From IMG/VR virus record IMGVR_UViG_3300025536_000029, positions 1-35,184 of that record: DNA of 35,184 nucleotides. One strand, given 5' to 3'. Positions 1-35,184 of this stretch are shown in pieces. A program made the translations under genes and the position numbers. Each line of letters opens with the position of its first letter. Position 1 is the stretch's first letter. The notes below the pieces were generated by a model, which was not told the DNA's origin, made no database searches, and was given only the letters and a program-made list of their open reading frames with translations. Source of the DNA: a virus.

Positions 1-1
1 A

Positions 2-61
2 TGGCGAATTTTCGGGGCTGATTTGACCAAGCAAAAAGCGGATAGCAGAAAAAGGTGGTAA
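2..61 (+). CDS. C-terminal fragment of a gene cut by the window edge
   Basis: An open frame enters from the left edge and stops at TAA 59-61, giving a basic tail ending KADSRKRW. The other two forward frames stop within 26 bases. A Shine-Dalgarno-like AAAGGTGG for the next gene lies inside its end, as in a tightly packed operon. It is too short to identify. By position, upstream of a head-closure protein, it could be another connector or structural protein, but that is a guess. Confidence 0.4.
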   Translation, partial: WRIFGADLTKQKADSRKRW

Positions 62-70
62 AATAATGGA

Positions 71-409
71 ATGATAGGCATGAGCATTACATTCTTGAAG
101 CAAGTGGATGGGGGCGTTGATGATTTAAATGATCCCACCCAATCAACGCCAGAAGAGGTCACGATTGATGATGTTTTGGTTGCGCCAATTACTGAACCAA
201 CCAACGCCCGTGAAACCCAGGCACTAGAGCAAAGCCGTGACCAGGTTCGTGTGCATTTACCCAAAGCAAATGATGAAGATATTAGTGATAGCACGTTTGT
301 TTACGAGGGCAAGACGTTTCGGGTTGATAGTGCCAGCGTGAAGTTCATGGATGCCAACACACCAACCAGGTGGAATACTTACTTTCGTGCGGAGTGTGTA
401 AATGGATAA
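71..409 (+). CDS. Putative head closure (head-tail stopper) protein
   Basis: A 112-residue protein predicted to sit under the connector and retain packaged DNA. The N-terminus carries a Thr/Glu-rich stretch leading to a VLVAPIT segment. The middle has a hydrophobic strand ending in HLPKANDEDISD, and the C-terminal part follows the pattern 'vYeGKtFrVdsasv...ntyFrae'. This is the layout seen in small head-closure proteins of phages of Gram-positive hosts. The family call is by pattern only. AAAGGTGG at 50-57 is the likely RBS. ATG 71 is chosen, though ATG 80 (MSITFLKQV) is an equally reasonable start. The stop overlaps the next gene by 8 bases. Confidence 0.5.
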   Translation: MIGMSITFLKQVDGGVDDLNDPTQSTPEEVTIDDVLVAPITEPTNARETQALEQSRDQVRVHLPKANDEDISDSTFVYEGKTFRVDSASVKFMDANTPTRWNTYFRAECVNG

Positions 410-764
410 TGACGTTGAAGCAATCGTAGTTGCCTGGCTGAACAGCTGGGTTGGTTCGGGCTGGGCTGCTAGTGGCAATAAACCGAAAGATACACCAGAG
501 CAATATATATTAGTTGATCGTGCCGGTGGTCCAAGAGTCGCAATGGTGCTTGATGCCGCACAGATACTTATTGAGGTTTACCATAAAACCAGCCGGTCAG
601 TTGCCAAGAACAAAGCCAATGAAATTGCAGATCGCATCGTTGAGCTAAAAGCCTACGCCGACAATATCACCACAGCAGAGGTTAATTCAGTTGTTCACCT
701 ACCTGATTTAATTGCCCAGCAAGAGCGATACCAAGTATATTGCGACATCAGTTGCCGCAGGTAG
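402..764 (+). CDS. Putative tail terminator / neck protein
   Basis: A 120-residue protein that starts with an acidic helix (DNDVEAIVVAWLNSWVG), followed by strands (YILVDRAGGPR, ILIEVYHKTSRS) and a helix (AKNKANEIADRIVELKAYA). It then has a loop and a final strand ending RYQVYCDISCR. This alpha-beta arrangement, including 'RaGG', the hydrophobic strand and a C-terminal 'Y.v..di..R', matches tail terminator proteins of siphoviruses. It overlaps the head-closure gene by 8 bases and has GGAGTG just upstream. The assignment rests on pattern and position; no search could be run. Confidence 0.55.
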   Translation: MDNDVEAIVVAWLNSWVGSGWAASGNKPKDTPEQYILVDRAGGPRVAMVLDAAQILIEVYHKTSRSVAKNKANEIADRIVELKAYADNITTAEVNSVVHLPDLIAQQERYQVYCDISCRR

Positions 765-808
765 AATAAAAAAAGTGTTCAAAATAGTTGTTGTATTAAA
801 ATTGGTTA

Positions 809-817
809 TGGTATATT
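809..817 (+). promoter_or_regulatory. Extended -10 promoter for scaffold and capsid genes
   Basis: TGG-TATATT, with a weak TTGTTG about 18 bases upstream. The leader (about 823-864) contains a small hairpin, CGGT-AACTC-ACCG (839-851), before the RBS. It lies in the 100-base gap that separates the tail terminator from the scaffold gene. Confidence 0.55.
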
Positions 818-864
818 AGAAGCAAGTCAGAAAAAACGGTAACTCACCGGAAAGGAACGAGGGG

Positions 865-1347
865 ATGGCTGAATACTTTACAAAAGATGGCGATGATTAT
901 AAAAAGGTAGACGAAACTCTACTTACGCAATCAAGTGTTAATGGGATCGTTGAAAAACGTCTTGAACAGCAGAAACGTAACGAGTTTAGCGATTATGACG
1001 AACTCAAAGAGAAAGCTGGCAAGGTAGATACCATTAGCAAAGAATGGGAAGACAAGCTCAAAGTGGCAGGTGACGAAAAATCAGCTGTAGAAACTGAGCT
1101 AGGCAAAGCCAAGCTGGAAACCGTCAAGGTCAAAGCTGTTCACCAATTCAAGTTATCTGACGATCTTTCTGAGTTCTTAACTGGTGAGGATGAAAAAAGC
1201 ATCCTTTCCCAAGCTGAAAAGCTATCAAAGGGTGTACCAGGTTCACAAGTGAACATTGATAAGAACGGTAAACCAGGTGACGATAAAAAGACATCTGATA
1301 CTAAGACTGTATCGCAACAATTATTCGGCAAAAAATCTGACGATTAG
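865..1347 (+). CDS. Capsid scaffolding protein
   Basis: A 160-residue, highly charged and almost wholly helical protein placed directly before the major capsid gene, as scaffold genes usually are. The central part (about residues 25-110) is rich in E, K, Q and A with heptad-like spacing, suggesting a coiled coil. The C-terminus is a disordered Lys/Asp/Thr tail (GKPGDDKKTSDTKTVSQQLFG). It shows no protease signature, so it probably does not process the capsid itself. It would direct shell assembly and leave before or during DNA packaging. The RBS is AACGAGGGG just before ATG 865. Length and composition fit the gp20-like scaffold group. Confidence 0.75.
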   Translation: MAEYFTKDGDDYKKVDETLLTQSSVNGIVEKRLEQQKRNEFSDYDELKEKAGKVDTISKEWEDKLKVAGDEKSAVETELGKAKLETVKVKAVHQFKLSDDLSEFLTGEDEKSILSQAEKLSKGVPGSQVNIDKNGKPGDDKKTSDTKTVSQQLFGKKSDD

Positions 1348-1382
1348 TAACATTTAATCGTATAGAAAGAGAGAACCATATT

Positions 1383-2294
1383 ATGGCTACTCCCCTACGC
1401 ACATCCGTTTTGAACCTTGCTAACCACCAGGGCAAAACGTGGCGCAAAAACATTCGTGGTGGTATTTTAGCAAAGCTAACACCTGGTGAACCTGAGCTTA
1501 AAGTAGGCTCAACCGATCACTTTACATTTACTGGCACGCCAAAAGCAGAGCTAGTCGGTGAAAGTGCCAACAAGGGTTCAGCAGACGGTACACCTGGTAA
1601 AGTTACCGTGAAGACCTATAAGGTCCAAATCACTTACCGTTTCAGTAACGAAGTTCAGTGGGAAGATGAAGACTACCAGACTCAACTTGTTGAGAACCTA
1701 GTAGCCAACGCTGCAACAGCAATCTCCCGTGCGCTTGACTTGCTTGCAATTCATGGCGTAAACCCAGCAACCGGTGCAACCGGTGCGGTTACTGAATACC
1801 TAACCAAGTCAGGTAACGGTGTGAACGTGGTTACACGTACTGCCGATGCCAACGTAGACATTGAAGCTCTAGCAGCTGCTCTACAAGGCGAGGGTTACGT
1901 TGCAACTGGTGTCGGCTTTGACCCAGTGTACGCAGGCGCATTAGCACGTACAGAAACAAGCCAGGGTGTCAAGCGATATCCAGAACTAGGTCTAGGCTTC
2001 GGCTTTGAAAACTTCCAGGGCTTAAACGCCGCTGCAAGTGACACGGTTTCTGGTCGTCAAGAGCTTGACGCAGAAGACGCAACATTGAACGCTGTTATGG
2101 CTGACTTTAACGCATTTAAGTGGGGTATCGCACGTGATCTTCCACTTGAATTGATTGAGTTCGGTGATCCAGACGGCGAGGGTGACTTGAAGCGCACCAA
2201 CGAAGTTGCTATCCGTGCAGAGTCAGTAATTGGCTTTGGCTTCATGGACTACAAGGCTTTCGCACTGCTTGACGGTGTAGCCCCATCAGCCTAA
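1383..2294 (+). CDS. Major capsid protein, HK97 fold
   Basis: A 303-residue shell protein. It begins MATPLRTSVLNLANHQ and has the segment GKVTVKTYKVQITYRFSNEV followed by an acidic helix (QWEDEDYQTQLVENLVANAAT). That is the E-loop/spine-helix succession typical of small HK97-type capsid proteins of phages of Gram-positive bacteria. The P-domain region carries ALDLLAIHGVNP, and the C-terminal strand ends VIGFGFMDYKAFALLDG. Codon choice looks highly biased and the gene is followed at once by a strong terminator, as expected for an abundant virion protein. It is cotranscribed with the scaffold (36-base gap). Confidence 0.9.
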   Translation: MATPLRTSVLNLANHQGKTWRKNIRGGILAKLTPGEPELKVGSTDHFTFTGTPKAELVGESANKGSADGTPGKVTVKTYKVQITYRFSNEVQWEDEDYQTQLVENLVANAATAISRALDLLAIHGVNPATGATGAVTEYLTKSGNGVNVVTRTADANVDIEALAAALQGEGYVATGVGFDPVYAGALARTETSQGVKRYPELGLGFGFENFQGLNAAASDTVSGRQELDAEDATLNAVMADFNAFKWGIARDLPLELIEFGDPDGEGDLKRTNEVAIRAESVIGFGFMDYKAFALLDGVAPSA

Positions 2295-2317
2295 CCGCTG
2301 ATTAACTCCAACATTAG

Positions 2318-2340
2318 CACCCCAGCAATGGGGTGTTTTT
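2318..2340 (+). terminator. Rho-independent terminator after the capsid gene
   Basis: Perfect stem CACCCC (2318-2323) / GGGGTG (2330-2335), loop AGCAAT, followed by a T5 run. It ends the scaffold-capsid transcript. Confidence 0.9.
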
Positions 2341-2343
2341 GTA

Positions 2344-2352
2344 TGCTAAAAT
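2344..2352 (+). promoter_or_regulatory. Extended -10 promoter giving a leaderless mRNA
   Basis: TGC-TAAAAT, with six bases between the -10 box and ATG 2359. The expected transcription start falls on the start codon. No RBS precedes the gene. Confidence 0.55.
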
Positions 2353-2358
2353 ATGGTC

Positions 2359-2619
2359 ATGAGTAAAAAGATATTTGCATATATAAACAAGTTCACTGGC
2401 GACATCAAAATGCTACCCAAAAGCGAGGGCAACAAACTCAATGAAGATTGGGGGATGGGCAAGATGGCTACCAATGATCAAGGTGAGAGAGTATACCGCT
2501 TTCACATAGCCACCCCAGTAGTTGATAAAAATGGCAAAACTCATAAGGGTGTGGCAGTTGTTGATATATCAGAGGTAGAAACTAAAGAGGTAGATGATGG
2601 CAACGGCAGATCAGAGTAA
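2359..2619 (+). CDS. Unknown small protein, leaderless gene
   Basis: An 86-residue protein starting MSKKIFAYINKFTGD. Two strand-like segments (IFAYINKFTGDIKMLP; ERVYRFHIATPVVDKNGKTHKGVAVVDISEV) suggest a small beta-rich fold, and the tail is acidic. I do not recognise the family. ATG 2359 is preferred to ATG 2353 because 2359 is exactly seven bases past the -10 box and there is no Shine-Dalgarno sequence. It lies between the capsid terminator and the MuF-like gene and overlaps the next gene by about 23 bases, so it probably leads a small operon through the resolvase gene. Confidence 0.6.
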   Translation: MSKKIFAYINKFTGDIKMLPKSEGNKLNEDWGMGKMATNDQGERVYRFHIATPVVDKNGKTHKGVAVVDISEVETKEVDDGNGRSE

Positions 2620-2917
2620 ATACATTGCAGACCTGGCAGTTAAAAAGACTAAAGAATTCAAAGAGGTGAAAGAGCTGCTTATAGCCAATGACATTATTGG
2701 TGCTGATGCTGAGATTGTACTGTCTGCCCAAACCATAGCCGAAATAACCCACGCACTGACTGATTTGCAGGCTTCTAAGTTCATAGACACCCTCAATGCT
2801 GCAAAAACACCAGAACGTGGCTCAGTGTACTCAAAAAAGCGTGTAGAGAAGACTATAGACATGGTGGAAGACATCACTGCCACTATAGGTGATTGGGGTT
2901 TTGATGGATTACGCTAA
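2597..2917 (+). CDS. Small phage protein with an 'ASkfID.L' helix motif
   Basis: A 106-residue all-helical protein. The N-terminal SKYIADLAVKKTKEF and the later LTDLQASKFIDTLNAA follow a pattern, 'S+.I..L ... lt..eASk.Id.L', seen in many small phage proteins of unknown function. AAAGAGGT six bases upstream supports ATG 2597 over the adjacent ATG 2594. The reading frame overlaps both neighbours (23 bases before, 14 after), which indicates translational coupling with the MuF-like gene. Function is unknown; a nucleic-acid or protein-binding adaptor role is only a possibility. Confidence 0.6.
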   Translation: MATADQSKYIADLAVKKTKEFKEVKELLIANDIIGADAEIVLSAQTIAEITHALTDLQASKFIDTLNAAKTPERGSVYSKKRVEKTIDMVEDITATIGDWGFDGLR

Positions 2918-3449
2918 ATTAAACCGCACTATCATAGACAAGGTAATGGCTGCATCGCTACTTATTAATAACCCTGAGATTGACCCACAGGTGCGACAAC
3001 TAAATCAAGAGATACTATTCAGAACAGTGGGCAACACAGTATACACCAAAGTGTATGATATGAATGCCTACGACTTTGAAATTGAGCATACCACAGGTCC
3101 AGGTATTGATAATCGTTATTACGGGTTGGCAAAGGTAGCGGCAGCCAGTGTATCTAACGGCTCATTGGGGCTAGAAGAGTATATAAAGAATTTCTTAGAT
3201 TATTCAGCGGCAGCAGCCCAGCATGATGCTTTCAAAAACGCCCGTGAGAGTGGCAATTACCCTACGATGGTTAGGCGTACTGTAGGTCCAAAGAACTGCC
3301 CGTGGTGTATTGGCAAAGCCGGTGAATATGTAGATCCACCAGCTGATGCGTTTCACCGACACGGTGGCTGTGATTGTAGCATCGTAACAGAGGGCTACAG
3401 GTCACGTAACGGCTTGCTAGATAACTATGTTAAACCCAAAGACCGTTGA
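2904..3449 (+). CDS. MuF-like minor head protein
   Basis: A 181-residue protein with the metal-site signature of MuF-type minor head proteins: C132-P-W-C135, then about 16 residues, then H151-R-H153 and C156-D-C158. Family members sit on the portal inside the head, are often ejected with DNA, and in some phages carry extra domains or take part in capsid maturation. This copy is short and consists of the helical N-terminal part plus the Cys/His end, with no added toxin domain. GGTGATTGGGG precedes ATG 2904. It overlaps the gene before it by 14 bases and the resolvase gene after it by 23. Finding it before, not after, the portal gene is unusual. Confidence 0.75.
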   Translation: MDYAKLNRTIIDKVMAASLLINNPEIDPQVRQLNQEILFRTVGNTVYTKVYDMNAYDFEIEHTTGPGIDNRYYGLAKVAAASVSNGSLGLEEYIKNFLDYSAAAAQHDAFKNARESGNYPTMVRRTVGPKNCPWCIGKAGEYVDPPADAFHRHGGCDCSIVTEGYRSRNGLLDNYVKPKDR

Positions 3450-3861
3450 ACTTACACTAGAGGGTGGCATACCAAGCAAGAAAAATAGCCGTGTTACCCT
3501 GCCCTCTGGCGTATCAGTACCGAACAATAAATTTGTTCAGTGGCAAAACGATGCTTTGAAGCAAGTGCGTTGCCAAACACGTGATCGCTTCTTGGGCGTG
3601 GTGCAAATTGAGCTGATTATATATTTTGCGACATTAGGTAGAGCTGACACAGACAACAAAGTTACCAGCATTCTAGATATGCTGGTTGAGTCATTGGTGC
3701 TGAAAGATGATTATTGGGAAAGTGTGGCACGAACGGTTTATGAAGCAGCCTACCGACCAGGCGCAGCCGGTGCGTTCATACGCATCACTGAATTGCCGCC
3801 TGACTTTCTGGGCGATGAGTACCTTGCAGCCGCAGCCAAACGTGACCGAAAAAGGCGGTAG
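3427..3861 (+). CDS. RusA-family Holliday junction resolvase
   Basis: A 144-residue protein with RusA features: a basic N-terminal motif PSKKNSR (residues 16-22), and a catalytic acidic set in R-A-D74-T-D76-N77-K, LD84-ML and KDD (94-95). RusA dimers cut four-way junctions symmetrically. In phages this resolves branched replication or recombination DNA before packaging. The gene overlaps the MuF-like gene by 23 bases and sits between head genes, away from any replication cluster. It contains a 20-base stretch (3522-3541) that is found again near the right end of the window. Confidence 0.85.
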   Translation: MLNPKTVELTLEGGIPSKKNSRVTLPSGVSVPNNKFVQWQNDALKQVRCQTRDRFLGVVQIELIIYFATLGRADTDNKVTSILDMLVESLVLKDDYWESVARTVYEAAYRPGAAGAFIRITELPPDFLGDEYLAAAAKRDRKRR

Positions 3862-3890
3862 CAATGCACTTATGCTACAATTACAATATC

Positions 3891-3899
3891 TGGTATAAT
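3891..3899 (+). promoter_or_regulatory. Extended -10 promoter for the portal operon
   Basis: TGG-TATAAT, consensus. The leader of about 55 bases contains CGGCATATCCGG near 3926-3937 (a short hairpin) ahead of the RBS AATAGGAT at ATG 3962. Confidence 0.7.
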
Positions 3900-3961
3900 A
3901 ACAACGAAACCAACCACGCTTACGGGGCGGCATATCCGGCTAAAAAGGACAGCAATAGGAT

Positions 3962-5287
3962 ATGCAAACCGAAGACCCAATCGTAACCCTAGCCAACACC
4001 TTAGCCAACCGGCTCATATTCTGCCTGACCTCAAAGCAGGTGAAAGTTCAAGACAAATACGATTACTATAATGCCGACAATGACATTCCCGACTTCGGTA
4101 TTGCAACCCCTATGCGCATGCGCAACATACGCCCTGGGATTGGCTGGGCTAGTCGTGCTGTAAATACTCTATCTGACCGTGTAGCGTTTGATGGCTTTGC
4201 TAGTGATAGTTTTGGCATAAACGACTACATGGATAGCATCGGTGGGTTCAGCGTACTCAACAAGGGCAAACACGATGCTTTTGTTGCTGGTTGTGCTTTC
4301 ATTGCCGTATCTGATAGTGCTGATGGCAAGGTACTTATACCATTCACAGCCCAAGAAGCTACTGGTGAGATTGACCAGCGCACGGGCTTGCTAAAATGGG
4401 GGTTGGCAGTTACTAAATGGCACGTGCCAAAACCACGCAAGGCTGGCATCAACTACGCACCAAAAGACTATATTCTATTCACGCCGGAGTTCACGGCTAT
4501 TTTCAAAAACAGGTATCTAGATGAGATTGTGCCAAACCCAACTGGTCGCACACTACTGCACCCTGTTACCCACCGCCAAAGCGCAGACCGCCCACTAGGT
4601 AAATCACGATTGAGCAACACAGTTCGCCGTATCATCAATGAAGTTGGTCGCATGAAACGCCGACTAGAAATTGCAGAAGAATTTTATTCAATGCCACAGC
4701 GGTATATTAGCGGTCTTGCTGAGGGTGCTGAATTTAGCGGCGATCTAGACAGCGCACTGGGCAAAGTGTGGACTATCACCAAAGACGAAGATGGCGATGC
4801 GCCTGACGTTGGTGTATTGACCCAGATGAGCATTGAGGGCTTTGAAACTAGCAAAAAAGACAAAGCCCGTGATTTCTGTGCCGAAACTGCATTGACACTT
4901 CGCAACTTAGGTTACGAAACAGCCAACCCAAGCAGTGCTGAGAGCCTAGCCGCCATGTCAGACGATCTATTACTAGAAGCTCAGAACGCCCAAGAAGAAA
5001 TGGGCAAACAGTTCAAAGAGCTGATGATTACACTACGCCTAGCGATTGACGGCAACGATACTGTACCAGCTCAGTTGCGCAATCTAATACCAGCATGGAA
5101 GCCAATCTTTCAGGCTGATATTGGGCAAATTGGTGATGCCATGTTTAAATTATTCCAAGCTATGCCAGAGCTGGTTGGTACTGTTGAGGGCTACCGCTTG
5201 ATGGGTATTGGCATTAGGGAAGCAGAAACTTTGCAGACAAAACGACTAGCAAGCAGCAACGCAGGCTTCATGGGAGGTAACCAATAA
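3962..5287 (+). CDS. Portal protein
   Basis: A 441-residue protein of typical portal length and composition. It is the dodecameric ring at the capsid vertex through which terminase packages DNA. The N-terminal half has the clip/wing-like pattern 'R...GWASRAVNTLSDRVAFDGF', then a beta-rich region (AFIAVSDSADGKVLIPFTAQEATG) and 'LGKSRLSNTVRRIINEVGRMKRRLEIAEEFYSMPQ', the long helix seen in Gp6-type portals. The C-terminal half has 'NLGYETANPSSAESLAAMSDDLLLEA', which is characteristic of portal proteins of actinophages and related phages. It has its own promoter and stops one base into the next gene (TAATG overlap). Confidence 0.85.
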   Translation: MQTEDPIVTLANTLANRLIFCLTSKQVKVQDKYDYYNADNDIPDFGIATPMRMRNIRPGIGWASRAVNTLSDRVAFDGFASDSFGINDYMDSIGGFSVLNKGKHDAFVAGCAFIAVSDSADGKVLIPFTAQEATGEIDQRTGLLKWGLAVTKWHVPKPRKAGINYAPKDYILFTPEFTAIFKNRYLDEIVPNPTGRTLLHPVTHRQSADRPLGKSRLSNTVRRIINEVGRMKRRLEIAEEFYSMPQRYISGLAEGAEFSGDLDSALGKVWTITKDEDGDAPDVGVLTQMSIEGFETSKKDKARDFCAETALTLRNLGYETANPSSAESLAAMSDDLLLEAQNAQEEMGKQFKELMITLRLAIDGNDTVPAQLRNLIPAWKPIFQADIGQIGDAMFKLFQAMPELVGTVEGYRLMGIGIREAETLQTKRLASSNAGFMGGNQ

Positions 5288-5739
5288 TGAGTGTGTCTAT
5301 ACCAGTCACATCACCCAACGCATACGCAGATCACGAAGATTTAGCGATATTCTGGCGCACCCTGACTGGCGCAGAAGACACCCGTGCAGATAGCTTGCTT
5401 AAACTAGCAAGCAACCGCCTACGCACGATTGCAAGCAACCAGAGCAAGAACCTAGACGATATGGTGAATGCTGACGAAGCATACTTTAGTACGGTCCAGT
5501 GGGTTGTCATGGAGGCTGCAAAGCGTGCCATGCTCACGCCTGTTGATGCCGCACCAGCCAACAGTATCCAGCAAACAGCCGGTCCATACTCTGAAAACAT
5601 TGTGTTTACTAACCCTGCCGGTGATTTATGGTTCAAAAAGTCAGAGCTTCACGATTTGGGGCTTTACGGCAACCAGAGGCTAGGCAGTATTAGTACCGTG
5701 CCAGGTAGTTTAATGTATGAACCGTATGAGAGTTCATAA
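5287..5739 (+). CDS. Head-tail adaptor (Gp19/Gp15/Gp42-like)
   Basis: A 150-residue connector protein that docks below the portal. It starts with an acidic 'AYADHEDLAIFWRTLTGAEDTRADSLLKLASNRLR' type segment, has a helix with VQWVVMEAAKRAMLTP, and then the hallmark 'QQTAGPYSENIVFTNPAGDLWFKKSEL', matching the phage Gp19/Gp15/Gp42 adaptor family as I know it. It is translationally coupled to the portal (TAATG) and to the following membrane protein (5739). The long-established portal-adaptor pairing supports the call. Confidence 0.8.
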   Translation: MSVSIPVTSPNAYADHEDLAIFWRTLTGAEDTRADSLLKLASNRLRTIASNQSKNLDDMVNADEAYFSTVQWVVMEAAKRAMLTPVDAAPANSIQQTAGPYSENIVFTNPAGDLWFKKSELHDLGLYGNQRLGSISTVPGSLMYEPYESS

Positions 5740-6176
5740 TGAGCAAAGAAGCTATCCTAACACTGGCTTTGGCGTTACTCACCGGTCCAGCACTGGGTGT
5801 ACTGGCAAATTACTTGCTAGGGCGGCGCAAAGCTAATCTACAAGAAAAACAAAGTTCTGGCACGATTACTACGAGTGAGGCAGTTGATTTGTGGCAAGAA
5901 AGTCGTGCGCTTAGTGATGCTTGGAAAGATCAAGCAAAAACAAATCTAGATAGAGCCGAAAAAGCCGAAGAACAGATACGCAAAAACAACGAACAGCTGT
6001 TTGCAGTAAATCGCAAACTTTCAGAGGTTATGGATGAATTCGTCAAATTCAAACATAGCTCACATAAAGACTCAGAAGCTATGCAGAAAAAAGTTGATGA
6101 ATTGAAAGCAATCATTAAAAAGCTACAGGGGCAGAATAAGCGACTGTTGGCAACTAAGAAAGGGAGTAAGTCATGA
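5739..6176 (+). CDS. Membrane-anchored coiled-coil protein
   Basis: A 145-residue protein with one N-terminal hydrophobic segment (about residues 5-27, ILTLALALLTGPALGVLANYLLG). It continues as a long charged helix (about 45-135) with heptad spacing (QAKTNLDRAEKAEEQIRKNNEQL...) and ends with a Lys-rich tail. This resembles accessory membrane proteins found next to holins in phages of Gram-positive bacteria, so a role in lysis or at the membrane during infection is plausible. Its place between adaptor and major tail protein genes is odd for a lysis protein. It overlaps its partner at 6173 by 4 bases (ATGA). Confidence 0.6.
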   Translation: MSKEAILTLALALLTGPALGVLANYLLGRRKANLQEKQSSGTITTSEAVDLWQESRALSDAWKDQAKTNLDRAEKAEEQIRKNNEQLFAVNRKLSEVMDEFVKFKHSSHKDSEAMQKKVDELKAIIKKLQGQNKRLLATKKGSKS

Positions 6177-6586
6177 GTACTCTTGACGATAGGGATGCAG
6201 AGCTAGAAAAAAAGCTCAAAAAGAACCCGATTGACCAAAACATTGCTGTATTAGAAAAGGCAGCACGAAAGCAAAAACGCACTAACTGGGCTTTGGCTAT
6301 ATCTATTATTTTTGATATTGCCCTGACATTTTTTGCTATTCACAATAACAGTGAAACAAACAAGATTGCTGTGCAGGCTGAAACTAATCATGCTGCCCTT
6401 ATAGCTAGGTGCGAAAACACCAATGAAGCCCGTGCAAAAAACAGGCTTATTTGGGGCTACATTTTAGACCAACAACCTGCCGATCCGATTTCAGAAGCCC
6501 AGAAACTTAGAATTGAACAGTTTAGAACCCTAGTAAATGACACGTTCAAACCGGATGATTGCTCAAAAGCTGTACCCAAACAATAG
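6173..6586 (+). CDS. Single-span membrane protein, partner of the preceding gene
   Basis: A 137-residue protein with a charged N-terminal helix (residues 1-38), a transmembrane segment (about 40-60, WALAISIIFDIALTFFAI) and an outer C-terminal domain. That domain has two cysteines (C81 in 'ARCENTNEARAKNR', and one near 131), which could form a disulphide. The 'CEnTNEaRaknr.iW.yil' pattern recurs in small membrane proteins encoded near lysis genes of actinophages. The ATGA overlap with the preceding gene suggests the two proteins work together, as in two-component holin/spanin-like pairs. That function is inferred only. Confidence 0.6.
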   Translation: MSTLDDRDAELEKKLKKNPIDQNIAVLEKAARKQKRTNWALAISIIFDIALTFFAIHNNSETNKIAVQAETNHAALIARCENTNEARAKNRLIWGYILDQQPADPISEAQKLRIEQFRTLVNDTFKPDDCSKAVPKQ

Positions 6587-6588
6587 TG

Positions 6589-6597
6589 TGATATAAT
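6589..6597 (+). promoter_or_regulatory. Extended -10 promoter for the major tail protein
   Basis: TGA-TATAAT begins within 3 bases of the upstream stop codon, leaving a leader of about 60 bases before ATG 6663. Confidence 0.7.
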
Positions 6598-6662
6598 CAA
6601 AACATAAGCAGAGCTACCCCAGTGGTGTGTTGTGCCAACAATCATAGACAAGGTTAGAAACC

Positions 6663-7229
6663 ATGAGCAATAACAACTCTGAAAACGTTTCTTTCGGTAA
6701 GCCTAAAGCCACTGGTGCGCTATTCGTAGCCCCAGCCGGTACTACACTGCCTACAGACTCAGCAAGCGACTTAGATGCCGCTTTTGTAAATCTGGGTTAT
6801 GTCAGTGATGAGGGTCTAGTAAACAACGTTGAAACTGATGTTGAAGACGTATTTGCATGGGGTGGCGACAATGTATTGTCGGATCAAACCACATTCATGG
6901 AAATGTTTACTTTCAATCTGATTGAAACCAACGTGGAAGTTGCAAAGTTGTACTATGGTGAGGATAACGTTGAGGTAGACGGTGACAACATCACTATCAG
7001 GGTAAACAGCTCTACGCTGCCTGAGATTTGTTTTGTTGCAGAACTCGTTTTGACCGGTGGGCGTGTAAAACGCATCGTGGTTGAACGTGGTCGCATCGCA
7101 GACCGCAGTGCCGAAATCTCTTACGTTGATGGTGAGCCAGTGGCTTATCCTATCAATCTAAAGGCATTTCCAAGCTCTACAGACGGTGACACTCACAAAG
7201 AGTACATTGGTTTGCTTGGATCGTCTTAG
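6663..7229 (+). CDS. Major tail (tube) protein
   Basis: A 188-residue protein placed between connector genes and tail chaperones, where the tube protein belongs. It starts with 'VSFGKPKATGALFVAPAGTTLPTDS' and has 'FVNLGYVSDEGLV', 'DVFAWGGDNVLSDQ' and 'TFMEMFTFNLIETN', a pattern shared by siphovirus major tail proteins. The fold should be a beta sandwich that stacks as hexamer rings. It has its own promoter and terminator, as expected for an abundant virion protein. There is no C-terminal Ig-like extension. Confidence 0.85.
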   Translation: MSNNNSENVSFGKPKATGALFVAPAGTTLPTDSASDLDAAFVNLGYVSDEGLVNNVETDVEDVFAWGGDNVLSDQTTFMEMFTFNLIETNVEVAKLYYGEDNVEVDGDNITIRVNSSTLPEICFVAELVLTGGRVKRIVVERGRIADRSAEISYVDGEPVAYPINLKAFPSSTDGDTHKEYIGLLGSS

Positions 7230-7245
7230 ACGGTCCTACACGGCA

Positions 7246-7273
7246 AAAAACGCCCCATTCACGGGGCGTTTTT
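7246..7273 (+). terminator. Strong rho-independent terminator after the tail tube gene
   Basis: Stem AAAAACGCCCC (7246-7256) / GGGGCGTTTTT (7263-7273), loop of six bases, T5 run. The A-rich 5' arm could also allow termination in the other direction. Confidence 0.92.
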
Positions 7274-7277
7274 GTTA

Positions 7278-7286
7278 TGTTACAAT
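7278..7286 (+). promoter_or_regulatory. Extended -10 promoter for tail chaperones
   Basis: TGT-TACAAT placed just after the terminator. The leader carries TTGGAG about 10 bases before ATG 7324. Confidence 0.5.
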
Positions 7287-7323
7287 CATGGTTACGATTA
7301 CTAAATTGAATTGGAGTATATAA

Positions 7324-7659
7324 ATGGCTGAACCAACAGTACCAACAGAACCTAAAAAACCAGAAGAAGCTACTATTGCACCTCCCGTGACTAGCACGAT
7401 ACAGCAAGTTATGGTAGACGACTATTCATTTGAAATAGACACCGAACGCATTGACGATGTGGATATTCTAGACACCATTGATGCTATTGAAAATCAGAAA
7501 AAGCTCAAAGAAATTATTACTTTCTTGGAGTACCTACTTGGCAAAGACGGCTATGTAAATCTCAAAGAACATTTTGTAAAAAAAGACGGCAAGTTTAAAC
7601 TATCCAAATTGTTTGAAGTCTACCAAGCAATCTTTGAGAAGTTTGACCCAAAAGGGTAG
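7324..7659 (+). CDS. Tail assembly chaperone, short form (G)
   Basis: A 111-residue protein. The first 25 residues are Pro/Glu/Thr-rich and probably disordered. The rest is helical and acidic (DDVDILDTIDAIENQKKLKEIITFLEYLLG). It would coat the tape measure during tail assembly and not remain in the virion. The gene ends CCA-AAA-GGG-TAG with a CCCAAAA slippery heptamer in the correct X-XXY-YYZ register (7647-7653), so a fraction of ribosomes should shift -1 and make the longer G-T product. Position, size and the slip site together make the call firm. Confidence 0.88.
   Translation: MAEPTVPTEPKKPEEATIAPPVTSTIQQVMVDDYSFEIDTERIDDVDILDTIDAIENQKKLKEIITFLEYLLGKDGYVNLKEHFVKKDGKFKLSKLFEVYQAIFEKFDPKG
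7647..7653 (+). other. -1 programmed ribosomal frameshift site
   Basis: CCCAAAA in phase for frame 0 (C CCA AAA), two codons before the stop of G. After tandem slippage decoding continues AGG GTA GCC TTA TTG, entering the T frame with no stop up to 8048. Confidence 0.88.
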
Positions 7660-8048
7660 CCTTATTGCAAGTGCGCTGGCAGCACTTTGATGAGTTAGAG
7701 GCAGACTTCCAGCAATACTTTGGTCTAAATGTCGCATTCGTGAAGCCAGCACGTGCGGCAAGGCTTATGTATCAGTTGCCGAAAACAAGCAGGCTATTCT
7801 CAGCCATCAACCCAGCAATGCAGTGGGGATGGCGTGAGATATTGGCTAATAAAGCAAACTATTTGTTAGATACAATCATATGGCAAAACTCAAATGAGGG
7901 CGTAAAGAAGCACAAGCAAACCCCACATCCAAAGATATTTGTACCAGATTTCATGAAGAAAGCTATGGGCGATGAGGGTATCAAGAAAGATACTGTTGCC
8001 CTTGACGTTGATGAAGTTAAACATCTACTTTCTAGACCCCGAAAGTAG
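7653..8048 (+). CDS. Tail assembly chaperone, T domain made by frameshift
   Basis: This -1 frame encodes about 131 residues joined to the first 110 of G, giving a fusion of about 241 residues. The sequence runs through 'WQHFDELEADFQQYFGLN', 'RLMYQLPKTSRLFSAI' and 'WGWREILANKANYLLDTIIWQ'. This matches T-type chaperone domains in phages of Gram-positive bacteria, which recruit tape measure and tube protein. There is no RBS or good start codon of its own (only TTG 7665), which supports synthesis only as the fusion. It is followed by a long structured non-coding stretch, not directly by the tape measure. Confidence 0.85.
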   Translation, partial: RVALLQVRWQHFDELEADFQQYFGLNVAFVKPARAARLMYQLPKTSRLFSAINPAMQWGWREILANKANYLLDTIIWQNSNEGVKKHKQTPHPKIFVPDFMKKAMGDEGIKKDTVALDVDEVKHLLSRPRK

Positions 8049-8055
8049 CCTAAAA

Positions 8056-8207
8056 CCACTCCCCTGCTGGCTTTTTTAGCAGAAAAGTGGCATTGTACTG
8101 AATACAACACTTAACAGGGGTGGCGACCACTTCCCTGCCCCCAAGACCATAAACTTGACCAGATGACAAGTGCATTTCAGCCGACACCCAGGCAAAGCAG
8201 GGGAGTG
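8056..8207 (+). ncRNA. Candidate structured, possibly two-state RNA element
   Basis: CACTCCCCTGC (8057-8067) is perfectly complementary to GCAGGGGAGTG (8197-8207), an 11-bp closing stem. A near copy, CACTTCCCTGC (8128-8138), could pair with the same 3' arm through one G-U. The 5' arm can instead form a local hairpin, CCACT/CTGCT with AGCAG/AGTGG (8056-8090). Smaller hairpins inside are TTGTA/TACAA (8093-8107) and ACTTG/CAAGT (8153-8171). The 190-base gap holds no good reading frame. It could be a cis-acting 3'/5' element of the chaperone mRNA or a separate small RNA. Confidence 0.5.
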
Positions 8208-8227
8208 CGCCTATACGTGTGAGGGGG

Positions 8228-8233
8228 TATACT
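8228..8233 (+). promoter_or_regulatory. -10 box giving a leaderless mRNA
   Basis: TATACT with exactly six bases before ATG 8240 and no RBS. It lacks the TG extension (preceded by GGG). Confidence 0.45.
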
Positions 8234-8239
8234 ATTGGT

Positions 8240-8533
8240 ATGAGCAGTCAATCATCTTTTTACTTAGACACAGCGGCAGCGCAAATCATTCTGACTGAAC
8301 TGGCAAAGCCTTTGATAAACCAATCCGGTATGGCAATCGCCGCCCGTGCGCAGTCAATGGCAAATAGTATGTCTACCAACCCACCAGAAATTAGTGTGGC
8401 AACTGTAGTAGGCACGATCAGAAGAGGGCGGCGTGCTATTGCAACTATCACTTCCGATGGTGGGTTAGATGCGCACGCAAACTATGTTGGTCGCATGGCT
8501 TTAGTCAAGGCAAGGGATGCTGGGCGTGTCTAA
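8240..8533 (+). CDS. Unknown small protein, leaderless gene; possible virion component
   Basis: A 97-residue protein beginning MSSQSSFYLDTAAAQIILTELAKPLINQSGMAIAARAQSMANSM. It has a helical front half, a short strand region (ISVATVVGTIRRGRRAIATI) and a basic tail. The helix 'i...A.ia.raqsma' followed by strands recalls small HK97-gp10-like neck proteins, but the match is weak. ATG 8240 is chosen because it lies seven bases beyond the TATACT box. It sits between tail chaperones and tape measure, a place where neck or tail accessory proteins are not usual. Confidence 0.55.
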   Translation: MSSQSSFYLDTAAAQIILTELAKPLINQSGMAIAARAQSMANSMSTNPPEISVATVVGTIRRGRRAIATITSDGGLDAHANYVGRMALVKARDAGRV

Positions 8534-8540
8534 CAGCTTA

Positions 8541-8549
8541 TGGTATAAT
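8541..8549 (+). promoter_or_regulatory. Extended -10 promoter for tape measure and tail-tip operon
   Basis: TGG-TATAAT, consensus. The leader of about 60 bases contains CGGTAATACCGG (8574-8585), a small hairpin of the same type as in the capsid and portal leaders. Confidence 0.7.
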
Positions 8550-8616
8550 TTGCAATATAAATACTACGCCACGGTGCGGTAATACCGGCAATTAATAAAA
8601 GGTAGAAACGCATCAA

Positions 8617-10464
8617 ATGGCAGACATAGGAACAGCTTACATACGAATAGCCCCGAACATGACGGGCATTCAAAGCAAAATTTCTGGTGGGCTTAAAGGC
8701 TCTGGGTCAAACTTTGCCGATCAGTTTGGTGGCGAATTCAGTGCTAAGTCGGCTATCCTAACTGGTGCTGTGGCTGGTGTAGTGGCAACAGCCGCTAACA
8801 AGGCGATGAATGTACTAAGCGGTGCTTTCAATGATGCGATTGCCCGTGTTGATACCCTAAACGCATTCCCTAGAGTACTAAAGGCTATGGGTGTTGGCTC
8901 TGACGAAGCCAAAGCAGCCACAGATAAACTTGATAAGTCGTTACGGGGATTACCAACAACCTTGCAAGACGGTGCAGCAGGGGTGCAGCAGTTTATAGCA
9001 GCTGGGCTTCCAGCCAGCAAAGCCACTGATACGTTCTTAGCAATGAACAACGCACTATTAGCCACAGGTGGAAACGCCCAGGATACTCAAATTGTCATGG
9101 AAAGCCTGACTAGAGCAATATCAGGTGGCAGTGCGCCAGTCACTACTATACAAGCGGCTCTGAGCCGTATGCCTACGGCTTTGCAGGGGCTACAGAAAGC
9201 AACTGGCAAAACTGCCGATGAACTTTATAAGCTCTATTCTGCTAACCCACAGCAACTAGCAGACGATTTGGTAAACCTGAATAAAAATGGTGGTGGCGGT
9301 CTAGCATCACTAGACTCACAAGCTAGGGAAGCAACAGCCGGTATTGGCACGGGCATTACAAACATGCAGACGGCTGTTACCCGTGGCATGGCAGCAATTA
9401 TTCAAGCTGTAGGGCAGAAGAATGTATCCGATGCCATCACAAACATAGGCAAAGGTTTTGAAGCCATACTAAAAGCAATCGTTCCCGTAGTAAATTTCAT
9501 ATCCAGCAACAGTGATATATTCGCCCCAATAGCAATAGCGATAGGCACTATTGTTACTGCCCTGACTGCATGGGCAGCCGTAACAAAGATTATGACCATA
9601 GCACAAGCCCTTTTTAACGCTGTAATGGCAATGAACCCCATTGGGCTAGTAGTAATCGCTATAGCAGCTTTAGTGGCTGGTTTAGTATACTTCTTTACGC
9701 AAACCGAAACTGGCAAAAAGGTATTCCAAGCATTCGGGGATGTGGTAGGCACTGTCTGGGCGGCAATTCAGACTGGTTTTAATTGGGTCAAAGATAACTG
9801 GCAGCTTTTGTTAGGTATCCTGACTGGTCCGATTGGTTTGGCAGTTCTGGCAATTATAAAAAATTGGGATACAATTAAAGAATTTGCTGGCAACGCAGTA
9901 GATTTTATTAAAGACAAATTCCAGGGTGCAAAAGACTTCATAGTAAATGCGTTTAGTACGGCAGTAAACTTCATAAAAGGGTTGCCAGGGCAAATAGTTA
10001 GTGCGCTTGGCAACATGGGTTCTTTACTCTACAACTCAGGCAAAGATTTAATACAGGGTTTGCTTGATGGTGCTGGCTCATTATTATCAAAAATCGGTAA
10101 GTTTTTCTTAGACAAGTTGCCTGGTTGGATACAAGGTCCATTTAAGTCAGCATTGGGCATTAGCTCACCGTCTAAGGTATTTGCAGGCTTTGGTGGCAAC
10201 ATCACTGATGGCTTGGTGAACGGTCTTAATAAAGGGCAGGGCATAGTCGCAGGTGCGGTGAGCAACATTACTGACTCAGTGTTAGCCCCACTTACTGGTG
10301 GCATTAATTCGCAACTAGCTTACGCATCAAGTGGGGCTTCTGCAAAAGGCTGGCAAGATGGGCAAGTTGCAGGCATGCCACAGATAGTACAGAATAACAA
10401 TATCTACGATCAAGTAGATTTAGACAAGGTTGCCACTCAATTAGCGTGGGATATAAGGCGATAA
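8617..10464 (+). CDS. Tape measure protein
   Basis: A 615-residue protein with the composition of tape measures: Ala/Gly/Asn-rich, mostly helical and with few cysteines. The N-terminal part (residues 1-250) has 'DTLNAFPRVLKAMGVGSDEAKAATDKL' and 'GLPASKATDTFLAMNNALLATGG', which belong to the TP901-like tape-measure core. Strongly hydrophobic segments lie at about 300-360, and the C-terminal part has repeated amphipathic helices ('VDFIKDKFQGAKDFIVNAFSTAVNFIKG') and 'ALGISSPSKVFAGFGGNITDGL', a conserved tape-measure end motif. Using about 0.15 nm per residue, the tail would be roughly 90 nm long. No lytic transglycosylase or peptidase domain is visible. Confidence 0.9.
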   Translation: MADIGTAYIRIAPNMTGIQSKISGGLKGSGSNFADQFGGEFSAKSAILTGAVAGVVATAANKAMNVLSGAFNDAIARVDTLNAFPRVLKAMGVGSDEAKAATDKLDKSLRGLPTTLQDGAAGVQQFIAAGLPASKATDTFLAMNNALLATGGNAQDTQIVMESLTRAISGGSAPVTTIQAALSRMPTALQGLQKATGKTADELYKLYSANPQQLADDLVNLNKNGGGGLASLDSQAREATAGIGTGITNMQTAVTRGMAAIIQAVGQKNVSDAITNIGKGFEAILKAIVPVVNFISSNSDIFAPIAIAIGTIVTALTAWAAVTKIMTIAQALFNAVMAMNPIGLVVIAIAALVAGLVYFFTQTETGKKVFQAFGDVVGTVWAAIQTGFNWVKDNWQLLLGILTGPIGLAVLAIIKNWDTIKEFAGNAVDFIKDKFQGAKDFIVNAFSTAVNFIKGLPGQIVSALGNMGSLLYNSGKDLIQGLLDGAGSLLSKIGKFFLDKLPGWIQGPFKSALGISSPSKVFAGFGGNITDGLVNGLNKGQGIVAGAVSNITDSVLAPLTGGINSQLAYASSGASAKGWQDGQVAGMPQIVQNNNIYDQVDLDKVATQLAWDIRR

Positions 10465-10465
10465 A

Positions 10466-11308
10466 ATGAATATACTACTAAACGAAATACTGAGATTTAG
10501 CGCAGAAACCGATGATACAGCATTCCATATCTTGGGCGTTACCGGTCTAGGTTCAGCTGACATTCGCACCTCTAGCTTCTTATTCAGTGGCAAGTCTGGC
10601 GGCATGGTAACTGACCAGTTCTATGGTTTTCGCACGATTAACCTGACTGGCAAGATTGGCAAAAACAACGGCACGAAAGAACAGCATAAACTTGATCGAT
10701 CTTCTGTCATTGATGCCTTGACGATTGGGGAAGCAATACCCGTAGAAATTACGACTTTTGCCGGTGATACTTTTCTAATTGATGCAAATGTAACAGACCT
10801 AAAACTTGAATATAGCAGGCGTGGGCGTACCAGTGACGTTTTAATTCAGCTTACTGCCGGTGACCCATTATTTTATTCAACAGACGGTGGCGATGAACAG
10901 CACGCCTTAGTAAGTCGTGTTACGCAGGGTGGTTATGTTACGCCATATGATTTGCCAGTAAACTGGGCAAGTGGTAGTTCACCAACAGTCGTTACCAACA
11001 GCGGTGAAGCGATGTACTTGCCACGCATTGAGCTGCATAACCAAGCCGCCAACCCCGTTATTACTAATCAGACTACTGGTGAACGATTTAAGCTGAACAT
11101 CAACATGGTAGCCAGTGACTTGGTAATTATTGATATGGCGAAGCGTACTGTGACCCTGAATGGCGCAAACATTATTGGCAGCAAAACCAGTGACAGTGTT
11201 TGGTGGGGCTTGCAAGAGGGCGCAAACTCAATCGTTCTAAATAGCGACAGTGGCGGTGATACCATTACAGCTGATATTTATTGGCGCAATGGCGTAAGAG
11301 GTATCTAG
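10466..11308 (+). CDS. Distal tail protein (Dit)
   Basis: A 280-residue protein following the tape measure, the normal place of Dit, which forms the hexameric ring joining tube to tip. Features are an N-terminal strand region 'NEILRFSAETDDTAFHILGVTGLG', 'GMVTDQFYGFRTINLTGKIG', the ring-forming segment 'RRGRTSDVLIQLTAGDPLFYS', and a C-terminal beta domain ending 'ITADIYWRNGVRGI', an ending common to Dit proteins with a galectin-like domain. Start ATG 10466 lies one base after the tape measure stop, so the two are coupled. Confidence 0.85.
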   Translation: MNILLNEILRFSAETDDTAFHILGVTGLGSADIRTSSFLFSGKSGGMVTDQFYGFRTINLTGKIGKNNGTKEQHKLDRSSVIDALTIGEAIPVEITTFAGDTFLIDANVTDLKLEYSRRGRTSDVLIQLTAGDPLFYSTDGGDEQHALVSRVTQGGYVTPYDLPVNWASGSSPTVVTNSGEAMYLPRIELHNQAANPVITNQTTGERFKLNINMVASDLVIIDMAKRTVTLNGANIIGSKTSDSVWWGLQEGANSIVLNSDSGGDTITADIYWRNGVRGI

Positions 11309-11309
11309 C

Positions 11310-12374
11310 ATGAGTACACCAGTGCCAAAGTACCAGTTTGAGCTTTGGATAAACGGCTCACAAGTAGGTGATATTACCAAGCTAATGCAGAACCGCAGTT
11401 TTTCACTCACCAGAAATGGTAGTGAAGAACTTAGTTTTTCCATGAGCCTAACAGCATTTGAAGATTACTGCCTAGAGCTGGGCGCAGTGCCGCAAGCAGT
11501 GCTAGAAGCCTATGTAACCGATATTAGGGTAAAACGCAACGGCAACTACTATTTTGGCGTTCACGTAGTTGATATGGCTTATTCACTTGAAGAGAGTGGT
11601 ATTACCGTAGAGGTGAGAGCTACCGGCTTCTTAGACTTGTTTGGTGACCGATACGTTACCAAAACATATACCCAAGTAGAACGTGTAGCCATTGCTCTAG
11701 ACCTCATTGCTACAACACAGCTGGGCGATGCCACAAATGACTTCGGTGTTGATCCTGGCGTTTCACAATACAGCACGGGCTTGCTAAGTGACCGTGGATA
11801 TACAGATCAAAACGTGCGTGACGGGTTGGTAAACCTAACTAATCTGAGTGACGGCAATTTTGATTTCCGATTTAACTATGACCGGTCCATAGAAACATTT
11901 GGGCAAATTGGCAGCAATCGCCCTGATATGAAGTTCACTTATCCATACAACATTAGAAGCGGCAAGGTGGCTCACACTGCCACAAATCTTTGGAACTATA
12001 TTATTGGGCTTGGCTCAGGCTTTGGTGAAGAGGCGTTGCGTGTTGAAACTGGCGATGCAGTAAGTCGTGGCAACTATAAAACACATCAAAAAATTATAAG
12101 TTTCAACAGCGTTACAGAGCAGCAGACACTTGACGAAAACACCTACGGTTACCTACAAAAAGTCAAAAACATTCTTGAACTACCTACATTCAATGTTAGC
12201 GGCGCACTTGCTAATCTAGATGTGCTGGGCATAGGTGACCGAGTACCCGTTGAAGTGGTTGGTCATACTGCATTGCCGCTTGACGACACATACAGGGTTG
12301 AAAGGCTGGCTGTTGGTCTAGACGAAAACGATGCCGAAGATATTGCAATTACGGTGGATAATTATGGCTTATGA
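11310..12374 (+). CDS. Tail hub / tail-associated protein (gp27-like)
   Basis: A 354-residue protein after Dit. It begins 'PVPKYQFELWINGSQVGDITKLMQNRSFSLTRNGSEELSFSM', the strand pattern of Tal/gp27-like hub proteins. It has 'VTVEVRATGFLDLFGDRYV'-type strands, a helix 'VRDGLVNLTNLSDGNFDFRF' and a C-terminal domain with 'LGIGDRVPVEVVGHTALPLDDTYRVERLAVGLD', typical of hub domain ends. It closes the tail tube until infection. It has no fused lytic domain. It starts 1 base after the Dit stop and overlaps the next gene by 4 bases (ATGA). Confidence 0.75.
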   Translation: MSTPVPKYQFELWINGSQVGDITKLMQNRSFSLTRNGSEELSFSMSLTAFEDYCLELGAVPQAVLEAYVTDIRVKRNGNYYFGVHVVDMAYSLEESGITVEVRATGFLDLFGDRYVTKTYTQVERVAIALDLIATTQLGDATNDFGVDPGVSQYSTGLLSDRGYTDQNVRDGLVNLTNLSDGNFDFRFNYDRSIETFGQIGSNRPDMKFTYPYNIRSGKVAHTATNLWNYIIGLGSGFGEEALRVETGDAVSRGNYKTHQKIISFNSVTEQQTLDENTYGYLQKVKNILELPTFNVSGALANLDVLGIGDRVPVEVVGHTALPLDDTYRVERLAVGLDENDAEDIAITVDNYGL

Positions 12375-12886
12375 CAAGATTAGACTTAGACCCAGTAAAC
12401 CAACTTGCAACACTTCTAAAGCAAGCAGAAGATGATTTAACAGAACTTAAAAATGAGCAACGTTATAGCGGCGTTGCTGGCTTGCGTGGTTATTTTGTGC
12501 AGACAGCCAATGCATGGGATATAAGTAGTAGTGCTAGCAATGGCGGTGGTGACCCAGGCTACCGTGACTTTCAGATTATATTTACTGCCAGCGGCAAACA
12601 GCCATACCCAGTTGAAAACGTGCAACTAGATATTCGTTTTGGTGGCACGGGTGTCAATAACAAGGTTCGTGAATTGGCAAACGGTTTCTTTGGCTATGAC
12701 GATGGCGTAAATAGTGCATTCATGTTTGATAACAACCCAGACTTTGATAAAAGCTATAGTGGCAACCAAACCCAGTACCGGTGGACTTTTGGTTTTAACG
12801 TGTTTGGCACGTTGCCGTACTTCATCAAGGTTTATGCTGCCGGTACTAGCGATGGCACAATATCAGTTAATCAGACAGCACCGTAG
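12371..12886 (+). CDS. Tail-tip accessory protein, paralogue 1 of 3
   Basis: A 171-residue protein with a short helical N-terminus (DPVNQLATLLKQAEDDLTELKNEQRYSG), probably a trimerising coiled coil. A beta-rich domain of about 130 residues follows and ends 'YRWTFGFNVFGTLPYFIKVYAAGTSDGTISV'. The two following genes encode the same layout with diverged sequence. By position after the hub and by build (coiled coil plus beta head) it may be a receptor-binding or baseplate decoration protein. No known family is recognised. Its translation is coupled to the hub gene by ATGA. Confidence 0.65.
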   Translation: MTRLDLDPVNQLATLLKQAEDDLTELKNEQRYSGVAGLRGYFVQTANAWDISSSASNGGGDPGYRDFQIIFTASGKQPYPVENVQLDIRFGGTGVNNKVRELANGFFGYDDGVNSAFMFDNNPDFDKSYSGNQTQYRWTFGFNVFGTLPYFIKVYAAGTSDGTISVNQTAP

Positions 12887-12893
12887 GTTAATT

Positions 12894-13418
12894 ATGGATG
12901 ATAAACGAATAGACATAGCCACCAGCGCAGAATTGCAAAATAGGGTAATTGCAGCAATAAAAGCCATGCGTGAATTAAAGCAGTCACAGTTTATTGGTGG
13001 CGACAGCGTGTTGTTCTACAAAAAAGATAGTGGCAATGTGTTTGACTGGGGCGGCATACCACCACAAAGCCCACAGGCTGCCTATGTGAGTACAAAAATT
13101 ATTCGGGTTACCGCAACAGCATTAACTCAAAACGTGCTATTTGCCGACCTAATTGCAGAACATCGCATCAACAGCCCCACAGCCGCACGGCACACGATCA
13201 TAGATTACATCAACGAAATTTACGCCGGTGTAACCTACTTTAACTGTTTCTTCTATCCCGATGCGCAAGCCCCAGGCGGTGAAAACATACAGAGCTGGAC
13301 TGTATCATTTAGTGGTGGTGACTTTGCCGGTATTAGCCGCCCACTGAACCTGCAATATATCAAAGCCTATGTTGTGGCGAACGATGATGTGCAAATATCA
13401 GTTACGGAGTTGAATTAA
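12894..13418 (+). CDS. Tail-tip accessory protein, paralogue 2 of 3
   Basis: A 174-residue protein starting MDDKRIDIATSAELQ, then a helix (NRVIAAIKAMRELKQSQFIGGDS) and a beta domain ending 'SWTVSFSGGDFAGISRPLNLQYIKAYVVANDDVQISVTEL'. The helix-then-head layout and the C-terminal strand pattern (W.vsfsg.dF....l...ik.y..a.d) match the neighbouring two proteins. ATG 12894 is chosen: it is 7 bases after the preceding stop and an upstream extension would run over the preceding gene. Its stop overlaps the next start (TAATG). Likely a virion tip component; receptor recognition is inferred. Confidence 0.65.
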   Translation: MDDKRIDIATSAELQNRVIAAIKAMRELKQSQFIGGDSVLFYKKDSGNVFDWGGIPPQSPQAAYVSTKIIRVTATALTQNVLFADLIAEHRINSPTAARHTIIDYINEIYAGVTYFNCFFYPDAQAPGGENIQSWTVSFSGGDFAGISRPLNLQYIKAYVVANDDVQISVTELN

Positions 13419-13861
13419 TGAGCAATGACCGAATACCACCAAATGAACAGTTTATAGCCGATTTCAAGGGTCTTCTTAAAGATATTGAAGAGTACAAGCA
13501 GTTCGCCCGTTCAGGACAGGATAGCGTGCGTATGTATCGTGTGTTCAGCGCAAATGCCTCTGACAAAACAATGACCGGCGTTACGTTTAGAAACACTAGG
13601 TTCAGATTAACTTTTCAGCCAGACGATCAGGGCGCACGTGGCGTTGTCTATAAAATGGAGTATACATATACAGAGGCAAGCGGTGGTGGTATCAGCAGTG
13701 TTCAAGTAGATGTAGAGCGTGAAAACGTGGATAGTGCTATAGGTACACAGAGCTGGTTGGTTAGTGTTAGCGGCTCAGACTTCTTTCCCAATCCGTTAGT
13801 CAATATCAAGTTCTATTTCTGGGCAAGTAGCCCTGGCACTTTCTTTACTACTAATTTATAA
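13418..13861 (+). CDS. Tail-tip accessory protein, paralogue 3 of 3
   Basis: A 147-residue protein with an N-terminal helix (NEQFIADFKGLLKDIEEYKQFARSGQDS), then strands 'VRMYRVFSANAS', 'FRLTFQPDDQ' and 'YKMEYTYTEASGG', ending 'SWLVSVSGSDFFPNPLVNIKFYFWASSPG'. The end aligns by eye with paralogue 2 (SW.VS.SG.DF). The three tandem genes look like duplication followed by divergence, as expected for proteins under receptor-driven selection. It overlaps the previous stop by one base. Function is inferred from context only. Confidence 0.65.
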   Translation: MSNDRIPPNEQFIADFKGLLKDIEEYKQFARSGQDSVRMYRVFSANASDKTMTGVTFRNTRFRLTFQPDDQGARGVVYKMEYTYTEASGGGISSVQVDVERENVDSAIGTQSWLVSVSGSDFFPNPLVNIKFYFWASSPGTFFTTNL

Positions 13862-13866
13862 AAATC

Positions 13867-13875
13867 TGATATTAT
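13867..13875 (+). promoter_or_regulatory. Extended -10 promoter for the baseplate/fibre gene
   Basis: TGA-TATTAT, starting six bases after the preceding stop codon. The RBS AAGGAGAACG follows and ATG is at 13896. The predicted leader is only about 14 bases long. Confidence 0.45.
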
Positions 13876-13895
13876 AGCATAAGGAGAACGTAAAC

Positions 13896-15152
13896 ATGAG
13901 TTTAGCAACATCAAACAGAGATGGCGGTAGGACTAGCGAAGCAGGGCATTTACGTGCATTGCTAAAAGGTCTTAAAGGGCAGGTAGAAACCGGTCTAGCC
14001 GTTAGCCAGCGTGGTGCTGGTGCAAACATGAGCGTTGATGTTTCCATAGGTGATGCGATGATCCCACGCAGTGATGGCACATACGGTCACCCAGCTTGGG
14101 CAGATGCCATTACCAACGTAGTTATTACCACTGCCGATGTCAGCAACCCACGCCGTGACATTGTTGTTATGTATATTGATTATGCGGTTACGCCAAGCAC
14201 TGGTGTTAGCAACAACACAAACGGTGTTGTAAAACTTGTAGTGATTGCCGGTACACCAGCAGGTAGCCCAGCAGACCCATCAAACGCCGCTATTCAGTCA
14301 GCAGTAGGTGCAAGTAACCCATACATCAAACTAGCCCGTGTGCGTGTAGCAGCAGGCGCAACCAGTATTACTAACTCAGTTATTGACGATTTACGAATTA
14401 TGGCGCAAGGTATTTTGCAAGCTGGTTGGACTTATGACGATCTATACACTTGGGCTTTCGTAAGTTCATTATCATTTGCTATTGCAGGCGTAGATGTACG
14501 TTCACAATTCCCACTAGGCACTAAGATTGCACTCTATCAGGGTGGCTCAATCAAGTATTTTGTAGTCACGGCAACCGCATTCTCAACCAATACAACTGTT
14601 ACCGTTGTTAGTGCTGGCGGAAACACATCCTATACGATTACAAACGTACCTATTGACCGCCCAGCTTTCAGTTACGAAGCCACCCCTACCGGCTTCCCAG
14701 GCGTTACACGCCGTGTAGTTATGCCTATGCAGGCTGACGGTAGTGGTGGTGCAGCCGCAACTCACAACCTAGGTTCACCAGAAGTATCACTTACTGGTAC
14801 GCCGTCAGGGTTTGTTCGTGGTCAAGCGAACTTACCAAAAGATTATGCAGGCGGTGACGTAAGAATTATTTTAGTTATGTTTAGCGATCAAACCCAGTCA
14901 AAAAGTGGTGTCTACTATCTGAACTCTAAAGCACTTGGTGCTAGTTTTAGCCCTCTATGGAACGTAGCAAGTGCGGTTGGAACTGGAACGCTGGCATTCA
15001 CAGCCAACCTTTCAAGAGAAGCTACAATGACCATACCAGCAGCCAGTGTAGCAGCTGACAACCACCTAGCATTTGCCTGGAACATTAACCAAGCAATTAG
15101 CGGCACGATTTGGGTCATATCTTGTATGATTGAATATAACGCCCAGAGTTAG
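13896..15152 (+). CDS. Baseplate / tail fibre protein, BppU-like N-terminus
   Basis: A 418-residue protein. Residues about 40-170 ('NMSVDVSIGDAMIPRSDGTYGH', 'VSNPRRDIVVMYIDYA', 'NPYIKLARVRVAAGATSI', 'VIDDLRIMA') have the repeated strand pattern of tail proteins that attach fibres to the tip. The middle (about 180-270) is a small beta domain containing 'TITNVPIDRPAFSYEATP'. The C-terminal 130 residues form a beta sandwich ('VYYLNSKALGASFSPLWNVASA...IWVISCMIEYNAQS') that could bind a receptor or carbohydrate. It has a strong RBS and its own promoter. It ends the tail-tip run. Confidence 0.75.
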   Translation: MSLATSNRDGGRTSEAGHLRALLKGLKGQVETGLAVSQRGAGANMSVDVSIGDAMIPRSDGTYGHPAWADAITNVVITTADVSNPRRDIVVMYIDYAVTPSTGVSNNTNGVVKLVVIAGTPAGSPADPSNAAIQSAVGASNPYIKLARVRVAAGATSITNSVIDDLRIMAQGILQAGWTYDDLYTWAFVSSLSFAIAGVDVRSQFPLGTKIALYQGGSIKYFVVTATAFSTNTTVTVVSAGGNTSYTITNVPIDRPAFSYEATPTGFPGVTRRVVMPMQADGSGGAAATHNLGSPEVSLTGTPSGFVRGQANLPKDYAGGDVRIILVMFSDQTQSKSGVYYLNSKALGASFSPLWNVASAVGTGTLAFTANLSREATMTIPAASVAADNHLAFAWNINQAISGTIWVISCMIEYNAQS

Positions 15153-15160
15153 TTCGGGCT

Positions 15161-15493
15161 ATGGACTTCCAGCCCCGTGAACAGAAGCTAAACAATACTG
15201 AGTGGCAAGCAGCACGCAGGCGTGCGATTGCTTCACTAGACCCAGTGTGTGCGATCTGCCATAAATACATTGATGTCACTATACCGATGAAAGATGCCAA
15301 GACTGGCGTGTGGAATGGCTTATCGGTTGAGGTAGACCACATTGTGCCTAGATCACGTGGCGGTGCTTTTTACGCCCTGGAAAACTTGCAACTGACTCAC
15401 AATGTCTGTAACCGCAAAAAGGGCAATAGAATGGACTCAGATTATGAACAGGTCCAGGTGGTCAATCAAGTACCTCAATCAAACCCCTGGTAG
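15161..15493 (+). CDS. HNH endonuclease
   Basis: A 110-residue protein with a clear HNH site: zinc-type C-A-I-C, then V-E-V-D-H-I-V-P-R-S-R-G-G and N-L-Q-L-T-H-N-V-C-N-R-K-K-G. It starts 8 bases after the fibre stop, with no clear RBS. In many phages such nucleases sit near terminase and assist packaging. Here it lies before the lysis genes and a second HNH protein is next to the terminase, so this one may instead be a free-standing mobile nuclease. The two roles cannot be separated from sequence. Confidence 0.85.
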   Translation: MDFQPREQKLNNTEWQAARRRAIASLDPVCAICHKYIDVTIPMKDAKTGVWNGLSVEVDHIVPRSRGGAFYALENLQLTHNVCNRKKGNRMDSDYEQVQVVNQVPQSNPW

Positions 15494-15500
15494 ACATACG

Positions 15501-15509
15501 TGGTATAAT
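15501..15509 (+). promoter_or_regulatory. Extended -10 promoter for the lysis cassette
   Basis: TGG-TATAAT, consensus. The RBS TTGGAGGG follows and ATG is at 15537. Confidence 0.75.
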
Positions 15510-15536
15510 GCTTATATAAATAATTGGAGGGAAATT

Positions 15537-15617
15537 ATGGCTGACGAAAACAACAACGGGGAAATTCACCCAGACGAACTAGAAACTATGGGTCGTGGCG
15601 AAGAGGGAGAAGAGTAG
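15537..15617 (+). CDS. 26-residue EF-hand-like acidic micropeptide
   Basis: A very short gene with the best RBS of the region (TTGGAGGG, 7 bases before ATG). Residues 3-14 read D-E-N-N-N-G-E-I-H-P-D-E, which fits the 12-residue EF-hand calcium loop: Asp at 1, Asn at 3 and 5, Gly at 6, Ile at 8 and Glu at 12. Half of the remaining residues are Glu or Gly (MGRGEEGEE). Its stop codon abuts the endolysin ATG. It could be a calcium-binding modulator of lysis or simply a leader peptide that couples ribosomes to the endolysin gene. I know of no named family for it. Confidence 0.6.
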   Translation: MADENNNGEIHPDELETMGRGEEGEE

Positions 15618-16718
15618 ATGTATTCACTACGGCAGAACCCAGTAACAAAGCATTTTGATGTAGGTCGTGGTGGTAAGACAGTGAACAAAATAGTTGTTCA
15701 CCACGCTGCAACCACTGATTTTGACGGCATTGCCCGTACTTTTAATGGTGACCGTGAAGCGTCAGCGCATTATGGCGTTGGTCGCAACAACAACGTAGAT
15801 CAGTACGTTAGCGAAGCCAACACCGCTTGGCACTGTGGCAACTATCCTGCTAACCAAACATCTATCGGTATTGAAAACGTAAACTCTAGCGGTGGTCCTA
15901 ACTGGGATATTGCCGGTGAAACATTTGAAACGCTAGTAGAACTGGTCCGTGATATTGCCAGCAGGCGTGGTCTATTGCCACTCAAAGTAGGTGTAAACCT
16001 ATTCGGTCATCGTGACTTTCAATCAACGGCTTGCCCTGGGCAGCTGTACGCACGTTTGCAAGAGCTTGCAGATCGTGTAAACGGTGGTTCAGGTGGCGGC
16101 AGTACGCCAACCCCACAGCCAGACAAGAGCAATGACCAAGTGGCTGATGAGGTATTAGCCGGTCAATGGGGAAACAACCCAGAACGCCGTGAGAGGCTTG
16201 TTGCAGCCGGATACGACTATAATGCCATCCAAGCCATCGTAAACAGTCGTGTGGGCAACACAGAAGCCCCACGCAAAGGTAATGAGCAAATTGCTGATGA
16301 AGTAATCGCAGGGGCTTGGGGTAATAACCCTGACCGCCAGAACCGCCTAGCGGCAGCTGGTTACGATTACGCTACCATTCAGAAAATCGTCAATAACAAA
16401 CTTGCATACTCTGATGCTCAACCAGCCAGTGCCAACAATGACCAGCTTGCTGACCAAGTATTGGCTGGCGCATGGGGTAATGGCGATGATCGCCGCAACC
16501 GCTTAGTAGCCGCAGGATATGATTACAACGCCGTACAAAGCATTGTCAATCAACGGCTTGGTCAAACTAGCGTAGGCAAAGCATCTGACGATACTGTGGC
16601 TAACCAAGTCATTCATGGTGACTGGGGCAACGGTGACGAACGCAGAGATCGCTTGACTGCCGCCGGTTACAATTACGGCACGGTTCAAGCATTAGTAAAT
16701 CGTAAGCTAGGTTTGTAG
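15618..16718 (+). CDS. Endolysin: N-acetylmuramoyl-L-alanine amidase with four CW_7 repeats
   Basis: A 366-residue lysin that cuts the amide bond between muramic acid and the stem peptide. The N-terminal Amidase_2 domain (about 15-155) has zinc ligands H28 (in VVHHAATT), H131 (in FGHRDF) and C139 (in TACPG), with E86 in IGIENVN. A GGSGGGSTPTPQP linker leads to four repeats of about 42 residues (about 171-213, 221-263, 272-314, 321-366), each following 'vA.eVi.G.WGn...R..rL.aAGYdY..vQ.iVN'. This is the CW_7/Cpl-7 wall-binding repeat, known to bind muropeptides. There is no signal peptide, so it needs the holin for release. It abuts the micropeptide upstream and is 1 base from the holin-like gene. 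Confidence 0.93.
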   Translation: MYSLRQNPVTKHFDVGRGGKTVNKIVVHHAATTDFDGIARTFNGDREASAHYGVGRNNNVDQYVSEANTAWHCGNYPANQTSIGIENVNSSGGPNWDIAGETFETLVELVRDIASRRGLLPLKVGVNLFGHRDFQSTACPGQLYARLQELADRVNGGSGGGSTPTPQPDKSNDQVADEVLAGQWGNNPERRERLVAAGYDYNAIQAIVNSRVGNTEAPRKGNEQIADEVIAGAWGNNPDRQNRLAAAGYDYATIQKIVNNKLAYSDAQPASANNDQLADQVLAGAWGNGDDRRNRLVAAGYDYNAVQSIVNQRLGQTSVGKASDDTVANQVIHGDWGNGDERRDRLTAAGYNYGTVQALVNRKLGL

Positions 16719-16719
16719 C

Positions 16720-16911
16720 ATGATTGAGCGCATACCACCAAAATACCGCATGGCAATCTATCTATTCACCGGCATTATGTCACCGATAGTTGCGGTCCTA
16801 ACCATGCCAGACATTCACATTTTGCCGTATTGGTTTAGTTTAATCTGGGCAGGTGAAGTAACATTTGCCGGTACTCTTGCTGGTTCAAACGTCAGCAAAC
16901 CTGAGAACTAA
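16720..16911 (+). CDS. Putative holin, two membrane spans
   Basis: A 63-residue protein beginning MIERIPPKYRMAIY, with two hydrophobic segments (about 10-27, IYLFTGIMSPIVAVLTM, and about 32-53, ILPYWFSLIWAGEVTFAGTLAG). It has a short polar hairpin and a charged C-terminus. 'IPPKyR...y' followed by two spans is common to small membrane proteins just after actinophage endolysins. Position one base after the endolysin stop makes a holin role likely: it would form the membrane lesion that frees the amidase. Confidence 0.7.
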   Translation: MIERIPPKYRMAIYLFTGIMSPIVAVLTMPDIHILPYWFSLIWAGEVTFAGTLAGSNVSKPEN

Positions 16912-16935
16912 ATTACTGTTGCAAAAAAATAAATC

Positions 16936-16944
16936 TGCTATAAT
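16936..16944 (+). promoter_or_regulatory. Extended -10 promoter for the GlsB-like gene
   Basis: TGC-TATAAT, consensus, with the very strong RBS AAAGGAGG following before ATG 16969. Confidence 0.7.
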
Positions 16945-16968
16945 GTTGCGCATTAAAGGAGGTTCAAC

Positions 16969-17229
16969 ATGTTATTGACGGTGTTAGCTTGGATCGTTTT
17001 CGGTGGACTAGCCGGTTGGTTAGCCAGCATTGTAGTGGGTAAAGACGGGCAACTAGGCGTAGTTGGCAACGTAATCGTTGGTATCATCGGTGCGTTCATT
17101 GGAGGGTTTTTGTTTCCTCATGATGCTGATACTTTTGATTTTGGTAGTTTTGTGGCTGCTGTCATTGGGGCTATCATACTTTTACTCATAGTCAGTGCTG
17201 TTACACGCAACAACAAACCACGTATTTAA
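16969..17229 (+). CDS. GlsB/YeaQ/YmgE-family membrane protein
   Basis: An 86-residue protein with three hydrophobic helices and the family signature 'GGLAGWLASIVVGKDGQLGVVGNVIVGIIGAFIGGFLF', with Gly-rich packing motifs. Cellular homologues are envelope stress proteins (historically labelled transglycosylase-associated) of unclear function. It has its own strong promoter and RBS, and is followed by a bidirectional terminator, i.e. a self-contained cassette of probable bacterial origin. It may protect the envelope during infection or assist the neighbouring holin; both are inference. Confidence 0.85.
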   Translation: MLLTVLAWIVFGGLAGWLASIVVGKDGQLGVVGNVIVGIIGAFIGGFLFPHDADTFDFGSFVAAVIGAIILLLIVSAVTRNNKPRI

Positions 17230-17240
17230 TTAGTAACCAA

Positions 17241-17270
17241 AAAGACCGCCCTCGCAAAGCGGTCTTTTTT
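17241..17270. terminator. Bidirectional terminator between convergent genes
   Basis: Perfect 9-bp stem AAAGACCGC (17241-17249) / GCGGTCTTT (17259-17267) with T run on the plus strand and A run upstream that serves as T run for the leftward HNH gene. Confidence 0.92.
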
Positions 17271-17307
17271 ATTGGTCAGTTTTGGTTTTGAAGACTGAAT
17301 ACATTTA

Positions 17308-17754
17308 TTATACGACAGGTGGTTTTACTTGGTCAAGTGACCGGCTGCCTTTCATTTCGTTGCAGTAGCCACAGGCTGGCTGTAGGTTGGCTTGGGTGAA
17401 CTTTTTAGTACCGTCACGGGTTCGTGATACTACATGGTCCAACGTCAGCATACCAATCCCCCAGCTTAGCTTCTCTGGGTCTACTGTGAGCTTTGGCGTA
17501 CACCAGGGGTGTATTCGCAAGTAGCAATACCAAAAGCCATCACCATCTGGTGGGTTCTTTCTGATCCAGGTGGCACGGGTTATAAACCACTGTTTAGTTT
17601 GTTTGCCCACCTTTTTTAATGGTGTGCGCTTCATACCGACTTTGCGTTTCAGCGCAACTTTGGGGTTGGCTGGGCAAGCGTATGGGAAGTGATTTGGTTT
17701 TGGGTCTTGACAAAATTTGCAGGTTTTCTTTGGAAATCTATCTAAGCCTGGCAC
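17308..17754 (-). CDS. HNH endonuclease, leftward, next to terminase
   Basis: A 148-residue protein. The N-terminus has a C-x2-C pair and a further Cys (CKFCQDPKPNHFPYAC), a basic linker (KRTPLKKVGKQTK) and an HNH site: T-L-D-H-V-V-S-R-T-R-D-G and N-L-Q-P-A-C-G-Y-C-N-E-M-K-G-S. HNH proteins near terminases stimulate DNA cutting during packaging in several phages. GTG 17754 is chosen because AAAGGAGGG lies 5 bases upstream; a longer frame to 17787 would run through that RBS and the -10 box. It is transcribed away from the ParB-terminase operon and ends at the shared terminator. Confidence 0.85.
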   Translation of the reverse strand: MPGLDRFPKKTCKFCQDPKPNHFPYACPANPKVALKRKVGMKRTPLKKVGKQTKQWFITRATWIRKNPPDGDGFWYCYLRIHPWCTPKLTVDPEKLSWGIGMLTLDHVVSRTRDGTKKFTQANLQPACGYCNEMKGSRSLDQVKPPVV

Positions 17755-17778
17755 TGTTTCCCTCCTTTGAATACTTTT

Positions 17779-17784
17779 ATTATA
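17779..17784 (-). promoter_or_regulatory. -10 box for the leftward HNH gene
   Basis: On the minus strand GTG-TATAAT, about 24 bases before GTG 17754, with the RBS AAAGGAGGG between. It is only 16 bases from the divergent plus-strand box, so the two promoters probably exclude each other. Confidence 0.6.
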
Positions 17785-17797
17785 CACTTATTGGTTA

Positions 17798-17806
17798 TGT
17801 TATAAT
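17798..17806 (+). promoter_or_regulatory. Extended -10 promoter for the ParB-terminase operon
   Basis: TGT-TATAAT. The leader has a small hairpin CGAG/CTCG (17831-17843), then AGGGGAAG before ATG 17865. Confidence 0.7.
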
Positions 17807-17864
17807 CACCATAGGCAACCAACGCATATACGAGAACTACTCGGTTAAGAAAGGGGAAGATGCA

Positions 17865-18353
17865 ATGGCTACAAAAGAGGTCTATGTTGAGATTAAAGTT
17901 ATGCCACTCAAAGAGCTGGTCCATAACGAACGTAACCCACGATACATCAAGAGCAAAAAACACCGTGAGCTGATGGACTCCCTAAAAGAGTTCCCAGAAA
18001 TGAAGCTGTTACGGGAAATTGTAGTTGATGAAAACAACCTGATCTTAGCAGGTGACAAACGCTGTTATGCGTTAGAAGAGCTTGGTTATGCAGAAGTCAC
18101 CGTAAAACAGGTGTTCAACCTGAGCCAAGCTAAAAAAGACGAATTCATTGCCAAAGATAACATTCATCACGGTGAATGGGATACTGATAAAATTGCCAAC
18201 GAATGGAACGCCGAACAGTTGCAAGACTGGGGTGTGCCTAAGTTCAAGACTGGCGGTGATATGCCTGGCAACAACGGTAACAGCTATAAAAATCATGAGG
18301 TAACATGCCCAGAGTGTGGGCATCACTTTGAACTATCTGAGTCAGAAGAATAA
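17865..18353 (+). CDS. ParB/Srx-like domain protein with C-terminal CxxC
   Basis: A 162-residue protein. The ParB-like fold covers residues about 8-90: 'MPLKELVHNERNPR', 'LREIVVDENNLILAGDKRCYALEELGYAEVTVKQV'. The conserved AGDKR (62-66) stands for the G-x-RR box that binds CTP or phosphate in the family. The C-terminus has CPEC (148-151) with HHFEL, half of a zinc ribbon. Such proteins often accompany phage terminases and methyltransferases; roles proposed include DNA binding and nuclease or CTPase activity. It is first in an operon with both terminase subunits. Confidence 0.8.
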   Translation: MATKEVYVEIKVMPLKELVHNERNPRYIKSKKHRELMDSLKEFPEMKLLREIVVDENNLILAGDKRCYALEELGYAEVTVKQVFNLSQAKKDEFIAKDNIHHGEWDTDKIANEWNAEQLQDWGVPKFKTGGDMPGNNGNSYKNHEVTCPECGHHFELSESEE

Positions 18354-18368
18354 CCCAGGCTTTTTACT

Positions 18369-19130
18369 ATGCCCAAAAAAAGTAGCAAGCCTGTTGGTGA
18401 CAGTGGGGCTTTAGCCCCGAAGAAACCCGTTACAAAAAACGGTAAGGCTACTAAGGCTGTCAAAAAACCAGCCCAGAAAGCGAACAAAAAAGTTGCTCAA
18501 CCCAAAATAACCGATATGCAGTTTATGGCATGGTTCATGAAACAGAAGCAAGCAACATTCTTGCGCATGACCGAAGAGTGGAATGAAGAAAACCTAAAGA
18601 TAACTCTAAAAAATCATGCCGACTATGACGGCTGGCTAAACTATTTCAAAACATTGCCGGTCAATAAACTCAAAATTCTATCTGACACGGGGCTAGACAT
18701 TCTACCGGCAGAGGCATACGCTGCACTGTCATTTTGGCGTGACATGATGATTAACCCAAGCCGAATTAAAAACATTCACCGTGCTGGTCTTACTACTGGC
18801 AAGCAAGAAAAAACCATTGTAGATTTTGCCAATGCCAATGACCGGCTTGGTGTGCTAGAGGGAATACGCCAGATGCTTGCTAAGAAAATGGTTGAGGGTA
18901 CTGGCGCACGTGATGCTGGGCAGCTGTCAGCCCAAATGATGGAAGTTATGACCCAGATAGAAATATACAAGCGTAGGCAAGCACCAAAGGCTGAAACAAC
19001 GCTAGGTGCGCTAATGTCTGATATGGGTGATATTAAAGCAAAACGCCCAAGCAAAAACGGTGGCGGCGCACGGCACACTAGCTTTGCATCAAGAGTGACT
19101 ATAGAAGATGTGGAGGCAACCAATGGTTAA
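18369..19130 (+). CDS. Terminase small subunit
   Basis: A 253-residue protein. The N-terminal 45 residues are Lys/Pro/Ala-rich and probably disordered and DNA-binding. They are followed by helical segments and a C-terminal part 'RLGVLEGIRQMLAKKMVEGTGARDAGQLSAQMMEVMTQIEIYKRR', a helix pair typical of small terminases of actinophage type, which form rings and recognise the packaging site. It overlaps the large subunit by 8 bases, which supports the call. The segment LARM-like 'AYAALSFWRDMMINPSRIKNIHRAG' is unusual for the family and has no assigned role. Confidence 0.75.
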   Translation: MPKKSSKPVGDSGALAPKKPVTKNGKATKAVKKPAQKANKKVAQPKITDMQFMAWFMKQKQATFLRMTEEWNEENLKITLKNHADYDGWLNYFKTLPVNKLKILSDTGLDILPAEAYAALSFWRDMMINPSRIKNIHRAGLTTGKQEKTIVDFANANDRLGVLEGIRQMLAKKMVEGTGARDAGQLSAQMMEVMTQIEIYKRRQAPKAETTLGALMSDMGDIKAKRPSKNGGGARHTSFASRVTIEDVEATNG

Positions 19131-20631
19131 AACTAAAAAGAAGCGTTACGGCAATCAGAAGCCACGCCTAGATCAATTCAATAATGGTGACGTTTGGCTG
19201 GCTGATAAAACCTTGCAGCTTATGGAAGCCTACGGCATCAAGCTGTTGGACTGGCAGAAAGCAATCATATTGCGCTGGCTGGCTGTGTATTGGGATGATG
19301 ATGAACAACGCTGGAAATGGTCAAACCCCAAAGTTGGGCTGCTTGTGCCACGCCAGAACGGTAAGACCGAGATTATTATTGCCCGTATTATTGGCGGCAT
19401 GATCTTCATGAACGAAGCCCTAATTTATACCGCCCACTCTGACAAAACAGTTGATGAAGTTAAACGCCGTGTGCAGACGTTCTTTTATTCAGCAAAAGAA
19501 GAGATACGCAACCTGCTAACGCAGGAGTTTGATAAAGAGCCAAAGAGCCTAGACTACCTAGAATTGCGTGACGGTGGGCGTTGTGTATTCCGAACCCGAA
19601 CCCGAACCGGCGGCTTGGGTACGACCAACGATACGCTGATCCTAGACGAAGCCCAAGAAGAAACCGATGCGCAGCAGGAGGCGTTGCTACCCACCATTTC
19701 AGCCGGTAAAAGCCAGAACCAACAAATCATCCGTGCCGGTACGCCACCAAGTGGTGGTGGGCAGGGCACGGTGTTCATTCGTATTAGGCAGAACGTTATT
19801 GACGGCAAAGACCATGAAACCTGCTGGCAGGAGTGGTCCGTTGAGTTACTTACTGATCCAAGCGATGAAGAGGCTTGGTACGATGCCAACCCGTCACTGG
19901 GCTACCACCTGATGTTAATGGCGGTCCGTAACGAAGCCAAAGATATGGCGATAGACAGTTTCAACAAAATGCGTCTGGGCTGGATAGCAGGCAAAGAAAG
20001 CAAACGTGCCATTAGTGATGAACTATGGTCACAGCTGTCTATTGAAAAGGTAACGCTAGAACCTAGCCCCAGATATGTGTACTGTGTGAAGTTTGCCCCA
20101 GACGGCAGCGCAGTCAGTCTGGGCATTGGCATCTACATGCCGAACGATATACCGCACGTTGAGCTGGTTGAGCGTAAACCTATGAGTGCCGGTACAAGCT
20201 GGATAACAAATTGGTTGTTTGCCAAAGCATCTGGGCAGGATAAAAAGCGTTGGCGTATGGCAGCCAAAGTCATAATAGACGGCGCAAGTGGCACACAGCT
20301 GCTTGTAGAAGAGCTTGTACGCACCGATAGGCGAATTAGTAGAAAGATACTCACACCAAACGTTAAACAGGCTGGTGCGGCTTATGGTGGCTTTCAGACT
20401 GCTATTGAAACGCAGCAACTCACGCATTTTGACCAACCAGCATTAAATGGCAGCATTAAAACAGCCAAGAAGCGTAGCATTGGTAAAGACGGGGCGTTTG
20501 GTTATTCAAGCATGAACCCAGACTTTCAGATTGACCCGACTGAGTGTGCAGCTTTCTGCCATTATGGTGCGCTCAACTACGCTAAAAACTACAAAACTGC
20601 TGGTGGTTCTAGTCAGAGGGTTAGTGTATAA
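19123..20631 (+). CDS. Terminase large subunit
   Basis: A 502-residue packaging motor. The ATPase domain has a terminase-type Walker A, V-P-R-Q-N-G-K-T (about 75-82), and Walker B, L-I-L-D-E (172-176), preceded by 'RTRTGGLGTTNDT'. The nuclease domain is in the second half, with acidic strands such as 'YCVKFAPDGSAVSLGIGI' (residues around 310-330) and 'MAAKVIIDGASGTQLL'. GGAGG at 19110 fixes ATG 19123 as start. The ATPase motif R-Q-N-G-K-T is typical of large subunits in phages of Gram-positive hosts. The gene is 19 kb from the portal in this window, or about 20 kb around a circle. Confidence 0.93.
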   Translation: MVKTKKKRYGNQKPRLDQFNNGDVWLADKTLQLMEAYGIKLLDWQKAIILRWLAVYWDDDEQRWKWSNPKVGLLVPRQNGKTEIIIARIIGGMIFMNEALIYTAHSDKTVDEVKRRVQTFFYSAKEEIRNLLTQEFDKEPKSLDYLELRDGGRCVFRTRTRTGGLGTTNDTLILDEAQEETDAQQEALLPTISAGKSQNQQIIRAGTPPSGGGQGTVFIRIRQNVIDGKDHETCWQEWSVELLTDPSDEEAWYDANPSLGYHLMLMAVRNEAKDMAIDSFNKMRLGWIAGKESKRAISDELWSQLSIEKVTLEPSPRYVYCVKFAPDGSAVSLGIGIYMPNDIPHVELVERKPMSAGTSWITNWLFAKASGQDKKRWRMAAKVIIDGASGTQLLVEELVRTDRRISRKILTPNVKQAGAAYGGFQTAIETQQLTHFDQPALNGSIKTAKKRSIGKDGAFGYSSMNPDFQIDPTECAAFCHYGALNYAKNYKTAGGSSQRVSV

Positions 20632-20632
20632 T
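20627..20632 (+). promoter_or_regulatory. -10 box at the end of the large terminase gene
   Basis: TATAAT (preceded by GTG) spans the terminase stop codon. It could start the small RNA at about 20639. Confidence 0.45.
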
Positions 20633-20638
20633 CGCCAA

Positions 20639-20730
20639 CAGGTTAATGCGCCGTAAGACACGCATTAGCTCAGAACTCCAATTCGGCAACAAAAAAGCAC
20701 CCGTTGGCATAAAGCCGGTAGGGTGCTTTT
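20639..20730 (+). ncRNA. Candidate small RNA or structured 3' end of terminase mRNA
   Basis: It has a 7-bp hairpin TAATGCG (20644-20650) / CGCATTA (20661-20667), a linker, and then an intrinsic terminator. A TATAAT box seven bases before the presumed start would make it an independent RNA of about 90 bases. No reading frame of note. It may instead be only the terminator region of the terminase operon. Confidence 0.4.
20694..20730 (+). terminator. Rho-independent terminator of the terminase operon
   Basis: Stem AAAGCACCC (20694-20702) / GGGTGCTTT (20721-20729) with an inner GGC/GCC and T run. Confidence 0.9.
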
Positions 20731-20738
20731 GCTATAAT
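20730..20738 (+). promoter_or_regulatory. Extended -10 promoter for the 20.74 kb structured RNA
   Basis: TTGC-TATAAT immediately after the terminator (TGC is shared with the T run). The expected start is within two bases of the closing stem at 20743. Confidence 0.6.
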
Positions 20739-20742
20739 GATT

Positions 20743-20837
20743 GTGCTAGGGATATGCAAATCAAAAGCGATTGCCTATAAGCAGTGACAGGGAAAGTACA
20801 CCCTTGATTAGCAGAGTGAAACACCTGCCCCTAGCAC
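20743..20837 (+). ncRNA. Candidate structured RNA with 9-bp closing stem
   Basis: The closing stem GTGCTAGGG (20743-20751) / CCCTAGCAC (20829-20837) is perfect. Inside are P2, 20752-20762 with 20769-20778 (about 9 pairs, one bulge, one mismatch), P3, GCAGTG (20781-20786) with CACCTGC (20822-20828), and nested P4, CAGGG/CCCTTG (20788-20806). The promoter ends just before the stem. No poly-T follows; instead a leaderless-gene promoter starts 10 bases after the stem. It may be a free RNA or a cis element for the next gene. Confidence 0.6.
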
Positions 20838-20843
20838 CAGCAC

Positions 20844-20852
20844 TGCTATACT
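20844..20852 (+). promoter_or_regulatory. Extended -10 promoter giving a leaderless mRNA
   Basis: TGC-TATACT, six bases before ATG 20859. The sequence TGCTATAMTWTGCTTATGGA is shared with the promoter and start at 27967-27986. Confidence 0.7.
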
Positions 20853-20858
20853 ATGCTT

Positions 20859-21020
20859 ATGGATAAAGAACCAAACATAGAAAACGTACTCTACATTGAC
20901 GAATACCCAGAGTTGCAAAAACGTGTTTGGTTGCGAAGACTAAATCATCAGCGGCAAGTGGGTGAAACCGCACTTACGTTAATACTGACATTCCCCACGC
21001 CGCCAGATGGTGCAGCATGA
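20859..21020 (+). CDS. Unknown 53-residue protein, leaderless gene
   Basis: The protein starts MDKEPNIENVLYIDEYPELQK and continues with a basic helix (RVWLRRLNHQRQ) and a hydrophobic strand (TALTLILTF), ending PTPPDGAA. No family is recognised. Support comes from the promoter placed exactly for a leaderless start, the ATGA overlap with the next small gene and the lack of any competing frame. It follows the structured RNA at 20743, which may regulate it. Confidence 0.6.
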   Translation: MDKEPNIENVLYIDEYPELQKRVWLRRLNHQRQVGETALTLILTFPTPPDGAA

Positions 21021-21124
21021 TTATTTATGAGTGCGAACAGCACTATAGCCAGTTAGCACCAGGAAAGTGCCTGATCTGCCATGCCAAGCTAGTTAGTAGA
21101 TATATACAAACTCAGAAGCGTTAG
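21017..21124 (+). CDS. 35-residue zinc-ribbon-like protein
   Basis: A tiny protein, MIIYECEQHYSQLAPGKCLI..., with ligands C6 (in YECEQH), H9, C18, C21 and H22. The pattern C-x2-H ... C-x2-C-H fits a minimal zinc ribbon. It is translated by ATGA overlap with the 53-residue gene before it. Its end overlaps the leftward hydrolase gene tail to tail by 32 bases. Such mini zinc proteins are common in phages, usually as regulators, but its role here is unknown. Confidence 0.5.
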   Translation: MIIYECEQHYSQLAPGKCLICHAKLVSRYIQTQKR

Positions 21125-21830
21125 CGGTCCGTGTATTGACGTTGCCCCAACCGGCAAGCGCATTCATTTCAGAGATTGTGATTTTACCACCACCATCAAC
21201 ACTTTCAACATAGACCACATGACCAAGTGCGCCACGGGTAGTAGTGCCGACTGCACCAGGTCGTGGCTCAGTACCAACCGGCAAGCCTTGCTTTTGTGCA
21301 TTCCAATACCACATGTTTGCGTTGCCCAGTGTGTTAGGGATAGAAGCACCACGCCGGTTCTTCACGTACCATGTGCAATATCCATAGTCGTATGTATTAC
21401 TGCCGTCATAGCTTTGCTGAGGGGCTACACCAGGAGTTTCTTTGGGTAACTGCACTTGTTCTGGTATTTCTCTTGCAAGCACCTCAGACGGCTCAGGAAC
21501 AGTTATTTGGTCGCCTGGGTGAATAATATCTGGGTTGGTCAGCTGAGTGTTTTTAGCCCACAGGCGTTGCCACTCTACGTTGTGCGCAGTACCAATCTTA
21601 GTTAGGTTGTCGCCATCAACCACCGTGTATACCACTGGCTTTGGTGGTTCAACTGGCTTGGTGGGCTTTGGTTCTGCTACCAGGGTAGATATAGCCAAAG
21701 GCTTTAATTCGTATAGATTGTTGCCAAAAAGTTTGTCTAGATCGGTTTGGTTGCTAACCGGTTGAGCTAGTGCGGTGGCAGGCGTTGTGAGCAATGCGAT
21801 TGCCACTGCTAGTGTGGTTAGACGTTTCAT
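21093..21830 (-). CDS. Secreted LysM-CHAP peptidoglycan hydrolase
   Basis: A 245-residue protein with a Sec signal peptide (MKRLTTLAVAIALLTTPATALA, probable cleavage after residue 22). Next come a Pro-rich linker (52-66), a LysM wall-binding domain (about 67-112, 'VYTVVDGDNLTKIGTAHNVEWQRL') and a C-terminal CHAP peptidase (about 143-245) with catalytic C152 (YGYCTWYV), H204 (ALGHVVYVE) and E221/N223 (ISEMNA). CHAP enzymes cut peptide or amide bonds in peptidoglycan. The architecture and the 'CTWYvknRR' / 'ISEMN' wording resemble Saccharibacteria proteins. ATG 21830 is chosen over 21845 because GAGG lies 9 bases before it. It is transcribed alone and leftward. Confidence 0.9.
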   Translation of the reverse strand: MKRLTTLAVAIALLTTPATALAQPVSNQTDLDKLFGNNLYELKPLAISTLVAEPKPTKPVEPPKPVVYTVVDGDNLTKIGTAHNVEWQRLWAKNTQLTNPDIIHPGDQITVPEPSEVLAREIPEQVQLPKETPGVAPQQSYDGSNTYDYGYCTWYVKNRRGASIPNTLGNANMWYWNAQKQGLPVGTEPRPGAVGTTTRGALGHVVYVESVDGGGKITISEMNALAGWGNVNTRTANASEFVYIY

Positions 21831-21899
21831 AATCATGAGCCTCATGTGACAGTCGTTAGCGTGGCTCTACTTGTTACTCCATATTAAAGTTACCTGCCG

Positions 21900-21908
21900 A
21901 GTATAACA
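21900..21908 (-). promoter_or_regulatory. Extended -10 promoter for the LysM-CHAP gene
   Basis: Minus strand TGT-TATACT with TTGACA (21925-21930) 19 bases upstream. It is flanked by a 5-bp inverted repeat, ACCTG/CAGGT. Confidence 0.65.
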
Positions 21909-21949
21909 GACAGGTCGTTAAGCATGTCAAGTTTGCTTGGGGTGGGCTA

Positions 21950-21978
21950 TTGACAAAAGTTCTAGTTCGTGCTACTAT
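21950..21978 (+). promoter_or_regulatory. Strong promoter giving a leaderless mRNA
   Basis: TTGACA (21950-21955), 17-base spacer, TGC-TACTAT (21973-21978), then six bases and ATG 21985. This is the best -35/-10 pair in the window and is divergent to the hydrolase promoter. Confidence 0.75.
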
Positions 21979-21984
21979 GTATTC

Positions 21985-22143
21985 ATGATTAACACAATCA
22001 AAAACAAATACTATTCATACCCAGCCCACGAATTCTTTGTAGTACGACAAGACGGCAAGGTTACCAACATGCTGGACTTCCACAAGTACAAGATACGCAA
22101 AGCAATTACCCCTGTTATTACACGCATTTTAGATACTATATAG
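21985..22143 (+). CDS. Unknown 52-residue basic protein, leaderless gene
   Basis: A small basic protein, MINTIKNKYYSYPAHEFFVVRQ..., with strands 'EFFVVRQDGKVTNML' and a basic helix 'FHKYKIRKAITPVITRIL'. It is not a recognised helix-turn-helix protein, but its charge and size would allow nucleic-acid binding. It is driven by the strongest promoter of the window, at a divergent regulatory junction, so an early regulatory role is possible. ATG 21985 is chosen because it lies seven bases after the -10 box. Its stop codon lies inside one of two CTATATAG repeats. Confidence 0.6.
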   Translation: MINTIKNKYYSYPAHEFFVVRQDGKVTNMLDFHKYKIRKAITPVITRILDTI

Positions 22144-22180
22144 AATGTTCTTTTAGAACAAATTTATACACTATATAGAA
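22135..22180 (+). repeat. Twin ACTATATAGAA repeats around a GTTC/GAAC inverted repeat
   Basis: ACTATATAGAA occurs at 22135-22145 and 22170-22180 (35-base period), each containing the palindrome CTATATAG. Between them is GTTCTTTTAGAAC (22147-22159). The layout suggests paired operators, or the middle hairpin followed by AAATTT as a weak terminator. Confidence 0.5.
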
Positions 22181-22298
22181 ACACCTATAGTTTTGCACAG
22201 GTTTTACCCTGAAATGTGGCACTTATTCACAAGCGCATTTGATATTTAATAATTGCTCATGGTACATTGGAGTTCAGACAAATGAATTGGAGGGTTTA

Positions 22299-22805
22299 AT
22301 GTCTTACAAAGTTAGTGACCAAAGAAATAAAACTATGTTATCTAAAATTGGGGATGCAGCACAACTGATTGATAATCAGGCTTTTCTACCGTTCTACCGG
22401 TCCGTGCAGATCATGCTTGAAAAAGCTGGTAAGGCAGAAGAATGGGGCAAAATGATTGAGGTAGCACTTACCAAAGAAACACCCAGCCGGTACTTTGCAA
22501 AGCTATGTTCAATGGTCAAAGCCGGTACTTATAAATTCGTTGAAAAAGTCAAAGAGGTTGTCAGTGGGGCAACTCTATGGATAGACGACAAGCTAGTAAA
22601 GTTTGGTTTTGGTAAATACCACCCGTACTGGCGGCGCAAAGCTCAGGAGTTTATTAACGTAAATGGTCAGGCTGGCTTTGTTGAGCTGCTTGAATTTGCA
22701 GATAAACGTGGCATCAGCCAAAAATATATGGCTAGTGCGCTCAAAAATTGCAAGCCGCCGCAAAAGTTCTACAAAGAAAACGTACTTGGCGCAGCAAAAG
22801 CATGA
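22299..22805 (+). CDS. Unknown helical protein, first gene of the accessory operon
   Basis: A 168-residue mostly helical protein. It has 'QAFLPFYRSVQIMLEKAGKAEEWGKMIEVALTKETPSRYFAKLC' and 'WRRKAQEFINVNGQAGFVELLEFADKRGISQKYMASALKNCKPP'. The second block resembles helical bundles in phage replication accessory proteins, but I cannot name a family. TTGGAGGG seven bases before ATG 22299 fixes the start; a longer frame to 22239 lacks an RBS. It overlaps the methyltransferase by 4 bases (ATGA). Confidence 0.65.
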   Translation: MSYKVSDQRNKTMLSKIGDAAQLIDNQAFLPFYRSVQIMLEKAGKAEEWGKMIEVALTKETPSRYFAKLCSMVKAGTYKFVEKVKEVVSGATLWIDDKLVKFGFGKYHPYWRRKAQEFINVNGQAGFVELLEFADKRGISQKYMASALKNCKPPQKFYKENVLGAAKA

Positions 22806-24067
22806 GAATATTTAGCACTTTCACTGGCATTGGTGGGTTTGAGGTTGGTATAAACAACGCCGCCAAACAACGTGGTCCACTTGAAATAGTGGGTTACAGT
22901 GAGGTAGATAAATACGCCGTGCAGGTATACGAAAAACATTTTAAGGGGGTCAAAAACTATGGGGATATTACAAAAATTAAAGCTGAAACGCTGCCAGACT
23001 TTGACTGCATCGTTGGCGGTTTCCCCTGCCAAGCATTTAGCATCGCAGGTAGAAGAGGCGGCTTCAATGACACCAGAGGCACACTCTTCTTTGATTTGGC
23101 AAGAATTTTGCAAACAAAACAGCCTAGACTATTCGTCTTTGAGAATGTCAAAGGGCTTCTTAACCACGACAATGGCAGAACTTTCAAAACCATCATCACC
23201 ACGCTTGATGAATTGGGGTACGACTGCCAATGGCAAGTGCTTAACAGCAAAGATTTCGGTGTACCCCAAAACAGAGAACGTATTATCATTGTCGGACATC
23301 TTAGAGGATCAACCAGACCAAAAGTATTTCCTATCCGAACAGTCAATGCAGAAACTATTAGCCCAACATCAAGCCAGGGCGAATTAGTAGATTTAACTAG
23401 GCGTGAGCCTAGCGGCTACCGCAAACGCAAAGATGGGCGTGTCGGCACACTGGATGCCAATTATTTCAAAGGGCTGGCGAACCAAGAACGACCTGGTGTT
23501 TTAGTCGGCACTCTTCGCACCCACAAAGATGGTGAGGGATTTAGAGAAATGAAATCAGGTCTAGCACCAACATTACCTGCACGTGCCAGAAATGATGGAA
23601 GTGGGCAACCAGTAATATATGTGCCAGAAGCCACAAAAAAGGGTTATGCGGAAGCCAGCGTAGGCGATAGCATAAATCTAAGCCAACCCAACTCAAAAAC
23701 ACGGCGTGGGCGTGTTGGCAGAGGCATCGCCAATACTCTAGACACTGGTATGCACCAGTACACCGTTCAGCCAGTACAAAACCCAGATCGCTTAAATAAA
23801 AAACAGAATGGTAGGCGAATTAAGCCAGATGGTGAGCCAGCCCATACTTTGACGGCAGCAGACAAGCACGGCGTTATGATAGAGGGTATTATAAGAAGAT
23901 TGACCCCAGTAGAATGTGAAAGGTTGCAGGCATTCCCTGACAACTGGACTAAGTACGCCGAGGGGGGGGGCGAAATATCAGATACGCAGAGGTACAAAAT
24001 GTGTGGTAATGCAGTTACTACTAATGTTATTCAGGCTGTATTTGAAAGAATTTTTGCGGTAACATGA
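22802..24067 (+). CDS. DNA (cytosine-5) methyltransferase
   Basis: A 421-residue C5-cytosine methyltransferase. Motif I is F-T-G-I-G-G-F-E-V-G (7-16), motif IV is the catalytic P75-C76-Q77 (GGFPCQAFS), motif VI is E114-N-V, and motif VIII is Q166-N-R-E-R. Motifs IX-X near the end include 'LTPVECERLQAFPDNW' and 'GNAVTTNVI'. The target-recognition region between VIII and IX is about 200 residues and has repeated 'TLdan/TLrthkdg/TLpARarndg/TLdtg/TLtaadkhG' units, so it may read more than one target. No partner nuclease is adjacent, so it is probably an orphan enzyme protecting phage DNA from host restriction. A G9 tract lies in its 3' part. Confidence 0.93.
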   Translation: MRIFSTFTGIGGFEVGINNAAKQRGPLEIVGYSEVDKYAVQVYEKHFKGVKNYGDITKIKAETLPDFDCIVGGFPCQAFSIAGRRGGFNDTRGTLFFDLARILQTKQPRLFVFENVKGLLNHDNGRTFKTIITTLDELGYDCQWQVLNSKDFGVPQNRERIIIVGHLRGSTRPKVFPIRTVNAETISPTSSQGELVDLTRREPSGYRKRKDGRVGTLDANYFKGLANQERPGVLVGTLRTHKDGEGFREMKSGLAPTLPARARNDGSGQPVIYVPEATKKGYAEASVGDSINLSQPNSKTRRGRVGRGIANTLDTGMHQYTVQPVQNPDRLNKKQNGRRIKPDGEPAHTLTAADKHGVMIEGIIRRLTPVECERLQAFPDNWTKYAEGGGEISDTQRYKMCGNAVTTNVIQAVFERIFAVT

Positions 24068-24207
24068 AAAAACTATTGTGGGCTATAATTATTCTATTGC
24101 TAGTTGCTTATTGCCTATTGGTATACAGCTGGATATTACAGGGCAACCGTAACTTTGAGGAAAACAAACGTGAAGCAACATATCAAAATTCTATTTCTAG
24201 ACATTGA
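24064..24207 (+). CDS. Unknown 47-residue membrane peptide
   Basis: MKKLLWAIIILLLVAYCLLV... has a Lys-Lys start and one strongly hydrophobic span (residues 4-24), then a short polar tail rich in Asn, Glu and Arg. It overlaps the methyltransferase stop (ATGA) and its own end runs over the start of the next gene by 38 bases. A membrane peptide with an inner N-terminus is likely; it could also be read as a signal peptide/anchor. Function unknown. Confidence 0.5.
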   Translation: MKKLLWAIIILLLVAYCLLVYSWILQGNRNFEENKREATYQNSISRH

Positions 24208-24616
24208 CGGAGTATGCAATAACCGCCGAACACGTGAACGCCAGGGCAAAACAAAATTCATAGGTATCAAACCAGAACTGGCAGCCCGTGTGCGCCGGAT
24301 CATTGCAGAAACCGGCTGCAAAGTCGTGCTATCTAGCAGCTGGCGACTATTCCCAGAAAGCAAAGATTGGGCAGAACAGCAAGTTTGTGAGTTCATGGAC
24401 TGCACAACTGACCTACAACGTGGTGCAGTTTGGGGAATGGTATACAGAGGCTTTGAAATCAAAGAATGGCTAGAGCGACACCCAGGCGTGCGACACTACG
24501 CAATTTTAGACGATAGTTATGATTTTCTTTGGGGGCAGCACCTATTTCGCACGACTTGGGAAGACGGTTTAACAGATGAAATTGCCGACAATGTTATTGC
24601 ACATCTAAATGCTTGA
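24170..24616 (+). CDS. HAD-fold phosphatase-like protein
   Basis: A 148-residue protein beginning with the HAD motif I, I-L-F-L-D11-I-D13-G-V, and motif II, V-V-L-S-S-S-W-R. It ends with an acidic motif, 'YAILDDSYDF', as in motif IV. There is no large cap insertion. Close relatives, as I know them, are the small HAD domains found in RNA-repair (Swiss Army Knife) proteins and in many phages, so a 5'/3' nucleic-acid end or nucleotide phosphatase role is likely. GTG 24170 is chosen because GAGG lies 9 bases upstream; the longer frame from 24104 lies entirely over the preceding gene. Confidence 0.8.
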   Translation: MKQHIKILFLDIDGVCNNRRTRERQGKTKFIGIKPELAARVRRIIAETGCKVVLSSSWRLFPESKDWAEQQVCEFMDCTTDLQRGAVWGMVYRGFEIKEWLERHPGVRHYAILDDSYDFLWGQHLFRTTWEDGLTDEIADNVIAHLNA

Positions 24617-24643
24617 CAAACTGTAGGGAGTTTATGCTATACT
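24613..24643 (+). promoter_or_regulatory. Promoter for the small-gene operon
   Basis: TTGACA (24613-24618), 19-base spacer, TGC-TATACT (24635-24643). Same box and spacing as the leftward promoter at 21900. The RBS TTGGAGGG follows before ATG 24675. Confidence 0.75.
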
Positions 24644-24674
24644 GGCTGTATAACCATAAGAGTTGGAGGGAAAA

Positions 24675-25037
24675 ATGGGGTTGAGGGATATATTATTTAA
24701 ACGGACACCAAAGCCGATTGTCTTACCGGCAATTTTAGAGCCGAGTGATCCAGTAAATTTTGACTCAGTGCTGGACTGGGCAGTTGGTCTTAGCAGTGAA
24801 GACTACGATAAGTTTTTTCAAATCGCAAACATCTATCGCACTGCTGATGTAGATGCAGGGCTTGTGCTTGGCGTAAAACACAAAGCCGTTAATAAGCTCA
24901 TGCCTAAGAAGCTCACCGGCAAACAAATTGACGATGGGCTAGATTTGATGCTGGAAACACACCCAGACGATTTGAAAGCAGCAATGCTAATTGACCATGT
25001 AAAACCTAAAAGCCGAAAAAAGGTAACAAAAAAATGA
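24675..25037 (+). CDS. Unknown 120-residue protein
   Basis: The protein begins MGLRDILFKRTPKPIVLPAI, has an acidic helical middle ('FDSVLDWAVGLSSEDYDKFFQIANIYRTADVDAGLVLGVKHKAV') and ends in a Lys-rich tail (VKPKSRKKVTKK). No family recognised. TTGGAGGG six bases upstream fixes ATG 24675. It is first in the operon after the 24.64 kb promoter and overlaps the next gene by ATGA. Its hydrophobic-then-acidic build is compatible with a protein-binding factor, but that is a guess. Confidence 0.6.
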   Translation: MGLRDILFKRTPKPIVLPAILEPSDPVNFDSVLDWAVGLSSEDYDKFFQIANIYRTADVDAGLVLGVKHKAVNKLMPKKLTGKQIDDGLDLMLETHPDDLKAAMLIDHVKPKSRKKVTKK

Positions 25038-25168
25038 TTGACCGTATAACTAATTTGTTCAAAAGATGGGAGGCTCACCGCCGCCGCCAGCAATTTCTAC
25101 GGGCTAATTTAGCCAAGCTAACTGACGAAACGTTTTTAGACAGAGTGCATAGAGAAGAATTGCGATGA
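25034..25168 (+). CDS. Unknown 44-residue basic helical peptide
   Basis: MIDRITNLFKRWEAHRRRQQ... is one long amphipathic helix with an Arg cluster, followed by 'LAKLTDETFLDRVHREELR'. It is linked to both neighbours by ATGA overlaps (stop of the previous gene and start of the next). Support for a real gene is this double coupling; the function is unknown. Confidence 0.5.
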   Translation: MIDRITNLFKRWEAHRRRQQFLRANLAKLTDETFLDRVHREELR

Positions 25169-25437
25169 AAGCGCATATTGATCTATTCAAAAAGCCACTG
25201 ACCAAAGACGAAGTTAGAACGGCTGCAACAATCACAGTCCGTACCGGCTATGCCGATGCAATCATACTGAGCAGCCAAATGAAAGTAGGCTACACCAAAG
25301 CCACCAAGCTGGCACAGCTCATGTACGATGCTGGCATACTCGTTGATAGCACCATGCGTGGCACAACAATAGTACTTAAAAACGAAGACACCGCTATCAA
25401 TGTGGCACTTAGGCAACTGAGAAAGGGCAATGGGTGA
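25165..25437 (+). CDS. FtsK-gamma-like winged-helix DNA-binding protein
   Basis: A 90-residue protein matching the gamma domain of FtsK DNA translocases: 'AIILSSQMKVGYTKATKLAQLMYDAGILVDS' corresponds to the family pattern 'aS.lQr.f.iGY.rA..l...+e..GiV'. In FtsK this domain reads polar chromosome sequences (KOPS/SRS) near dif. A stand-alone copy could act as a phage DNA-binding regulator or interfere with host chromosome segregation; neither is shown here. It overlaps the previous gene by ATGA and the next by GTGA. Confidence 0.75.
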   Translation: MKAHIDLFKKPLTKDEVRTAATITVRTGYADAIILSSQMKVGYTKATKLAQLMYDAGILVDSTMRGTTIVLKNEDTAINVALRQLRKGNG

Positions 25438-25616
25438 TCCGTATGGCTCAATTAGTAGGCAAAGTCTGGCGTAAAAATGCCGAAGTGATTTTGGTTTTCA
25501 AAGTAGACGGCAAGTTTTATCCAGCCACAGAAGAGAATGCAGAGTTGCTTGAAACATACCTGCACACCGGCGATGAATTTTATTTAAGTGGTTTAACCAA
25601 CGAATTGGAGGTTTGA
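25434..25616 (+). CDS. Unknown 60-residue protein
   Basis: A short beta-rich sequence (AQLVGKVWRKNAEVILVFKV, then FYPATEENAELLETYLHTGDEFYLSG). GTG 25434 overlaps the previous stop (GTGA) and has AAAGGG before it; ATG 25443 is the alternative start. No family recognised. It is one of a run of coupled small genes, typical of early phage operons. Confidence 0.55.
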   Translation: MIRMAQLVGKVWRKNAEVILVFKVDGKFYPATEENAELLETYLHTGDEFYLSGLTNELEV

Positions 25617-25617
25617 T

Positions 25618-25854
25618 ATGGCAAGTACCGAAACTGGCGAACTATATACCCAAGAACAGTTTGATGCTATGACCGTGCAACAACGTGCTGATTTAGGCAT
25701 GGTTCGGATTACACCAAAAGAGCAAACAATTTTAGAGCCACAGACCCCAGAGCAACGTAAGGCATGGCTCAAAGAAAATAAGAGCAAAAAGCCAAGTCGC
25801 CGCCAGCTCAATAAACGCCAACGCCAAAATCGTAGGGCTGGGAGGGCAAAGTAG
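25618..25854 (+). CDS. Unknown 78-residue protein with Arg-rich tail
   Basis: The N-terminal half is acidic (STETGELYTQEQFDAMTVQQRADLGMV). The C-terminal third is extremely basic and Gln/Asn-rich (KKPSRRQLNKRQRQNRRAGRAK), suggesting RNA or DNA binding. It has a good RBS (TTGGAGG) in front of ATG 25618. The stop shares a base with the next start (TAGTG). Confidence 0.6.
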   Translation: MASTETGELYTQEQFDAMTVQQRADLGMVRITPKEQTILEPQTPEQRKAWLKENKSKKPSRRQLNKRQRQNRRAGRAK

Positions 25855-26087
25855 TGCGGTTGTTCACTAAAAAACAACTTGACCGCTATGTTACTGACGA
25901 AGTAATTGCTGACCGATTGAACCATAGCCAAACTGTTGCCACTGAAGCTGCCAAAGCAGCAGTTCACTATTATGTTGCGTGGCGCACCCTGGATGAATGG
26001 CGTAGCATTATTGACGAAGCCGAAAAACAAGGTGAAAAATACATTTCATTAGCAAAGCTAATCGTGGAAGCTGGTATAAAGAAGTGA
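25854..26087 (+). CDS. Unknown 77-residue helical protein
   Basis: Starts with GTG (TAGTG overlap). It reads MRLFTKKQLDRYVTDEVIADRLNHS..., then 'AAVHYYVAWRTLDEWRSIIDEAEKQGEKYISLAKLIVEAGIKK'. The sequence is all helical with aromatic residues in the middle. No family recognised. Its stop overlaps the next gene by GTGA, continuing the coupled chain. Confidence 0.55.
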   Translation: MRLFTKKQLDRYVTDEVIADRLNHSQTVATEAAKAAVHYYVAWRTLDEWRSIIDEAEKQGEKYISLAKLIVEAGIKK

Positions 26088-26260
26088 CTTACCTATATGA
26101 AATTGACTTTGGTGATGCCCATAAGCATACGGTTGGTTATGTCAAAGCACCTAGTTTGTTAATAGCAACAACTACCATACTGACGGAGTTTACCAACCGG
26201 CATCCTGAACGTGAGATACTTCGCACGACTTTTGAAAAGAGGTTAGAGGATGAAAAATAA
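26084..26260 (+). CDS. Unknown 58-residue protein
   Basis: A GTG start overlapping the previous stop (GTGA). It reads MTYLYEIDFGDAHKHTVGYV..., then a Thr-rich segment and a charged helix (HPEREILRTTFEKRLEDEK). The mixed strand and helix pattern has no recognised family. It ends 11 bases inside the next gene. Included because the frame is open exactly between two coupled neighbours and no other gene covers it. Confidence 0.5.
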   Translation: MTYLYEIDFGDAHKHTVGYVKAPSLLIATTTILTEFTNRHPEREILRTTFEKRLEDEK

Positions 26261-26522
26261 TATGGATGGCAAAACACAAGCCTGGCGTGATGCAGCAGAC
26301 AAGCTGTTAGAAGCCCTGGCACGTGACAACCAGTACGTTGTTGGCGACATACTCATTATCTTTCTAGAAAGTGCAGGGTACGGCTTAGACGACTACACAC
26401 CACTAGGCGGCGTATTCAAACGTGCAGCCAAGCGTGGTATCATCAGTCGTATTGACAGTCAGCGCAAGCAGGCACTATGGAAAAGTGAAATATACGTGAG
26501 GTGCGACCATGTTGAAAATTGA
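26250..26522 (+). CDS. Small phage winged-helix-like protein, paralogue A
   Basis: A 90-residue protein whose core 'DAADKLLEALARDNQYVVGDILIIFLESAGYGLDDYTPLGGVFKRAAKRGIIS' matches the later protein at 27111 by eye. The pattern is helix, '.v.gDi...l...g......alG..f+.AakrGiI', then a Lys/Arg loop and 'lW.s.iY'. This motif is common in small phage proteins and looks like a winged helix. AAGAGG lies 7 bases before ATG 26250; ATG 26262 is the alternative. It overlaps the next gene by 14 bases. Confidence 0.6.
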   Translation: MKNNMDGKTQAWRDAADKLLEALARDNQYVVGDILIIFLESAGYGLDDYTPLGGVFKRAAKRGIISRIDSQRKQALWKSEIYVRCDHVEN

Positions 26523-27078
26523 ACAATTTGTAGAAGAGCAGTTTGGCATCAAGTTATTGCCTGCCCAAATTGAAATGATAGCCATGATTGCTGCCAACCC
26601 AGACATTGAGGTGCTTATAACCCCGATTGGTAAAAAGACTGGCAAAACTACAGCAGTCAAAGCGGCATTAGCATACTTGCAGGATGGTTTAAAAGAAGTA
26701 CCGACTACTGCACCGGTCACTAATCAGAGTGGGCAACCAATAGGTGACTTTCCAAAAGACATACCTACTGACGAAGATTTTGAGCGTATGCATTCAGAAC
26801 CAGTTAGTTATGGCGATGAGGATGATTGGGTGCTTATATCAAAAAAGTACACGCAAGAAGAGGCACTAGCCAAAATTCAAGAGCTGATGAAAAAAGACTG
26901 GGGCTGGTCCGAAGATGAGGGTGGTTATCCTACAGACGTAAATGACTTGCAGACTTTTGATGTTGGTTATGGGTACGATCACGACAGTTACCACTATTCG
27001 GAGGGCGGCTATTGGATATGTTCAGAAAGTAATCAGGTTAGCAAACGCTGGGAGGCGTGGGGAGTTGCTACACAGTAA
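26509..27078 (+). CDS. P-loop-start protein with acidic C-terminal half
   Basis: A 189-residue protein. Residues 1-65 ('EQFGIKLLPAQIEMIAMIAANPDIEVLITPIGKKTGKTTAVKAAL') look like the beginning of a terminase- or helicase-type ATPase, with a Walker-A-like G-K-K-T-G-K-T. The rest has no Walker B or helicase motifs. It is instead Asp/Glu/Tyr-rich (SYGDEDDWVLISKKYTQEEALAKIQELMKKDWGWSEDEGG) and ends in Gly/Tyr/Asp clusters. It may be a truncated or re-purposed ATPase. GAGGTG before ATG 26509 supports the start. Confidence 0.6.
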   Translation: MLKIEQFVEEQFGIKLLPAQIEMIAMIAANPDIEVLITPIGKKTGKTTAVKAALAYLQDGLKEVPTTAPVTNQSGQPIGDFPKDIPTDEDFERMHSEPVSYGDEDDWVLISKKYTQEEALAKIQELMKKDWGWSEDEGGYPTDVNDLQTFDVGYGYDHDSYHYSEGGYWICSESNQVSKRWEAWGVATQ

Positions 27079-27110
27079 TTAAAGTAAGGCAATAAGAGGG
27101 GAGTTCTATT

Positions 27111-27503
27111 ATGCCGGAGGTAAAATTACCACCACCACAGCCAATGAAACAGACAACTGTTTTTGACCAGGCTGAACGATTAAAACAACAGGGCATGGAG
27201 GCAGCCTATCAATATGCAGATGTTGATTGGAAAAAGATAGCCAGTGATGCGTTGCGTAAATGTGCAGAAACCAAGCCAGAGTTTACCACTGATGATATGT
27301 GGGAAATAATAAACCAGACTGGCGTAGTGACGGGTGAAAACCGTGCTATGGGTGCTATCATGCAGTCAGCATCCCGTGCTGGCATAATCAAAGCATCAGG
27401 TTACTTTCTGCCATCTAAACGTGTGAGCAAGCACAAAAGCCCTACACGTGTCTGGCAAAGCCTGATTTACAAGCCGCAAGGTAGAACAGAATTAAATGCC
27501 TGA
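27111..27503 (+). CDS. Small phage winged-helix-like protein, paralogue B
   Basis: A 130-residue protein. After a Pro/Gln-rich start (residues 1-30) it has the same core as paralogue A: 'EFTTDDMWEIINQTGVVTGENRAMGAIMQSASRAGIIKASGYFLPSKRVSKHKSPTRVWQSLIY'. The 'RAMGA...AsRaGiI...gy..S.R.s.H.....vW' pattern is seen in many phages of Gram-positive bacteria. GGGGAG nine bases upstream fixes ATG 27111. Function unknown; DNA binding is plausible from the fold. Confidence 0.65.
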   Translation: MPEVKLPPPQPMKQTTVFDQAERLKQQGMEAAYQYADVDWKKIASDALRKCAETKPEFTTDDMWEIINQTGVVTGENRAMGAIMQSASRAGIIKASGYFLPSKRVSKHKSPTRVWQSLIYKPQGRTELNA

Positions 27504-27816
27504 TATAAACGAAGAGTTAAGAAAACTACTGCCAAAAGTTACTGATGAAACAATAGGCGAAATCAAGCAACTGTTTGCCAGTGACCAGAAAGATAAAATA
27601 GACGAAGTTTACGCCGAAGCTAAAATACGGATGGCTGACGGGTTTGAAATTAAAAAGGCGATTATACTCATACCCAACGAAATAAAATTACCACCAGAGT
27701 TTATGCCAAACTTTGAAGATAATTATGTTGTCACCAACGTTAGTGAGAAAGAGTTTAAGAGGGCTATAAGAAAATTGCAGAAAATATTTAGGGTTAAGAT
27801 AAAATACAAGGGTTAG
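27496..27816 (+). CDS. Unknown 106-residue protein, last of the operon
   Basis: MPDINEELRKLLPKVTDETI... has an acidic helical front, 'KAIILIPNEIKLPPEFMPNFEDNYVV' in the middle and a very basic end (KEFKRAIRKLQKIFRVKIKYKG). No family recognised. It overlaps paralogue B by 8 bases. It is followed by the structured RNA at 27824. Confidence 0.55.
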   Translation: MPDINEELRKLLPKVTDETIGEIKQLFASDQKDKIDEVYAEAKIRMADGFEIKKAIILIPNEIKLPPEFMPNFEDNYVVTNVSEKEFKRAIRKLQKIFRVKIKYKG

Positions 27817-27819
27817 AAT
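27814..27819 (+). promoter_or_regulatory. Possible -10 box for the 27.8 kb RNA
   Basis: TAGAAT overlaps the stop of the preceding gene. A start about seven bases later (27825) would coincide with the closing stem of the RNA. No clear -35. Confidence 0.35.
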
Positions 27820-27823
27820 AAAA

Positions 27824-27959
27824 GTTGGCGGTAACCACCCAGTGGTTCAATGGCGGAAGCCGGTAATGTTGTAAGTGGGTATTCGTACTCCGTATCGCCA
27901 ACAACTACATGTGAGGTGTAGTTCAAGCACACAAACGCTCTACGGGGCGTTTTTGTGTG
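27824..27959 (+). ncRNA. Candidate stand-alone structured RNA with terminator
   Basis: GTTGGCGGTA (27824-27833) pairs over 10 bases (one G-U) with TATCGCCAAC (27893-27902). It encloses three hairpins: AACCAC/GTGGTT (27833-27847, triloop CCA), TGGC/GCCG with a GGAA loop (27851-27862), and GGGTA/TACTC with a UUCG loop (27877-27890). A further hairpin, AACTACA/TGTAGTT (27903-27923), and then an intrinsic terminator (27928-27959) follow. GNRA and UUCG loops with a perfect closing stem argue for real RNA structure. It lies between operons with no frame. Confidence 0.65.
27928..27959 (+). terminator. Terminator of the 27.8 kb RNA and accessory operon
   Basis: Arms CACACAAACGC (27928-27938) and GCGTTTTTGTGTG (27947-27959), with two extra T in the second arm; the T5 run lies inside the stem. 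Confidence 0.75.
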
Positions 27960-27966
27960 ACTAAAA

Positions 27967-27975
27967 TGCTATAAT
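27967..27975 (+). promoter_or_regulatory. Extended -10 promoter giving a leaderless fibre mRNA
   Basis: TGC-TATAAT, six bases before ATG 27982, no RBS. Confidence 0.75.
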
Positions 27976-27981
27976 TTGCTT

Positions 27982-28884
27982 ATGGATAGACTCAGTGGTA
28001 TACAAACATCCCTACATACTGGAAAAAAACCGGCTGTTTTGGGTGGAAAAGATGCTAGTGAAATAGAACTACGCACTACCGACTCACAAGTTCAATGGCG
28101 ATACAGAGGCTTTTTACAGTGGAATGATTTAATCTCAATTAGAGATTTGACCGGTCCACAGGGTGAGCGTGGGCAAACTGGGTTTACTGGTCTAAAAGGT
28201 GACAAAGGCGACCAGGGAATTCAAGGCGAAACTGGCGCACAAGGTGACAAAGGCGAAACTGGCGAAACGGGTGCTACTGGCGCAGACGGTCCACACGGCG
28301 CACTAGGTCCACGTGGTCCAATAGGCGAAACTGGGTTAGCTGGTAGCAATGGCAAGAACGGCACAAACGGCAAAGATGCCCGTGAGATTGAATTGCAAAC
28401 AACCTCTACCTATATCCAGTGGCGTTACGCTGGTAGCTCAGTATGGCGCAATCTTATTCCGCTAAAAGAGCTTATCGGTCCACAGGGCAAGCCAGGAGTG
28501 AAAGGCGAAAAAGGGCAAAAGGGTGATACCGGTGAAGAGGGTGATACCGGTGAGCGTGGCGAACGTGGTCCACAAGGTTTTACTGGTCCAGCTGGAATGC
28601 CTGGTGTTGCCGGTCCACAAGGTGTAAAGGGCGACAAAGGTGATCCAGGTGAGGGTGGCGGCGATGAGTGGTCTACAAACGAAACACCCGTTGGCTTAGT
28701 GGATGGAATAAATAATGTGTTCACTACCGCATTTGACTTTAAGACCGAAACAACCTCTGTAAGCATCAATGGTTTACGACAATCGTTAGATTTGCATTAT
28801 ACTGAAAGTAGTGATAATGAAATTACTATGGATGAACCACCGCATTCTAGTGATATAATAAGCGTAGATTATATAAAGGCTTAG
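27982..28884 (+). CDS. Collagen-like tail fibre protein
   Basis: A 300-residue protein with two Gly-X-Y blocks (about residues 57-130 and 168-230). Each is preceded by the same unit of about 43 residues, 'GKDA.EIEL.TT...QWRY.G...W..LI', so the protein is an internal duplication. The C-terminal 65 residues ('ETPVGLVDGINNVFTTAF', 'SVSINGLRQSLDLHYTESSDNEITM', 'IISVDY') form a beta domain also found at the end of the next protein. Collagen stretches give long trimeric rods, so this is a fibre shaft. It has no RBS but a promoter placed for leaderless translation; ATG 27982 follows from that. Confidence 0.88.
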   Translation: MDRLSGIQTSLHTGKKPAVLGGKDASEIELRTTDSQVQWRYRGFLQWNDLISIRDLTGPQGERGQTGFTGLKGDKGDQGIQGETGAQGDKGETGETGATGADGPHGALGPRGPIGETGLAGSNGKNGTNGKDAREIELQTTSTYIQWRYAGSSVWRNLIPLKELIGPQGKPGVKGEKGQKGDTGEEGDTGERGERGPQGFTGPAGMPGVAGPQGVKGDKGDPGEGGGDEWSTNETPVGLVDGINNVFTTAFDFKTETTSVSINGLRQSLDLHYTESSDNEITMDEPPHSSDIISVDYIKA

Positions 28885-28894
28885 GTAAAAACAG

Positions 28895-29671
28895 ATGGCA
28901 ACTCAAAAAATCAGTTTAGGCAGGCAAACCAACTTAGATGCTGTTAGTCAGAAGATTGTCAATGTTTTAGACCCAACCAACCCACAAGATGTGGCAACAA
29001 TGGCGTGGGTACAGTCCACGTTCGGTTCAGTAGATGCAGTTTTATTCAAAGGCGTAATAGATGCCAGTGCTAACCCTAACTACCCAGCAGCAGATGCCGG
29101 TCACCTATACCGTATTTCAGTAGCAGGCAAAATTGGTGGCGCATCAGGTGTAAACGTTGAAGCTGGCGATACAATACTCTGTTTGGTAGACGGGTCAGTA
29201 GCAGGTAACCAAGCCACAGTAGGTGCTAATTGGAATATCAGCCAAGCCAACATAGATGGTGCAGTCATTGGTCCAGCATCAGCCACAAATAACGCTATTG
29301 CATTGTTTGATGGCACAACCGGCAAACTTATCAAAGACAGCGTTGTAGCAATCAGTACAGACGGCACATTTGCAGCAAACTCTGATGCCAAAGTTCCAAC
29401 TGAAAAAGCAGTAAAAACATATATCGCCAGCTTAGGCGGTTTAGCCAATGCAAACTTTGTAGTACGTGAAACACCGTCAGGTTCAGTAAACGGCTCTAAC
29501 ACAGCGTTCGTACTGGCTAACACTCCGGTTGTTGGTTCAGAAGAAGTTTATCTAAATGGTCTTATGCAAGAGCCAGGTGCAGGCAACGACTACACGATTT
29601 CAGGGGCTACAATCACCTATCTCACTGCACCAATATCAGGTGACAAGATACGTGTAAGCTATAGGAAATAA
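28895..29671 (+). CDS. Tail fibre protein
   Basis: A 258-residue protein. The N-terminus 'MATQKISLGRQTNLDAVSQKIVNVLDPTNPQDVATMAWVQS' has the 'q.i.nv.dPt...da.tk..v.' attachment pattern of tail fibres. The middle contains 'HLYRISVAGKIGG' and 'IALFDGTTGKLIKDS', typical fibre repeats. The C-terminal domain (about 190-258, 'ETPSGSVNGSNTAFVLANTPVVGSEEVYLNGLMQEPG') is homologous by eye to the end of the collagen-like protein. It starts 10 bases after the preceding gene and 3 bases separate it from the next. Confidence 0.8.
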   Translation: MATQKISLGRQTNLDAVSQKIVNVLDPTNPQDVATMAWVQSTFGSVDAVLFKGVIDASANPNYPAADAGHLYRISVAGKIGGASGVNVEAGDTILCLVDGSVAGNQATVGANWNISQANIDGAVIGPASATNNAIALFDGTTGKLIKDSVVAISTDGTFAANSDAKVPTEKAVKTYIASLGGLANANFVVRETPSGSVNGSNTAFVLANTPVVGSEEVYLNGLMQEPGAGNDYTISGATITYLTAPISGDKIRVSYRK

Positions 29672-29674
29672 CCT

Positions 29675-29908
29675 ATGGCTAAGACTTTCTTAGAACTCAT
29701 AGAGCAAGTCAAAGGCATACTCCGTGCTGCAAATGGCGGTACTGGCTTGTCTACCTCTGGCACAGCTGGCAATGTATTAACAAGCGATGGTGCAGGCGGC
29801 TGGATCAGCTCACCTGCACCCGTTCAAAGCAACTTCATTATGGATGGCGGCGCAGCAGCAACTACCTATCTGAGTACCGCTAAGTTAGATATGGGTGGTG
29901 CTACATAA
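29675..29908 (+). CDS. Small fibre-like protein
   Basis: A 77-residue protein with a short helical start (AKTFLELIEQVKGILR), then the fibre motif 'ANGGTGLSTSGTAGNVLTSDGAGGW', found in many phage tail fibres, and a Gly/Ala-rich end. It may be an adaptor between fibre parts, or the remnant of a larger fibre. It overlaps the tailspike gene by one base (TAATG), so they should be made together. Confidence 0.65.
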   Translation: MAKTFLELIEQVKGILRAANGGTGLSTSGTAGNVLTSDGAGGWISSPAPVQSNFIMDGGAAATTYLSTAKLDMGGAT

Positions 29909-32328
29909 TGCCTAACTTTATTCAATTCCAACTAAGGCGTGATACATCAGCAAACTGGACTAGCGCAAACCCTGTCTTGGCGCAGGGTGAATTTGGTTTT
30001 GAAACAAACACGGGCGCAATCAAGCTGGGTGATGGCTCAACTGCATGGAATAGCCTTGCATACTATTCAACTAAAGTACGCACTGGCTCAGGTAACCCAG
30101 CAGGCGGTTTAGGTGTTGTTGGCGATCTATATATTGACTCAACAGATGGCGAATTATACCTAAAAACAGCAGTAAGCACCTGGACTCTACAGGGTAATTT
30201 GACTGGTCCAACTGGCGCAACCGGTCCAACCGGTCCAAGCCTGCCAAATGGCGACAAGGGCGATGTCACCGTATTCAGTGGCGGTGCTAGTATTCTATTC
30301 ACTGGATCACTCAAATCTGCTGGCGCAGTAGGTGACGGCACAGCCAATGACCGCCCAGCATTTGTTTCATTAGACGGTAGCCTACCTGCTAATAACGGTA
30401 TTCTAATCACCGGTGGTCGTTATCGTGTTCTGACAAACCTAACTATCACTAGACCGCTAGAGTTTGCTAGTGGTGGTCGTATCGTTGTACCAACAGGGGT
30501 AACAGTAACGATTAACGCACCTATCAAGGCTGGCATAGAACAAATCTTTGAATTAGAGGGTACTGGTTCTGTAGTTTGTAGCAGTTATTACGTTTCAACA
30601 CGCTATGTTGAGTGGTGGGGCGGTATTGTAGGTGCTGACACTTCCCCAGGCTTAGTGCAAGCCCTTAAATCTGGCACAAACACAATAATGCAAGCCCGTG
30701 ACTACGTTACCACCGCCACTATTTCAATTCCTGCATTCGCCACCCTGCAAGGCGCAGGCTGTAACTATGAGGGTGACAATACTTCTACCCGTGTTCTTCT
30801 AGCATCTGCCTCAGTTACACCGATTGTTCAGTTAGGCTCAACAAATGCATCACCACCAGATATTAACTCTGCACCGTATGGGGCGCAATGTTCTGATATT
30901 TACTTCGGTAGAAATACTAACCCTAATGCTAATACCGTATCTGTTGCAATAGGCTGGTCACGATCTGTTCGTGTAACTCGTTGTCGTGCAACAAACAGTA
31001 TCATAGGTTATCAGATCAAGAACGCTGTTAGCCCGTTCATTGACGACTGTTTTGCCAAAAGAGATGTGGCTATTGCAGGTGGTCAGGGTGCAGATGCCTG
31101 GACTGCTTACCACATTGACTCAACTGGTACACTGCCAGCAGCAGGTGGCAACGCATCTGTTTGGCTTACCCGTGCGCAAGCAGAATGTAATCTATCTATC
31201 TCAGGTAGCACAGCATTCAAGTTAAACGGTAGAATATCCGATGTATTCATTACTCAACCAGAAACCGTTGGACACAATTATGGGCTAGATATTCAGGGTG
31301 ACAAGGCTGGTTCGCCATCTGTCGGCTCTAACGTAAACGTCACTATTGAAAACCCTGTAATTGACCAATCTACGGTTGTAGGTATTCGCATTCGTGATGT
31401 GAACCAATGGGGTGCTGTGCAGGTCATACAGCCGTATGTTGGTCCTGCTGCTCTTGACGGTATTGCTGTTTCAAACTGTGACGGTCATGTTGGTATTAAA
31501 GGTGGTCAGTTGCGTATGAACGTGGCAACTGGTGGTAAGGCTGTTTCATTTGTTGATTGCCGCAACCCAGTGTTAAACAACACCAGTATTGGTGAAGCTA
31601 CTCTAGCAGCCGTAACCCTAACCAACGTTTCTGGTGGTATCATTCAACCGCTTGTTCAGAACGTTACTGCTACCTGTGCTGCTGCTGTAAACTCAACCGC
31701 AAACGTTACTAAGACTACTATTCGCCCAAGTATTAACGGTGCTGCAAGCAAAGTTACAAATGCACACAAATCTGATGCTTCAAGCAACCAAAACAACGTC
31801 ATATCACTTGTCGGTGCTGTTACCGGCGTAGTAGTTACACCACGTAACTATGTAGCAGGTGCAGAAGCTGGTTCTTCGTTCCCAGAAAGCGATACACAAA
31901 TAGCACGCAAAACAGCCAACCAAGCCATGACTGTTGCTGCCGCAACCGCTATAACTGACCTGGCAATACCGATAGATGCTGGCGCAACTTATAACTTTGA
32001 AGCCATCATAAATATTGGTACTGTCACTGGTACTTCGCCAACCGTAATCTGGGGTGTAACAGGTCCAGCCAGTCCAACGGTGGTGTCACTACGGCGTGAC
32101 CACATGACTACCGCTGTACTTAGTGTTCCAGCTGTAGGTGTTGCCTTTGGTAACTTCGGTGCTGCTGCTGCAACAGTGGCTAACACCGTAACCATCATGA
32201 AAGGCACTATAGTAAACGGTGCAAACGCTGGTACATTACAGATAACAGCACAAATGGCTGGCACGACCCCTAACATGCAGGTTCTTCAAGGTTCAAACAT
32301 CGTTCTTACTAGGGTATCTGTAACTTAG
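29908..32328 (+). CDS. Tailspike with Mtd-like N-terminus and beta-helix
   Basis: An 806-residue protein. Residues 1-50 ('IQFQLRRDTSANWTSANPVLAQGEFGFETNTGAIKLGDGSTAWNSL') match the N-terminal attachment domain seen in Mtd-type tail proteins. A short collagen run (GPTGATGPTGP) follows, and then, from about residue 150, a right-handed beta-helix ('GSLKSAGAVGDGTANDRPAFVSLDG...') with an SGNH/pectate-lyase-like start and repeated strand turns up to about 640. The last 150 residues form a separate beta domain. Such spikes bind and often degrade surface polysaccharide. It ends 8 bases from the convergent glycan operon. Confidence 0.85.
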   Translation: MPNFIQFQLRRDTSANWTSANPVLAQGEFGFETNTGAIKLGDGSTAWNSLAYYSTKVRTGSGNPAGGLGVVGDLYIDSTDGELYLKTAVSTWTLQGNLTGPTGATGPTGPSLPNGDKGDVTVFSGGASILFTGSLKSAGAVGDGTANDRPAFVSLDGSLPANNGILITGGRYRVLTNLTITRPLEFASGGRIVVPTGVTVTINAPIKAGIEQIFELEGTGSVVCSSYYVSTRYVEWWGGIVGADTSPGLVQALKSGTNTIMQARDYVTTATISIPAFATLQGAGCNYEGDNTSTRVLLASASVTPIVQLGSTNASPPDINSAPYGAQCSDIYFGRNTNPNANTVSVAIGWSRSVRVTRCRATNSIIGYQIKNAVSPFIDDCFAKRDVAIAGGQGADAWTAYHIDSTGTLPAAGGNASVWLTRAQAECNLSISGSTAFKLNGRISDVFITQPETVGHNYGLDIQGDKAGSPSVGSNVNVTIENPVIDQSTVVGIRIRDVNQWGAVQVIQPYVGPAALDGIAVSNCDGHVGIKGGQLRMNVATGGKAVSFVDCRNPVLNNTSIGEATLAAVTLTNVSGGIIQPLVQNVTATCAAAVNSTANVTKTTIRPSINGAASKVTNAHKSDASSNQNNVISLVGAVTGVVVTPRNYVAGAEAGSSFPESDTQIARKTANQAMTVAAATAITDLAIPIDAGATYNFEAIINIGTVTGTSPTVIWGVTGPASPTVVSLRRDHMTTAVLSVPAVGVAFGNFGAAAATVANTVTIMKGTIVNGANAGTLQITAQMAGTTPNMQVLQGSNIVLTRVSVT

Positions 32329-32336
32329 CACTAGCT

Positions 32337-32978
32337 CTAAATAAAACGGGCTTTCTGAGTCCATTTGACACGCCCTGTAGCCAGTTTATGGGCAATACGT
32401 GGTTCATCGTTCACTGCCTTGCCATGACCGTCTATAAGGCTTCCTAATGCGTCATTGTGACCTACTAAACTAGGCACACAGTAGTAAACAGGTATATCGT
32501 TGCGACAATAGAACTCACCAATCTTGTTGTCATACTGCAAATCAATATCTTCTACGAATTCAAGCATTGGCTGTATCTGATCCGTAGGTATTGCTATACC
32601 AACACCCCAATAGAGCTGATTGCTTTTCAGCCATTCACCATCAGAGGCTTTTTCAACAGCTTCTTTTACACGCCGTGCCAACGGTCTGGCTCTACCGGTA
32701 TATAGGGAAATGATTGTTTTAACAGGCAGAGCTTTTATAGCGTTTTCAATGTTTTCGTAAAAATCAGGGGTCAATATAGCATCATCCTGAATAACTACAT
32801 GCCAATCACCGTGTTCTAGCCCAGCTTCCAACGCCCTTTTACCAGTATGCCACTCTACACGGTCCGTATCGTAAACGATCTGAACACCTGCAAATGGATA
32901 ACGCCGTGTTTGGGCAAATAGCAATTCTGCTTGTTGCTTTCTTGCTGGATGTGCCATTATTGCTAAACTAATTTGCAT
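32337..32978 (-). CDS. Glycosyltransferase, third gene of the glycan operon
   Basis: A 213-residue GT-A-like enzyme. It opens 'ISLAIMAHPARKQQAELLFAQT' and has a DxD-type motif, V-V-I-Q-D-D-A-I-L (about 61-69), followed by 'TPDFYENIENAIKAL'. A later conserved 'NQLYWGVGIAIPTDQI' and 'PVYYCVPSLVGHN' are typical of phage and bacterial family 2/25-like transferases. It should add a sugar to a glycan, but the donor and acceptor cannot be read from the sequence. TTGGGG before ATG 32978 and a 16-base overlap with the pyruvyl transferase gene show coupling. Confidence 0.75.
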   Translation of the reverse strand: MQISLAIMAHPARKQQAELLFAQTRRYPFAGVQIVYDTDRVEWHTGKRALEAGLEHGDWHVVIQDDAILTPDFYENIENAIKALPVKTIISLYTGRARPLARRVKEAVEKASDGEWLKSNQLYWGVGIAIPTDQIQPMLEFVEDIDLQYDNKIGEFYCRNDIPVYYCVPSLVGHNDALGSLIDGHGKAVNDEPRIAHKLATGRVKWTQKARFI

Positions 32979-33640
32979 AATTTCCCCAATGCTTCTATTA
33001 AATCATCTTGTACGTCATTTAACGGTTTCACAAGTGCCGATTTATGATCTAGCCACTTCCAATCACCTGTAATTACATCATCACGGGCAATTCTCATGGA
33101 TGGTATACCGTAACTGTCTGCAATTATAACGCCATGCAGGGAACTAGACATAATGACCCTACAGCTGGATATTTTTTTAATAACTTGCTCAACTGGCTCA
33201 GTGGCATCAATAACGATGTCAGCAAATGGGTATTTGTTATCATCAACGTAATGCCGCACTACACCAATGTTGTATTTAGCCGGTTCTCTGGTCCATATCC
33301 TAGAAGCCAATAAACCAAGATCACCAAGTGCCACTTTCCCAGCTTTTAGGTTTTTAGCGGTTAGTTTTCCACGAACTGCCAATACTTTAAAATTGTGTTT
33401 TGATTTATGGGTATAGCCAGACCCAGTGCCAATAACTATGGCGTTTGGGTTCTTTATTTCAGCAGGATCAAGCATAGTGCCTGTTAAAAGTACGTCTGCT
33501 TTGCCAAATGCTACCCGTTTTACTTTAAAACCGTAGTGTCGCAAAACAACAGCCCCTAACTCATCCCCAAAATTCCAGGGTGCTTTTCGGGGTCGCCACC
33601 AATAGGCATTGACTGTTTTATTTGTGCCTAAACCAAGCAT
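32963..33640 (-). CDS. Polysaccharide pyruvyl transferase
   Basis: A 225-residue protein with the family marks: 'APWNFGDELGAVVL' near the N-terminus, 'VIGTGSG', 'VLAVRGKLTAKNL...ALGDLGLLAS', and the C-terminal 'IMSSSLHGVIIADSYGIPSMRI'. Relatives transfer pyruvate from phosphoenolpyruvate to a sugar, forming a ketal on wall teichoic or capsular polysaccharide. Only one small copy is present and it is shorter than many members. The start is set at ATG 33640 because GAGG lies 9 bases before it; ATG 33655 is possible. It overlaps the upstream gene by 23 bases. Confidence 0.85.
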   Translation of the reverse strand: MLGLGTNKTVNAYWWRPRKAPWNFGDELGAVVLRHYGFKVKRVAFGKADVLLTGTMLDPAEIKNPNAIVIGTGSGYTHKSKHNFKVLAVRGKLTAKNLKAGKVALGDLGLLASRIWTREPAKYNIGVVRHYVDDNKYPFADIVIDATEPVEQVIKKISSCRVIMSSSLHGVIIADSYGIPSMRIARDDVITGDWKWLDHKSALVKPLNDVQDDLIEALGKLCKLV

Positions 33641-35006
33641 CGGTCTGTACCTCATATTTCTTAAATAGTGATGTCACATGTCTGCCACTCTCAATTATCA
33701 TATCGTAACGACTATATAGTAGCTTATTGAAGATGCCCATTTCAGTAAGGTCTTGCGGCTTATTAAAGTGGTATAAGTACATTTCTCTACATAGGTCCAT
33801 TACTATTTTGCGGCTTCCACCAACAACGCCACAATTCAGCAATGGTAAGTTACCGTGATCCCTCAGAAAGCTATTTACGCTTGGTTCTAGGTGTCTAGTC
33901 AGCATCCAGTGATTATTTAGTGTGTTACCTGGCTCATCACCAACATATAGCTTGCCACGCTCTAAATGCGCAAATGGGTTGTTCACCATATCAACATCGG
34001 TGGCATCTACTACAAAGACGTTATTTATATCACGGCGATCCCTCAAATACTGCCATTCTTTCAACCATCGTTCAAAATAAGGGGTTGTAGAGATAGTTAC
34101 TCTATTAGGTAGGTCAAAACAGTTGTGTAGTAACACAAATTCAATACCATGAGCCTCTACTGATTGCTTTAGCTTCTCAATGGCTGATAGGTCCGGCTTC
34201 CATGTAGTATCACGCTGAACGTCAAATACGTTAGCAAAATAGCAGGCTATTACAACATCTTTACCATAGGGTGCAAAAGCCGATGAGTCTATACGTTCTT
34301 TCAGTAGTTTGTGGTTATTATCAAGTCCAGCCCTACGATCCGCTGCCGATATGCTACTTGCCACTGCTTGGTGTTGGTCAGCTGAATAAATAAGTTGTTC
34401 ACTATCTACAACATCCATGTGCTTGAATGTAGTAAGCCCTGCATTGTGAATGCGTGTGGTCCAATCACCATGCTCATCCATAGCCTTGCCATAGTCTAGG
34501 TCCATACCACCTACAGTTGCCAATGCAAAGCTATCTACATACAGCATGCAGCCTCTAGCATGGCTATGCACTACGTGCTTATCGTCTTTGTATATGATCG
34601 CATCATCACCCACTGGACTACCATTAGCCCACCTATCAAAGAGGTACATAAGGTGATGCTCAGGGCTTTCTATATAGGGTTCGTACCAATCGGGTGCAAT
34701 AGGGTAAGTATCATCGTCAAATAAGAAGATATGATCGCATTCGTTCAATAGTTCCAAGCATTTGTTCTTAGCCTTTGCGATGCCTACATTTTGTTCAAAC
34801 CTATATACTTCAACACCTTTTATCTTTACTGGTGACTGGCTTGCATCATCAACAATAATAATCTTTGCGTTAGGTGTAAGCTCTACCAGCTTGGCTACCG
34901 TGTCACGCACCATAGCGTTGCGGTTGTGTGTAGTAACACCTATGCCTATTGAATAATCTTTTTCTTTTGCTTTAACGTATGGATCACCATCAATCATGAC
35001 CTGCAT
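33618..35006 (-). CDS. Two-domain glycosyltransferase, first gene of the glycan operon
   Basis: A 462-residue protein. Domain 1 (about 18-225) is a family 2 transferase: 'YSIGIGVTTHNRNAMVRDTVAKL', 'KIIIVDDAS', 'NVGIAKAKNKCLE' and the DxD motif F-L-F-D-D-D-T. Domain 2 (about 248-455) starts 'KDVVIACYFANVFDVQRDTTW' and has 'VFVVDATDVDMVNNPF' and 'LNCGVVGGSRKIVMDL', a second nucleotide-sugar-binding pattern like that of small phage transferases. Such a double enzyme could build a disaccharide. ATG 35006 has TTGGAG six bases upstream. Confidence 0.85.
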   Translation of the reverse strand: MQVMIDGDPYVKAKEKDYSIGIGVTTHNRNAMVRDTVAKLVELTPNAKIIIVDDASQSPVKIKGVEVYRFEQNVGIAKAKNKCLELLNECDHIFLFDDDTYPIAPDWYEPYIESPEHHLMYLFDRWANGSPVGDDAIIYKDDKHVVHSHARGCMLYVDSFALATVGGMDLDYGKAMDEHGDWTTRIHNAGLTTFKHMDVVDSEQLIYSADQHQAVASSISAADRRAGLDNNHKLLKERIDSSAFAPYGKDVVIACYFANVFDVQRDTTWKPDLSAIEKLKQSVEAHGIEFVLLHNCFDLPNRVTISTTPYFERWLKEWQYLRDRRDINNVFVVDATDVDMVNNPFAHLERGKLYVGDEPGNTLNNHWMLTRHLEPSVNSFLRDHGNLPLLNCGVVGGSRKIVMDLCREMYLYHFNKPQDLTEMGIFNKLLYSRYDMIIESGRHVTSLFKKYEVQTDAWFRHK

Positions 35007-35034
35007 GCTACTCCAATTCTTTTTACTATTGTTT

Positions 35035-35043
35035 AGTATAACA
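35035..35043 (-). promoter_or_regulatory. Extended -10 promoter for the glycan operon
   Basis: Minus strand TGT-TATACT, about 30 bases before ATG 35006. Confidence 0.65.
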
Positions 35044-35059
35044 AAAAATGTTTTACAGC

Positions 35060-35084
35060 CAGCCAGTCAGCCGTCTGGCGGCAC
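35060..35084. repeat. Imperfect inverted repeat near the right end
   Basis: GCCAG / CTGGC with an eight-base loop and partial outer pairs, in the gene-free right end (35007-35184). No coding signal is seen in this stretch. Confidence 0.4.
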
Positions 35085-35091
35085 AAAAAAA

Positions 35092-35111
35092 GAACAATAA
35101 ATTTGTTCAGT
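35092..35111. repeat. 20-base repeat of a RusA gene segment
   Basis: The sequence is identical over 20 bases to 3522-3541. Inside it is the inverted repeat GAACAA-N5-TTGTTC. The flanks differ completely. Confidence 0.7.
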
Positions 35112-35184
35112 AATTATTTTTTTATTCTCACTTTCAAATTATTTTACAGGGGGGGAGGTCGCCCTTTCTTTCTAAAACTTAGAC

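Follow-up and report, generated by a model that had tools for sequence, protein, structure and literature searches.

A covarying family of structured RNAs, probably independently transcribed, in uncultured phages

Region 27824-27959 of an uncultured virus genome carries a structured RNA that belongs to a family of at least 14 members, in which the core of the closing helix and a constant hairpin show compensatory changes above both shuffled and slid controls. The genome was analysed as one stretch of 35,184 bases (hereafter the window), which is the whole of record IMGVR_UViG_3300025536_000029; judged by its genes (capsid, portal, tape measure, Dit and terminase) the virus is a tailed phage. 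Both the structure and the transcription unit of this RNA are well supported by computation, and we think it rather probable that the family is a new one of accessory, independently transcribed phage small RNAs that act in trans and probably bind a protein. Overall, the analysis supports the interpretation in the original prediction, which had been made from the letters of the sequence.

The fold of the window RNA

The locus sits between the stop codon (27816) of a gene for a 106-residue protein whose function is not recognised (27496-27816) and the start (27976) of a collagen-like fibre gene (27976-28884), just where the original prediction had placed it; in the window the fibre operon lies downstream of the RNA and its terminator. 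All of the elements described here are on the plus strand. The closing helix P1, for which 10 bp had been predicted, indeed joins 27824-27833 to 27893-27902 by 10 uninterrupted pairs, of which one is G-U, and is seen both in the fold and in the covariation of its core among 13 members. Inside it RNAfold places the P2 hairpin ACCAC-CCA-GUGGU (27834-27846, pairs 27834-27838/27842-27846), and most relatives allow an equivalent hairpin of other sequence. Comparison with the relatives also marks out the conserved motif GUUCAAUGG (27845-27853; GUUMAAUG in the family). The P3 hairpin GGC-GGAA-GCC (27852-27861) has the counterpart GGA-GCAA-UCC in L029, a compensatory pair change that retains the GNRA loop. 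Of the three internal hairpins originally proposed, P2 and this GGAA hairpin agree with the predicted fold of the window; the UUCG hairpin (P4, GUA-UUCG-UAC, 27879-27888) is present in the sequence but weak (3 bp), with partial fold support, and is shortened or lost in the predicted structures. A small analogous hairpin occurs in L029.

Adjoining P1 is the conserved hairpin AACUACAU-GUGAG-GUGUAGUU (27903-27923), which the original prediction had listed as an extra hairpin of 7 bp; the hairpin is real in the comparison, but its length is 8 bp, one U-G pair counted. Its stem covaries and its loop is invariant in all 13 of the hairpin-bearing members. The intrinsic terminator was found as expected, at 27928-27959, and would form the 3' end of the RNA; it appears in the fold, and a terminator-like stem with a T-run is present at the corresponding position in the other hairpin-bearing members. 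Elsewhere in the window (7241-7275) there is a terminator-like inverted repeat that has 15 bases in common with the stem of this terminator. The loop sequence of the constant hairpin has a second copy as well: GTGAGGTG stands at 26496-26503, at the ribosome-binding site of the gene 26509-27078 and inside the 3' end of the gene 26250-26522, and L017 has GTGAGGTG at the equivalent ribosome-binding site (~17665-17672), where a short GUGAG hairpin is possible. This could represent either a shared protein-binding site or a coincidence.

The folding energy of 27800-27980 is -55.4 kcal/mol, against a mean of -44.7 for shuffled sequences (z -2.63, a level equalled by 3 of 200 shuffles; z -2.2 without the terminator), and the members have a mean z of -1.2, with several of them unremarkable. 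Folding energy alone is therefore only moderate evidence; the comparative evidence is far stronger.

Family members and covariation

Besides the window RNA we have found at least 13 members, all of them in uncultured phage contigs (12 in relatives of the window phage and one in an unrelated phage); 13 of the 14 have the GUGAG hairpin, and one, L125, has the junction domain alone. The total is a lower bound, because the patterns used across the whole collection were exact. A terminase search of viral contigs gave five close relatives, and a terminase alignment led to 80 loci. A blastn match in L008, together with inspection, revealed the closing helix, the constant hairpin and the terminator in six contigs, and a covariance model of the hairpin plus terminator (R1) found the non-seed members L100, L028, L044, L029, L017 and L021 at E values from 1.5e-12 to 1.6e-5; L045 is nearly identical to L044. 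The match of R1 to L039 was weak (E 0.017), but this member was independently recovered by an exact pattern for the junction core. The exact junction-core pattern also found L125, where P1, P3 and the CAGCAGCC 3' side, which are outside the pattern, match too.

In L125 the element is flanked by a possible scaffold gene and a probable capsid gene. The terminase, portal and capsid of this phage are unrelated to those of the window; its terminase fails to match the window terminase profile, and its proteins have no detectable similarity to the window's with the exception of a Dcm-type DNA methyltransferase. The latter (window 22748-24067, ~55% identity) is a second link between these two phages. 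After the junction domain of L125, and before the probable capsid gene, come an inverted repeat UGGCGAC...GUCGCCA and a strong terminator-like hairpin (L125:1296-1525), which may represent another structured RNA or a long 5' leader.

Several further matches to the exact patterns were rejected as chance-like: in L013, L015, L109-L124 and eight matches in genome contigs either the hairpin or the P1 complement is missing, or both are, and those of L109-L124 that were searched with R1 gave no match. A search of genome contigs for terminase relatives found none, and blastn searches of cultured phage and plasmid records with the members tried gave no relevant match, the plasmid matches covering the terminator part only. 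Four longer contigs from relatives (L006, L007, L043 and L049, 29-35 kb) have no convincing member by either model, with the proviso that a very divergent form would escape detection; these four contigs suggest that the RNA is accessory.

Covariation was measured on an alignment (A5) of the P1 core and the constant hairpin from 13 members, hand-spliced to drop the variable body and with the arms assigned by us. Standard pairs make up 90.5% of its cells. Two-sided changes affect 7 of the 13 pairs, a count reached by 1 of 500 shuffles, and the covariation score is 0.336 as compared to 0.173 for the shuffles, none of the 500 reaching the observed value; the shuffles leave the relatedness of the members uncorrected. 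When the partners are slid by 1-3 columns pairing falls to 26-51%. The variants of P1 include GCUGG/CCAGC, GCAGG/CCUGC, GCCGG/CCGGC, GUUGG/CCAAC and GGGCG/CGUCC, and G-U pairing is common (at one pair, in 6 of 12). The original prediction had named covariation among homologues beforehand as a point on which it could fail; base pairs do covary across the 13 members. On an unconstrained alignment of the junction domain RNAalifold returned P1 alone, the lengths of P2 and P3 being too variable for MAFFT to align; constrained folds and inspection suggest that both hairpins, with differing sequences, can form in most members.

In nine members (L026, L044, L100, L028, L021, L023, L039, L008 and L125) the 5' domain can be read as a three-way junction, in the order P1, invariant GGUGCG, P2 hairpin, near-invariant UUAAUANANGUUMAAUG, P3, mostly CAGCC, and P1. 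Their near-invariant joining strands are UGCG and UUAAUANANGUUMAAUG; P3 varies in both sequence and length, with GNRA loops and an exchanged pair in L026 and L044. The window RNA and L029 have a longer P1 and the four-way form, and in L004 and L005 one internal hairpin remains. Consequently, the four-way junction with UUCG and GNRA loops that the original prediction described does fit the window, but as a local variant rather than the family core: neither the UUCG nor the GGAA loop defines the family, since L029 alone shares the four-way/GNRA form and most relatives are three-way. A different variant, L017 (20084-20158), is tRNA-like: its P1 has 7 bp and resembles an acceptor stem, and a T-arm (CUGGG-UUCAAUU-CCCAG) and CCA precede the GUGAG hairpin; it has no anticodon arm.

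A motif of the GUUMAAUG type is found at the equivalent position in 9 of the 12 hairpin-bearing relatives (in one of them as GUUUCAUG), and the other three have GUUAUGAG. The constants across hairpin-bearing members are P1, one or other of these motifs, and the GUGAG hairpin. By sequence comparison, conservation in the family is highest in the GUGAG hairpin, in P1 and in the joining strand that ends in GUUMAAUG.

Transcription unit and possible functions

A -10-like box, TAGAAT (27814-27819; family motif TANAAT), overlaps the stop codon of the gene upstream of the window RNA. In 10 of the 14 members a TANAAT motif precedes P1 and ends 2-9 nt from it, compared with a background of 1.3% of the 16-nt windows of these sequences (the binomial value for this enrichment takes no account of relatedness and is not treated as a probability); L028, L021, L005 and L125 have no exact box, and no -35 element is conserved among the members. 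The genes upstream vary (the 106-residue protein, a possible nuclease, a sugar-nucleotide dehydratase-like protein, a possible capsid scaffold and others) and are mostly unrelated to each other, so that coding constraint does not explain the box and the RNA unit is not tied to any one gene. At the consensus level a putative promoter upstream and a terminator at the 3' end point to an independent small RNA unit, in line with the original view of an RNA made on its own. In the window, a promoter at ~27814-27819 would give an RNA from ~27822 to ~27957, roughly 135 nt, comprising a multi-way-junction domain closed by P1, the constant GUGAG hairpin and the terminator.

The main rival to such a unit is a cis-acting element of the 3' untranslated region, which would protect or process the upstream message while the terminator ends the operon. 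P1 starts 3-27 nt past the stop of a co-oriented gene (≥50 codons) in 10 of the 14 members, a terminator follows farther on, and in others shorter frames end at this place, as judged by eye. Given this proximity, read-through from the upstream gene is possible, above all in the four members that lack an exact box. However, the -10 box is conserved despite the differing upstream genes, and the long near-invariant segments outside the helices exceed the needs of a stability hairpin, and we consider the cis-acting explanation unlikely. The position of the window RNA and its terminator directly before the fibre operon might also suggest an antiterminator or attenuator for the fibre genes. In L008, L023, L044, L029 and L004, however, the gene after the RNA is convergent and does not belong to a fibre operon, and in L008 and L004 it is glycosyltransferase-like; this makes a fibre-linked role unlikely, and attenuation itself scarcely credible. 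In the window, three leftward genes (32337-35006) converge on the fibre operon, two of them with glycosyltransferase family matches, and among the relatives L008 and L004 have a homologue of the window gene 32337-32978 that ends right beside the RNA terminator. One more gene stands out by its orientation: 21093-21845, on the minus strand of an otherwise rightward region, encodes a probably secreted protein with LysM and CHAP-like domains (assigned by eye), homologues of which are present in L008 and L006.

Catalogue searches bear on the remaining alternatives. Rfam 15 gave no match in the window, and none on the locus even up to an E value of 5; no gathering-level match was obtained for the window slice (L001), L100, L028 or L029, and sub-threshold matches occurred in L026, L125 and L017 only, that of L017 being to tmRNA and falling on its acceptor/T-arm part. 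A clear match to a known family, a second point on which the original prediction could have failed, is thus absent, in agreement with its not having been recognised there as a named riboswitch. Nor had it been recognised as tRNA or tmRNA, and ARAGORN found no tRNA or tmRNA gene in the window or in 23 loci. A small self-cleaving ribozyme or a metabolite-binding aptamer built on the three-way junction would account for the near-invariant UGCG and UUAAUANANGUUMAAUG of nine members, which resemble catalytic or binding cores in their conservation; the idea is nevertheless improbable, since the UGCG and UUAAUA parts are missing in the window, L029, L004, L005 and L017, no Rfam ribozyme or riboswitch matched the window or the members tested, and the convergent downstream gene of several members leaves a riboswitch no message to switch. 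Very improbable, in our view, is a tRNA-derived element or a mimic that serves as an RNase P substrate or tRNA decoy: L017, with its acceptor-like 7-bp P1, T-arm, 3'-side CCA and tmRNA match, invites this interpretation, but the acceptor stem, T-arm and CCA are combined in L017 alone, being absent from the window and the other members, and there is no anticodon arm. We give next to no credence to a DNA-level element, such as an attachment, packaging or recombination site that looks like RNA only by its inverted repeats. Such repeats are indeed intergenic and present in some genomes and not in others, but the frequent G-U pairs, the conservation of the loops on one strand and the common orientation of the -10 box and the terminator all speak for RNA. 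An integron attC-like site was rejected as well, the P1 ends of the relatives not being GTTRRRY.

The sequences contain no conserved reading frame: the ORFs that start at the conserved AUG have 2-38 codons and are in different frames. About a third of the members do share a frame that runs into the hairpin (..CEV/..REV), as would be expected by chance given that the hairpin is conserved, and a small protein was discarded as a candidate. An antisense RNA to the phage's own genes is also disfavoured, as no conserved long match was found; complementarity to the own genome is at most 13 nt and not at a shared gene (exact matches in partial genomes).

We return to the accessory small RNA acting in trans. 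Because the loops and joining strands are the most conserved parts, while the helices change by compensation, recognition by a protein, or a binding or catalytic core, is favoured over antisense pairing. A protein of the host or the phage might then recognise the constant hairpin together with the near-invariant joining strand, and the RNA might serve as a decoy, sponge, anti-defence or regulatory RNA; protein binding is conjectured from the way in which conservation is distributed. Promoter, RNA and terminator would constitute a moron-like unit placed behind varying genes, the main domain of which also occurs in an unrelated phage. A bolder and more doubtful proposal is that the three-way junction, with its near-invariant joining strand, defines a new class of RNA that has passed between unrelated phages, probably with a host group in common, and has a specific biochemical activity, for example the inhibition of a defence protein of the host, the takeover of one of its RNA-binding proteins, or that of a new ribozyme or aptamer fold.

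Relation to known RNAs

As far as Rfam and the searches of cultured phages and plasmids show, the family and its junction core are new; more broadly, small structured phage RNAs that have a promoter and a terminator of their own are already known. To our knowledge, few functional non-coding RNAs of phages have been described, most of them from cultured model phages. A covarying accessory RNA in two unrelated kinds of uncultured phage would be a candidate RNA-based tool for host takeover or counter-defence, and the conserved junction offers a well-defined target for biochemistry.

With the pRNA of Phi29 the family shares small size, a structured phage origin, a helix closing the 5' and 3' sides, and a multi-way junction. 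The window RNA, in contrast, has no Rfam match and lies at the end of an operon in a siphovirus-like phage whose large terminase is conventional; an unsystematic look at the family gave no sign of loop-loop pairing. The likeness to tRNA, tRNA-like RNAs and tmRNA consists of a ~7-bp closing helix and a junction, plus the acceptor- and T-arm-like parts and CCA of L017, whereas the family as a whole has no anticodon arm, no ARAGORN match and, outside L017, no T-arm. The put sites of HK022 and the nut-boxB of lambda are also phage RNA hairpins near a terminator, boxB having a pentaloop, but in our family the terminator is immediately adjacent, the genes downstream in relatives are convergent, and no sequence resemblance was seen. 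Three helices with conserved joining strands are likewise typical of the hammerhead, purine and TPP three-way junctions; the conserved bases of the family are different, and Rfam gives no match.

A further parallel in kind is with the GOLLD-type RNAs, some of which are found in phage genomes. These are much larger and are included in Rfam, whereas the present family measures ~100-170 nt including the terminator and has a hairpin signature of its own, and the window RNA has no Rfam match. Candidate structured RNAs are the subject of PMC2864571 and PMC12286853. The phage-associated RNAs of this type, whose role is unknown or partly known, are likewise conserved, covarying and non-coding.
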